NCBI RefSeq assembly: GCF_002234675.1
Contig: NC_019864.2
Span: 16,633,582-16,697,581 of the forward strand
Length of the DNA stretch: 64,000 nt
Direction of reading: 5' to 3'
Source: Oryzias latipes
Lineage: Eukaryota; Chordata; Actinopteri; Beloniformes; Adrianichthyidae
The notes beneath the pieces are model-generated. The model was not told where the DNA came from. It worked only from the letters and a program-made list of their open reading frames with translations, and did no database searches. Positions 1 to 64,000 of the stretch are shown here, one piece after another. A program made the translations under genes and the position numbers. Each line of letters opens with the position of its first letter. The first letter of the stretch is position 1.

Positions 1-934
1 TTAATAAATCTAAGGTGTAAACTGACCAAAAATGTCCTTGTGTGCATTAAAATAAGGTATCAAATATCAGAATAACAGGAACTTTTTTTGCTAAAGCAAA
101 AGTTGAATTCCTCTCATCTAGAATAAGGGACAGACAATGATGCCAAGGACGAAAAGAATGCTTGTGACCACAAAAATGATGTAAAGCAGGACCAAGCTGG
201 CACCCAAAGCTTTATTCATCTTCCACTTGCAGGATATAATGGAGACGATGGCCAAGACGAGCATGAGGACGAGTAGCATCATGCTGCAAAAGATCCCTTT
301 GGAGCTGACACCTGCAGGAGCAAAACCGTGGCTCAAGGAGTACAGCAGCATTGGCAGCGGGAGACTTCAGGAATGAACAAACAAAAAAGAGGAAATGTTG
401 GAGGTTTCACGTTTATGTCCTCCGGTGCTTTTTGTTTTAGAAGTTCAGCGAACGCTCACCTCACAGTCATGCTGAAGATGCTACTGCCTATACTGCTGGA
501 TACAGCCATGTTCCCCAGGCCTTTGCGAGTCACAATTACACTGGTAATAAGGTCAGGGCTGCATATAATCAAGATCAAAATCCCCATAAATTGCAAGCCT
601 TCTGCAGTTTCTCCAATCTACAAAAAGGAACCAGTTTTCAGTTCAACTTTAAATTATAGGATTCAGTATTTTTTTTGTGACAGACTTTGTTGCAAGAAAT
701 ATCTAACCTGATAGGTCCACCAATGTGTGAAATAGGAGAAAACACAAATCCAAATAATGGAAACCAGGAAGGTCACCGCATCTTCTATATTTCTTTAAAA
801 GAATCACAGGAACATGCCAATAAAAGCCCAAAATTGCACTTTGAGGACAGTTCACATGCAAGTCTTACCCGGGTTCGGACATCGGGAATGGTGAGCCACA
901 GTGGCAGCTTGATCTGCAACAGGAAGAGGTAGAT

Positions 935-974
935 GGCCCGCTTACACCGGGTGTCCACCCGGTGTAAGCGGGCC
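935..974. repeat. Perfect 19-bp inverted repeat with 2-nt loop at LINE 5' junction
   Basis: Bases 935-953 (host slc24a1 exon 2) are the exact reverse complement of 956-974, separated by TC. The right arm is not part of the L2 consensus reading frame. It is an inverted copy of the adjacent host exon, so the peptide RCKRA is encoded on both strands here. The L2 sequence proper begins at 975. Confidence 0.9.
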
Positions 975-2676
975 AGACTCCTGAAGGAGGTCTTTGATAC
1001 CATTGGCCCCTGGATAGTTGGTCTCCTTAACTCCTCTCTTGTCTCGGGGTGTGTGCCAGCTGCTTTTAAACATGCTGTTGTGCACCCCCTTTTGAAAAAG
1101 CACAACTTGGATCCCAATGTTCTATCAAACTTTAGGCCGATCTCCAAGTTGTCTTTTCTTTCAAAAATTTTAGAGAAGGTGGTTTATCTACAACTGCAGG
1201 AGCATCTAACAAATTATGATATCTTCGAGAAGTTTCAGTCAGGTTTTAAATCCTGCCACAGCACTGAAACGGCTCTCCTCAGGGTGTGTAACGACCTGCT
1301 TCTAGCTGCTGATTCTGGGGCCTCCACTGTTTTAATTCTTTTAGATCTCTCTGCTGCTTTCGACACAGTGGATCACAGTGTTTTATTATCCCGACTGGAG
1401 CACTCTGTCGGTGTGAAGGGCACAGCACTCAGTTGGTTCAGTTCATATTTATGTGGCAGGAGTTTTTCTGTCCAACTAGGACAGTGCTCTTCTTCAGAGG
1501 CTCCGCTCAAATATGGTGTACCCCAGGGCTCAGTTTTAGGCCCACTTTTATTCTCACTTTATCTGCTGCCACTGGGGTCCATTTTTAGGAAATATAACGT
1601 GTCATTCCACTGCTACGCAGATGACATCCAGATCTATCTTCCCCTAAAATCTGGAGGAGCGGATGTTCTCGACAGATTGCAGAACTGCTTAGCAGACATC
1701 AAGTCTTGGATGGAGCTTAACTTCCTCTGTCTAAATGAAAACAAGACAGAGGTGTTTGTCTTTGGAAAGACTGACCTGCTGACAGGCTGCTGTAGTGCTG
1801 TTGGCCCCCTGGACCCTTCAGATGCTCCATTCATTAGAGATCTTGGGGTAAACCTTGACAGACATTTTAAATTTGACAGGCAGGTCAGTGTTGTAGTCCA
1901 GTCTAGTTTTTATCACTTGAGGCTAATTAGCAAAGTCAAGCCATATCTTCCTCCTCACGCTTTGCAACAAGTGATTCATGCTTTGATCTTTTCCAGACTG
2001 GACTACTGTAACTCTCTGTACAGTGGTATAGATCAGTCTCTGCTCCGCCGCCTCCAGCTGGTTCAAAATTCAGCGGCCCGCCTGTTAACGGGGACCAGAC
2101 GGTGTGAGCATATAACACCGATATTACGCTCACTTCATTGGCTGCCTGTGTCTTTTAGAATTACTTTTAAGATTTTGCTTTTGGTTTTTAAATGTCTGAA
2201 TGGTCTGGCACCTCAGTATCTTTCTGAGCTTCTGCATGTTTATCGTCCTTGTCGAGTCCTTAGGTCTGAAGATCAAATGCTTTTAGCGGTTCCCAGGACT
2301 CGGCTTGTGACTCGGGGAGACAGAGCCTTTTCAGTTGCAGGTCCTAAACTCTGGAATGCTCTCCCTTTTTCTGTGAGGTCTGCCAGAACTGTCAGTAATT
2401 TTAAGACTCTTTTAAAAACACATCTTTTTACTCAGGCTTTTAACTCCAGTGAGCATATCTAGTGGGCCAGCTTGTTCATTGTTCATTTTATTAATCTTAT
2501 TCTTTTATTGTTTTATTGCTTTAATTGTTCAATTGATTTTATTGTTTTATTCCTATTGTTTCTTTATTGCATCGTATTGTTTGTGATTTTAGTTGATTTT
2601 ATGTTAAGCACTTTGGTTGCCTTGGCTTTTATAAGTGCTATACAAATAATAAATTGATTGATTGATTGATTGATTG
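956..2676 (+). mobile_element. 5'-truncated L2-clade LINE inserted in slc24a1 exon 2
   Basis: The insert ends in six ATTG units (2653-2676), the typical microsatellite tail of L2 elements, preceded by an L2-like 3' end (AAGCACTTTG...AAGTGCTATACAA). A 5-bp duplication GTGTC is present at 951-955 and 2676-2680. Removing the insert joins SLQWSDT to RCKRAIYLFLL, the continuous NCKX1 sequence, so the insertion is in coding sequence and not in an intron. The endonuclease domain and 5' part are missing. The reverse transcriptase frame is still open, suggesting a young copy. It lies antisense to slc24a1. Confidence 0.9.
975..2462 (+). CDS. L2 reverse transcriptase fragment (retrotransposon ORF2, partial)
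   Basis: About 495 codons with no stop. Reverse transcriptase motifs in order: NFRPIS, LLDLSAAFDTVDH (first catalytic Asp), GVPQGSVLGPLLFSLYL, CYADDIQIY (YADD catalytic pair), then a LGVNLD block, the thumb region, and the C-terminal RLWNALP-like block (here KLWNALPFSVR) common to L2/Jockey-type elements. The N-terminal endonuclease is absent. The open frame extends back to 933, but 933-974 is host exon plus its inverted copy, so the apparent start codon is accidental. It is unlikely to be expressed as a functional protein without its own 5' promoter. Confidence 0.88.
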   Translation, partial: RLLKEVFDTIGPWIVGLLNSSLVSGCVPAAFKHAVVHPLLKKHNLDPNVLSNFRPISKLSFLSKILEKVVYLQLQEHLTNYDIFEKFQSGFKSCHSTETALLRVCNDLLLAADSGASTVLILLDLSAAFDTVDHSVLLSRLEHSVGVKGTALSWFSSYLCGRSFSVQLGQCSSSEAPLKYGVPQGSVLGPLLFSLYLLPLGSIFRKYNVSFHCYADDIQIYLPLKSGGADVLDRLQNCLADIKSWMELNFLCLNENKTEVFVFGKTDLLTGCCSAVGPLDPSDAPFIRDLGVNLDRHFKFDRQVSVVVQSSFYHLRLISKVKPYLPPHALQQVIHALIFSRLDYCNSLYSGIDQSLLRRLQLVQNSAARLLTGTRRCEHITPILRSLHWLPVSFRITFKILLLVFKCLNGLAPQYLSELLHVYRPCRVLRSEDQMLLAVPRTRLVTRGDRAFSVAGPKLWNALPFSVRSARTVSNFKTLLKTHLFTQAFNSSEHI

Positions 2677-3510
2677 TGTCAGACCACTGCAAGGAGCGGG
2701 ATGCTTCTGGACCATCTTCTCCCAGAAGCACATCTGCATTTACCTAAAAGAGAATCAAAATCCAATAAAATTGTCAACGCTATAAAGACACCTTTACAAT
2801 CTTCAAAGAAACTGATCATACCCTAAAGATTTTACTCTTTTCTTTTACTTTTTTTTTATCTTACATGTTTACTGTGCAAAAAGAGAATTATTCAAATCAA
2901 TATTAGTCTGAAGTGCTAAAATTCTCTTAGTATTTGTGAGGTTTTCAATTGTACATTGTATCTTGAAATTGAGGTTATAAAACATGCCAGCAAGGTGAGG
3001 TAACAGCAGCTTTAGTCCAAAAACTTTCATCTATTTTGGATTTGTATCACAGGTTTGATTTACAATTCAAATAAACATGGATTTTTTTTTATTTTAAATC
3101 CAATTTTGGTCGACAATGCTAAAGTTTTTAGGTCACACAGATTGTATTTTAATCAATAAAAGTAGGAAATCATAGTTAAGACAAAGAGAAAAGCCTTTTT
3201 TTTCCTGAAAAGGTTGAACTACTTAAACGTGTCATTCTGTAATAACATGACATTATTGTATAATATTGTTCTTTTTTTTTTTACTTTAGAAAATACTGTA
3301 CCTTTTCTTTATAGTGATTTTTGACATTTTTACTGCCTTTCATTGTGTTTGTATTAATATTGGAACTTAAAAATAGTCAGTTTGTTTTTCCGTTTGTTTT
3401 ATGTTGATTTGCTATATAAATATAACAAAAATTTGATTTTCACTTTGTTTACAGACATTTCATGTGTGCATTTACAAGTCTATTAATTCTTTATTAAAAT
3501 GTCCTTAAAA
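2677..3510. other. slc24a1 intron 1, 3' part, and half of exon 2
   Basis: Bases 2681-2743 are the 5' half of slc24a1 exon 2 (minus strand, after a TTTTAG acceptor), encoding VNADVLLGEDGPEASRSLQW and the start of the split motif. The large acidic loop found in mammalian NCKX1 is absent or very short here. The rest is AT-rich intron in which I see nothing else. Confidence 0.6.
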
Positions 3511-3885
3511 ACCTGAGACCCACTTTCATGAAAAATGTTGTTGGTGTTTTTAAAATGTTCTTGTAGCATTTTTCTGATGGAGGACAAATTCAAAGAAATT
3601 AAGCTCACAATTGCATTTCTTAGTATTTCTTTATTTAAATTATTTTAAAACAGGAGCAGATGTAAAAATGCAGTTAAAAAAAATACTGGGCGGGGCCACA
3701 AGCTCCCTGATCAACGCCAGTGGTCCTGCCCAAAACGCAAGTGGCAAACTTCTAATGAGCAACTGCCGCTCTGCAGAAACTATGTCCAAGAATAACACAG
3801 ATTTCTGATTTTGGCTAATCAGAATTAACGACCACTGGGAATGCTTTGAAAATAGATCAAAAGATGATCAGAGAGGGTATTTAAA
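3511..3885. mobile_element. Non-autonomous DNA transposon family R1, copy A (partial)
   Basis: The sequence matches the copies at 15978-16515 and 58978-60270: shared blocks are GACCCACT...GTTTTTAAAATGTTC, TGATGGAGGA, CATTTCTTTATTCAAATTG-like, GGGCGGGGC, CTGCCGCTCTGCAGAAAC, TATGTC and AATAGATCAAAAGATG. It lies in slc24a1 intron 1. The middle is deleted relative to copy B. A 65-codon open frame here is a by-product. Confidence 0.7.
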
Positions 3886-4009
3886 AATGCTAGAAACACA
3901 CTTCTGCTGATGACAGAACTGCAGTAGTATTTTTCTTCTTTTTCATTCTGTTCTTTCTTTGTTGTCCTCCCATAATTTCAATTCATCCTTTTTTTTTTAA
4001 CCCGTTTTA

Positions 4010-4620
4010 CCCCTTTCTGAGTCACAGGACTGCCAGAGCCTAACCCAGCTACTGTTGTGGGCAGGTCGGGCAAACCATAGACCAGTCACCAGGCAGGCTG
4101 TTGCAGGGCCACACAATCACACACACTCACAGTCACTCCTAGACACAACAATAATAATAATAATAATAATAATGGATGCTCAAAGCGCTTACAAGGTGTT
4201 CATTATTCATTCACACTTGGTGATGGTCACTACTGATGTAGTCACAGCTGCCCTGGGGCAGACTGACAGAGGTATGGCTGCCAGTACGCACCTACGGCAC
4301 CTCTGACCATCACCGGGACATTCCTGCACAAGGAGGGGGAAGTGCCTTGCCCAACGACACAGCAACAGTTGGCTGGGGGAACAGGGATCAAACAGCCGAC
4401 CCTTCGATCTTTGGGCGACCTGCTCAACCGCCTGAGACCATGGATGTAGAGTCATCAATCAACCAATGAAGCATGTTTTTGGACTGTTGGAGGAACCTAG
4501 AGTCCCTGGAGACAGCCCCCGCATGCACTGGAAGAACACGCAAACTCCACACAGAAAGGTCTGGACCAGACTGGACCAGGCAAGAGGCAAGAGCGCTGAC
4601 CACTGAGCCCCCATGCACCA
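4010..4620. repeat. Old dispersed fish repeat, split by a SINE
   Basis: The outer parts (about 4010-4147 and 4448-4620) carry AGAGCCTAACCCAGCTACTG, TTGCAGGGCCACACAATCAC and GCATGTTTTTGGACTGT...AGAACACGCAAACTCCACAC. These are segments of a repeat widely spread in fish genomes. The two halves read as one element once the internal SINE is removed. A related fragment (CCATCCATTTTCAGAACCCG) lies at about 8892-8945 in ints14 intron 2. Confidence 0.6.
4148..4447 (-). mobile_element. tRNA-derived SINE with (ATT)n tail
   Basis: On the minus strand the head has a box A-like GGCGGTTGAGCAGG and a box B-like GTTTGATCCC (RNA polymerase III promoter elements), then TTGGGCAAGGCACT, and an L2-like tail TTGTAAGCGCTTTGAG followed by (ATT)n at 4149-4172 (read on plus as AAT). 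It shares its layout with the plus-strand SINE at 63165. It is inserted in the older repeat described at 4010-4620. Open frames here are not genes. Confidence 0.75.
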
Positions 4621-4739
4621 GCCCTTCAATTAACGTGTTGGATTATTGTTTGTTCAGCCAGTTCCACACATTTCCCTCTAAAAAAAGATCCTGAGAAATT
4701 TTAAAGAGTTTTGATCATAAATCAATGGGACATTTTAGA

Positions 4740-4962
4740 TTAACCCTTGTGCTATCCTAGGCACTTTACCATTGGGAGTTGGGTCATCTAGACCCACTAG
4801 ACAGTGCGCTGAACCGTTTTTCTTCAATGATTTGTGATCTTCACTGGTGTCCATGGATTACATGAAATTTTTCCACCTTTATCCACCTTTGTCCACTTTT
4901 GTCATGGTAGGAATAACATGTCAATGGAAGGGTGGGGTCATCTAAGATAGCACAAGGGTTAA
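4740..4962. mobile_element. piggyBac-type MITE
   Basis: The element starts and ends in TTAA (4740-4743 and 4959-4962), the piggyBac target site. It has terminal inverted repeats CCCTTGTGCTATC at the left and the reverse complement at the right (GATAGCACAAGGG), and the inner segments GGGTCATCTAGACCC and GGGTGGGGTCATCT are also related. About 220 bp, non-coding. It lies in slc24a1 intron 1, about 40 bp from the exon 1 donor at 5001. Confidence 0.85.
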
Positions 4963-5896
4963 AAGGCACAAAAATCCCTAAAGGGGTGATTCCTGCTCAC
5001 CTTAGGGGAGGCTTCAGCTGAATTGTCTGTCTGAACGGGCTTCAGTTTGCGGAGGATAGACTTGAACACCATCTCTGCCTGAGTGTTAAACTTCATGAAG
5101 GTGACATACAGAATATACCCTGCCACCAGAGCCCCGCTCTCCCACCACCTTATAGCATTGTCCAAGAAAAAGAGCCCGACTAAAATGAGGTAAAGCAGGT
5201 AGAATGACAAGTCCCTGAAAAGTGGCCACCAGCTCAGATGAAGAACTGTCGGAGACAACCCAGCACACATTCCTGTCACAAACACAATTCTGTAAACTCC
5301 TGAAGCGAAGACTCCCCCCAAGCTAACTCTGCTGTCTGTGAAGAAGACTGTTACTAGACTAAAAAGAACACTGGGAAAGGATCTTCCAGCAGCCATGAAG
5401 GTGGCTCCAACTACATCATCAGAGACGGCCAACTTCTCCATAATTAGACCAACGGCAGGAACAAAGAACCCATCACAGATGATTATAAGTGACACAAACA
5501 TGTACATTATACCCATCCCTTTCTGCGCTGTTCAACAGAAAATAAATCTGCAGGGTATCTATTGTAATGTGGAACGTCATCTGGGGAAACTGTGGGAGCG
5601 GTCATAGTACTGGAATCATCCGGCAGCTTTGTGTGAAAGTTCTGGAGGTTTGCATCATGAATGCCTGGAGATGCAGAAGCAGAACTTTTGCCATGTCCAC
5701 CTCGGGTCCTAAGATATGCATGATCTGTGGACTCTGAGTCAAAAGTCATCTCCTCCTCCATCTCTCTTTTGAAGGTTTTGCCAAAATCTCCATCCTGAGT
5801 CTCTGGGAAAAGATAATCCAGCTGGATGCTCATGGTCAGACGGACAAGGGTCCAGAGTAAAACCCCAGACACGATAAACAGACATCTGACCGACAT

Positions 5897-6582
5897 CTTT
5901 TCTGTTCTGAAAACATAAAAAGAAAGGAAAAAAGTATGTTATTAGGTGAATACATGTTTGTAACGGTTTAACAGACTTTATAGTTCAGGCTAAGGGGAAA
6001 TTTGAAAAGAAAATCAAAAGGCACTACTGTCATATTTCTCCTTAAATATGTCAACAACATGATTTTGCCCTCAAATATTCAACCAAGAAAACTCGTTACA
6101 CCATGTAAGATATACAAGCATTAAGTCAAACTTTACATGAAATAAATAAATATAAAACAAGATTCTAAATAATTGAAGAATAAAACTGAGGGACTTACGT
6201 AAACCAGCGCGGAAGTAGAGGTAAAGTTACTGTTTGGAGGATTCCTTTTGTCAAAGCAATGACGTAGGAGGGCGGCATTCAAAATGAGTCGGGGGCGATG
6301 TAGCGCGCTAAACTTGTAATCAACTGAAGAAAAGTTTTGTTTAAACCGGTTCTTTTAGATAGCCTATCTGGTCAGATATCTACGATGAAGTCAGTTTTAA
6401 ACTAAGAACTTCAGTACCGATGAAATATCTATCTAAAAATGTGTCCGGTGAATCAAAAATTGACTGGGAAGCCAACTTCAGCAAAACTCTCTCATCTAAT
6501 TTTCACAACTACAATCAAAACCTAGAAAAAGGCGCTGCTATAGATATATTGTTGTTCCCTGACAAATTTTGTATGTATTTAT
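5897..6582. other. slc24a1 upstream region with probable 5'UTR exon
   Basis: On the minus strand a GTTTTCAG acceptor precedes 5906, and a TTTAC/GTAAGTCC donor ends a likely non-coding exon at 6199, upstream of which the sequence is GC-richer with CG dinucleotides (about 6200-6310), consistent with a promoter. No further genes are seen. The first bases of the hAT target duplication are 6575-6582. Confidence 0.5.
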
Positions 6583-7395
6583 CAGTGACGTGCGGTGAGG
6601 TTAATGGCTGGTGAGGCACTGACGTCATCAGTCAGATTTACAAACATATGAACCATGAGTATAAATAACTGAGTAACTTATTCACCATTTGATTGACAAC
6701 AGTTAACGTTTTGTTTAAAATATAATTTCAACATGTTTTTTTTCATATACAAACTGCAGCATAGAAAAAAGCACAAACGTTATTATCGTCTTACCTTTAG
6801 TTGTAAATAAAGTCCATACGCCGCTCCTTCTGAAGAAAATGACTTGCCGCTTGCTATCACTTCTTCTAGTATTTTTAGCGTCATAATCTCAGGGCTCACC
6901 GGCGCCCCCTAACATGAGGCACGAGAACTGCAACATGAGGCACGAGAATGTCTGGCCTCACCCAGCGGCTTTTTCGCCGTCGTTTAGCGCTCAGCACAAG
7001 AAACACGTCCCTCACATACAGTTATTTATAAAAACAAGCACTGTGCATCATATACATCTGCTAAATTATTTAAACTCAGCTCATATAGTACAAGTGATTG
7101 AACCGACATACAGAGAGACAGCAGTACCGTCTGACTGCATAGGTATTGCGCAATCCAAGGTGAGGCTCAGCGGGCTGGTGCCTCATCGCAGGTCACTTAG
7201 TATCTGAACGGCAAATGCGGGAATTCAGCGATTTTGAAAAGAAAAAACACCCAAAAATGGTACATTTAAATGGAAAATGACCGCAAAGCACAACTTACTG
7301 ATTAAATATAATAATTGAATTTATTTTTTCTCTTTTCTTCCCATAATGACAGGTGAGGCTGTGCCTCACCTGCCTCTCCTGACTGCACGTCACTG
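6583..7395. mobile_element. Non-autonomous hAT transposon
   Basis: Perfect 8-bp target duplication GTATTTAT at 6575-6582 and 7396-7403. Terminal inverted repeats start CAGTGACGTGC at the left; the right end reads GCACGTCACTG, and the similarity continues inward (GGTGAGGCAC blocks). The length, 813 bp, has no transposase frame. An internal 17-bp unit AACATGAGGCACGAGAA occurs twice at 6911-6927 and 6932-6948. It sits between the divergent slc24a1 and ints14 genes. Confidence 0.92.
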
Positions 7396-7403
7396 GTATT
7401 TAT

Positions 7404-7821
7404 ATTTAAAGTCTAAAATATTACTGGTCGCATGTAGGAACTATTTGTTGACTGCGACGTTCTACTCGGAAGGATAACTTCGATGCACATTCTAAAACAA
7501 CATCGCCCATAGCAAGACAAACCACTGTTCTCGCATTTGAATTATGGTTTGTTTATATTCGTCTTTAACTTTAGTAGTCGTCTAAAATGCTATAATGATT
7601 AATATGTGTTATTTTGAAAAATCTAGTTTTTTTTTTTTTTTTTTTCAAAGTCGAACTGAATGTTGACTGACTAGCTTAGAGACTAACTAGCCGTCCTGTA
7701 GCTTGAGCCGGGAATGGACCTCGCTAACTGAGTCTCATTCATTGCAAGCCACATCCTCGTTCTGGCTCAGGTTGACGCATATTGCAGAGTTTGTAAAGGG
7801 GGTCTGGACTGGGATTGAGCC
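7404..7821. promoter_or_regulatory. Presumed ints14 promoter/5'UTR region
   Basis: This 418-bp stretch lies between the hAT element and the ints14 start codon. It includes a T17-19 tract near 7626-7645 and a moderately GC-rich 3' part. No TATA box is evident. Assignment rests on position only. Confidence 0.35.
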
Positions 7822-10800
7822 ATGCCTACTGTTGTGTTGATGGACGTGTCTCTGTCCATGACCCGGCCCGTGTCGCTCGATGGCAGCGAGGAGTTTCAGA
7901 GAAAGAACCTGGCCGTCCACGGACTTAACATGCTGTTTGAACACATGGCCTCGAACTACCGACTTGAATTCACAGCATTGATGGCCTTTTCGTCTCTCTG
8001 GGAGCTGTTGGTGCCTTTCACGAGGGATTACAATGCTCTGCAGGTAAAGCCAAACACAATGGCCGGCGTCCTGTCCTCTGTCTCTCTGTGTTGACATTAT
8101 TATTTTGACTTTTGGAAAGCCGGATTCGTGTTTCATTTTCATTATTTTACTTCGCAGGAGGCACTTAGCAGCCTTGAAGACTATGATAAAACGTGTATCG
8201 AAGCAGCTCTCAATGGAGTCAATAATGTTGTTCAGCAGGAGTGGGGCAGTGGGTGTCCCTGTCAGGTACTGTGGAACTTCAACAAGAAGCTGTTTAAAAA
8301 AAAAAAACCGTTACATTTGTTAAAGAACTTAATCATAACTTTAATGTTTAATTTATCAGATAATGCACTTTACATTCAATTGTAATTATTTAGAGTACAT
8401 ACAAGTTGGAGGTGATTTTTTGACACGGGTTGCTTTAAAAATAGTTATTTTACTTGAAGGAATGAAGTGAAATTTCTCCAATTTAAGGCTAAAATATTAG
8501 GGTTCTTGAAGTTTTAAATTGGATCAGTTCCAGTGAATGTTGCCCCTCTGTCCCAGATGGTTGAGATAACCTAAAGCACTACTGCAAACACGCCATTGAC
8601 TAAAACCTGCTCTTTCACATGATAAAATATAGCATTTCGCATTTTGCTGAATTGAATCTATTTCAAGGCTTGCACATACTAATACTTGGCAGTGGACAAA
8701 CTAAAAACATACCTGGGACCTTATTTATAAAGACCACCATGAACAGAAAAGTTGCATAGACATGACTCATCCAGACAGACATGATAACACATTTGATGTT
8801 TGTTTGTTTTTTGACACCACTAGGTTCATTGTTAACTTGCGTTATAGAAGGAGAATAAATAGTAATTTTTCTAATGTTTTATAATCCAATAGATCCATCC
8901 ATTTTCAGAACCCGCCAAATCCCATTTGAGGTCACGGGTAATCCAATTGAATTTATTATAGTTACAAGCCCAGGGGGCTGAGAGCTAAAGGTGTAGATGC
9001 ACAGTAAAAGAGCAGCAGTGAATGAACAAAAATACACTGTTCCATGTTTCAATGTGGTTTCCTCATTATGTCATACCCCAAAACAGTTTACTAACTTTTT
9101 AAGATTAAATTGACAAAAGTATCTGTGCCTAGAACTGTGTCACTGGGGCTGAAAGTGCACTGGCTGCTCCGCTTCATTTCTGTGGATAAATGAGAGTAGA
9201 CTGTAGAACTTGAAGCCCGTTTGGTTATTTTAGTATTGGTGTATATAAAGTTTTTCAAAACGAATGTGTTTTTACCTTCAGAAATGACCTGTTTAGCCAG
9301 TTCTTCATTTTTTACTCTGCCATCACTATCTTCTAATCTCTGTTTATAAAATACATATTTTACAAATACATGTCTTCACTACGTAAAGCACTTTGTGTTA
9401 AATATGTCTGCAAACTTTTTATAAATAAAGTTTAAATGGAATTGTAGATTTCAAGAATCACATGACTTTTCTGTGAACTGCTCATGTTTGTGTACCTCCC
9501 TCTTTCGTCCCATAGGTGGTGCTTGTTACTGATGGATCACTTGGGATTGGAAAGGGCTCTCTGCGCCACTCTCTCCAAACCTTAAAGCATCGTGGAGAAG
9601 ACAAGAAGTTCCCACTTCCTTTCCCTTTCCCTACAAAACTCTACATCCTGTGCATAGCAAATTCAGAAGAGGTAATCCATCACACCTTCTATTGTCTAAT
9701 CTACCTTTAAGACTATCAGTAAAATAGCAGTTGGTGTAAAATCCACTGAAAGGATGAGACCGAACCTCTTGTTATTGACAGCATCAGGAGATAGGTTGAA
9801 ATAATACATTAACAGTTTTGATTTGATTGTATGCATTTATGTCACAATTTTTGTCATGTCACAACTTGGCAAGAACAAAAACCTCAATTCTTTTGTGCAT
9901 ATGCAGTTACAGATGACAGATGCCATGGATAATTTGGAGCATCTCCTTTGCCTCAGTGGAGGAGATGGTCAGATCTTCACCATGGAAGGTCCACTTTGCA
10001 TGAAGAGCGTACAAACTATGTTTGGGTGAGACTACCGCATATACGAGATACTTTTTTTATGTGTACTAAGGAGTGTTTGTTCATAGCACATGTTGTTGTT
10101 TTCCAGGAGGTTGATTGATCACGCATACTCCCCTTTCCACGCGGTTCTGCACTGTGGGAACCTGTCCTCAGATGTTCAGGTGTTCCCTCGTCCTGAGCCG
10201 ATGGTGGTGGATGAAGAAGTGGAGCCCATGCCCCGGGCGGTCAGCACAGGTCCTAAGCCGGCTTCACTATTCATTGGAATCAGTTCCATTTTATTTTAAT
10301 TGCTTTAAACTAATATATGTTTTTGATGTACCCCATTCAGATCTGGAGATTGTGGGTTTCATTGAAATCGCTGACATTTCCAGCCCTCCTGTTATATCAA
10401 GGCACCTTGTGCTTCCTATTGCTGTAAATAAAGGTTTGTTTTGATTTTACACTTTAGTTATTATTTACTGATGAACACAGACGTTAATTTTAAACTTATT
10501 TATCTCTGAATGCTTCTGCTTTTTAAGTTAACAAGCTAAAAGTCTGCACAGCAGCTCGCTTCCTTCTGCTTTTTGCATCGAGACATTAAGATAAAGTCTG
10601 TGGTCGCTGTTACAAATGCAGATGGTTATTGTTTAGGGAACCTTCTTCTGCTGTTAGACAATTTCAGAAAATGCTCACGGTAATAGAATTCTTTGCAGTA
10701 AAAGAAGAGGGACCGACAAGATTCCTCACCACTTGGCCAAAAATGAATAAAAGATGTTTTTGTAAATGTTCTTGCGTTCAGATGTGGATGAAGTCGGTGC

Positions 10801-12376
10801 AGCAGCCACAGACGAGCTTGAGGATGAGCCTTCAGCAACCCAAATGGCCGGCAAAAGCCCCAACTTCTGTGTTCTTTTACATGGAAGTTTGAAAGTTGAG
10901 GGAATGGTAGCACTGGTCCAGTTAGGGTGAGATTCTTTTATTTTTTACATTCATGTGCAGGGTGACGAGCTTACTGCTAAACAGATGGCTAAATAGAGCT
11001 TGTATTTCTGTGTGTGTCTCAGACCAGAGTGGTATGGGATGCTGTACTCTCAAGCTGACAGCAAGAAGAAGTCCAACCTGATGATGTCCCTGTTTGAGCC
11101 CGGATCAGAACCACTGCCATGGCTTGGCAAAATTTCCTATTTGGGGCCAGTCTCAGGTTAAAAACAATAAAATAAAACTTATCATTTTTACAAGTTCATT
11201 TTAAATGCAATCATGCACGACATATTTATAATTAATATCTGACATTTTTCACATTTCTTTAGGATAATTTGAAATCTTCTAACGTAATAATAATCAACTC
11301 CAGAAGAAACTGATCAAATGTTCGAAAAATTTCACAGAGGTCTCTTTTTAAATGTCTTTTTTTATGTTTTAGAGGCTGCAGAGAATCCGTATGGAGAGGA
11401 CGACAGTAAAAGCCCCTTTCCAGTGCAACCGCCAGCCAAACGAAGCTATGCTCAGAATGTCACTGTGTGGATCAAGGCCAGTGGACTACAGGTACAGTGG
11501 TGTTCCTAGAGAATATGACATCACATCTTCAAATCTATCCTGATCAATCAAATAATGAAGTTATTGTTTAGTTCATGCAATATTTGTTGACCATATTCAG
11601 AATTATTCCTTTCAGTAAATATCATTGCAGAACTGGACCTAAGCTTAATAATGTTTCAGTTTCTCTGATAAATAACAGAATTTTTATATTTTACCTGTTA
11701 ATTCTACATTTTTTTTCTCCACGTTCTTAATAGAAAAATAAAATCTTATTTCTTTATATGCAGGCTAATTCTATAGCTAGTTAAACTGAATCAAAGATCT
11801 GTGGAAGTGTTTTATTAAGCTGATTAAAATAAAACAGCTGGTTTTATAAACAGTCATGTTGCCATAGTAACTTTTCCTTTCTCTGCTCACCGCCCAGCAT
11901 TGACCTGTACTCAAATCTAAATGTTTAGTCAAATGTGAAGTTGAATCCTTTTTATTCTTTTGCCATATTTCACCTTGTTGATTTGCTGTTAATGCTGTGA
12001 ATGTACAGGCGGATGTCCAGAAGATTCTGAGAAATGCCAGGAAGCTACCAGATAAAACTCAAACCTTCTACAAAGTGAGTTGATCTGTCAAAATTAGGAG
12101 TTTAAACTTGTGCAGCCTCTAATGTATATTTGAATGTGTCAGGAACTGAACCGAATGCGAAAAGCTGCTTTGGCCTTCGGGTTCCTGGAGCTCTTGAAGG
12201 GCGTGGCGGACCTGCTGGAGAGGGAGTGCACCCTGCTGCCAGACTCGGCTCATCCAGATGCTGCTTTCCAGCTCTCCCATGCCGCACAGCAGCTCAAACT
12301 GGCCAGCACCGGCGACTCCCAGTATGCCGACTTTGATCACAACATTGCTCCCATGCATACAGACTTCTCCAGCTGA
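7822..12376 (+). CDS. ints14: Integrator complex subunit 14 (VWA9)
   Basis: INTS14 belongs to the INTS10-13-14 module of the nuclear Integrator complex, which cleaves snRNA and paused nascent transcripts. Exons: 7822-8043, 8158-8265, 9516-9671, 9907-10025, 10107-10249, 10341-10433, 10782-10926, 11023-11156, 11373-11491, 12009-12074, 12143-12376. They sum to 1539 nt, or 512 residues, near the 518 of human INTS14, and all phases agree. The N-terminus MPTVVLMDVSLSM holds the von Willebrand A metal-site motif DxSxS (residues 8-12). Residues 109-113 read VVLVTDG-like sequence, the second core strand of the VWA fold. Downstream come the INTS14-type beta-barrel and C-terminal helices (ELNRMRKAALAFGFLELLK). 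It is divergent from slc24a1 and convergent with hacd3, as in human. The start codon is the first ATG of the VWA frame. Intron 2 (8266-9515) contains only an old repeat fragment. Confidence 0.96.
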
Positions 12377-12534
12377 GAGAACTTTTCACTTCTACGAACG
12401 AGACATGAACACTGAAGCTCCAGCTAAAAGTGGACGAGGTGGGACGCTGCTGAGGGGATCCAAATGGTTACATGTGGAAACTGGTCCAGAAGCCAGAAGA
12501 TGCAAGACCAGAAGGTTTTTTTTTTTCTCCCATG

Positions 12535-12540
12535 TTTATT
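12535..12540 (-). other. Candidate hacd3 poly(A) signal
   Basis: TTTATT on plus is AATAAA on minus, about 0.52 kb past the hacd3 stop. If used, the hacd3 3'UTR would overlap the ints14 3'UTR by over 100 bp. Confidence 0.4.
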
Positions 12541-12666
12541 CAAGAAATGTTTGACACACCATTCAAATGTAATCCTCATTCATATTCACAGAAAACAGGT
12601 TTGCCTTGAAAATTCAAGTGACTTTGAGAATAAAGTGAGAAATGATTTTTATATTAACGAAAACTC

Positions 12667-12672
12667 AATAAA
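12667..12672 (+). other. Candidate ints14 poly(A) signal
   Basis: AATAAA in CTCAATAAAATGAG, 0.29 kb after the ints14 stop codon. Another AATAAA lies near 12630. Confidence 0.5.
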
Positions 12673-13060
12673 ATGAGGGAAACAATTCTTTAACTGTTGC
12701 CTTTTCCCTGAGCTTTAAGAGACAGTTCTAGAGCAATTATGCATTTGAGCCTGATAAAACAGCACAGCATTAAAGCTGATGGATAAAGAAGCCCAGTATT
12801 TTAAAGAACAACATCTGTGGTTTCTGAACCGTACCTGAAAAATGACTCAGTTGGTGTGACTGAGCAAAAGATGCCTCATCTTTAGGGTCATGATAATACA
12901 AATGAAAGGAGAGAGACAACAAGCGTGCCATAACATTGAAAATACATTTTCTTCAAAAGTAAAAAGAAACCCTATTTGATCAGAGTTGTTTGGGAATGTG
13001 AGGATTGTAAAAGTTCAGAAATGAGCAGGCAGCAGAGGTGTTGGAGGAATGTGGTTGAGC

Positions 13061-16000
13061 TCAATTGGCTTTCCTCTTTTTGGTGCGGAAACGCCTCTTC
13101 CTCTGCTTGTGAAGATGACGGAAGTTGATAAAAAGCCCTGGGTAGAAAAAAAATGTAAAAAGATTTTTTTTAAAATACAGGAGAGCATAAGATGATGTAG
13201 GCGTGTTATAGTAGGAACTTACCCAAAAACATAAGGATAAGATAGCCTTGAAGCACATAAGAGAAGCTGAGAGAGCCACCGATGGCTTTAGGCAGCGGAA
13301 TGCTAAAAAGCTTGTTTTTGTCAAAGATGGGAATGGCCTGTAGCACTGCAACGGCTGAACACATAATAGGGATGTTGGATATTATGCAGTGAAAAAAATG
13401 TATGATTAGGATTTTTTTTTTTAAGAAGCTCACCTTCAGCTAAAACACCTAACGGGTACAGCGGGATCCAGACTGTGTATCGCAGCCAGGTGAGGGTTTT
13501 CCACTCCGTGTTGAAACAGCCCAGCATATAAAAGGGGTACCTGAAATCAGAATACCACACACTTTTGAATAAATGGGAAGAAAATAAAAAAAGTACCCCG
13601 CTATAATCAGACTACTTCTGTTCATAAACGTGGTCATAAACGTAGCGCATAGTCTGCGTGTTTAGTCAGAAAGCATCACAAACTATTCAGTAAAAGAGTT
13701 TAGAGACCTGGGAGGAAAAGCAGACATCAAAACTTCAAGGTTTATTAACAGACGCTTCCAGCCATGGATAGACAGTAAATTCCTACTTCTACAACGAATA
13801 ATCGGACAGATTATCTCCTTCTATGGCCTGCATTTTATTTTTTCATACCGCTATAGACGCCTTACGTCTGGCATAGCCCCACAAGTTATTCTGTGCCTGA
13901 AAAAATTAACATTACCTTTACATTTCATCATCTCTTACCAAAGAACGGCATTTCTGATGCATTAATGGACGAGAGGCTGTAGCTATTTACTACATCCAGC
14001 AATTAAATGGATCCATTTATTATCTACTTACTGCCAGAAAACAAACATAAGAATAAGGAATAATTGGCCTCTTTGACTCGTTACATCTGCTCAAATCTAC
14101 ACTTCATTAGCTTAATGTATTTTTCAAAAAATAACAAACCTCGCAGAAAATAAAGAAAACATTGAAACTTATGAGAGTATTTCAAGAATATTAACTAAAA
14201 CAAAACGACATATTTACTATGTATATTTACCTAAAAATCTCAATTGCACTCCAAAGATAGAAAACAAAAAACACGACCGGCCGATTGTGCATTTCATCCA
14301 AACTCCCAAAAATGATGAAGAGGATGAAATTCCTTCCAATCACCTACAAAGAAAAAAGTAAAAATATAAATAAAAATAGGCAGGAAAATCAAAATGTTGT
14401 TCCATTTGTGATTCAATGTTAACAGTCATCCCTGTACCTGAATGAAGGTGGGAACTACGCCTGTCCGCACCACACCAAAAGCAGCATTAAGAACTTCAAC
14501 TGCTGCCAGGGTCTGGCAGAAGAACATCACATCCGATATGGTGTGAAAAGTGTCGTAGAGAGAATCTGGAATGGGTTAAATCACTTCGATGACTTTAGGA
14601 AAGATGTAGTGACTAGCAAAAACAAAATACAGCTTTAAAACTTTCTTTACCTTTTCCAAAAATAAAGAGGCGCACAGTCATGTTGACAAATATCCACGAA
14701 AATCCAAGAAACTGGACCAAGTTATATGCAAACAAAAAGCCTGTTTTAAGGCTAATAAACCCTGAAATACAGAGAAACTGAGTTTCAGGCAGCTGGTTGT
14801 GCAAACAATGTTTAAGAAAAGCCACTTAGAGTCTAAAAGGTGAATTGGGTTAGTATAAAAGCATTAATATAAGCTGCCATGACACCAAACTTGCAGTGAC
14901 CTGGTTCTTTGAGCCTTGCAGACCTCAGCCTGTTCCTTCTTTCTTCCTTTTAAAAGAAAAAAAAAACAAGAATAAAGCCAATAAAAAATAGTTTCGTTTG
15001 TCAGAGTTTTTCAGAATAAAAGCATGCCATCCTACTTTTTCCCTGATCTCCATCTCAGCATCTGATTCTTCCAGCCAGCGATCAAAGTCCGGCGCCAGGA
15101 AGACGGGCTTACGCTCCTGCGTAACCAGCCTTTCCCACCAGCCTCTCTTCTCCTTCCCCACCACGACATTCACCTGCCTCTGTGTGGACTTGTAACTTAC
15201 CTGGGTATATATGCATGCGATGAAAATACAAAAAAGACTCAAAGGAAAACTATCATTAAAGTTGAGACATTTTAAGAGAACACATACCTCAGGCTTTACT
15301 GGAAAAAGAAACTCCAGGCTGAACTCGTACTCGTTTTGTCCTTTGGCACCATGACCTCGAGCTGAACAGTTGATAACACACAAAAAAAAAAAGGTCAAAG
15401 ATTGTGTCTCTTTTTGAAGCACATTCTTCATCGGGTGCACACAACAACAAAAGACCTAATCTCACCTCTGAACTGAAGAACTTTGTCGTGCACTTGGACA
15501 TCAATGTTCTGCAGAAAGACAGGCAGTTGGTAAGCATACCTCCTCTTCCAATGTGAACTTTCAAAGACCATTGGACTTTTTTTTGTGTACAATGCAGTGG
15601 ATTATAAATGCATTCACTACAAGAAAAAAAAAGTCCATCCTCAAAAAATCAACTACCTTAACATACAAGAATACTCTAAATAAAAATATATGACAGCTAT
15701 TAGTTGTGATTAGTTGCTTTGTTTCCCTAAAAAAGAGGCATTGTCCTCCACAACAGCTGTTTAAAAAAAGTTTAATATGTTTATGTGTTTCAAAAATTGA
15801 AAGTCCTTTATTTTATGGAATTATTACACAAATATTGAGATAATTTAAGCCATTATGTCTTTTAAGTTTGGTGATTATGGCCAATAAACAATAAAAACTT
15901 TAAATGTAGTTATAAGAAGATCACATCAGGCAGATTATAAAAGGATGTCTTCACCTTAAAGGGCAGATTCCTGAAACTGTGTTCATGTCTGACATATATA

Positions 16001-17226
16001 AAGAAAATAAAGCTTAAAATTGGATTTCTACACATTTCTTTATTCAAATTGTTGTGAATCAGAAGCAGACGAAAAAATGCTGTTGGAAAAAGCTTGTAGC
16101 AGTGACATAGAAGGCACAACTGTAAGCCATAAGCCCCCATCCGCCCCATTCTGAGGCATCCACTTGCAGACAAATAGATCCATGAACGTCTTTCTTTTCC
16201 TCGTCCGAGCTGGAATCAAAACGGCTGCATAGCTCAGATATTGCTTGCCATTTTTGTTGCACTGGTAATTGGTGCGAGAGGCTGTAAGCTAGTAAGCTAG
16301 TGGATAAACAGATGGATGACGGGAAAGGGGGGAGGTGTTGCTCTGCACCAACCAAATTTCTAATGAACTCCTGCCGCTCTGCAGAAACTATGTCACAGAA
16401 GAGGACACAGTTTTTGTTGTTGTTTTTAATTATTTTTGCCTAAACGCAGCATAATCATAGTTAATAGACAACTGGGAATGCTTTTACAATAGATCAAAAG
16501 ATGTTAAGAGAAGTACTTTGAATGTTGATGTGTCTGCCTGTGTGTTATAAATGACTGTTTCAATTGTAGACTCCAGAAAACACATAAAATACATTGGCCA
16601 TGATCTGAAAGAAGACTTTGGGCTTTGTTTCTGACATTTTCTCTGGTGAGAGGCTTGACTGAAGGAAAACAACATTTGTGGCCCATAAGTCTTCATCTGT
16701 GTGGTGATGGCTCCGGTTAGACTGACTGCTAACCAGATTCAGATTCTTGAATGAATGGATGGTGTGGCCTATTGACTGTTTTTCAAATGTGTGGCCCCAA
16801 GATAGGGGTTTGGAACCTGGTTTAACACAATTTCCTTAAGATTGAGGACTTCAGACTGATTGGCGCTCTGGGTCTGAATGCGTAAAGTCACGTGACTGAC
16901 ACTTCACGCTCGCGAACTCGACTCTTATCTTTAATTCGACCTATTATTTAACAGCTTTAATGGGGTTAACCTCCTCAGTGGCTGCATGAAAGATCAACAC
17001 CGAGGACTAGAAACATGTAACATGATGTACGGAGAGCTTCACGCTACCTTCTAAGAATGAAGACCCTCTCCAAACGTATTCATTCATTTATTAAGAGCTC
17101 GGAGCCAACAGTGAGTGATGTCGGCGGCAGGGGTCGGGTTTCACTCACCTGAGCATCCGTGAGCTCCACTCGCAGGTAAATTTCCTCGTGACGCTGGGCC
17201 CAGTAAACGAGAGGCGTTAGCATCAT
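13061..17226 (-). CDS. hacd3: 3-hydroxyacyl-CoA dehydratase 3
   Basis: HACD3 (PTPLAD1) catalyses the third step of very-long-chain fatty acid elongation in the ER membrane. Minus-strand exons: 17149-17226, 15466-15508, 15288-15361, 15036-15200, 14901-14946, 14651-14761, 14438-14565, 14231-14343, 13434-13540, 13223-13354, 13061-13137; 1074 nt, 357 residues (human 362), with consistent phases. Residues about 5-97 form the p23/CS-like domain (VYWAQRHEEIYLRVEL, RGHGAKGQNEYEF). A charged linker (FLAPDFDRWLEESDAEMEI) follows, then the multi-membrane PTPLA domain (YNLVQFLGFSWIFVN, IGRNFILFIIFG). The WSAIEIFRYPFYM block at about 246-258 is the conserved active-site region of HACD proteins. The basic tail KQRKRRFRTKKRK probably keeps it in the ER. 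Two adjacent ATGs exist (17226 and 17223); the upstream one is used here. The exon 5 donor GTCACTG is weak. Confidence 0.96.
15978..16515. mobile_element. R1 transposon family, copy B
   Basis: It shares CATTTCTTTATTCAAATTG, ACTTGCAGACAAATAGATCC-like, TTGCTTGCCATTTTTGTTGC, ACTGGTAAT, CTGCCGCTCTGCAGAAAC and AATAGATCAAAAGATG with copies A and C. It is the most complete middle section of the three and lacks the 5' end (GACCCACTCC). It lies in hacd3 intron 1. The open frames at 15910-16355 belong to it and are not genes. Confidence 0.75.
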
Positions 17227-17512
17227 TGTTGTGCTCGAGTCGTGTTTACTTCAATTAAAAGGTTCTAACTAAAAATCGCATAAAAGCGCGCTAGCTGCCA
17301 GAAACCCGGTCAGCTAATACCCAGAATATTCCGTCAGCGTGCGCGCTCTCAAAGCGTCAGTTTAAGCAACGTACTCGTGCGGGGGAGGGTCACGTGATAC
17401 TGTCCTTCTCTCTGATTGGATGTTTGGGAATATTTACAATAGTATCATTGGCTGGTAAAAAAAAAGGGTGACAGCCAGTTCAGACGGGATGTTAGCTTCA
17501 TCTTGAGCTAGC
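17227..17512. promoter_or_regulatory. Divergent hacd3/ppcdc promoter
   Basis: Only 286 bp separate the two start codons. The segment has a GC-rich stretch (GCGTGCGCGCTC), an E-box CACGTG at 17391-17396 within GGTCACGTGAT, and two ATTGG boxes (inverted CCAAT) in TCTGATTGGATG and CATTGGCTGG. There is no clear TATA box. The arrangement suggests shared housekeeping expression, which is inferred from spacing. Confidence 0.7.
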
Positions 17513-18345
17513 ATGCAACAGGAGAAGCAAGTTTTATGTAAAACGGTCGAGTCGCTGAACTCTTCTGGAAGTTTCCGTGTTCTCGTTGGGGTGACGGGGA
17601 GTGTTGCATCGTTAAAACTACCAGCTTTAGTCGACCAGCTTCTTCAACTCCCTGGGGTGAGAAGAAAAGAACTTGCGTGTTGTTAGCCAAAAGTGCTTGA
17701 TATTTAGCCTCTGGTGGAACACCCATGACAATACAGCAGACTTCCATTGTGTGCGTGGCTTCAGTTTTACCGCAAGATGGGGATAATAGACAGTCACTTG
17801 AAAAAACTGAACATCATCTGTATGAACAACAAAATATTAAATGTTGTTGTTTAGTTGCTAATAACATTCAGCAATCCTCGAGAATGTCAAGAATAAGTGT
17901 ATTGATCCATATATCCACATGATGGAAGAAGATCTCTTTGACTAATTAAACTATCAATGTTTTTTTACCATATTAATTTATTTCATTTTTATATAGATTT
18001 AGCTATGTGGATTTAATTAATTTGACTAAATAGAAATTGGATTAAACTGGGGTGTATAGTCTGTAGTTCTGGTTAACTCGTAGACAGGTTTGTTGATGTA
18101 ATTTTGAAACCAAGAAGGTCTCAATAAAAAAAGAACTATTGAGAAGTGAAACCTGAAACATCCGGTGGTAGGAGTCCGTCTGGGAGTTGTGAAGGAAAAT
18201 GTTTAGCAATACACTAAATAAAAACAGTGATGGTACTGTTGTTCTAAACAGGAAGGTACAGCTGTGTGTCAATAAATGCAAATATTTCCCCCTGTTTTCC
18301 ATTCACTATGTGGACTTTTGTCAACAGCCTTTTTGGGGGAAAGTC

Positions 18346-18376
<31 letters not shown>

Positions 18377-21300
18377 GAAATAAATAGAGCCCAACCTATT
18401 GTCAATATTTTAATTTTAAAAAAAAGTATTGAAGCCTCCACAGAATATCTCGGTGTTGAGCACCAAAATAAAACCATATTCCACCAATGCATGAAAGCTA
18501 AATCTTGGAATCTTCAATGTAACGATGCACAAGAATTTACTTTATGATGCATACGTTTGCAACAAACTCCATTTAACAGCTCCTGCTGCAGAAAATGTGA
18601 CTTTACAAGTCTGTCTTCATTTGCTGCAAGCTTTAGTGTGTCTAAAGCTTATCAGTTCCGTTCATTTTAACAGTTTTTTTTCTCAGAAGTTTGATTAAAC
18701 GACAGACTACTTCCCTAAAAGAAATTATTGTGGTTTTCATGGTCCAGTTTTGTGCTTTAGGTGGATGTCAGAGTGGTCACCACAGAGCACGCCAAGCACT
18801 TCTACAAGCATGCAGAAGTGGCAGTAAAAATCTACAGCGACAAGGATGAATGGGAGGTAATGTTGGGATTGCCCCAAATGTTTTTTGACATTTTTTCTTG
18901 TCGTCTTTTCTTGAACACGAGTGAATTACTAAGAAATGTGGGGAACTGCCTCTAAGATGTGTAAATATTGTGAAATGCTGACGTCGCGTGTCCCCAAAGG
19001 AGCAGTGAAGAAAAAAGCGTCTTAGTGTTTGCTTGCCAAATATCCTGTTTCTCATTTAGCTCTGGAAGGAGCGCACTGACCCCGTGTTACACATTGAGCT
19101 GAGGCGCTGGGCAGACCTGCTTGTCATTGCACCACTTGATGCCAACACACTTGGAAAGATTTCTAATGGCATTTGTGACAATCTGTTGGTGAGGAAACAT
19201 ATGATCGGTCAACACAATTTGTCACACAGTTCACTAAGGTCCTTTGTAGATTTATGTGACTTTTATTTTTTTATTGATGATTTCTTTTTTTAGACATGTG
19301 TCGTAAGGGCCTGGGATACAAGTCGACCTCTTCTTTTCTGTCCTGCAATGAATACAGCAATGTGGCTGCATCCCATAACAGCCCAGCAGATATCCAGACT
19401 AAAAGAGTTTGGATACATGGAAGTCCCTTGCATTTCCAAGAAGCTAGTATGTGGAGATGAAGGTTGGTTTATTTTTTTACAAAGTGATTTCTTTGTTTTC
19501 TTTCCTTGCCGTATCAAATATGAGGTTATGGTGTCTTTATTTTGAACATTTTCTAAAATAACAATTATCCCTGCTCCCACAAATCAAAAGAGTTTCTCCC
19601 ATATGTCACATTTTAAATCAACAAAGTTTGGTTTTATTTTACAGGCAATAAAACAGGAGGTCTTGTGCAGAAGCATTAACTACAAAAGTGTCTCTTTTCC
19701 TCCTTCAGGATTGCATAATTTCCCCCAAACTGTTGCTGTGCCAAACGATCATCTGAGCGTATTGCCTTTCAATCAGGAAGCCCCCAAAATGCCTCGGAAT
19801 GTGCAGACAGGTGTGGATTTGCAGCAACTTAATACTTGCTGCTGATAAAAACCTATCCTGAAACCATAACAGACATCCATACAAGTTAAAAGAAAATGCC
19901 ATTACTTGTTAAATTCACCTTTTTACTGGAGCAATCATTGCTGAAACTCCCACAGGCCTGCTCCCAGGCCCACACTTCCCTTTGCACAGGTTACATTTTT
20001 TAGCCATTACATACAGATATATAGTATTTCCTGTTTTACATATTTTTGCGATTACGCAATGACAGTGCGGTAGCCGCGCTGTCCTTCCCGCCGGTTTCTT
20101 CTCCTTTCAGACTTAAGACATCTGCAGTGCGACCCATCCGACTTCAATTATCGCACAAAGGTTCAACTGTTTCACAAATGACGTCCAGCAAGATCCCTGT
20201 AAACCCATGAGTTCAAGGCTGCAATGAAGTTTTTAACAAGTTTTTGATGAACAAAGTAAAAATGAGAAACTTTTTCTGATAAAGGCTGTACAAATACGGT
20301 AAACCTGTTGTTCCATCAATGTTTCAGTTATCCTCCTACATACAAAGAGTGACTTTCTTTGTGATAATTTGAAGCCCTTCATATAATATTCCTAATTTTG
20401 GATTACCTACATAAAACCTGTCCATCTATGCATAGTTAAAAGGCTCTAAAATGCTAAGGATCCTTTTTTTCTTGATGAAAAAACATAAAATGATTTTCTT
20501 TATGATAGTATTGAAAACTTCATTACTTTGTTTTACAGAAATATACTTTATTTTATACGATAATATGACAGTAATCATTTTCCCATTATTAAATATTTTC
20601 CAGTCAAAAACAGAAATATACTAGACACAATCCTCTTTCAAATGTTGTAGATTGAAGGCACTTAAAGTTTCAAATAATCTTAGTTTTCAGAATTTAGAAA
20701 TTAGTCACAAAATATTTTATTGAGTGAGAAAACAGGTTTGAGCTGAAGCTCTTGGCGCTTGATTAAGGCGGAAGCTCATTTGTGAAATAGAGCCGCGTTT
20801 TCATTGAGATCGGTATCACATCTGAGATATTGATGGGCGTCTCAAGTTTGGCTTCATCTTTCACAGAAATCTGACAGTTATTTCAAAACAAAAATCATAT
20901 CTACCGGTAGTCAGTTTTTCTATTGGTTCATGTCCAGTGAGGTTAAAGATCATTTTATAGAATAAATGCATTAAACAATAAAATCCTTTATTTGTCTATA
21001 TTGTCTTTGCTGGAGAGCATTTATTCAAGTTGATCAGTTTTAAGGGGTGACATAATGCAACTTTGTCACTCTTAGAATTGGACTCAGACATGCCTCCAAC
21101 TTTTTAATCTTCCTTTGCAGCAAACTGTCAACATATGGGACTAGTACCTAGAATTGGGTGGGATGTTTTTTCATATGAACAGAGGTATAAAACATGATGC
21201 ATTAGCCCTAAATCACCTGTAAAGATCTACCACTAACTGCAGAAAACTCGGCGGACCTAGTTTCCCAACATTTCATCATTCTCCTCTCGTTAAATTTCCT

Positions 21301-23573
21301 TCATTTTGTTGAGGCTTGTTGGGCAGGAAAGAATTGTTCTGGTTTTACAAGTTTCCCTACACGACGGAAACGTCTCGAGACGTTTCACAGATTCACACAG
21401 GCTTCATCTTTTGGCCACTTGCTGTGAAATGCACGCGCCTGTTGGTAGGACCTTTGGTGGAAGAGGTACCAAACAGGACAACTTTGATCTCACTAAAAAA
21501 ATACTGACTGGATTATAGGAGTGTTGAAATGTTTCTGCGAACATCATGCCTGCAGACGGTACAAAACCTGATCGACGTGTTCACAATGAGTAAGATGAGT
21601 TGTGCAAAACGTTAGGAAGGTAAACAAACTGTCAAGAATTTTTGCTTGTCAAGTTGGTTTAAAAAAAAAAGTCTCTGGTTTTATGAGTTTCAGATTTCAT
21701 CAAATGGATGCAAACGTGGATCTTACCTCATAGAGAGGAGAGCAGCAGAGAACTCCCCCTAACATTTGAGGCAGAGGAGTGAACTTCGACCTTCAATACT
21801 TTGCATACAGTTACACCGCGACATCTCTCAAAAACAGCATAAAGGCGTTAACCACAGCAGGGTGATGTGACATCGTTAATTCGAAGCTTAAACTCCACAG
21901 AGTGCTAAAAATGAGGACTTCCTGACTATTGGTGCCTCCCGTTTCACAAGCCGCCATCACCGCAGAGCCAAAGGCTGCACGAATCAAAGGAAACTGTTAA
22001 TGCCAGCGGTGTGAGAGGTCACACCAACCCCCCTTTGGCACTTTAAAATATGTTTTTTGTGTCCCCAAGTGATACTTTTAACTACTGATGTCTCTACTCG
22101 ATTGAAACACTTTATTTTTTGGACTCTTTACTCAAGTGATGTATTAGATTTGGAAAGGCTGATCTGAGAACCTCCAAACCTGTTTTCTATTTCCTAAACT
22201 TGTCTGAATTCACTCCATTTTCTTCTCACAGCCACTCGGATCCACCTGTGAAATAGTTTATAGTTTTGGTGTAAAAAAACAAGCAAAAATTAGGCCAAAC
22301 ACTGAATGTGGCGTCTAGATAAACAGTCTTAGCAGGAGTTTATCTCTATTGTTACTTTCACTGCTTCAGACGCGAGGTATCCTCTGCATGGGAACTGCAG
22401 CACTTGCATGCAGCGTCATTCCAAAATAGGTCAACAAAAATGTAAACCAAAAAAAAAATAAAATGTGTTGTTTGGAAAAAAAAAAGTTTCGAGGACTTTT
22501 ATAGAAAGCAGGTGCTTTCAGCCTTTTTTTTTTAAAGAAGGACAGGGTTCTGGGTTTTTATGTTCGTTATTTTGTTTTGTTTTTTTGATCATTTTTTTAA
22601 AAGATGGGAAAATGGAGATTATTTTGGATGAATTTTTCTGCTCAATAGAAAATCTAGGCTGCTTTCTCATTATACTCGATTTTGATCAGAATTTTAAATA
22701 TTTAGATGCCCGATGGTCGCAAATAAAAGGTAAATTCATTTTCTAAATCAATATTCAAACAGGTTATTTTATTGTTCTATCTTCTGTTTATCCCGAAATT
22801 GGTGGACAGAATCAGCTGGAAGAGCTAAAGCTGCTTCAGTGTTCAGTTGGTTAACCTGGCCTTTCAGTTGCCTCTAGTTCCAACTGAGTGAAATGTGGTC
22901 GGGCTGTTGGGTTGGTTTGAAAACATGTTTCATGAACTTCCACCATCAAAGGAGAGCTGCCAAAATACAAACTCAATCTGGAACCCTTTGAACCCACCTG
23001 ATATGTTCCAGTTGTCATTCACAGTACCAAACCCTGGTATGTTTGCAGACTGTTCATCAAGTGTGTTGAAAAACTAAACACATAAAACAATGCAACATGC
23101 TTTGTTAGTACCTTTAATCATGTGTGTTATTTTCAATTTGTTCTTTTCTTCGCTACACTAGCCTAAATTTCATTATTTCAGTTTTTTGCTGTTCATGTCA
23201 GTTTTTCCATAGATGTATTCCTTTTTTTTTAATGTTCTTTACTAAATGTATTTATTTTTTAATCCAAGACGTTTGCCTGATTGCTTTAAATTCTGTGCTT
23301 TCTCGTGCTCAGTTGTGTCTGAGTCTACTATCTCATGCACTCAGTCAACCTGCAGTTTCTCTGCCTCTGGCTCTCTGCAACAAAGGCTAAAGAGTTCAGA
23401 GACTATATTTAGGGATCAGAAATTCTTGGATGGACTTAGTGACACAAAAGGTGAACTGACTTTGCTTCTCTTTTGCTTCAGGTAAAGGCGCCATGGCAGA
23501 AGTATCTACTATTATCAGCGTTGTGGAGCAGCATCTCCACAAATCGAAAGAGAAACCAGAGGAATCTCAATAA
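17513..23573 (+). CDS. ppcdc: Phosphopantothenoylcysteine decarboxylase
   Basis: PPCDC is the FMN-dependent enzyme that decarboxylates 4'-phosphopantothenoyl-cysteine to 4'-phosphopantetheine in cytosolic coenzyme A synthesis. Exons: 17513-17656, 18761-18856, 19060-19188, 19294-19462, 23482-23573; 630 nt, 209 residues (human 204). The flavoprotein fold starts FRVLVGVTGSVASLK. The conserved active-site His is H91 in VLHIELRRWADLLVIAPLDA. The substrate-binding PXMNXXMW motif is PAMNTAMW at 140-147. The catalytic Cys is C176 in KKLVCGDEG, followed by the flap GAMAE. All expected residues are present, so the enzyme should be active. The last exon lies 4 kb downstream across intron 4, and its phase (1) fits exactly. 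Confidence 0.95.
18345..18376 (+). repeat. C22 then A10 homopolymer tract
   Basis: A run of 22 C followed by 10 A in ppcdc intron 1. Overlapping open frames of poly-Pro/Gly are artefacts. Length is likely variable between individuals and uncertain in assembly. Confidence 0.9.
19463..23481 (+). other. ppcdc intron 4, no gene seen
   Basis: A 4.0-kb intron. I find no convincing coding exon, RNA gene or intact mobile element. The open frames at 21306-21518 and 22465-22746 lack recognisable family features and splice context. Confidence 0.5.
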
Positions 23574-24720
23574 AAAACGGACATCACCAAATAAATATGG
23601 TTTTCCTTCATATTCATGTTTGACTGGAGCACAAAAGGAATTTAATATTGTTGGGGTTTTCTTTTCTTGTTCATGACAAACTTTCACAAATCATTCCAAT
23701 GTAATGATTTTTTATCATTCATGCGTCCTGCAGTTTGGCCATAATCTCCCGCTTTGACAAATGCATTTATGTTTATGCTCCGTTATCAAAATGTCTGATT
23801 TAGAAGATGTGATTGCAGACTTTTAGATGGTGGATATTCTTGATTTGATGAGGTTTTTGTAACTGTAGAACTTTATACTTAGTGTTTCAATGAAAAATGA
23901 ATGGAAGAGATTTTAATAAAAGAGTGATTTTTGTAACAATGTCTTTTCACAGCAAAGATGATCCTCAAAAGAAGGTTAATATAGTGGTCAGATTTTGTTC
24001 ATAATCTGGTGTAATCTAATTCCTTTATTTTATAAATCACTTTTATTTACGAAAGATTTATTTTAAGGAAGAGTAGCAAGTCCATCCATAATCAGGATTA
24101 GACAAGATAGTAAGAAACAGAGGGTGGGTTCCGAACCATTTGTGTGTGTGTTTTTTTTTTAATTGTCTGTCAAAGCTTTCTCGATGCCTGTGGGGATTAA
24201 TTACAAGACACAAAGCAAATTCTTTTCCCAAAAGATTGGCTTCACAGCAGAGACCAAATAAAAACAAACCGAATGCTGACATGTGTCAAGATGATCTGGA
24301 TTGTTTTAGCCAATCTAAACATTTATTACATTTGAAAAATCTGGTTTTCAAATTCGGTATTTGTATATTTTATTGCGTATTCTGAAACCCATGTATGAAA
24401 AAGCTTGTAACTGCTATTTCAAGTGAAGATCACATTACTCCTCAGGCATTTATTGCTCTAAAAAGCCTCCATCTCACAGCAGATGTGGAGTGTGTCTGGA
24501 ATAGACGGACAAGAAAAAGAGCAAACCAGGTCCAGAGTTGCTTTACTGACATCAATCAGTCGAACAAACAGCAACAACTGCTCTTCATGGCACAATGGCG
24601 CATTCTTTGTTACTGCATGTTGGTGATACTCGGTGAAAAGTACTCCACTCAATCCTAATGAGACACTGTTCAAGCTTGTTTTTTTTATCTTTTTGCCCTG
24701 CCTAAGATGAATTTTATCTT
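23574..24720. other. Intergenic region, ppcdc 3' end
   Basis: Poly(A) signal AATAAA occurs just after the stop (23589 area) and again near 23917 (TTAATAAAAG). No genes seen. Confidence 0.4.
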
Positions 24721-24726
24721 GATTTA

Positions 24727-24896
24727 TCTTTCTTTCCAGCAAATCCATTGAAAACATTTGCTTTGCAAATAGCTGCAGGGCATTGTTGCTGTTGAGCCCG
24801 TGAGGTTGCAGCACATGGAGCCATGTGAATGGCTCACTAAATGAGAGGCATCCTTCCTGGAGCCACAAGCAGTCTGTCCTGTTGCTATTGGCTGAT
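24727..24896. promoter_or_regulatory. Duplicated non-coding element, copy 1
   Basis: It contains the palindrome ATTTGCTTTGCAAAT (24756-24770) and, 3', CCTGTTGCTATTGGCTG ending about 24894, which includes an inverted CCAAT box. Between them are GGGC-TTGTT-CTGT-GAGC and GAGGTTGCAG blocks. The same ordered blocks occur at 28526-28684. The palindrome resembles the dimeric Oct-factor site PORE (12 of 15 positions by eye). The function is inferred only. Confidence 0.5.
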
Positions 24897-25639
24897 GGTT
24901 AACTCAAGAGTGTGACATCAACCAAAATGATGAGGGGAGGGGTGACAGAACTGGAGTTTACTGCTCGCGTGTCATTTGTATTCAAACTAAAGTAGGGTCC
25001 AAACATTAACATTTTGGACAGTTTTTTTTCTTTTACCAGCCTTCATTGTGTTTTTCTTTGAATTTGGACGTCTATTTGTTTCCCGAGGAAAAGGAGAACA
25101 GTACTAAGTAATGTTTTAACAAGAGGCTCAAGTCCTAACACCTGGATTACATGAAATGATGGCAGAAAGGACCCTCTTTTTGTCCTGGTTATGGCCTATG
25201 CTGGGCTCAGGACAAGCTGTTGTTGAGCGTGATACCTTGAACAGTCCATGACAATATAAATACGCATTCTATCTGAATGCATATTTAAAATAAATATGGA
25301 TCCAAAATCCTCTTTCTCATAATTTGCCAGTTTCTTTCATCCACAGTCCGGTATCCTATGTCTGATGGTAAATTTCTTTGTTTTGGTTAGTTGCTTATTC
25401 AGTCAAAATCCTATCAGTCAGGAAAGTATTATATAACTAACCACTGATTGATATTTAACTAGTAGAAGTCATTAAATAAATGATTTGGTTCTTCCCAGAA
25501 AAATTCTTTTTCTTTTTGTTTAAGTAGGAGTGCTTTTATTTATTTTTTGTACCATAAAAAGGAAACTGTACTCTGATTTTTCACAACTCTAATCCCAAAA
25601 TAAACTTGACTGATGGTTTTATTGATGAGACAACATTTT
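24897..25639. other. Intergenic, nothing recognised
   Basis: AT-rich sequence without coding or repeat features I can support. Confidence 0.4.
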
Positions 25640-25654
25640 AAAAAAATATTTGCA

Positions 25655-26983
25655 CCCCCCTTTGCAACGGCGGCCGTGTCCCCGGGGTGCCGGCTTCCTG
25701 GGCCCGGCGGTGCTCTCTCCGCGCGGTGGGGGGGTTCACATTACATCTGAGCCGGGGGTGTCTGGTCCCTGGGGGGTGGGTTCTGGTCCTTGCTCCTGAG
25801 TGCTGGGCCCCGCCAAATTTCCAACTGTGGCCGAGCCTGGTCGGGCCATATTTATAACACCCCTTGTGGGCCCTCTTTTTTTCCCCGGGGTTCCCCCCTC
25901 CTGGGCGGGGGCGTCGGGCCCCCTGCCTCGCTCCTCCCTGGACCAACCGTGGGCCGGGCGGATGGTTGCCTGGAGTGCGGAGCGGGTCTCCCTTGGGGGG
26001 TCCTGGCTCGTACCTGGGGTTGGGGCGGGGGGATGCCCGGAACTCCTGGGTGGTGGTGGGGTGCTCGTTTGGGGCTGTGGGCGTCCTTCTCCGGTGGGGC
26101 TCTGCGTTGGGTTCTCCCGGCGCGGCGGGGGGGCTGCTCTCCTGGTTGGGCTGGGGCGGCGCTCTCTTTCCCTCCGTGCTTCCCTGGCCTCTGGCTCTGG
26201 GGGCCTTGCGGCGGCCCTGCTGGCCCTGGCCTGGGTGGCGGGCTTGGTCGCCCGGGCGGCGGTTGTTCCCTGCCGGTTCCCGTGTGGCGTTGGGGGGATT
26301 CCGGCTGCCGCTGCTGCTGCGGTGGGGGTCTTGGGGTGGGGATGGCTGGGCACTCTCCCTCCTTCTTTTCACGTTCCACCATCCATTTTAGAAGAACATA
26401 AAACCTCACCTGAGCACTGGTGTTAGCTCACCTTTGCACTAATAGCTTGCATGACTGAATGACTGAAATATTTCACACTAGTTGGTTATCAGGCATAAGT
26501 ATGCGTGTGAACACTATCTGTTTTGTGTACATGTCGACAGGTGGACATTTTTGCAGCTAGCAGGTGTGTTTATAACATTTGAGTGTGTGTGGACAGGCCC
26601 CGCCCTTTTTGTACTGCATTTGAACCTTACCATAATGATTAACAACCAGTAAACTTGTTGCTGTATGCTGCTTCATGGTCTTATCCCCCTTCCCCTCCTA
26701 TTATCACCCCCTACCCCCCCCTCTCTCTAGCGTCCCTCTCTCTTCTTCCCCTCTTTCCTTTTCCGTCCGGTCCAACACCAAAGATTTTCAGACATGATTG
26801 AAATTAATAAAGTTTGGCCTCAATTACAAAAGGGGTTTATTCAGACATACCTTTGGTTTGTCAGAAGATTAATAACCCCTCTTGTTAAAGCAAAATATGT
26901 CCAACACAAGAGGCCCTCAGCTCTCGTCTGTCTGCCCAGCTGTTGGACAGGACAAGTTAAAAAAAAAAAAAAAAAAAAAAAAA
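25655..26983 (+). mobile_element. GC-rich retroposon with poly(A) tail and target duplication
   Basis: The 15-bp sequence AAAAAAATATTTGCA flanks the insert at 25640-25654 and 26977-26991, and the insert ends in an A25 run (26959-26983). Both are hallmarks of LINE-mediated retroposition. The first 0.7 kb (25655-26380) is extremely G/C-rich, G on the plus strand, unlike the AT-rich surroundings. The 3' part is pyrimidine-rich (CCCCCTCTCTCTAGCG...CTTCCCCTCTTTCC) and then ends with AATTAATAAAGTTTGGCCTC. Long overlapping open frames occur on both strands in the GC-rich part. They result from base composition, and their products are low-complexity Pro/Gly/Arg. The source family is not identified. 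Confidence 0.75.
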
Positions 26984-26991
26984 TATTTGCA

Positions 26992-28525
26992 GAAACCGGT
27001 TTTTCTCAGAGACAGCAGCCATTCATCACCAGTCCAATCCATCACTAGACCGGCAACGGAACATGCTTGATTCGTTTGAGAGGATAAGATTCATTAATGC
27101 TTTTAATCACAGAGATTATTTTTAAAGAGTCAAACAACAGTGCCTGATGCTGAGTCACTGATTGGAACACCAATGTCTAGATGGGCTCTTAATTTAAGTA
27201 TCTTATATTAAAAAGGCAGCAAAGGAAGTTAAAAGGAGCTCAGAAAATAGCAGGGGTATTTAGGAGTCAATTTGGAATAAACAAAAACATAGGTGACCCT
27301 ATATTTCTGGGGCTTAAGGCTCTGCTTGCACACTTTAAGGGGACAACCAACGTCTTCTTTTTACTGCTGGTTGATAGACTAATAAAAACAAATAAATGTA
27401 TTGATTATGTGAAAGCACAGTTACAAGAGAAAGTCAACCACTTCTATTTGTTTCAGTTGTCCCTTTGTTGCTAACGGCTTGAAACTAAATCCAAATATGG
27501 TTCTTGTGTCTGAATAGTGCAATCACAATTTTTCTTCTACTATCTCAATGTGCAAGATGTTGCTGCTTTTAAATAAAATAAACTAAAATAATAAAGACCT
27601 CAAATATCGTGTAGTTTTCTTTCTAATGAACCTCAAGTCTCCATTTGTATCTTGGAGGTTTTTCCTCGTTTTCATTCCCCAATCCAAGTAGAAAGGTCAA
27701 CAGTGTAAGGTCAACAGTGATGAGACGCAGGGATCACATTAGTGTTAGACATGTTTACATTTGTGAAAAGTCGACATCTCCCTCCATCTACCAACAAAGG
27801 GAAGAAAGCCCGTCTGGAGTGTGTCTAGGAAAGACAGACGAGATAAAAACACGTGGAGTAGGACCTTTTTTTTTGGTGGTCTGGTTCTGCAAAAGGTAAA
27901 GACTAAAGTCCATCAAAGTTTGCCTGTCTCTACAACAGAAAAGATTGTTCCAGAAATACTCGGCTCAATGGTAGACGAGCCTTTTTCACTCCCCGTGCAG
28001 TAGCCCACAAGCATTTATCAAATAAATATTGCTACATACAAGCCTTTTTCTTCAACAGCTGTGTCTGATGTCGGAAGAGTTCCCCAGTAAAGAACCAACG
28101 CTTCAAATTTCACCCAGTTTTGTGTGGAAACCCCCCAAATATTTATGGCATTTTCTGGATTTTTCTTTTTCAAAGACTGCTGTCTGACCAGGGAGCACCG
28201 AGAGGTCAGAGTAAAGTGCTTTCAGGGGAGGAAGCCACGAAGAGAGAGCAGGTTTAACAAAACACTTAACATGCATCCTGAAATGAGGTTCTGCAGAACT
28301 GCATAGAACATCTTTTATGCACACATTCGTGCACATTTGCTGTAGACCCCACAAAGAGCAGGATTGTGGTTGGGTTACATATTTTAATTTCTTCTTGACT
28401 ATAAGAAAATTCTTCTAACATATTTGGAGTTGGTAAACTTTATCTCCTGAATTCTTTTGTTGGGCATAACAAATACTCTAACAGCTTCTGTTTTCCCTCC
28501 ACTGGGCTGGTGGTTATATTTTGTC
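26992..28525. other. Intergenic, nothing recognised
   Basis: No exon, RNA gene or clear element found. The short open frames at 27645-28003 and 28103-28354 have no family resemblance. Confidence 0.4.
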
Positions 28526-28684
28526 TCCGTTTATCTCTTTCTCACCACATCCAGTGGGCTCGGAGCAATTTGCTTTGCAAATAACCAAGAGGGCCTTGTT
28601 ACTGTCGAGCTGCCGAGGTTGCAGCCTATCAATGAAAAGCGTCCTTCCCCGGGTCGTAACCTGGCCTGTTGCTATTGGCTGCCG
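28526..28684. promoter_or_regulatory. Duplicated non-coding element, copy 2
   Basis: The same palindrome ATTTGCTTTGCAAAT lies at 28568-28582 and CCTGTTGCTATTGGCTG ends at about 28681, with GGGCCTTGTTACTGTCGAGC and GAGGTTGCAG between them, in the same order and orientation as the copy 3.8 kb upstream. Sequence between the blocks has diverged. It lies 5.7 kb before the C15orf39 start codon. Confidence 0.5.
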
Positions 28685-30400
28685 GGTGATCTAGGTAATA
28701 AGAAAACAGAACTTAAACCATACGCCGATGAATGCAGGAGTGCGCAGTTTTCCACACTTCACGGGCAATAAACAGCACGGTCACACAGATCCAAGTCATG
28801 AAAACTTGAGAGAGATTCCATAGGAAGCTGGTTGAGATAAAACAAGCCACTATCTCTACTGCTATAAACGTTATCATGGGTTGTCTTAATGCAGGCGACG
28901 ATAAACTGACTCTATAGTACACCATGACATTACTTTGACAACCTTTTAGCCTCAATTACTCACATAAATTTAAATATTTGCCATGATTGGATCATCACAA
29001 AAAATATATTTTTTTAAATATTTAACAATCCATTTAAATGTCATTTATTGAAACAGGTGAAATTTAAAAAAATGTGTTCAAAGGAAATAAATGTAAAAGT
29101 TTGCTCCCATAAAAACGAGTCAGACTTTCTTATACACTTGTTAGGAAAGAAGATCAACTGAATGTGGACGGGTCAGGTGTCTGTGTGCCTACGCAAAAGC
29201 ACCTGCGAGCTGTGCGTCTGATGCAACTCAAACGGTCTCCAGGCTCATCCTGCAGTTTTGGCCTCCGGGAATGAGAAAGCAGCATCCTGAGAGATCACCT
29301 GCTCTGCTGTATGTCATCGCAGCTCACTTTACAGACTCTGATTCCTTTTAAAGGCATAAACACTTCCTAAACGTAGTCAACAGTAAATTTAAAACAACAC
29401 AATATGTGTGTCTGATTTTGTTTTTGTGGAATATTAGAATTTCTGGGTTGTTTTTTATCAGGTTACTGTTATTCTTGACTTTGACCCACATTTCAGGCAA
29501 TTTTTCAGGTCTTTTGTTTAATAAAATTACCTCAATTTGGAAATTATGATCATATTGTTGCCTAACATGGGAAAAAGCAACTATATGAGAGACCCCTTGT
29601 CAATAAATAGTGATGTGAGCAGAACTTTGCATTAAATCTGTTTCCTTCCAAAGATCAAGTTTGGCAAGATATTTCTGTAAATTTCCTGGAAATCATGGAC
29701 TATATGTACCTCAACATTTAGCACAATTTGTTTCAAAAAACATTTTTTTAATGTCATAAATGCTTAAAAACACTCCCTGGTTGCTTTTGTTGATATAGCC
29801 CCAAGCTGCAGCACCATGGTAACTGGATGTGGGCCATGTGTCGGCTCCACTGGGGAGAACGACTCCTGGCTCTTCAATCAAACCCCAATGAGTGAACACC
29901 CTTTTTACCTGTGAGGCCATTGGGACTGATGGAAGTCACCTACTAGTCTAGACTAAACTTTGGCTTCCCTCATGGGTGCATAAATGAGACCGAGCCTCAT
30001 GGGTGTAGAGGGACCTGCATGATGCAAGTGCGACAGGCAATTGGCTCACTCATAAGCAGAAGTGGAAGAATTTCCATGTAAGCTTTTTATGAAGTGGACT
30101 TTGTGAAGAGGTCGAGCTGCAGTCCAAAGCTCCAACTTACTGAGGGGTAAAATGTGGGTCATGATTGGTGCTAAAAGGTGAAAACACCATCTGTTTGCTG
30201 TGTGGCAGACCTGATCTTAACTTTGCTCAAATGAAGTCAACCATTAACTATATTGGGGATAAGGCAACAGCTGGGCTTTCTTTCAGAGCGAGTCTCTTCC
30301 CTGCCCAATGATTATAAAAGGATAGATTGGAAATACAAGTGGAATTGAAAGTACTTCCTTTACGAGGACAGTCATTTCCGGTTGTCAGGGGGCAGAAAAG
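28685..30400. other. Intergenic, nothing recognised
   Basis: No supported gene or element. Confidence 0.35.
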
Positions 30401-31150
30401 GCACGATACTAGGTGAAGCAGGTGACCTGTCAGCGGATGGAAACACGTGATTCCAGGTGGCAGCACGCAGCAGGGCGCTCGAGGGAGACAGCCAATAAAA
30501 TCGCGGAAGCCAGCCGCGGGAAAAGATCATATGAGAAGAAAACAAGCCGTGGTCGGAGCGAGGGTGTAGCTCCGCCTATTGATCAAAGACCATCCTCCTC
30601 CCTTTTGTCTTTTCTTCACTTTGTTAACCTCACTAAATGCCTCGTGGATTTCGGGCCAAAGCTCCTGGCATGCCTTCATTAGTGTCCGTGGGATCACTGC
30701 GCATCGGCGCGCTCTTAATCCCAACGAGACTCTGTCCTGCTTTTCTTCTTTCCTCCTGATCTGTTTCATGGAGTGGAAGTGGAGATCTGTGGCAGCGGCG
30801 AGGTAAGAAATTAAGTTTTTATTTGTGTGTGTGTCTGTGTTTTTTTTTTTTTTTGTTTTACTTCCCAGAATCTTTTGTGCCGTGACGACAGATAGTGAAG
30901 ATTGCGAAAGTGGAGCAACGCCGAGGTCAGCCTTCCCTTTGGTGGGAAGCGCAAAAGAATGTGAAAGTATATCGCCTAATCAAAACAGAAGCACGCGTCC
31001 TCTGCGTGTGGAACTGTGTGTGTCTTTTTATTTTATTTGAATTTAGCCACATTTGTGGTTCTACTTTCTCACCGACTCTCTCTCAGCCCCGCGTGGAAAC
31101 GCGCTGCCATCACTAAATCCAAAGCGCGTAATTTCATTTTCATAATATTT
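30400..31150 (+). promoter_or_regulatory. Probable C15orf39 promoter, 5' exon and uORF
   Basis: A GC- and CG-richer segment with an inverted CCAAT-type motif (AGCCAATAAAATCGCGG near 30490). A likely non-coding exon ends at 30802 (GGCGAG/GTAAGAAA donor). An upstream ATG at 30768 opens a short frame that continues into the next exon at 34384 and stops at 34427-34429, overlapping the main ATG (see findings). Bounds are approximate. Confidence 0.5.
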
Positions 31151-34100
31151 GCGTCCTGCTATTAATCCGAACCGGTTGGTCACGGAGATGAGACAACAAG
31201 CTCGTGATTATGTTTCCTCACATCATCATGCAAATGCATCCGAACAAGTTTGTTCCCCCCGAGTTTTAAGTTCCGTTTTGAGTTTTCGGAGTCCATTTTT
31301 TTAACGATCCGAGAGGAAACTTAACCCCCGCCTGTCTCACGCGTAATCTCTAACATTCCAAACCTGTTTCTCCTGAGGGGGAAAAGCCTTTACAGGTAAA
31401 ATGATTAATGATTGTTAGACTGGAATGACGTGATTTCTGGTTTTTTCCCTTCTTTTTTGCCTTTCCTGTTCTCGCGTGGTTTCAGGCCTGTCAGTTTGGA
31501 CGGTTTGCTTTCGGAAGTCACACTCCATCACCCCACTCATGGGAGCGAGGGCACACGCACACCAAAACGCGCACAACGGCTCCTGACAGTTTCCTTGTTG
31601 CACACAGATGTATTTCTTGTCCCCTCGTTGATAGAACCATCTATGGAAGGTGTCATCCTGCAGACCTGCTCACTCACTGCCAGGAGCCTGGAAAGGGCTG
31701 ATATTTGACCTTAGTAAATAATTGTTTTTCTTTTTTTCTTCCTTACCGAATATCCATTGCACTCTGCAGATGTCATCTTCCAGCGTCATGCAGTTTGCAG
31801 GATGCTTCAGTTGCAGCTGTTTCAATATTTAATAGATGATGAATTCCAGACCTGCAAGTGTTTTTCACACCACTTTTGTTTAAGGAAGTGTAAAAGTAAT
31901 GCAGTTGATTTACTGCAAAAAAACAAATGACAATTAAGTTATTTGCCTCAGTTGTGTCACTTTTCTGCCTTTCAAGTTAGCAGTTGAACAAATGTTTCTT
32001 TACATTTTCCACTGATTTAGAGAAAAATGTACAAAGATTTGCCAAATAGTCATGTTGGGGGTCACTTTTTTGGCAAACCCCCTTCAGGGGTTGAGAGTCA
32101 CCTTTCACTGATTCGCACAGGCTAATATTAGTTTGAAGCTGAAGTGGGGCTTTTGTAATGCAAATTAAAAGATGACAGTACCACTTAATGTTTAGAAATC
32201 AGGATGAAAGTTTTTATTAAAGTAAACAACCAAAATAGTAAAACTTCAATTTCCTACTCAAGCATGTTAAAACATCAGAGGAACGATGCCATTGTCCGTT
32301 GCTGTTATTGTTCATCAAGAACGAAGATGCAGAAGTGTGTGAGTGGAAAAACTGCAGCCTTTAACAGCTCTGGGAATATATGAGGCAAAAGTTCATAGAA
32401 AGGTTGGAGCGTGTAAGCCACATTATATATAGGAAAAAAAAAAAAAGGAGTCAAGACCCCAATCACTAAGATTTATCTATTTGACATGACTGAGTAAAAA
32501 GCTGATTTTGCTTAACTTTTAGAGAAAAGGTGCCCTTTTCTCTAAAAATAAAAATAAAACATGCATGCTGGAGAAAACATCCTCTAAGGAAATGAGACTG
32601 GTATGACCATAATGCATGCTGCCACATTTTTGACAGTAAATACCTCAAAGGTCCGGCATGGTGGTGGACTGTTGATGATCTGGGCTTATTTAACCACAGC
32701 TGAGGCAACTATAAACTCTTCTGGATGAGTGTATGGTCAAATGTGAGACCGTTGGTCGTCTAAAGCATTGCCAAAACTATTTCAAAAAACACAATCCTCG
32801 TAAACACAGCAAGAGAATTGCTTAGGAACAGACCATAATGCAACGGCACTTTACCAAGCTATTACGTTGATTCAATTACTTCTAAAGAATTCCCAATTCC
32901 ATCTCACGTTAACATATTTTTCGATTACTTTTATTTAATTTATCTGTTCCTATTCTTCAAATGTGTTACATTTCCATCTTTTTCTAGGTTTAAAAACTGT
33001 TTTAAAATGCTTTGGGATTCAACTGAACAAACATTGAACTTTCTTTGATAAGGTTATGAATTCTTACATGTAAAGAAAAATTATTTTATTGAAAAAAAAG
33101 TGTTTTCAAAGAAAAAAGAATCCTTGATTGATTAACATGGCATTTTCTAAGTGAAGACTGATTTGATTTTTGAATATTTTTAAATCATAGCGATAAATAA
33201 AGTGTGTTTTGCCTTTAAAGTAAGCTTTAAAATCTTTGCTTGTATCTTTTTGTAATATTTACTGCTGTGGAATAGCAGAGTTGGGAAGAAATTAGTTGAC
33301 TGTTTTCTTTTTGAAAGTTACTCGGTATACCACAATCTTCCTAATTATGCATTTTTTTTGTTTTTACATTTAAATATATTCATAATGAATGGAAATAACA
33401 GGTTGCATTTAGCAAGATCATGTGATCATTTGTGTTGCCTTTTCTGTAATAAAAAAGCTTGGGTTAAGTGTTGACCATAAATGTGTCATTTGGACTAATC
33501 TAAACTGCTGCTCTGCTGCTCTGTTGATGTTGAAGTGTTCATGAACCTGCTAACCAACAGAAAAACCAAATGCACTGAATGCAACACCAGTTTGTCATTT
33601 CCAAAAACTGCAGATGTTTTCATTTCCTACTTCCCTTCTTTTCTAAAAATGCAGAAATGAATTAATTTAAAGTAGCAAAAGTTTGCTTTTTGACAAAATT
33701 AGCAGTTTTTTCTGAACAAAGGTGGCTTGAGCCAAGTGTTGTACAAGTGTGTGTGTTTTTGGAAAAAGGAAGTTTGGTTTCACTGAAAGTTTGCGGTGAT
33801 TAAAAAAGCAGAATAGAAACATGACGCTCGTTCTTCCATCGGTCTTAGGATGTAAACATAAGCTCCTAAGTGTGCGTTAGATCAGATAAGAGCTGGTTAA
33901 ATTGAACCTTTGGGTGTGACGGTTGACAGAGTCTGGTGTGTAAAATTAACAATGAGACCACCAAATGCGGTGGAGATGTGTAGTCATTCAGTCCCATTAT
34001 AGTCTCATCTTTGTCATGTGACCTTAAAGTGAAAGATGCCGCATGTGAGTAACATGTCAACACCCAAATCAACCAATCTGGAGGCTGTGGTAGAAAAGGC

Positions 34101-34383
34101 AAGATTGTACTTTGACTCAACTTTGGTGTACATGGTAAGCTCAAAACTATTAATATATGTGCTCATTTCCCAGATTTGCAACCTCTCCCCCATTGCAGGC
34201 TGCTATTATCGTTCCTATGCCTCAGCTGATCATGGCGTGTGTAGCTTGTGCCATAGGCAGACAGAATTGTCAAGGCTGGAAAAATGCAGGTTCCCCATCT
34301 GATGATTTTGTGCAAATATGTATTGTTTGAAAAGAAAATCTGAATTCACTTTTTTTTTCTTGTTTTATTTCCATCAACCCCAG
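31151..34383 (+). other. C15orf39 5'UTR intron, no gene seen
   Basis: AT-rich sequence up to the acceptor AACCCCAG at 34383. No other features supported. Confidence 0.4.
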
Positions 34384-34425
34384 GTCTGGAGCCATATGTG
34401 CGCACCATTATAAAGCTACCACAGG

Positions 34426-37400
34426 ATGAGCAGCTATCCTGTCAAGACCCTCGCTGACCCAACGCTCCAAAACAAGATGCCCTTATTTGACGGACTTTCC
34501 AAAGCAGAATCCGTGCCCGGCCTCCTAAGTAAGCAGTACGGCGGGGCCTATCTTGCTTATGATCCTCGAGGAAAAGACTCCACAGGATTTACTCCTCCCT
34601 GGAGACCAACAAAGACTTCTCCACTGGATGACAGGAGTCCCGTGAGTCACCTCTCCGGCATGGAGGCGAGAAACCACTTGATATACAGACAAGACAGCAC
34701 TTCTCTAGAGGAAGTCCGAGCTCAGCCTTCTTCTGTGAGTCACACCCCAATGAGAAAAGGTTTTATGTTGTATACTAAAAGCCCGGAGATCAGCGCTCCC
34801 ACAGTCGCAACTGTTAGAAAGCAGAAAAGTGAACATTCCCCACCTCAAACACACCTTTACCTGGCAATTCCTAAGCCTGTGTACGGACACAACCCCTGCT
34901 GCAGCGACCTGGGCTGTGTGATGGGACAAAGGTACATGGAGCACCTACCACCAAAGATGCCAAACTCTGTGTATGAGCCCGACTGGATGCAAACCTCTGC
35001 TCACTACGCCGAAAAGACCCACATTCAGAGAAAAGAAGTGCTGCAACAGAGGAGCTTACAGTTTGACAGCAGCACAGAGCCAAAGCGGATACCGGTGCAG
35101 GCGTACAGCCCAAGCGGGCCCAGGACGTTTCCTTCTGTCAGTGAGCCTACCTACAGCAGTTACCCCTGTACCCCACCTCGCACACTGTTTACTTCTTTAA
35201 ACGAGCACAGCCAGCCGTTACACACCATCCCAGGAGGCTACCCCAGCCTGTACGCCCCCCATCCCACATACGAGCATATGACCTCAGACATTTATCAGGA
35301 ACGCTCTCCCGTACCCAAATATGGTCAGTTAGCACAGCGCCCAGTGTTTTACTACGCTCAGGCAAACAGGGAGTTAGAAAACAGGACACTGTGTAAAGAT
35401 GGTGGCAATAAGCAGAGGGATGCCCCCCTCCCTCAAAAACACTCAATCCCTAGCCCTCTGCCTCATTACATAGTGCCTCAATCTTTTCATGCTGAAATTC
35501 CTTTTTCTTGCACTGAAATTCTGCCTAACCATTCCTTCATACGGGGGTACGACTACCCATATTTTGCAGTTCCACGGTTTCACTTGAACTCGAGCCAAAT
35601 GAGAACCCCCTTAGAAAGGTCATCGCCTACCCTGCTTTCGAGTCGCATCAACATTTCCCCACCCAAAGACAAACCTGCCACCACCCTGCACATTGACAGC
35701 TCTGCGCCGCTTGTGCATTCGGACCATGGCAGACCACCCAGCCGTGGAAGCCAACCCGCCATCTCGCCGTCCAGACAGCCTGGCAGGTTTTTTCACCCAC
35801 TCGCCGGTCTGCACCGAGATGCGCCCACTCTTTCGCCGGCTGCTGCGAGCATGGACAGACACCCAGAATCTTCTTCCTGTCGGGCTCAAGTGATGAAACA
35901 GCCGCGAAACCTTGCTGTCTCCCCGGCAGGGTGGATGCTCCAGTCGCCCACCTCTGATGAAACGTACGCAGCTGCGGCTTCGGGCGCAAATGGTCAAAAA
36001 GTCATCCGTTCGCCCACAGTTACGGCAGGAAGTAATCGGTCTGATGCGGAAAATCTCATTGGCAAGCGAGGCCTGAAGAGAAGCATCTCGCACTCCTCTC
36101 CACCTGTCAAAATAAAAGAGGAGGACAGAGATTTATATGAAGTGGAATGCAGCCAGAAACAACAAAAAGTGGAAAAGGAGACTGGGAGCAAAACGGATTC
36201 CCCTCCTATGCCAGTTATTGACAATGTCTTCAGCTTGGCACCTTACCAACTTCATCTGCAGGCGTCAGGGGTGTTATTTCCAGGAAGAGTACCTAAGAGA
36301 GCCACCCAGACGCCTGAGAAACACAAAGACCAAACCAAGCATGACGGCAAAGAAAAGATGCTGGAAGGAGATGATGCTGTCTTAACTTCAGATACTCCAG
36401 ATGCTGCAGCTTTTAAAGTCGAAAAAGGAGACCAGTCCGATTCAGACGCATCTGTGGAGATCTGTAACGACTACAACAAGCAGACGATCAAAAAGGAGCG
36501 CGTGGAGGCGGCTTTATCTGAAAATGGGTCTGTGAAAGAAAAAGCTGAATTTAAAACAAAGTGCTCAACTCCAGGTGAAAATGAGAGTTTAGCCGAACTT
36601 AAACCTGCCGAACCAATTTCACCGGTAGACCCGTCTTCTGACGCAAATGTGGGCAAACATTTAGTGACCGTTCAACCCAAATCTAGCCAATCCCCTCAGA
36701 GCACTGAGAGTAAAGTCGATTTCAGAAACATCCCACCTCATTTTCTAAAACTTTCTACCTACAACATCATTATTCCTGGTGGCAAGCACCGCAGCACAGA
36801 GCTGGAGAAGCTGTCTCCACAGCCGGTGACCGTTCTCTCCCCAAAACCAGACCTGGAGATGCCAGTTCGAAAGCACTTCTTTGAGCTGCACCACTCTCTA
36901 TGCAAGCTAATATCCAAATCTGTGTCTGCCTCTTTAGAGGAGAACCTCAAAAAATGGCTGTTTCAGATGAAAGTCGCTGAAGCTGCATGTCGGACCGATA
37001 AAGTCAAGGTGTCCTCGCTGCTGGGAGTAAAAGCCAGAGAGGCGTGGATTAACGAGGAGATCAAGTCAACTCTGGACAGGGTCCTCGACAGGCTGAGGGA
37101 GTACACATCTCAGGAGCGCTGTCCTTTTCCGCACGTCATGCGGACGGGAGCGGTGTTCCTCCCCATGCTGGTGATGAAGGAGCTGCTCTTCCCTATGGTC
37201 CAGGGCAGCTTCATTGACCAGGTCCTGCAGGAGCACAAGGTGGAGCTGCGGCCCACCACGCTCTCGGAGGAGAAGATCCTAATCCAGCTCCACAAGCGAG
37301 CCTGTTCCTCCAAGCTCAGGAGGCTGATGTCCCTCAAGCACCTGCCCGACGTCTACACAGATGTGGTCAACCTGCTGTATTACACCGACGTCTGCAAATA

Positions 37401-40400
37401 TCTGGGTGAGTGCTTGTTCATCCGTATATGAAGTCATTGCACTTTTGATTGCAATGACTTCATTCTGGATTTATTTAGCGATAGCGCAGAAAACAAAAGT
37501 TCATCCTTAATGACAAAGACGCCAATTTTTAAAAATAATTTCATGAAAGGCTTCTCATATTTAGATGTCCCATAAACATGCACACTTTAGAAAAATCATG
37601 TAAAAATCTGTTTCTAGTTACAGTAGACTGTTGGCAAAAAAGACCACAGTCAGTTTTTTGTGAAGTGGCAACAATTCTTGCAAAAAGAAGTTAAACTGGT
37701 CATATATATTTGAATGCCTAATGTGAAAAACACAAATAACTATTTAAATTAAACACATTTGTAGCATGATATAAAAAATAGTGTTTTAACCCCTTCATGC
37801 CTGGATTTATTTCCAATTACCGTATGTAGAAAAATATTCTGCAGTTTTGTTTTTTTCTGTTCAAGGTGATTCTATTTCTAAATCAAGTGAACTCCTGGAT
37901 CAAATGGTAGGTTGGATATTAGGGACATTTGGCGTCAAGAGGTCAGTGTAGGACATCAGTGGAAAACTGCTGGATCTTTAAATCAGTGTTTGATTTAGGG
38001 GTTTGTTACTTTAAAACTTTGTGTTGGAAAATGTTTTTTTTTTTCATTGTACGGTTATTTTTATTTCCCCTGGAAAATTTTACATTGGCTCAACATCACC
38101 TGGTAAAGCTGGCTTTGTTCATTTTTGGAGTTGTAGATGCAAAGTTAAAGAAAAAACAAGGACTTTAAAAATATTCATCTGCTTTGTTACTCTTAGCACT
38201 GATTGGATTAAAAGAAATAATTGTGACGGTCTGAAGTAAACATGTCGATTTTAAGATTAAAAAGGGAAAGTATCCAGTATTTCTGGAAATCCTTTTGAGT
38301 TGCACATTTGGCAGACTTTTCAAAATAAGAGACAATTTTCTGTAAAATATCTAAAATTATATAAAGGTTTCATAAGAATTTTTCTTCAAAATAAACCCAT
38401 TTATTTTTTTCACAGAATCACCTTCACCTGATGCCCAAAAGACAGTCCAGGTATATTTGTATTTTATGTTGTCCCACAGTTTCCCCACTCTTTTGCTCTT
38501 TTTCTCATTTAGAAAGCAGAAAGCCTTTCTATTTACTCTTCAGGGGAAAACGTAACACAAACTGCATGGTTTGTAGTTTTTTTCTTCTTCTGGGGGCTGA
38601 GTAAGAATTCCTGCATATTCCAGCCAGGAATATGCAGGAAGTGAAGTTTTTCATGAATTGCTGCTGTATAAAATGAGATTTAAAAAAGGCAATTTGAGCT
38701 TTTATTAGCTCACATGTTAATTTTGACTATGTTCACATGTTTTTTTACTTTTTTTAATTTAACATCGTTTTTGGAGAAATGAGATCTGCAAAGTCCACGT
38801 GGCTCTTGATAAACCTCCCATCTTTTCTACTTCTGTATTCCTTTTTAAAATTTTTTTTTGTCAGTTGTGCCATTAGCATAGCCAAATTCTTTTTCCCTAA
38901 AGACAGAGTGATTCTTGTTCTGTATTTGCTCAGATAGTGTGAATCCTGGTGGGAGTATTTAGCATTAACTCAAAGTACAGAACGTGTTTTATCATGACAG
39001 GACATGCACTTTAACCTATTAGGGCAACGACTGCACTGAAGACTAACTTTATTTTGTTGTTCACTCCCCATGTAGCTTTTCTGAATCGGGCTCACTCCAC
39101 TGACATGTGTGTGTTTTATAAAGATTGTTGCGTTGATCATGCCTCACTTCCAGTTGGTTCCTGGTTTGACGGCATGGCTTGTAGCAGTCTTGGTGTTTAC
39201 TCCTACAGCCTTTGCTTCTGTCTAATGGTGGAGGATCGTTCTTTCTAATCTCTAAGCGTCAGTCAGCTGACGGTCTTGTTAACACTTTTAGAGCAATCAT
39301 CAACTAGTCTTCAAAATCACCAAAACTTGATTTTTGAATCAAACATTCTTACTAACCAGTGTTTTAACAATAAATTCAATTTACAAAAAACTTTGTAACA
39401 TTTTTCCTTTTTTCATAAACGATCTGGATTCTTCTGTATCCAACACTGAATACCTGTGAATTTTCCAGCAGGCTTTGTTTTTGACCCCGATGTTCTTGTG
39501 TTGCAGGATTGACTCTTGATCAGAGAGAAGAACATGAAGGTCTCAAAGCATCCATCAGAAGGATCTCTGACGTCACTGCGTCACCAATTTCCCCGCCAGA
39601 GCCACAAGTCGGGGACCAAGGATCAAAATCGCCCATCGGAAGGAGTAGAACAAAAGCCAGAGTTAAGAGCCATTCAAGAAATTTCTTTCTGGACAGCGAG
39701 ATGTCCAATGAGGAAGAAGATGGTACGAAGACAGCTGATGAAGGTGTTCTAAATACACCCACAAAGAAAGAATGTGGGAGTGGCCTCGCCGTTAAAGAGC
39801 AAGACTCTACAATCCTTTCACCCAATACAGCATGTGAAAATTCATGGATGTGTCCCTTAACGCCGGACAACAGGTCTTCCTCCCCTGATGAAGCAAAGAT
39901 GGAGAAAGCGTTGTGCCCGCCAGCGACCTCAAAACTCCAGATTGAATCCAAGAAGTGTTCTGGCATGATTCTCAAACTGAGGAAGATGCTCAGTGCGGGC
40001 GGGAGCCAAAAAAAGCCCCGCTACCAAGCAGTGTCAGGGACCATCTTTGATTCATCCCAGGCGGACAGAGAAGATGCCAGTCTTGACGGGAAACAGCAGA
40101 GGACGCCTAAAGCCTTGCACAGGTGGCGGAAAATGGAGGGTTTCACTCGCGCCTTAAGACCACTAAGCAGCTGTTCTCTGAAAAAGCAACGTTCACTCCT
40201 GAAAATCAAGTACTGCCCCTACTTGTCCACCTGCCACAGCGCCGAACACAGGAGGCGGTGGGTACTGCGCTCAGCTGTGCAGAGAGCACGTGGCGCCATG
40301 AGGCTCTACTATCCAGACTTGGTGGGAAAGAAGATCCACCATCTGTACGAGGAAGATGACAAATCTGAGGTGTGGTACAGAGGAGAGGTGCTGCGGGTCC

Positions 40401-40525
40401 ATGAAGCTCATACCAACCCCATGAAAACCATATTTGAGGTTAGGTATGACAGCGAGCCCGAATGGAAGTACTACCTGGAGCTGCTGGTGGACTACAAAAA
40501 GGGCTGGCTCAAGATAGAAGACTAG
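34426..40525 (+). CDS. C15orf39 orthologue with C-terminal Spin/Ssty-like domain
   Basis: A protein of unknown biochemical role. Two coding exons, 34426-37405 and 39507-40525, join in phase 1 to encode 1332 residues (human about 1047). Most of it is a Pro/Ser/Tyr-rich disordered chain. Orthology rests on SPPMPVIDNVFSLAPY (about residues 591-606), ERCPFPHVMRTGAVFLP (about 896-912) and VLQEHKVELRPTTLSEEK (about 932-950), all shared with human C15orf39, and on its place next to ppcdc. A VKIKEEDRD motif near 560 resembles a SUMO site. The last 66 residues, VGKKIHHLYEEDD...WYRGEVLRV...YYLELLVDYKKGWLKI, resemble a Spindlin/Ssty (Tudor-like) repeat, which would point to chromatin binding. I do not recall this domain in human C15orf39. 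Start is the first in-frame ATG, 42 nt into exon 2. Confidence 0.88.
37406..39506 (+). other. C15orf39 intron 2 with possible cassette exon
   Basis: A 35-nt segment 38416-38450 is flanked by TTTTTTTCACAG and GTATATT and reads in phase as ESPSPDAQKTVQ. Its inclusion would create a stop right after the next junction. Otherwise nothing is recognised. Confidence 0.3.
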
Positions 40526-41866
40526 CTTCTGAAGACGCACCCTATATGAAAGTTCTGCTCTCCTTACAGTGTGACCTTGAAGAAAGAATGAAGCTGGACC
40601 AGAAGTCGCGAAGTCATCCCATCATTTCATGCAACGTTCAGGACTTCTGGTGCGTTTTTGAGATGAATTCAAATGCGACGTTTGCGTTATTATATTAAGT
40701 GAACGCATTCCTAAAGAAAATTACCAAGACAATTCAATAAACTGCAGGAGACAGGCGACTTAAGTCCATCTTTATAAAAATGTGACATTCGTTTTATATT
40801 TTAATAGTCAATACTGTAACTTTTATGAAACCGTTTTGTAAAGGGATTGTGTGTTTACAGTCATCTTTTTGTGCACGTCACTTTTTTTTAACCCCTATAA
40901 TGGCTGTGTTCAAGCTGCTCAAAGGTTTGAAATTGAGTTTTTACCCCAAAAACTAAACCTTTTTTTTTATAAAAATATATTAAAATGTGTTTGTCTTAAA
41001 GGTTTTTTTTTGTCTTCATCTTTAGTTGTGATGGTTTACCTTCTTCGGCTCAGAGAGGGAAATCAGTTTTAGTAAAGAAACTATGAAAAATGGCACAAAT
41101 GTTTATTTTAAATCAGCATTTGTCCCCACCCAGTGGAAAAAAGAACGTGCTGCATCCTGTAAGAAAGGGCAGTTCAGCTGGGGTTAAATTTGCAAAGATT
41201 TGATGTTGTTGCAACATTTCCCATAAACAACCACCAATGCAAGAAAAAAATATTTTTGCAACATTTTGCACTTTAATGTTTTCTCCAAAACAGACATCTA
41301 GTTTTTATTTTTTTCCCCACATTTTTACACTAATAGGAAATAAAAGACTTTGATAGCATAAAGAAAAGATATGTAGAAAAAGTATTAAAAGGTTTTTAGA
41401 TGACTCAATTTAATGTAAGTCGTTTCTGTTAAAAGTTGAAATGGTCATGAGTTACTAGCAGACACAATGAAAAACAGAGTGAACCCTGGAGAGCAGATCA
41501 GCCCAAAGATCACAGCTGTGTTTTGGCTGCAACCGCGAGACAACTGAGAAGAGAGTCCATCTTTGATCCTTTCATCTGGTATCATCGGTTTGGGACCTGA
41601 GGCAAAATCCAACTTGAAAACGACAAAAGATCAAATAAAATAGAATAAAAAGTGCAAGTATGATTACCACAAAAAAAAAAACTAAATTATAAGTTTTTAA
41701 TTTGTACATATTTCTGGAAGACAGCTCTGCCAAGGTCTTTAGGATACATCTTGAAATACATAAAGCAGAAATGCATAATGGATGTTTGGCTAATTAGTAT
41801 GCTTCAGGCCAAACCTACTCTAATGACTGACACAAGAACTCCCATAAATCTGATTTCTCATAACAT
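40526..41866. other. C15orf39 3'UTR and short gap to arih1 3' end
   Basis: AATAAA at 40736-40741 (plus) is a candidate poly(A) signal for C15orf39, with later AATAAA-like sites near 41635. On minus, AATAAA at 41867-41872 could end arih1, so the two genes are tail-to-tail about 1 kb apart. Confidence 0.5.
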
Positions 41867-43591
41867 TTATTCAAATAAACAGTACAGTTTATAAATTCCT
41901 AGGATAAAATAATAAGTGGGAACACATACGAAGCATTTGGGAGAGAATTCTCCAAAGTTCTGGAAACCGGGGCAAAGGGCTCCTACTTGCATCAGTGCCT
42001 TATTTAGTGAGATCCCCCTTCCAGTCAGCCTCTGTGAAGACTGCCACTTCGTCCAGACACGTACAAGCATTTTACAAGCCGGAGAGCTCCACAACGACAG
42101 CAACCACCAAACGGAACGATCCGAAACCCGGAGGGGTGCTCATGTTTCCACACTAAGCCTCAACCCATGTCATAAAAATATGCTTTTTTTTTTGGGTTTT
42201 GCATAAACTTTATGCAAAACATTAGAAAAACAAAACAAAAACACCCCTACAACGTTTAGAGGTTTGCCCTGTAACTGATCTGTGTGATGATCACAAAAGT
42301 CAAGCTTGTTTTTACATTTTGTTATTCTTTTTAAAGCACTGTAGTCTCACTGCAAGGAAAAAGACATCTCTTTACAGGGGTGTGGCCAAGCCCCCACCCA
42401 TAAGAGTTCTGCCCGACCCTTAACAGAACAAAGCTGTGCCGTCAGTACATTCTATTGCCCTCATTCAGTTCCCAAGGTGCAATGTCAGCTTCGAGAGGGC
42501 TACCCCAAGTCACGCAAGGAGAGGAAAAGAGAAAGAAAAACCAACAAAACAAAAAAAAGAGTGAATGTCACTCAGTTTGGCTCTCGCAAATAATGTTGTT
42601 AAATACCTCTAAAAAAGAACTAAGGATGTGGCAACAGGTGAGAGGGCCGTACGTCGGTGCGTTCGACGTGTAAACCCTTTTCCTGGTCTTGGTGTACTTT
42701 CAGTCTTTCAGCTGTTCCCTCGACAGCTAAGAACTTAGCCGCCCAAATCTCCACTTAAAGTTACGGATAAAGTGTAACTTGTGTTCGGATCTTCGGAGAC
42801 GGAAGATGATGGATGTTTTAATGTCAACACTTTCATACTCCAAGTTTATGGAGAGACTGAATGTACTCGACCCCCAATTTTTTTTTTTTTGAAAGTACAC
42901 CTTTACCGGATATAAGTAAAGAATAAATATTTCAAAAATGATGCAGACACGTGCCACTCTTGCTCTTAACTTCCATGCATATGGACTATTTACAAATTGA
43001 AAAATACAGTCTTGCTAGTTTGTTCTTTTCGTTTTTTTTTCTTTTTTCCCCTGAAATGTCGTTGCCCTTTTTTTGCAATCAGCCCATCGATATTCTCCCC
43101 GTCCAGATGACGACCTTAACCACATGTTGCAGACATAGCCAGGACAATTAAAGCTGTATTAAATTCTTTCACACTAATGGGAAAGCATAAGTCAAAATCC
43201 AAACAGGAAAATTCACAATCAAACAGAAAAATAAAAACAAAACAAAAAAGAGGGGTGGGAAATGCAACAAACAAAAAAAAAAAAAAAAAGAGGGAGGGGT
43301 TACAATACAAGCCAAAGGATGTATTTGTTTAAGATGGATTTTTCTGCTTTCTCAAGACTCCACTCTGTTCCTAACAATACTGTAGTACACTTTCTTTTTA
43401 TTACTCTACAATTTATTTAAATATAATGTACTTTGAAGATTTTTGTTAAACAAATTCAGGAAAAAAAAAATGATGCAAAAAGTGGTTGGTTTTTCTGAAT
43501 GAGACGGCAGAAGGCCCGTGCTGCCCTGTTTAATTGCATCAGCGCTGTAGTATGTCGAGATACTCAATAGTCTGTTGCACTGGACGTGTCC
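41867..43591 (-). other. Probable arih1 3'UTR
   Basis: About 1.7 kb of non-coding sequence between the arih1 stop (43592-43594) and a minus-strand AATAAA at 41867-41872. It contains A/T runs (A18 near 43272). No open frames with family features. Confidence 0.45.
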
Positions 43592-46500
43592 TCAATCCTC
43601 AATGTACTCCCACAGGTCCTTCTCATAGCCTTCATGCACATGCTGAAGCAGCACTCTTCGCCTGCTCTCACAGTATCTACAGACAAGAGGCGCATTTTAG
43701 TCCAGGAAACACAAACGTCACCGAGCCACCAAGAAATGCTTTGATTTTCTGCTGACCTGTACTTATCTTGAACTTTTTGCTTGATGTCCTGCAAAGAATC
43801 CTGGGAAATGTCCCGCTCTAGGTAGCCAGACAGCACCTCGGTGGCATTTTCTAGGTCTGCCTGGTTGTTCTAGGAAAGAGAAATTGATTATATGACATTA
43901 TTCTGAATTATTGATAAATCTCAGCATTGAAGGTTCCACAAAAGCCAAAAATGGTTCAAATTATGGTTTAAACCTTTGGATTAGCTCTACTGTCATTGGG
44001 GAAAAAAAACACAAATACAAATGATATAAGGCTGACAGAGTTTCAGAGTGAATGTGAACAGGTATTTTTCATAAGATGTATGAACATCCAACAGAATTTT
44101 AAAAATATTTATCAAAGTGAAAAAGCAGGGATCGATTTTTTTGGTTACCTCAAAAATAATGGACTGGTTGTTCTTCTTGAGGTAGAAGGCAAAGACATAA
44201 GTAAACATGAGCGTGGAGCGGCACTGGCACAGCACATCCACAGCCTTCTTGAGGAACTGCACTTCAATCCAGGACATGTTGTGCTGCTGCATCTCCTCCA
44301 TCTTCTGCTTAACCTGAGCGTAGAGCTTGTGCTCGAAGCGCAGACTCTGCATGTGGTTCATGTAGCGGTTGCAGTAGAACAGGTACCTCTGCAAGGCTGC
44401 CCTGGATCGCTGTGCACACAGAACAGGACTTTAACTTTAGACCCCATTAAACCCTGGCACAAACACAAACACACATTTTAGCCAGCAATGTAAGGGTTCG
44501 GTGTTTGTACAAGGGGAACTTTGAGCAGACAGAGCAAGAACCAAACCGGCAACTCTCCAATCAGAGGTTGACCACCAGTACGAGTGTAGGAGCTGGAATG
44601 TGTGAGAACAGGAGCTCAGAAATATTTTGTTCCTCACAGTCACCGAGAGAATACAATGTATAAATGTAGGGGTGTGCTTTTATACAACAGGCTCTTCTGG
44701 GGCGGTTTCCTTCTACTTCTATCTGTGGGTTTTAAACGTACATTGTCTTCAACTAAAATTTAAAGAGGTCCAACTAGAAAAAAAATTCATGAAGGTAAGG
44801 TCTGGAAAAAAAAAGTAAGTAGCCGAGGATTGGTGGCACATCTGCATGTAATTAATATCAAACTCCCACTTCAAATTAATTCAGTGCAATCTAAAACTTT
44901 GACAGGATTTAATGTCGCACCACACATGGAACTGTTTGGATCCGGGTCTGGACGGCGGTCCGCTAGTTAATGACTCCTAACCTAGAGTCTGTACTGTAAA
45001 GCGAATGCAGGAAGAATAAAAGTCTGGATTCAACTGTCCTCCAAAACACCAGAAATTATTGAGTTTAAATGTGAAAATACAGTAAACATTAAATGTCTGT
45101 GTCCTCTCATAACCAGCAACCTGCACCAAAATGTATGGAGATTTAAATGTCTTATTTGTAGAGTTTGTCTAACTTTACTTAACAAAATCCAAACGTTATT
45201 TTTGTTGCAGAGCAAACAAAAGTTTAGCTCTAAGATTTTTTAAATTATTCTCTCTAATAGAACAAAGTATCTAGTGGTGCCAAAACGTTGAAACTCTAAA
45301 ATAATTCCTGATCATGTAATGTGGTGTTTCCAAAATAAATATAATAATAAATAAAACAATTTGACCACCAGGCCCTGATAGACACGTGAAACATAGCTCA
45401 AACTTTGATGCAAACAATCCTAAATCCAACAAGTTGGCAAAAACCCCTTTGCATAACTTTACAAGAAAAGACTGAGCAAAAACTCCAAAGTTATTCAAAG
45501 TCTGCCCCTGCACTCATGAGAGGAATTTCTGAAAGCAGTCATGAGATCCACCAGTAATAAAACACATCTGACTTTGCAGGAAAAGTGTGTTCTTTCCGGT
45601 AAGACGGCCTCTGGCATAAAGAAGGGATGGTCACAGGTCACTTTAATGAAATGAGCTACATTACTTGGAGTATGTTCAAAACTGTATTTTTATAGCTATA
45701 TTACAATCATTCCACATATTTTTTAAAGGATTTTAAGCAATGAATCCCATGTAGTTTTGACTTGCATTTATACCATAATGGGATATAATTAGAAAAGTAA
45801 TAGGAATTTATGAGGTGAGCATAACTTTTTACCTCTTGAGCATCTCTGGCTGCCTTGGCATCATCCTCATTGTAGCGGTTACAGTTGTACCTAAAATCAA
45901 AAGAAATGCAGAGAATGATTTAAGTAAGAAATAAAAAAATTAAAATAAACAGCTTTTATCATGAGACCATATGCTGAACAAATAAGAACAAGTAATTTCC
46001 AAGTGATTTTGGGATTAAAAAAATAATGCATTCTGTTTGTTTGGTTACTTTTACTTTGAAAAATGAATGCAGTGAGACTTGAAGTTTCTTTTATCCTAAA
46101 CGGTTAAGTTATGATGAAGTGAGAGGAGAAGGCTGGGCACAGCAGCTTTATTTACTCTATGCACAGACAACTTAGGGATCTGATCCTTGCTAAACAACAA
46201 CACATCCTACTGTCATCATCAAGCAGTCATCAAATATACTACAGATGAAAGTGCATTAGTAAATGGCAATGAGTTACCCGGATGGGAATCATGGAAGCAT
46301 GTAACTAAAGCATCATTTCTTACCACGCTGAGCCATGGGGTTCCCATGGTCCCAGACAGACCCAACAGAACTCTGCTTTACAGTTTTGGTTCCGACAAAC
46401 CATGTGATTGCAGCCTCCGTCTTTCTCGATAGTCACATGGCATTTTGGACACTCCTGTAACAAAAAGGTGTTTTCTGTTTTCAAATCGTGTTGGTAAGCA

Positions 46501-49500
46501 GAATATTTCACTGAAAGTTTTACCTTTTCTTTTCTTTCTTTTTTTTTGGTAAATTGAGGCAATAAGAACTCAATAAAAAATAGTTTACATGAAAGACGGC
46601 TGGATTGAGTCCACACTCATCACAGCAGTGAGACATTGACATGGAATTTCCAACCAGGTGACGACATTTCTTTACTCTGGAGCTAAAACAAAGCCTCAAT
46701 GATGATAACTTGTTTTCATTTTGGTATGACTCCCCAACCCTGCAAATGTAGTCCAAGCAAGGAGAAAACAGGAACACTAAACCAATACCTTGGTATTTGC
46801 TGCAATCCAGTTTGAAGTTTCACTGTCATCATCACACTTCTTTATCCATTTTCTCAGCCACTGCAATCACATCACACAAACTGTAAGACGTTCTAGCGAT
46901 ACCTGTCGACCTTCTCTTCAGAGCTAGCATGAGAACATTCATATTTCTTGAAAAACAAGGAAAATGTGGCCATTTCTTTAGACCTACTTTACACTTCACA
47001 GGGTCGTGCCAGTTCTCCCCACAGTTGAAGCTGAAACAGCAGAACCGTTTTCAACTGATTTTAGAAAAAACAACAACAAAATCAACAGAATAAACATTTA
47101 CTAGAAAACTCTTACCAGAACTGACGGCCACATTTGCATCTCACTGGCTTGGCATCTGGGTACTGGACTTTGACAACATGATGGCAGTCTGGTGCAGGAC
47201 ACCACTTTAATAGTCGATTGCACTTTCAGGAGCAAAAGTAGACAGATTTTGTAATATTAGCTTAATGTATTATAACAGCAAAGATGATCTTTTGTCTTTT
47301 TAAAGTTGCATGCACTGATAGTCTTAAAGCATTTCGTGAATTCAGATTTCACCTTAATTTTTCCAAAACAGAGTTGAGCAGAAAACAAAAGACTTACCTC
47401 AACAAAACTATTTGTAATTAAATGCTGGTACTTCAACTTCACTTTTGAATCTGTTATGAGGCGCCTACAAGAAAATGTAAATCAATTGTTAGCCTTAATT
47501 GCTTTAAACTCAGTAGATTATTTTTGAAAAAAAAAACAAAATTGTCATTTAAAACGAACATTAAAAAAACATAACCTACTCATTTTCCAGCTAAGGATGC
47601 AAAGACTGTTTAAATATTTTAAAATTGCAGTAATATTAAAAAAAAACGGATTCAATAATAAATTAATTGTGGGTCTTTCTTTTAAACTGTACCGTTTTTT
47701 TTGCTTCTCACTTGACAAAACAATCCCAGTCAGCTTTCCAGCTCTGATTTTAGACATAATCCACTCTTTATATGATGAACTTCTCTGATGGTTTGGAATT
47801 AAATCCTCACTTTAAATGTCTATAAACATAGTAGTGAGTAAAGGAGATATGCGGAGCAGAAAGTAAGCTGCCTCTGAAAACACTTTTAGGTCTGATGAGA
47901 GACCTACAGACCACAACATTAAGCTCTAAAGCTGGAATCAAGTCATTTTGAAAAACTAAAACATGTTTGTCGCTACAGTAAACATCATCACAGACACTTG
48001 CATTTGATACAAATGGTTTTTATTTAGGTAAATGTAACAGCACAGACTAAAGTAAGACACAACAATATTTTATATAAAAAGTTTTTATTTTTAAATTTAT
48101 ACACAAGATAGATGAACTGGTTATGACAACTAAAACTGTAATTCTACAGTGTTTACTTACACAATGAAATCGGTAGGGCTGGGTTGATAAAATCTATTAA
48201 TCCATCGATCATTGATAATAGATCAACGATCGATCAAAAAAAGTAGAGAGCAATCTTTTATGCCTTTCCTTTTCCGGTGACCTAATGTTAATCTCGTGAG
48301 ATTTTGTCAGATTTGGCGACAGTTTACAAAACACAATCTGAAGGTTTATGGAAAATTACTAATATACTCTGATACATCTACAGTGTAATTGTAACAATCA
48401 CAGCAGTAAAGCCAAAATCTGCTAGCTTGATGCTAAGATATAATGGAATTTCCCATAGCTCGGTTTATGCTAACGTTTGGTCGACCTAAACATACATTGC
48501 TGACTAAATGAACAGCTTTATAGACTCGTAGACATGAATTTTAAGGAAACTGTTTTTTAAAGTAATTCTAATAAATTTTACAGCATGTGAACTGTATCAG
48601 AGTAATATTAATCTCTTGAAAAAGTGTATAGATTATTATTATTGTTTCTTTAAGCAAATATGTCTAAATGTATAAACTGTGTAAATTCAAAATTGAATTG
48701 AATCAATTCAAAAAAATCGTTAATCAAATCGATCCAGGCTCTGGTGAATCCAATCAATTCTAGAAATTATTGGTGACACGCAGTCCTAGAAATCTATAAC
48801 TGGAAATGGTGATCTCTGCTGATCTTTATCGCACAACAAAAACAACACAAGACTGGATGTTAAATATACTTACATGACTGTGTTGTCATCAACCAAAATG
48901 TCACAACTATGAGCAGGACAGGAAATGGTCTGGGAAGAAAACAAAAAAGAAAATGATCAGTCAGATATAAAAAAAATGACTTGACATTCTTTCAGATACC
49001 TAACTGCCTTTGTTTTTTCTGAACAGACAATAGAAACAAAGAAAAAAAAAAAGGTGCGTGGCAGATTAGAATGATTGGAACTCATTTTTATACATTTCTG
49101 CAGCCTGCCATGGGGCCATGACAACATGTTACCAGGAGAACTTCACTAAAAATAAATAAAATACAAAAAAGTTCAGAAGTTAATAAATTAATATAGACTG
49201 CAATGTAGGCCAAAACAACACTCAAGGTATAATAATTGATAGTTTTATAATGCTGTAAACTGCGATATTTGTGCAAATAGTAAACTTAGAAGAAAATACA
49301 CTTAATTTTAACCTATCCTTTCATAATCTAAATATTCTTAAAGAATATGTAAAAACAAAACACCCACCAAATCAACTGCAAATAAGAAACCAGAAGAAAT
49401 ATTTACATATTAGATTATTTTAAAACCATGTAGCAAAACAATAGTACTTTGGTGTTTGGATTAAAAGTAACATTTTAGACTATTACATTATTCTTAAAAT

Positions 49501-52500
49501 GAATCTAAGCAGAATGCAGATCTAACCAGCCCACGCTTACAAAGGAAAGAAAACAACTGAGTGAAATTAAGAACAAAGAAATCCATTCTCCATTTCATGC
49601 TGTCACAAGACCTGAGACAAAATAATATTTTAGGCTACAAGGCTGAGAAAACTGCTTATCAGAATATTGTAGCAAAGGTGATAAAAAAAAAACCCGGTTT
49701 TGAAAATGTGGCAAACTCAGGAATGACTTTTTAAGATAACACATCGAGACGAGAGGCTTCAAGGTTGGAAAAACAACAGTCAGTTTAAGAAACAGAGCTG
49801 AATCGGGCCGTTTCTTATGCTACAGATATATTGTTGAGGAACGTCTGCATCTGTGTTTTCCTTAAAACAGGGCAGGTGACTTTAAGGCTATTAAAACAGA
49901 TGGCTTCTTTCAAACAGTAGGATGAGTTTGTTGGAGAAATATCATTAACAAAACAAAATAAAATTAGTAAAAATTAGAACGCGAATGCATTAATCTGTTA
50001 TAATCCATCCTTTCCTGTTCCATCCCACCAGTACTTTCAGGTACTGAGATGATAACGTGTATGTTAGTGTAAACCCTCATGAGACAGCAATATTTTAGGC
50101 TTTTCAACTGCCATTTATAACTTTTCACTAAAAATGAAATATGTAGGTAATCCTGGCAGGAATAAGGTTAAAAGATTCCAAGAATAGAATAAGATGATTG
50201 GGTAGCATGTAGCTGCTTGTTGTGTAAATATGGATCAATAATACTAGAGCTAGCTGATACACAAGACCAGCTCCACAACTCAAATGGAGAATTAAAATGC
50301 CTGCAACTTTCTGAATGCAGTTTTGTATTCTAAAGGGAGTAATATTACCTGTCCCATTCCTTCTTCTATGATTTTGGTGGTCAAATAATCTCCCCAGCAC
50401 TGCATACAGAATTTGTGTCCACACTCCAGGCCTGTAAAGTACTGCAAAAAAAATTAAAAATAAACCCAATTAAAAAACAAGTATTATGTAAAATAACAGA
50501 CAGACAGCAAAATAATGCTCTCTTAATCAAGGAAATCCAAACTTTTTAGCCTAAGACTACTCTGGAAAAAAATACTGCCAACCAAAAAAGATTAGAATAA
50601 AATCCTATTCCTGATAGTCTCTTTCAACGATCAACAGAATCTGCTTCTACAGGGAACGGTGGGACTTACAGAGTTGGGGAAATTCAGGTAGCAGATCTGA
50701 CATGGCATGTCTTGTGCAGACGATCTAGTATTGATTGGAGGACGGATGCGAGGCTTCTTGCTTGGGTTGATGACATGACACTCAGAAAAGAGCTTGTCCA
50801 GATTGCCATCAAAATATCTGCATAGAATAAGTTACAGTTAAAGTAAGAAAATAATAAACACACAACAAGAACATACTAGTTCTTCACTTATGAAAGACTT
50901 AAGATCAACTAGTAGTTCTAGAAAAGGTAGAAATGAAGGGTTAAGAAGAACCAAGTATAAATCTGAATTTGTTACTGTATCTCCAATATTCTGGTTTTCT
51001 TTCTGCATCCCGATAGCCTGTAGACCATTGTCAATCATTCTCCTTTGTGCTGTGTCTCCAGTATAGAATGTGTTCAGCTCGCAAAATGTACATAAATCTT
51101 AGATTGTGAGCAGATCAATATTTTCATTCTAGAATATTGGAATTATTTTTCTATAAAGGTAAGTGTTAAAATTTTAACATCTGTTTGTGAAAAGTGTATA
51201 CCAGTGTTGTTCAACCTTTTTTGAGCCACGGCACACTTTAAACTTGACAAAAATCCCGCGGCACACCAGCATCCAAAAAAAAAAAAAGAAAAAAAAGGAG
51301 AAACTCATTGTCTGTACTGATCTACGGCCCCTCCGCAATCTCACATGCATTTTTGTGATAATTTTGGCAGAAAAACCTGGAAGTTGCAGCTGTTTTTTCT
51401 AAAAGATGTAATAAAAATTAAGTTAGAAGATTTAAAAATTGTTTGATGTGCGTTCGTTGTGGTTTCAAGACGTTTAACAACGAAGACTCATTGTACGCTG
51501 AGACGCTGTCACTTTAACCTAATGCATCATGGGAGATGTAGTGCAAACAGCCACCGAGGGCAGACAGACTCGCGTCTCTGAGCTTCATGGTTTTGTTCAC
51601 TTGTTCCACGGTCTGACACCGGATTCTGCTACACCGCTAAAGACGACCTTTAGCTGGTATTTTTGTTCAAACTGAGCGACTTTATGAGCAGAATCAGAAC
51701 AAAGAAGTGAAGACTTTAACCACTTCTGATTGGTCAGACTGATGATGTGTGATTAAGCCTCCAAGAATGATTGGCAGAGACAGTTAAAGGGGCGGGACTT
51801 TTCAAAAAACGTCTGAAGCAACGGCTAAATCGCGGAACCGTCGTTCTTATCAAAATGTCTTTAATAGAATCAAATAAACACAAAGAAAAAATCTTTTACG
51901 ATCTTTCATATTCCTATCTACTAAGTGTTTTTATAAGGGCCTGTTTGAATGAAATAAGAGCTGATATCCTGTAGATGGAAAATGTGTTTAGATCAGTGAA
52001 TGAGGGCAATTTCCTACGGGACACCTGACCATCTCCCACGGCACACTGGTTGAAAAACACTGATGTATACAATGTGTTTGAGAACAGTTTTTAGAACAAT
52101 GAAACACTTCATCTTGTTTTCAGGTCACCTTTAGCTCTCCACGGCCCTGTTTTAACCTTGAACTGTAAATATTTATGAACTTCTTACCTTTCCATAAGTT
52201 TCTCTTTATCCCAGTTAAAGTGACTGAGAAGGATGCGAGTTATTGTAGCAGGGTTCTAAAAAAGCAAGAAATTACAAGTTATTTATTAAATTTGATTTCA
52301 CAATAAATAGGCTTATTCAACATTTACTGTATTTCGTTCCTAATTTCAATTTCATATTTGTGTTGCTGTATAAATATACATACTGCTTTAACATCGAAAC
52401 TGTTCAAATACTTGAAAACTGAGAATATTGTTTAGTGAAATTAAAAATTGGCTGTTCCTACTTCATTAAAACATACCTATGTAAATTTTCTCGTTAAACA

Positions 52501-55500
52501 GACTTCTGTCCCCTAATTCAAAAAATCTGCAATGATACAGGAGTCTTTTAGACTCGTGTCTCAGCAGACCAAGAAGCTTTTGACTCCTGCTACAAGGCAA
52601 AAAAGGCGCTGTGTCAATAGAATTATTTTGGTGAGAGGATGTTATATCTCCGCCTCAACAGCACAAAAGCTTTTTCCAATTCATATCAGCAGAAAAAAAT
52701 AAAAGAAAGATTTTTAAAGAGTAGATTTATTCAAATATTTCACAACAACAGTTGGTGTAAACCCATTTGTAAAACAAAATAAAAAGTTTTTTAAATTTTT
52801 TTTCCTGAAGTAGAGGACTTCACAATAAGAACCAAATACTCTACTCCAAAATTCAGGAAGTAAAGGTTTGCACCGCCCCCAGGCTAACACACATATCCAC
52901 TGTCTCCATGGAGCTAGCCGTTTCTGGCTAAAACGCTGTCCTTTTATCTGCACATCCATCTGTGCAGAAGTTCGGATGTTTGTTTTCGTGGGCGAGATGC
53001 AGACACGCTGCCGAGGCCGACTCCAGGTTGCCGTCATGAAATGGGCGGCGCCCACATGGAGCCAAAGCCGGAGCCTCAGAGATCGAGTTATCTGGGTAGA
53101 AAAATGAGCTGCGAAAAGAACTCATTTCATTTAAATAATGTTCTTTAGTGTGCCAAAGGTAATATATCATCATATATATGGATATAGTTTACTCTGAAAG
53201 GCATGATATGGGCCCTTTAAAAATAACCAGACCCAGTCTCTTCCTCTCCCACTGTCTTTACTAATTTGTCTGCATCGTTGGTAAAAACTGCCAATGCAAA
53301 AAAAAAAAAAATCCAACTTTTAGCTGCTTAACCTAAAATGTCTGATTGGTGCATGGCGAGAACTTTTTATAAAATATTTTTTTCCCTCAAAATTGGTCAA
53401 AATGATTTCTCAAAGCAAAATATAATTTTCTAGAACAACAAATACATCAAAACTAATGAAAAACTAAGAAAGCAAATCCACTCACGGAAGGGTCAACAAG
53501 TCCTGTTTTCCAATAGAAAAAGGCAAAGCCCCAAAACTACAAGAAACTGAATTCACTTAAATATCAGAATGTTGCATGCATCAAAAAGTGCATCAGCAAA
53601 GACAGCAACAGAGATTAAGGTTGCTGTTTAAAGGGCAAAACTGTTCTGGATTTATTTAGTGTAAGAAGACAATCAAACTCAAAGCGTTTTAAGCCAATTA
53701 GAATGTATTACGTAAATGAGAGCATCTTGTCTTAAACACAAAAAATAAATCTGTAGTTAGTGGGTGGATGTTATAAGTTTAACAAAAGCAGATATGCTAA
53801 CATGTAAATAAATAGATGTTGATTGTGGAGAATTTTAAGTTTTGCGTACTGAAAGTTGGACTGTCTTAAATGATGTCAACCTCATTGATTCAACACATTA
53901 GTCGTGGGTGTGAAGCACACAAGTTCATGGCAAGAGGGAGAGGCCGTGGGGTAGGCATGACAGTCGAGTAGGGGGCTGCTTTTGCCGACAATACAAAGGT
54001 AGAAAAACTCCTCTTAGGTCCCAACAGGTAGAACTGTGCCGGCGCCCAGCTGCTGTAAAGCAACCTTTTGTTACAGGTTAACATTCTAGTTACTTTAAGA
54101 GGCACTACCCAAAACAATGTGGTGTATATCATATAGAATCATCTGCTACATCCAATGAAAATTGAAACAATCTATTTTAGAAGTTGAGCCACTGTTAAAC
54201 CTCTTTTAGAGAAGGTTGACCTGGATGGAAATTGGGGCAAAATTGGCATTAAAGAAATGATTGAATTTCAACAGAAAAAGTGCAGGCAGACTCCAACTTA
54301 TTTTAAAAATTTCGACCAAAATATAACGTTATGAAAAACTGAAGCAAGGCCAAAAATATAACAGTGAGAGGATCCAAACAGAGCAAACTCGTCTGTTTGA
54401 AAAATGGAAAGCCAGGTCAGAAACAACACACACGCAAATTCTGTTTGAGAATATGATTAAGTGCTCAAATCACGTTTTCTGTCTTTAATACGAGTAGCAC
54501 CCAAACAGGAAATACTAAATGTAAATGATTTTATTTTTAAATAAAATACTTGCTGAAGATGGAGCAACTTCATAATTTGACTAAACATCTCAGCTGAGTG
54601 CGTTTGGTTGGACCTATTTTTCTGTTCTCTAATGAACAGCAATATCTCCTTTAATATATCTCTGATAGAAATAGTCAAAGACAGAAATCTGTTTTAGCAT
54701 ATGGAGAAACAAAATATATATATATATTAAACCAAGCTATGCGAGAGAAACATGCACCAAATACTGTAACACTTTTTATGCTTGTTTCTTTAACAGGTTT
54801 ATTTGAAGAAAAAAATGCTGTACGTTTGCTATCAGTTTAATTGAAAAAGATCAACTTCAGGTTGAATGTAAAAAAAAATTTGAGCCTAAACCTGTATGAT
54901 CAATGCAACACTGCTGTTGTCTGTCAATAGAAGACTCAGTGGTTTTGGTTCACTGCTTTATTTAGCTTACTTCCATGGGTGTTACTGGAATACAACGCCA
55001 TCATAATGGATCCACGGCTGTAAACCTGTCATTTGTGTCCAACCAAACCAACTTTATGATTTGCCAAACTTAGTGTTTCCATGCTTTTGTATTGAAAGCC
55101 AAGATTAAAACAAATAAAACGACTGACTGGGGAAATGGAGGCCTAATGCCACTTGACTGAACAGCAATCCCTGCTATGTTTAAGCAACATGGTCGTGTCA
55201 TTATATTCAAATGTTGTTCTGGTCAAAAGAATATACGACATTGAACAATTGTGGTAAAGGGGGTTAACACATAACTCAAGTAGCCTGATAAAAAATAAAC
55301 ACTTGGATGACCAAGCCTTAATTCGTTAAACTAAGCCAACATTATTGTTGATAGAGCTTATCGTAACTTATGTGCAGTCGGTTTTAAACTGAAAACAAAA
55401 TTGCTTCCAACAACATACATCTCGGATCTGATGCTAAACATGCACAATTAACAGCTAATTGCGTTGTGGTTTAGCAGCTAGGTGTTAGCTTAGCTTTGAG

Positions 55501-56122
55501 CTTTTAGCGATAAACTAGCCAAAAAGCTAACATTAGCTTAGCAGGCGTTTCTGCCAACTTCTCTTTAGGGATTAGACTACTTCCTGGAACAAACTATTGT
55601 GAACATCTTTATTTTTGTTTGAACCTGTAACTGTCTAAACGTCTAGTTCAATGTTATGTAACCGAAATGATCTATCATAAATAAAAGAAAGTGAAGTGTT
55701 CTTTTTTGTGAACAGTCATCTTCCAGCAAGTGAACTCCTCCAGCGAGGTTAGCAGCTAAAGCTAACATCCGTGGCCTGTTGACGCTTCACACAATCGTAA
55801 ACCCCGGTCTTTCCTGACTTAGGCATACCAAGATACCTACCTGGATGACCTCATTGACCTCCCTGATACACTCCACCATATGCTGGAGGATTTGCTCGGC
55901 AGTCAAAACCTCGAAGCGGTAGTCCTCCTCCTCGTCCTCGCCGGGGCCGTGGCCACCTACACCGGTCTCTCCGCTTTCGTCTCGCTCTCCGCCGGCCACC
56001 ACGGGATCGACCAACTCCACATCACCGAGATCCAGGGTGTCGTCGGGCTCCTCGCCGCTGACCTCGCTACATTCGTCTTCTTCGTCGTATTCATCATAGT
56101 TAAAACCCTCGTCTGAGTCCAT
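43592..56122 (-). CDS. arih1: Ariadne RBR E3 ubiquitin-protein ligase 1
   Basis: ARIH1 (HHARI) is a RING-between-RING ligase that works with neddylated cullin-RING ligases. Minus-strand exons: 55841-56122, 52188-52255, 50670-50817, 50349-50441, 48874-48929, 47398-47464, 47116-47222, 46988-47030, 46789-46860, 46324-46454, 45833-45890, 44149-44409, 43757-43869, 43592-43676; 1584 nt, 527 residues. The acidic N-terminus [17 protein letters not shown] is followed by a UBA-like segment ([13 protein letters not shown]...). RING1 starts at C156 (CQIC), the IBR covers about 225-287, and RING2 starts at C314 (ECPKC) with the catalytic Cys as C327 in DGGCNHMVC. The Ariadne domain runs from about 375 to the end ([14 protein letters not shown]). 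The 30-residue deficit to human reflects the missing poly-Gly run. It is divergent from hexa, as in human. All key residues are intact. Confidence 0.97.
48174..48788. mobile_element. Possible hAT-like element in arih1 intron
   Basis: Ends TAGGGCTGGG at left and CGCAGTCCTA at right (imperfect inverted repeats). Flanks GAAATCGG and GAAATCTA resemble an 8-bp target duplication with two mismatches. Interior has ATCGAT-rich palindromic parts near both ends. It lies 85 bp from arih1 exon 5. Confidence 0.5.
51202..52062. mobile_element. Non-autonomous hAT (Charlie-like) transposon
   Basis: The left end CAGTGTTGTTCAACC and the right end GGTTGAAAAACACTG are inverted repeats with one mismatch. Flanks GTGTATAC (51194-51201) and ATGTATAC (52063-52070) are an 8-bp target duplication with one mismatch. 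The subterminal GCCACGGCACAC is mirrored by CCCACGGCACACTGG. 861 bp, no transposase. It lies in arih1 intron 2. Confidence 0.88.
52870..53220. repeat. Possible GC-richer dispersed repeat in arih1 intron 1
   Basis: The segment is GC-richer than its surroundings and ends GGCATGATATGGGCCCTTTA, a kind of terminus seen in fish MITEs. No second copy in the window, so this is tentative. Confidence 0.3.
53221..55840 (-). other. arih1 intron 1 remainder
   Basis: AT-rich, with (TA)n near 54715. No gene or element recognised. Confidence 0.4.
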
Positions 56123-56741
56123 TCCTGGGTTGTTTAGCAGCTTGTGAGGAGCACACCCAACGGTCTGAACTCTTAGGTGTTGATTGCGGAACAATGCGAG
56201 AATCAAAATACTGGAGCCTGTTTTTCAACGGCAGCGAAAAATAACAACAAAACGTCGCCACTGCTAAGCCAACAAAGGGACGAAGCGTCAGCCACTGACG
56301 ACGGCCTTACGTCAGCTGGAGCGAACAAGATGACTTTAGTTTTTACTTCCAGATATTTTAAAATAGAACAGAAAAATAAATCATATCATACGTCCGATTT
56401 TAACTTTTATTAATATATATTTAAAATATATATATTTAGCACTCGTAAAAAAAACAATACATAAACTTTTATTGCGTTGACACTATCTTTCTCCGCTCTC
56501 ATCCAAACACCAATTTCCAATAGCTAGGGCTGTATGAATACATGAAATTAAAACAATTTTAATGCAGATTTTGTTTAACAACTGCCAATGATGGGGCCTA
56601 AAGGTATTGGCATAGTTTAGCTGTGCAGATACTGGTAAACAAATAATCAGAGCTCATAATACCAACACTGACCACGTGACCGCTTGCCTGTCAGGGGTGA
56701 CGGACTGAGTTTGTGGGGCAGAGGAAGGGGAATTAGCTTGA
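56123..56741. promoter_or_regulatory. Divergent arih1/hexa promoter region
   Basis: 619 bp between the start codons of arih1 and hexa. Near arih1, CTTACGTCAGC (about 56306-56316) resembles a CRE. Near hexa, ACCACGTGACC at 56671-56681 matches the core of the TFEB/CLEAR site, 64 bp before the hexa ATG. A/T-rich sequence lies between them. Confidence 0.55.
56671..56681 (+). promoter_or_regulatory. CLEAR-like E-box upstream of hexa
   Basis: ACCACGTGACC contains CACGTG with the GAC 3' flank of the CLEAR consensus GTCACGTGAC, bound by TFEB/TFE3. HEXA is an established member of the CLEAR lysosomal network in mammals. Binding here is inferred. Confidence 0.5.
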
Positions 56742-59700
56742 ATGAAAGTCATGAGGGCAGTAAATACGAAACAATGCGCCCCTATAATTTACGCTTTACT
56801 TCAGCTAATTATTTTCTACGCTGGCCTGAACGCAGTAAAGGGAGTGTGGCCGTTACCGCACGCGCTCACTTCGTCGGTGGAACAATACCCGTTAAATCCT
56901 CAAACTTTTGCCTTTGATTATGGGAAACACTCAGCCACACAGCAGGGATGTTCTCTTCTGGATGCTGCGTTCAGGAGATACTTCTTGCTTATTTTTCCAG
57001 ACTACACCGCTGGTAGGTGGACTGAAGAGTTCCTGAAATGTAAAATAAGATTTTTTTTTTAATTTGTATTTAAATGTAGCCTATTTTTGTTATTGTGTAT
57101 TTTATTGTTAAAATTAACTTTTAGTCACATTTAAATAGTTTTACCTATTGTCTTTTGTTTAACTCATTGTTATCAAGAGCAGATGATGTTGTAGGGCACT
57201 ATATAGGTACAAAAATAGAGAACAAAGTGCTCACTAGTGTTGTTTTGTATGTACTTCTTGTCACATGGCCTTTTTAAAGTGCATCAATGGGTTTTGTAGA
57301 GACAACAGTTCACTTGTCTGTCACTATGACTATCTGTGAAACATTTAACAATAAACATCTCCAGCCCCATGTTTTGATTGAGAAAAAATTACTTTCTAAA
57401 TGTGGTGTTTTGTACTTCTGTAAAAGTTGAAGAAACTGCATCATTAAACTAGCGTTTAACCAACAGAAAATGGTCAACTGGAAGTAGCTGCAAATAACTC
57501 ATTCAGTCTCTATATCAGCACTGATCACAATGACTGTGAGAATTACCCCAATGACGACTCATCTGAGAGATGTAAGTATGGAGTTTCACATAAAAAAACC
57601 ACCAACGTTTATAATTTATAACAAGAGATTATGAAAACAGCTTCAAAAATGTATTGTTCTGTTGGTTTTCCAGACAATCTGAGTGTCTCTGCTGGACAAG
57701 CATCCCTGAATGCAGCAACAGTTTGGGGTATTTTAAGAGGTGATCTCTACATTTTGCATAGAGAACTGTCATAAGAGGAAATACATATTTATAATAGTCC
57801 AGTAAATGAAGAACTTTCGTTGTTACTCATCTACTACTTACAAATCTGTATTTAAATAGGTACATGTGTGTTTGTTTAAACACAGGTCTGGAAACGTTTA
57901 GTCAGTTGGTGTATCAAGATGATCTTGGCTCTGTAAGTCTTTTTTCCAAGTTTAGAAAGTTTTTGTGTTTGAACAGTAACTGCACAGTCTCTCTAAAAAG
58001 ACCTGTTTTCATTTTGGTTTTGCTTTTCCTCTCCTTTTTTTTTCTTTTTCAGTATTTTGTGAATGAAACGTTCATCGAAGACTTCCCCCGGTTTCAGTTT
58101 CGGGGGGTTTTACTGGACACTTCACGCCATTATTTACCAGTGCATGCCATTTTAAAAACTCTGGTAATAATTTAAATATAATTTATACTGCAAGCTTCAA
58201 CTTTAAGTCCCATCAGTTTTTAATATTGCACTTTTTTTGTTTTTGCTAGGATGCTATGTCTTACAGTAAGTTCAATGTTTTCCATTGGCACATCGTTGAT
58301 GACCCATCTTTCCCATATCAGAGCCGCTCCTTTCCTGAACTTTCTAAGAAGGTGCGGTACACAGATAAGAAAAGCTGCTAAGTTCAAACAAAATAAAGCC
58401 TAAGTGCTCCTAATTCCGTACTTGGATTATAGTTTTAACTTGAAAATTGATTTTATTTTGCATTTCAGAGGTGCCTTTCTTTTCTGACATAGAATTGTTG
58501 GCCAAGCATTTGTTTAAATATGAGTGCTGGAAATCAGCGTCCGCCTTTACCATAAGCCTCTGTCCTGATTTAGGGGGCTTTCCATCCAGCAACACACATC
58601 TACACACAATCAGACGTGAGGAGAGTGATCTCATATGCCAGGATGCGGGGCATAAGAGTCCTTCCAGAGTTTGATTCACCGGGACACACGGGATCTTGGG
58701 GAAAAGGTAACACGTCACTCCATGGAAAAAGAATTGGATTCATCCAGATGATCTCAGAATTTTGATACTCTGATGAATAAATCTGATAAGGCCTAGTTTG
58801 ACTCAGCAAGAATACATTTCTTCTACATTTCCTACCAGAATTGTGAAAGGGCAAATGACACAAATGAGGCTGACTCATTTTCATAATCTGAATACTCAAG
58901 AAATGCTGGTAGAAACATTACAAATACTAGAATATTTCTACATTTGGTTTGAATGCTTTTCATGCAACGTACAAGTTAAAGACCCACTCCAATGGAAATT
59001 GTGTTTTTGATGTTCTAACATGTTCTTTAGTATTTTTTTCATGATGGAGGATACATTTAAAAGAATTTAAGATTAAAAATGCATTTCTGAGCATTTCTTT
59101 ATTCAAATTGTGATGGATTAGGAGCAGCTGTTTGAAAAAGCTCTAAAATGTGACGCACACAGCATCTGAAATGGGCGGGGCATAGTCTCACTGCTTTGCT
59201 CCATTCTGATGCAACCACCTGTAAACAAATAGATGCATTAATGTCTTCATTTTCCTCGCCCAAGTTGGCTTTTGGCTCAGAACTGTACGGCTGGATAGCT
59301 CCAATATTGCTTGCTATTTTTTGTTGCACTGGTAATGTTAGCTTTGGATTGTGAGGGGCCGTAAGGTAGAGGGAGAGAATGTAAACAAAGGGAGGATGGG
59401 AAATAGGTGGAGGGTTACTCCCGCGTTAACAGTCACATCTCAGAGGTGAATTTCCTATGAACTCCAGACTATAGGCCCGTACACACCGGGACGAATATTC
59501 GCCAGGCGTTATTCGCCAGCGTTTTTCGCCACGTTTTTTGTGTTCACACCCAGGCGATTTTCGCTGACGATGAGTGGAGTGAACATGCAATTTCATTCCC
59601 TGACATTAGATGGCGCTTAATGTAAAACAGAAATACTCCTGTACACAAGGTGGCGCTGCGCAAGTTTACGCTTCTGAAAGTCGCTTTTCACTCAGAAGAA

Positions 59701-62700
59701 GAGAGCAAGTATTTACACGCTTGTCAGAATCAAACAAAGAAAACATGAATATTTCAAGCACCAGTAGCTCCAACTGGTGCTTGGTTCGGGGATATTTTAG
59801 AATGTCCGTCATTATTGTTTCGCGGCTGTGTGTAGACGCTACTTGGCGTCTATCTTCTTCGCTGGTATGTGTGCTCAGCAAGGCAGTTTTGTGTTTGAGC
59901 GCCCCCAAGTTGTGTTTTACTGTAACTTCAGAAGCTCCAGACACGTGAGCAAAAGCGCCATTCTCATTGGTCGAGTAGATTTCGACGCGACGCGTCGAAA
60001 AAAAAAAACGAACCCGAGGCGTTTTTTTTTTTTGACGCTTTAACGCCTGGCGTTTTTTCGCGTCGGTGTGCACACTCTCATTGGGGCCCTTTGTTTAGTC
60101 ACGAGGCGTTAAACGTCGGCGAAAATCGCCGGCGAAATTCGTCCCGGTGTGAACAGGCCTTATGTCTTAAAAAAAGGACAGGTTTTAGGATTTTGGTTAA
60201 AACTTAAATTAAATTAAAAGACCACTAGGAATAATTTTACAATAGACAAACATATAGCTGGAGTGGGACTGTTAAGATTTAAAACAAATCCTTCTTTAAA
60301 CACCTCAATAGATTTCAAACTACCCAGTAAAAGGAAGTTAGAGAAAAGTTAATAAAAAAACACGTCATATGCACAAATCTTCTAACCCACAGCCACAAAA
60401 ACTCATTTGGTTTGTCACACCTTTCTTGGCTTAATTCTTAAAATGGACTGTGCAATTTTTAATAAAGCTTATATAGATTCAAGTGTGGACTCTTTCAAGG
60501 TCACTGAATGACTCCATCATTCTTCACTTGTAAGCCAATTTCTCTTTTTTAATGTAATCTCTGTCATTCTTGGTGGCATCGATTCATAAACGCCCAAAAA
60601 CAGTTTCACTCTTGACTATTGTTGTGTTTTTACATGAGATTAACAATATTAGTCTGTAACTCTGTCATACTAGAATTTGTGGGAGGGTTACTCGGTCTTT
60701 ACTTCATCTGATTAGATCATTTTTGGTTGTAATGGTCTTAGAATTAATCCGTTCTGGGTTGTCAACAACATTTCTAATCCGCTGCTGTTTTGATTATCAT
60801 CAAAATTCAAGTCCTTTGTCCTTCCTTAGATTTGTTTCTCAACATAATACTATTTGCACGTATTTGGAGAATGTTCTATACTTCAGGAAGTGTTTCCCTC
60901 TAACACACATTAACTTTAAGGCTATGAAATATTTTTTGTGTCTATTGGTTTGCACTGGATCGAGCGAATGAAAGGAATATTAGCTTAAACCTCATATGTG
61001 AAAGTTCTGACATAATAAATCTTTGAATGCTTTGGCAAGGAAAATATGTGTTTCTCAGACGTTTAACTGAAAAAAAAAATCCAAAAGATTGTTTTTGCTC
61101 TGGTAATTTTCAAAGAATGTTGCAAACAATGAATAAAATCAAATACATTTTAAGTTGTTGTATGATTCCAAAATCTAAAATCCAGAGAGCTCTGATAAGT
61201 CTTGAAACCATCCTTTCTTCAAATTAGTGCCACTGTGGAACAATACGTTCTGTTGAGATTTCTTTTTTTTTATTTATTTCTCAGGGCAGTCTCACCTGTT
61301 GACTCCTTGCTACAAAGGAGGCGCTCCTTCAGGTACCTTTGGTCCTGTCAATCCAGCATTACAGTCCACCTATCAGTTCATGGCATCCTTCTTTAAAGAA
61401 GTGACCTCTGTGTTTCCTGACTCATACATCCACTTGGGAGGTGATGAGGTCGACTTTTCCTGTTGGTAAGTTGGCGAAATGGAAAAACAGACTACAAAAA
61501 TCCCTCGAAAATATGTCTATTTGACCAAATTTAAGTACAGTTGCAAAATACAAGTATGTTAATTGAATTTTTAAAGTGAATATGTTTGGGTAAATATTTG
61601 CCTTTATTGTGTAGGAGATCTAACCCTCATGTCCGTGCATTCATGCAGAAGATGGGGTTTGGGGGAGATTTCCCTAAACTTGAAGCATTTTACATTGAAA
61701 AGTAGGTTTTCAGGATACATTTTTATAAACAAAAGTAGAAACTGTGGTTTATTGGGTTCTTATATTTTCAGCATCGTGAATATCACATCAGCTAATAACA
61801 AGACATCAATTGTGTGGCAAGATGTCTTTGACTACCATGAAAGGGTAGGTGCACATCAGGATTTTACTGTCTGCAGCATCATCATCTCTATACAGATGTG
61901 ATGTCTAATGCTTATTTGAAGGATGAGACGTCTGTCATGGAAGCACTTTTAAATCAACGTTAATCATAACTATCTCTGAAGAAAATGTGCAGCTTCCTTT
62001 CAAAATCTATCCATCAAAATAAAGTTATATTGTCTTTGTAGATTCTCATTCCTCCAGGTAGATTCCATTGAAGTAGTAGGTACTTAGAAATGAGTTAACT
62101 GGATTTGGTTTATCTTTTATAATTGAAGGTATTTCATCTTTTCTGAATCGACAAAGCCTTTTTTAGAAGAGATGAAATATCCTCATTAATAAAAGATAAA
62201 ACTAAGTCCAGTTTACTCTTTTTTTTCCCCTTACCCTTTATGTTGATGCTTAATGGATGTATGATAGCACAGACATTAAAAACTCGTTAAGTAAGAGTTT
62301 AAAAAATACATTACTCTGATGAGATACATTTAGATGAGCACTCACCTTTTAATGGACAACTCATGGCTGTTAGCTTCATGTTGCAGCGCAGTGCTCTGTC
62401 AGTGGTGGAGGTTTGGAAACATGGCTGTTACCTGTGTAAAGTACGGCAGGTGACCAAAGCAGGACTCCGGGTAATCCTAGCCTCCCCGTGGTATCTGGAC
62501 CTACCAGGACCCACGCATAACTGGGCTCGCTACTACACTGTGTGGCCCCTTGCCTTTCCTGGTCAGAAAACAACTCGTGTGCTGTGGTTTGCTGAAATCA
62601 AACTAACGGTTGTGATGTATACTCTGCAGATTAACCATAAGCTCCTTTAGATGTAGAACACATTTGTGTCTAGGGAAGACTTTCAGACCTAAGATGTTTT

Positions 62701-64000
62701 AGCTTTTGACTTTGATCGTTTTAAATAGATGTTGCTTGATAAAAATAATGTTTTTATGATTAAAAAAGGTTCAGGATGAAGGAGACTGATTACTTTGGTT
62801 CAAATTTAAAATGTAATGATTGGTCATGAGAGACAATAATGACAAGTAATTATTGAATTAAGCAGCAAAAGTAAAACCCTAAAATTGAGTCCCTCCCCAA
62901 AAGTCACTGTGATTTCATAAGTTGCTTACGATATACATTTATGTTCTCTTGTCATAATCTGCAAATAATCATTTAAAGGGGAAAAAAAAAATTATGGCAA
63001 TAAAAAATGGCCCTATTTCTCCTGATGCTAAACCGTTTTTTAAAACAAAAATAACTAACAAAATAATCAATACCCCCGTCTAGCATTCTTGTCTCATCCC
63101 CAAGAAAATGATCCTTACAAGAATTTTCAGTCTTTTAATCACATATAAACTAAATATCACATATGGGGCATCGGTAGGGCGGTCGACCCATAATCGAAAG
63201 ATTGCAGGTTTGATTCCCGCCTTGCACGCCCATGTGTCGAAGTGTCCTTGGGCAAGACTCTGAACTCCACCTTGCCTCTGGTGGGAGGTTGGTGCCAGTG
63301 TTCGACAGCGGAGCCGCCATCAGTGCGTGAATGTGTGTGTGCATGGGTGAATAGGTCTGTGAATGTAAAGCGCTTTGGGTCTTTGAAAGAGGGTAAAAAG
63401 CGCTATATAAGTATACGCCATTTACCATTTCCCATATAATTCAGGTGCTTTAGTGTGTAATAGTAATTTATAACACCACAAAAAAGTTTTAGACATTTAA
63501 AAAAAAAATTTAAATAGCAATAAATGTGAAGAGATCCATTGAGAAAACAATACAAGGACATAATAATGCTCTTCTGTTAGACTGCTCAGTGCTTCACATC
63601 TGGGAAAAAAAACCCAGCCGGTTATCAGTCTTAGCTCAGAAGGATTATCAAATCTTGGTGGGATTTCCAAAAGGTCAAAATAGCTCCCTTGTTGTACAGG
63701 ATTTTCTAGTGTCTGGATTGTTTTGACATTGGGAAAACGCCAGAAGTTCTTGTGTGTATATACATAATTCACACAATTTAATTTGTTAAATCACAAGTTT
63801 AGAATTTAAAGTAGCAAATGGAAGAGGTCTGAACGAACTTCATTTAACTCAATTCAGTTTGGACTTGAGTTGCTGTGATGTATTTGAAATGAAATGGTTA
63901 GTTGGTGGGAAACTTTTTCCTATTAAAATGAACTGTTTAATTAAATACGTTTAATATTTTTTATTCCATCTCAGGTTCTGAAAAACAGAAGAGGCTGGTT
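56742..64000 (+). CDS. hexa: Beta-hexosaminidase subunit alpha (partial, runs off window)
   Basis: A lysosomal GH20 glycosidase that removes terminal GalNAc/GlcNAc, including from GM2 ganglioside. Exons: 56742-57012, 57467-57571, 57674-57739, 57886-57932, 58053-58163, 58250-58351, 58574-58706, 61285-61465, 61615-61701, 61772-61844, 62387-62561, 63975-64000 (cut). Phases agree throughout. A signal peptide spans about residues 1-34. Family blocks include [47 protein letters not shown] and [18 protein letters not shown]. The catalytic Asp-Glu pair is D332-E333 in HLGGDEVDF. The loop [12 protein letters not shown] is alpha-like, while SPWYLDL is beta-like where human alpha has Asn-Arg. Synteny with arih1 supports hexa. 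A second in-frame ATG lies at 56751. Confidence 0.93.
58978..60270. mobile_element. R1 transposon family, copy C (interrupted)
   Basis: Begins AAAGACCCACTCCAATGG and ends AGCTGGAGTGGGACT. These ends form an imperfect inverted repeat (CCCACTCCA / TGGAGTGGG), suggesting a MITE. The middle matches copies A and B. It is split by a younger element at 59473-60160. It lies in hexa intron 7. Confidence 0.75.
59473..60160. mobile_element. Harbinger-like MITE nested in R1 copy C
   Basis: Flanked by TAT (59470-59472 and 60161-60163), a 3-bp duplication. Left end AGGCCCGTACACACCGGGAC and right end (reverse complement) AGGCCTGTTCACACCGGGAC are long inverted repeats that extend through GACGAAT and further GCGTTT/GGCG-rich subterminal parts. 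688 bp, no transposase. Copy B of the host element has the empty site (AAACTATGTC). Confidence 0.88.
63165..63427 (+). mobile_element. tRNA-derived SINE
   Basis: The head has box A-like GGTAGGGCGGTCG and box B GGTTTGATTCC with tRNA-like spacing, then CGAAGTGTCCTTGGGCAAGA, and an L2-like tail (GTAAAGCGCTTTGGGT...AGCGCTATATAAG). Same layout as the minus-strand SINE at 4148. It lies in hexa intron 11. Confidence 0.8.

Follow-up and report, generated by a model that had tools for sequence, protein, structure and literature searches.

It is clear that the slc24a1-like gene in the window (the whole stretch of DNA analysed, 64,000 nucleotides, C6:16633582-16697581, from a 734-Mb genome assembled as 25 contigs) is dead, as the earlier note said. 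With a probability of about 0.93 it arose as a tandem duplicate of slc24a1 (NCKX1) and has since decayed, and the case is one of ordinary pseudogenization of a redundant duplicate. The genome does not support the broader claim, an apparent loss of slc24a1 from this fish, given that an intact-looking copy is found on contig C6 and another slc24a1-type gene on contig C3. With the intact-looking copy present ~5 kb outside the window, slc24a1 has probably been retained.

The gene occupies positions 118-5896 of the window on the minus strand, and these outer limits, already proposed earlier, agree with the first ATG, at 5896, and with the final stop codon at 118-120. Its parts, with the LINE that interrupts it and the gene next to it, are the following:

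5513..5896, minus strand: pseudogene exon 1, N-terminal part, an open frame from the ATG at 5896 through 128 codons to a W, with 28% identity over 169 positions to the intact exon 1
5507..5516, minus strand: site of the 19-bp deletion in exon 1, from alignment with the intact copy, reading TGG GTA TAA with the TAA at 5507-5509
5001..5513, minus strand: pseudogene exon 1, second part, covering TM and alpha-1 with 171 open codons; a GT donor follows at 4999-5000
2676..2743, minus strand: pseudogene exon 2, portion upstream of the LINE, VNADVLLGEDGPEASRSLQWSD..., from comparison with the intact copy
956..2675, plus strand: LINE inside exon 2, with a PF00078 reverse transcriptase match (1.4e-33)
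869..955, minus strand: pseudogene exon 2, portion 3' of the LINE, with a GT donor (867-868)
708..792, minus strand: pseudogene TM exon, its frame shifted by the loss of 5 bp, from alignment with the intact copy
460..617, minus strand: pseudogene alpha-2 exon, lacking 3 bp and 6 bp, from alignment with the intact copy
118..364, minus strand: pseudogene last exon, to the stop at 118-120, with 51% identity over 81 aa to the intact last exon
7819..8094, plus strand: open frame that contains coding exon 1 of INTS14 (start codon at about 7822), a gene in head-to-head orientation to the pseudogene

The alpha-1 part still matches PF01699 (3.5e-19, 69.7 bits against a cut-off of 24.9), and the window gene is therefore an NCKX relic and not a chance resemblance. 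Both alpha-repeat halves of the sodium/calcium exchanger domain are present, the second being recognised by identity; the TM and alpha-1 part has 60% identity over 159 aa with the intact copy, and the alpha-2 exon 60% over 55 aa. A search of the PDB with the alpha-1 part returned entries for archaeal NCX_Mj and human NCLX with E values up to 0.01, and none labelled NCKX, while the only matches of the alpha-2 exon, to FocA, were at chance level. The AG was kept in 4/4 acceptors and the GT in 4/4 donors of those delimited, which makes this the relic of an intron-bearing gene; an origin as a retrocopy is ruled out by the introns and the kept splice sites. The DNA of window 4990-5900 has four matches in the genome, namely itself, the C6 copy (70%), C3, and C1, with no further copy of the window gene among them. 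No stray fish copies were found in a scan of viral_contigs.

The tandem copy was located at C6:16621251-16628273, head-to-tail with the window copy and on the same strand, and its start codon lies 5,309 bases beyond the left edge of the window. It was found in a whole-genome search for the PF01699 family (39 matches, with 65/65 candidates scored), which bore out the alternative, raised in the earlier note, that a second slc24a1 copy exists. The PF01699 match is stop-free at 16627326-16627751, and has its alpha-2 partner at 16622104-16622322. The exons of this copy, as a sequence model and all on the same strand as the window copy, are:

C6:16627233-16628273: exon 1, 347 codons from the chosen ATG, with a further ATG upstream
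C6, ending at 16622593: loop/TM exon
C6:16622427-16622516: TM exon
C6:16622126-16622292: alpha-2 exon
C6:16621251-16621499: last exon

This copy has an open frame in all the exons recognised, the search for loop exons between 16623172 and 16627233 having been non-exhaustive, and contains the motifs GSAPELFTS, AAGTSIPDL, and GSNIFDI. It resembles the window copy in strand and exon layout and is its best tree partner, but differs from it in that all identified exons are open, and in its acidic loop, none being found in the window copy by protein search. The window gene thus has what is expected of a pseudogene that arose by local duplication: retained introns and an intact parent close by on the same strand.

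The second slc24a1-type gene, on C3, has its exon 1 from 1526782, its alpha-2 exon at 1499029-1499196, and its last exon from 1498312. Exon 1 of this gene is interrupted by a run of exactly 5000 N (C3:1521059-1526058). Since the 50 kb surrounding the C3 gene gave no match to two INTS14 exon peptides, INTS14 lends no support to a descent of this gene by genome duplication. The presence of these two genes bears directly on the headline of the earlier note, by which slc24a1 itself would be gone and rods would be served by another NCKX. The window copy is clearly broken, and it is the one adjoining INTS14, as that explanation would have it; nonetheless, an intact-looking tandem copy on C6 and the C3 gene, both with slc24a1-like N-terminal regions, contradict it already at the level of the assembly and make it very improbable.

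Every lesion of the window copy was judged against the neighbouring intact copy, and those that had been noticed before were recovered. The exon 1 frameshift near 5507-5516 corresponds to 19 bp absent at about 5508-5516; the upstream frame ends in W-V-TAA, and the TM part resumes in a different frame. The exon 2 and exon 3 phases had been said not to join; the TM exon is out of frame with its neighbours because 5 bp are missing from it. Exon 2 is split by the LINE. With these two deletions and the insertion, no open reading frame runs across all coding exons of the window copy. The alpha-1 repeat is altered (AAGRSFPSVLFSL in the window copy versus AAGGSAPELFTSL in the intact copy), the change of GSAPELFTSL to RSFPSVLFSL having come about through substitution alone, with no indel. 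In the alpha-2 repeat, 3 and 6 bp are absent, so that TILAAGTSIPD aligns to LILI--ICSPD, and the Asn and Asp of GSNIFDI are lost, the window copy having GSSIFSM.

The cysteine scan of human NCKX2, in the portion of the source available (PMC12150658), gives 12 substitutions without measurable transport. When these positions were mapped with E188 and D548 as anchors, 12/12 letters agreed with the NCKX gene on C18. The C6, C18, and C1 genes keep 12/12 of these residues, the C3 gene keeps 11, with one within the N run, and the window copy keeps 7/12, having lost five (G184R, E188S, G204S, G210A, and S545C). N572 and D575 are likewise replaced in the window copy. The latter residue is said, after work by Kang in 2005, to govern K+ dependence. 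Named ion-path sites are replaced in 9/17 cases versus 72/237 for other invariant columns; given a Fisher p of 0.063, and that the other invariant columns are often replaced too, there is no clear targeting of transport sites.

The LINE has GTGTC on both sides (951-955 and 2676-2680). At its 5' junction, 20 bp (956-975) repeat the adjacent target (934-953) exactly in inverted orientation, suggestive of a fold-back of the target strand in the course of insertion. At least 45 matches to this LINE were counted in the genome. Among the matches listed, four other copies are 99.53-99.82% identical over about 1.7 kb, and the family appears to have been active recently. These four align only from window 973 onward, and 956-972 is therefore not LINE sequence. 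The insertion appears to be very young, younger still than the end of constraint on the window copy. That the deletions and the LINE are sequencing or joining errors in a functional gene has hardly any probability, given the matching GTGTC flanks of the LINE and the inverted target copy at its 5' junction, the 19- and 5-bp gaps, which by eye are not homopolymer slips, and the transport residues replaced via substitution where the frame is intact.

The origin of the duplicate was explored by identity and by comparison of trees. Over the codons aligned, the window copy shares 59.4% identity with the C6 gene (360 codons), 57.2% with the C3 gene (306), 53.5% with the C18 gene (359), and 52.8% with the C1 gene (305), while the C6 and C3 genes are 84.9% identical to each other (311). 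The C18 and C1 genes look NCKX2-type, a label that we assume from the family. The tree with the window copy as sister to the C6 gene is the best in 3/3 models, with AU values of 0.904 for protein, 0.998 for DNA, and 0.959 for codons. With C3 as the sister of the window copy, or with the window copy branching outside C6 and C3, the AU values are 0.107 and 0.108 for protein, 0.0526 and 0.0591 for codons, and 0.0019 and 0.0018 for DNA, respectively; these two alternatives are excluded by the DNA model, but not by the protein model, nor by the codon model at 5%. A local duplication after the split of C6 and C3 is favoured on these trees but not proven, and the duplication could predate that split because the protein and codon tests keep the C3 alternatives. 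An origin from either NCKX2-type gene was rejected in all three models (AU 0.0012 or less).

The dN/dS on the remaining exons, fitted with a branch model, gives an omega of 0.385 for the window copy versus 0.0375 elsewhere, values that are rough because synonymous sites are saturated. A window-branch omega of 1 is rejected (p = 0.0057), as is a single omega (p = 1.3e-10). When the window copy is read piece by piece, there are no stops in 504 codons, where 16.2 would be expected had it always been neutral (p about 1e-7). The copy thus appears to have retained its reading frame over most of its existence, and its death would be fairly recent. From the zero stops, the 95% upper bound on the neutral phase is about 0.060 substitutions per site; if rates between 2.5e-9 and 7e-9 per site and year are assumed, this corresponds to about 24 to 9 million years. 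Even at this upper bound, the replacement of at least 5/12 essential residues has p = 0.012 and that of at least 9/17 named ion-path sites p = 7.9e-5, and some transport chemistry was therefore probably lost before the frame. A bolder reading is that the duplicate, while its frame was still open, long existed as a translated, non-transporting NCKX1-like protein, or pseudo-exchanger. This we hold to be rather unlikely, and a general weakening of constraint explains the replacement data equally well.

The 504 stop-free codons, the kept donors and acceptors (4/4 each), and the constraint over most of the window-copy branch could also suggest that the window copy still yields a useful non-transporting protein or RNA, such as an exon 1 fragment. 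However, the frame stops at 5507-5509, ahead of the first alpha repeat, and the second half is broken by another frameshift and the LINE; the past constraint follows from a recent death and needs no residual product, which leaves this explanation with scarcely a chance. Decay of a tandem duplicate of slc24a1 remains the reading that is preferred here.

The neighbours had been described as intact. For INTS14 the identity was confirmed, over its first two exon peptides only, by a match to human INTS14 (PDB 6sn1, E 2.7e-56). Between the pseudogene and INTS14, at window 6583-7395 (about 813 bp), an element has the inverted 11-mer CAGTGACGTGC at both ends and GTATTTAT flanking each side. We take it to be likely a DNA transposon of the hAT type, a type assumed from the 8-bp target copies. 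Further along, a 1005-codon frame on the plus strand (34414-37428) matches PF17663 (DUF5525), and an exon on the minus strand (46323-46616) has IBR domain matches; these are presumably C15orf39 and ARIH1, respectively.

Compared with SLC24A1 (NCKX1), the rod outer-segment Na+/Ca2+-K+ exchanger, the window copy shares exon pieces, both alpha repeats, and the INTS14-side position, but unlike the functional gene it is frameshifted at two sites, carries a LINE within one coding exon, and has 5/12 essential residues replaced. In photoreceptors, NCKX1 is found in rods and NCKX2 in cones, and the nckx1 of striped bass has been reported in rods, according to the excerpts available of PMC6170504 and PMC8370914. 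SLC24A1 has been inactivated in the marsupial mole, golden moles, and the numbat; as far as the available excerpts of that work go (PMC10671557), these mammalian pseudogenes have small frameshifting deletions, as the window copy does, but the lost gene is treated there as a single SLC24A1, whereas in medaka an intact duplicate is left. NCKX2 was described as not alignable in freshwater medaka in the accessible portion of PMC4352242, a finding that does not bear on the present locus. No report of a fish slc24a1 that is duplicated in tandem or pseudogenized was found in the literature searched, as far as the text available for those sources goes.

Taken together, the history of this locus would have begun long ago with the local duplication of an slc24a1 gene, after which the INTS14-side copy may have remained protein-coding under weaker constraint. 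Its transport residues would have been lost next and its frame afterwards, via two small deletions, with the insertion of the very young LINE as the last step. Rod calcium extrusion would then depend on the intact C6 copy, with a possible contribution from the C3 copy.

What would have been a claim of vision gene loss is thereby corrected: a gene apparently lost within the window has an intact neighbour beyond its edge. Should the pseudo-exchanger reading be true, a duplicate of a photoreceptor transporter would have been kept without its transport chemistry. Relatives of this fish might still have such a protein intact, and related fishes could provide the test.
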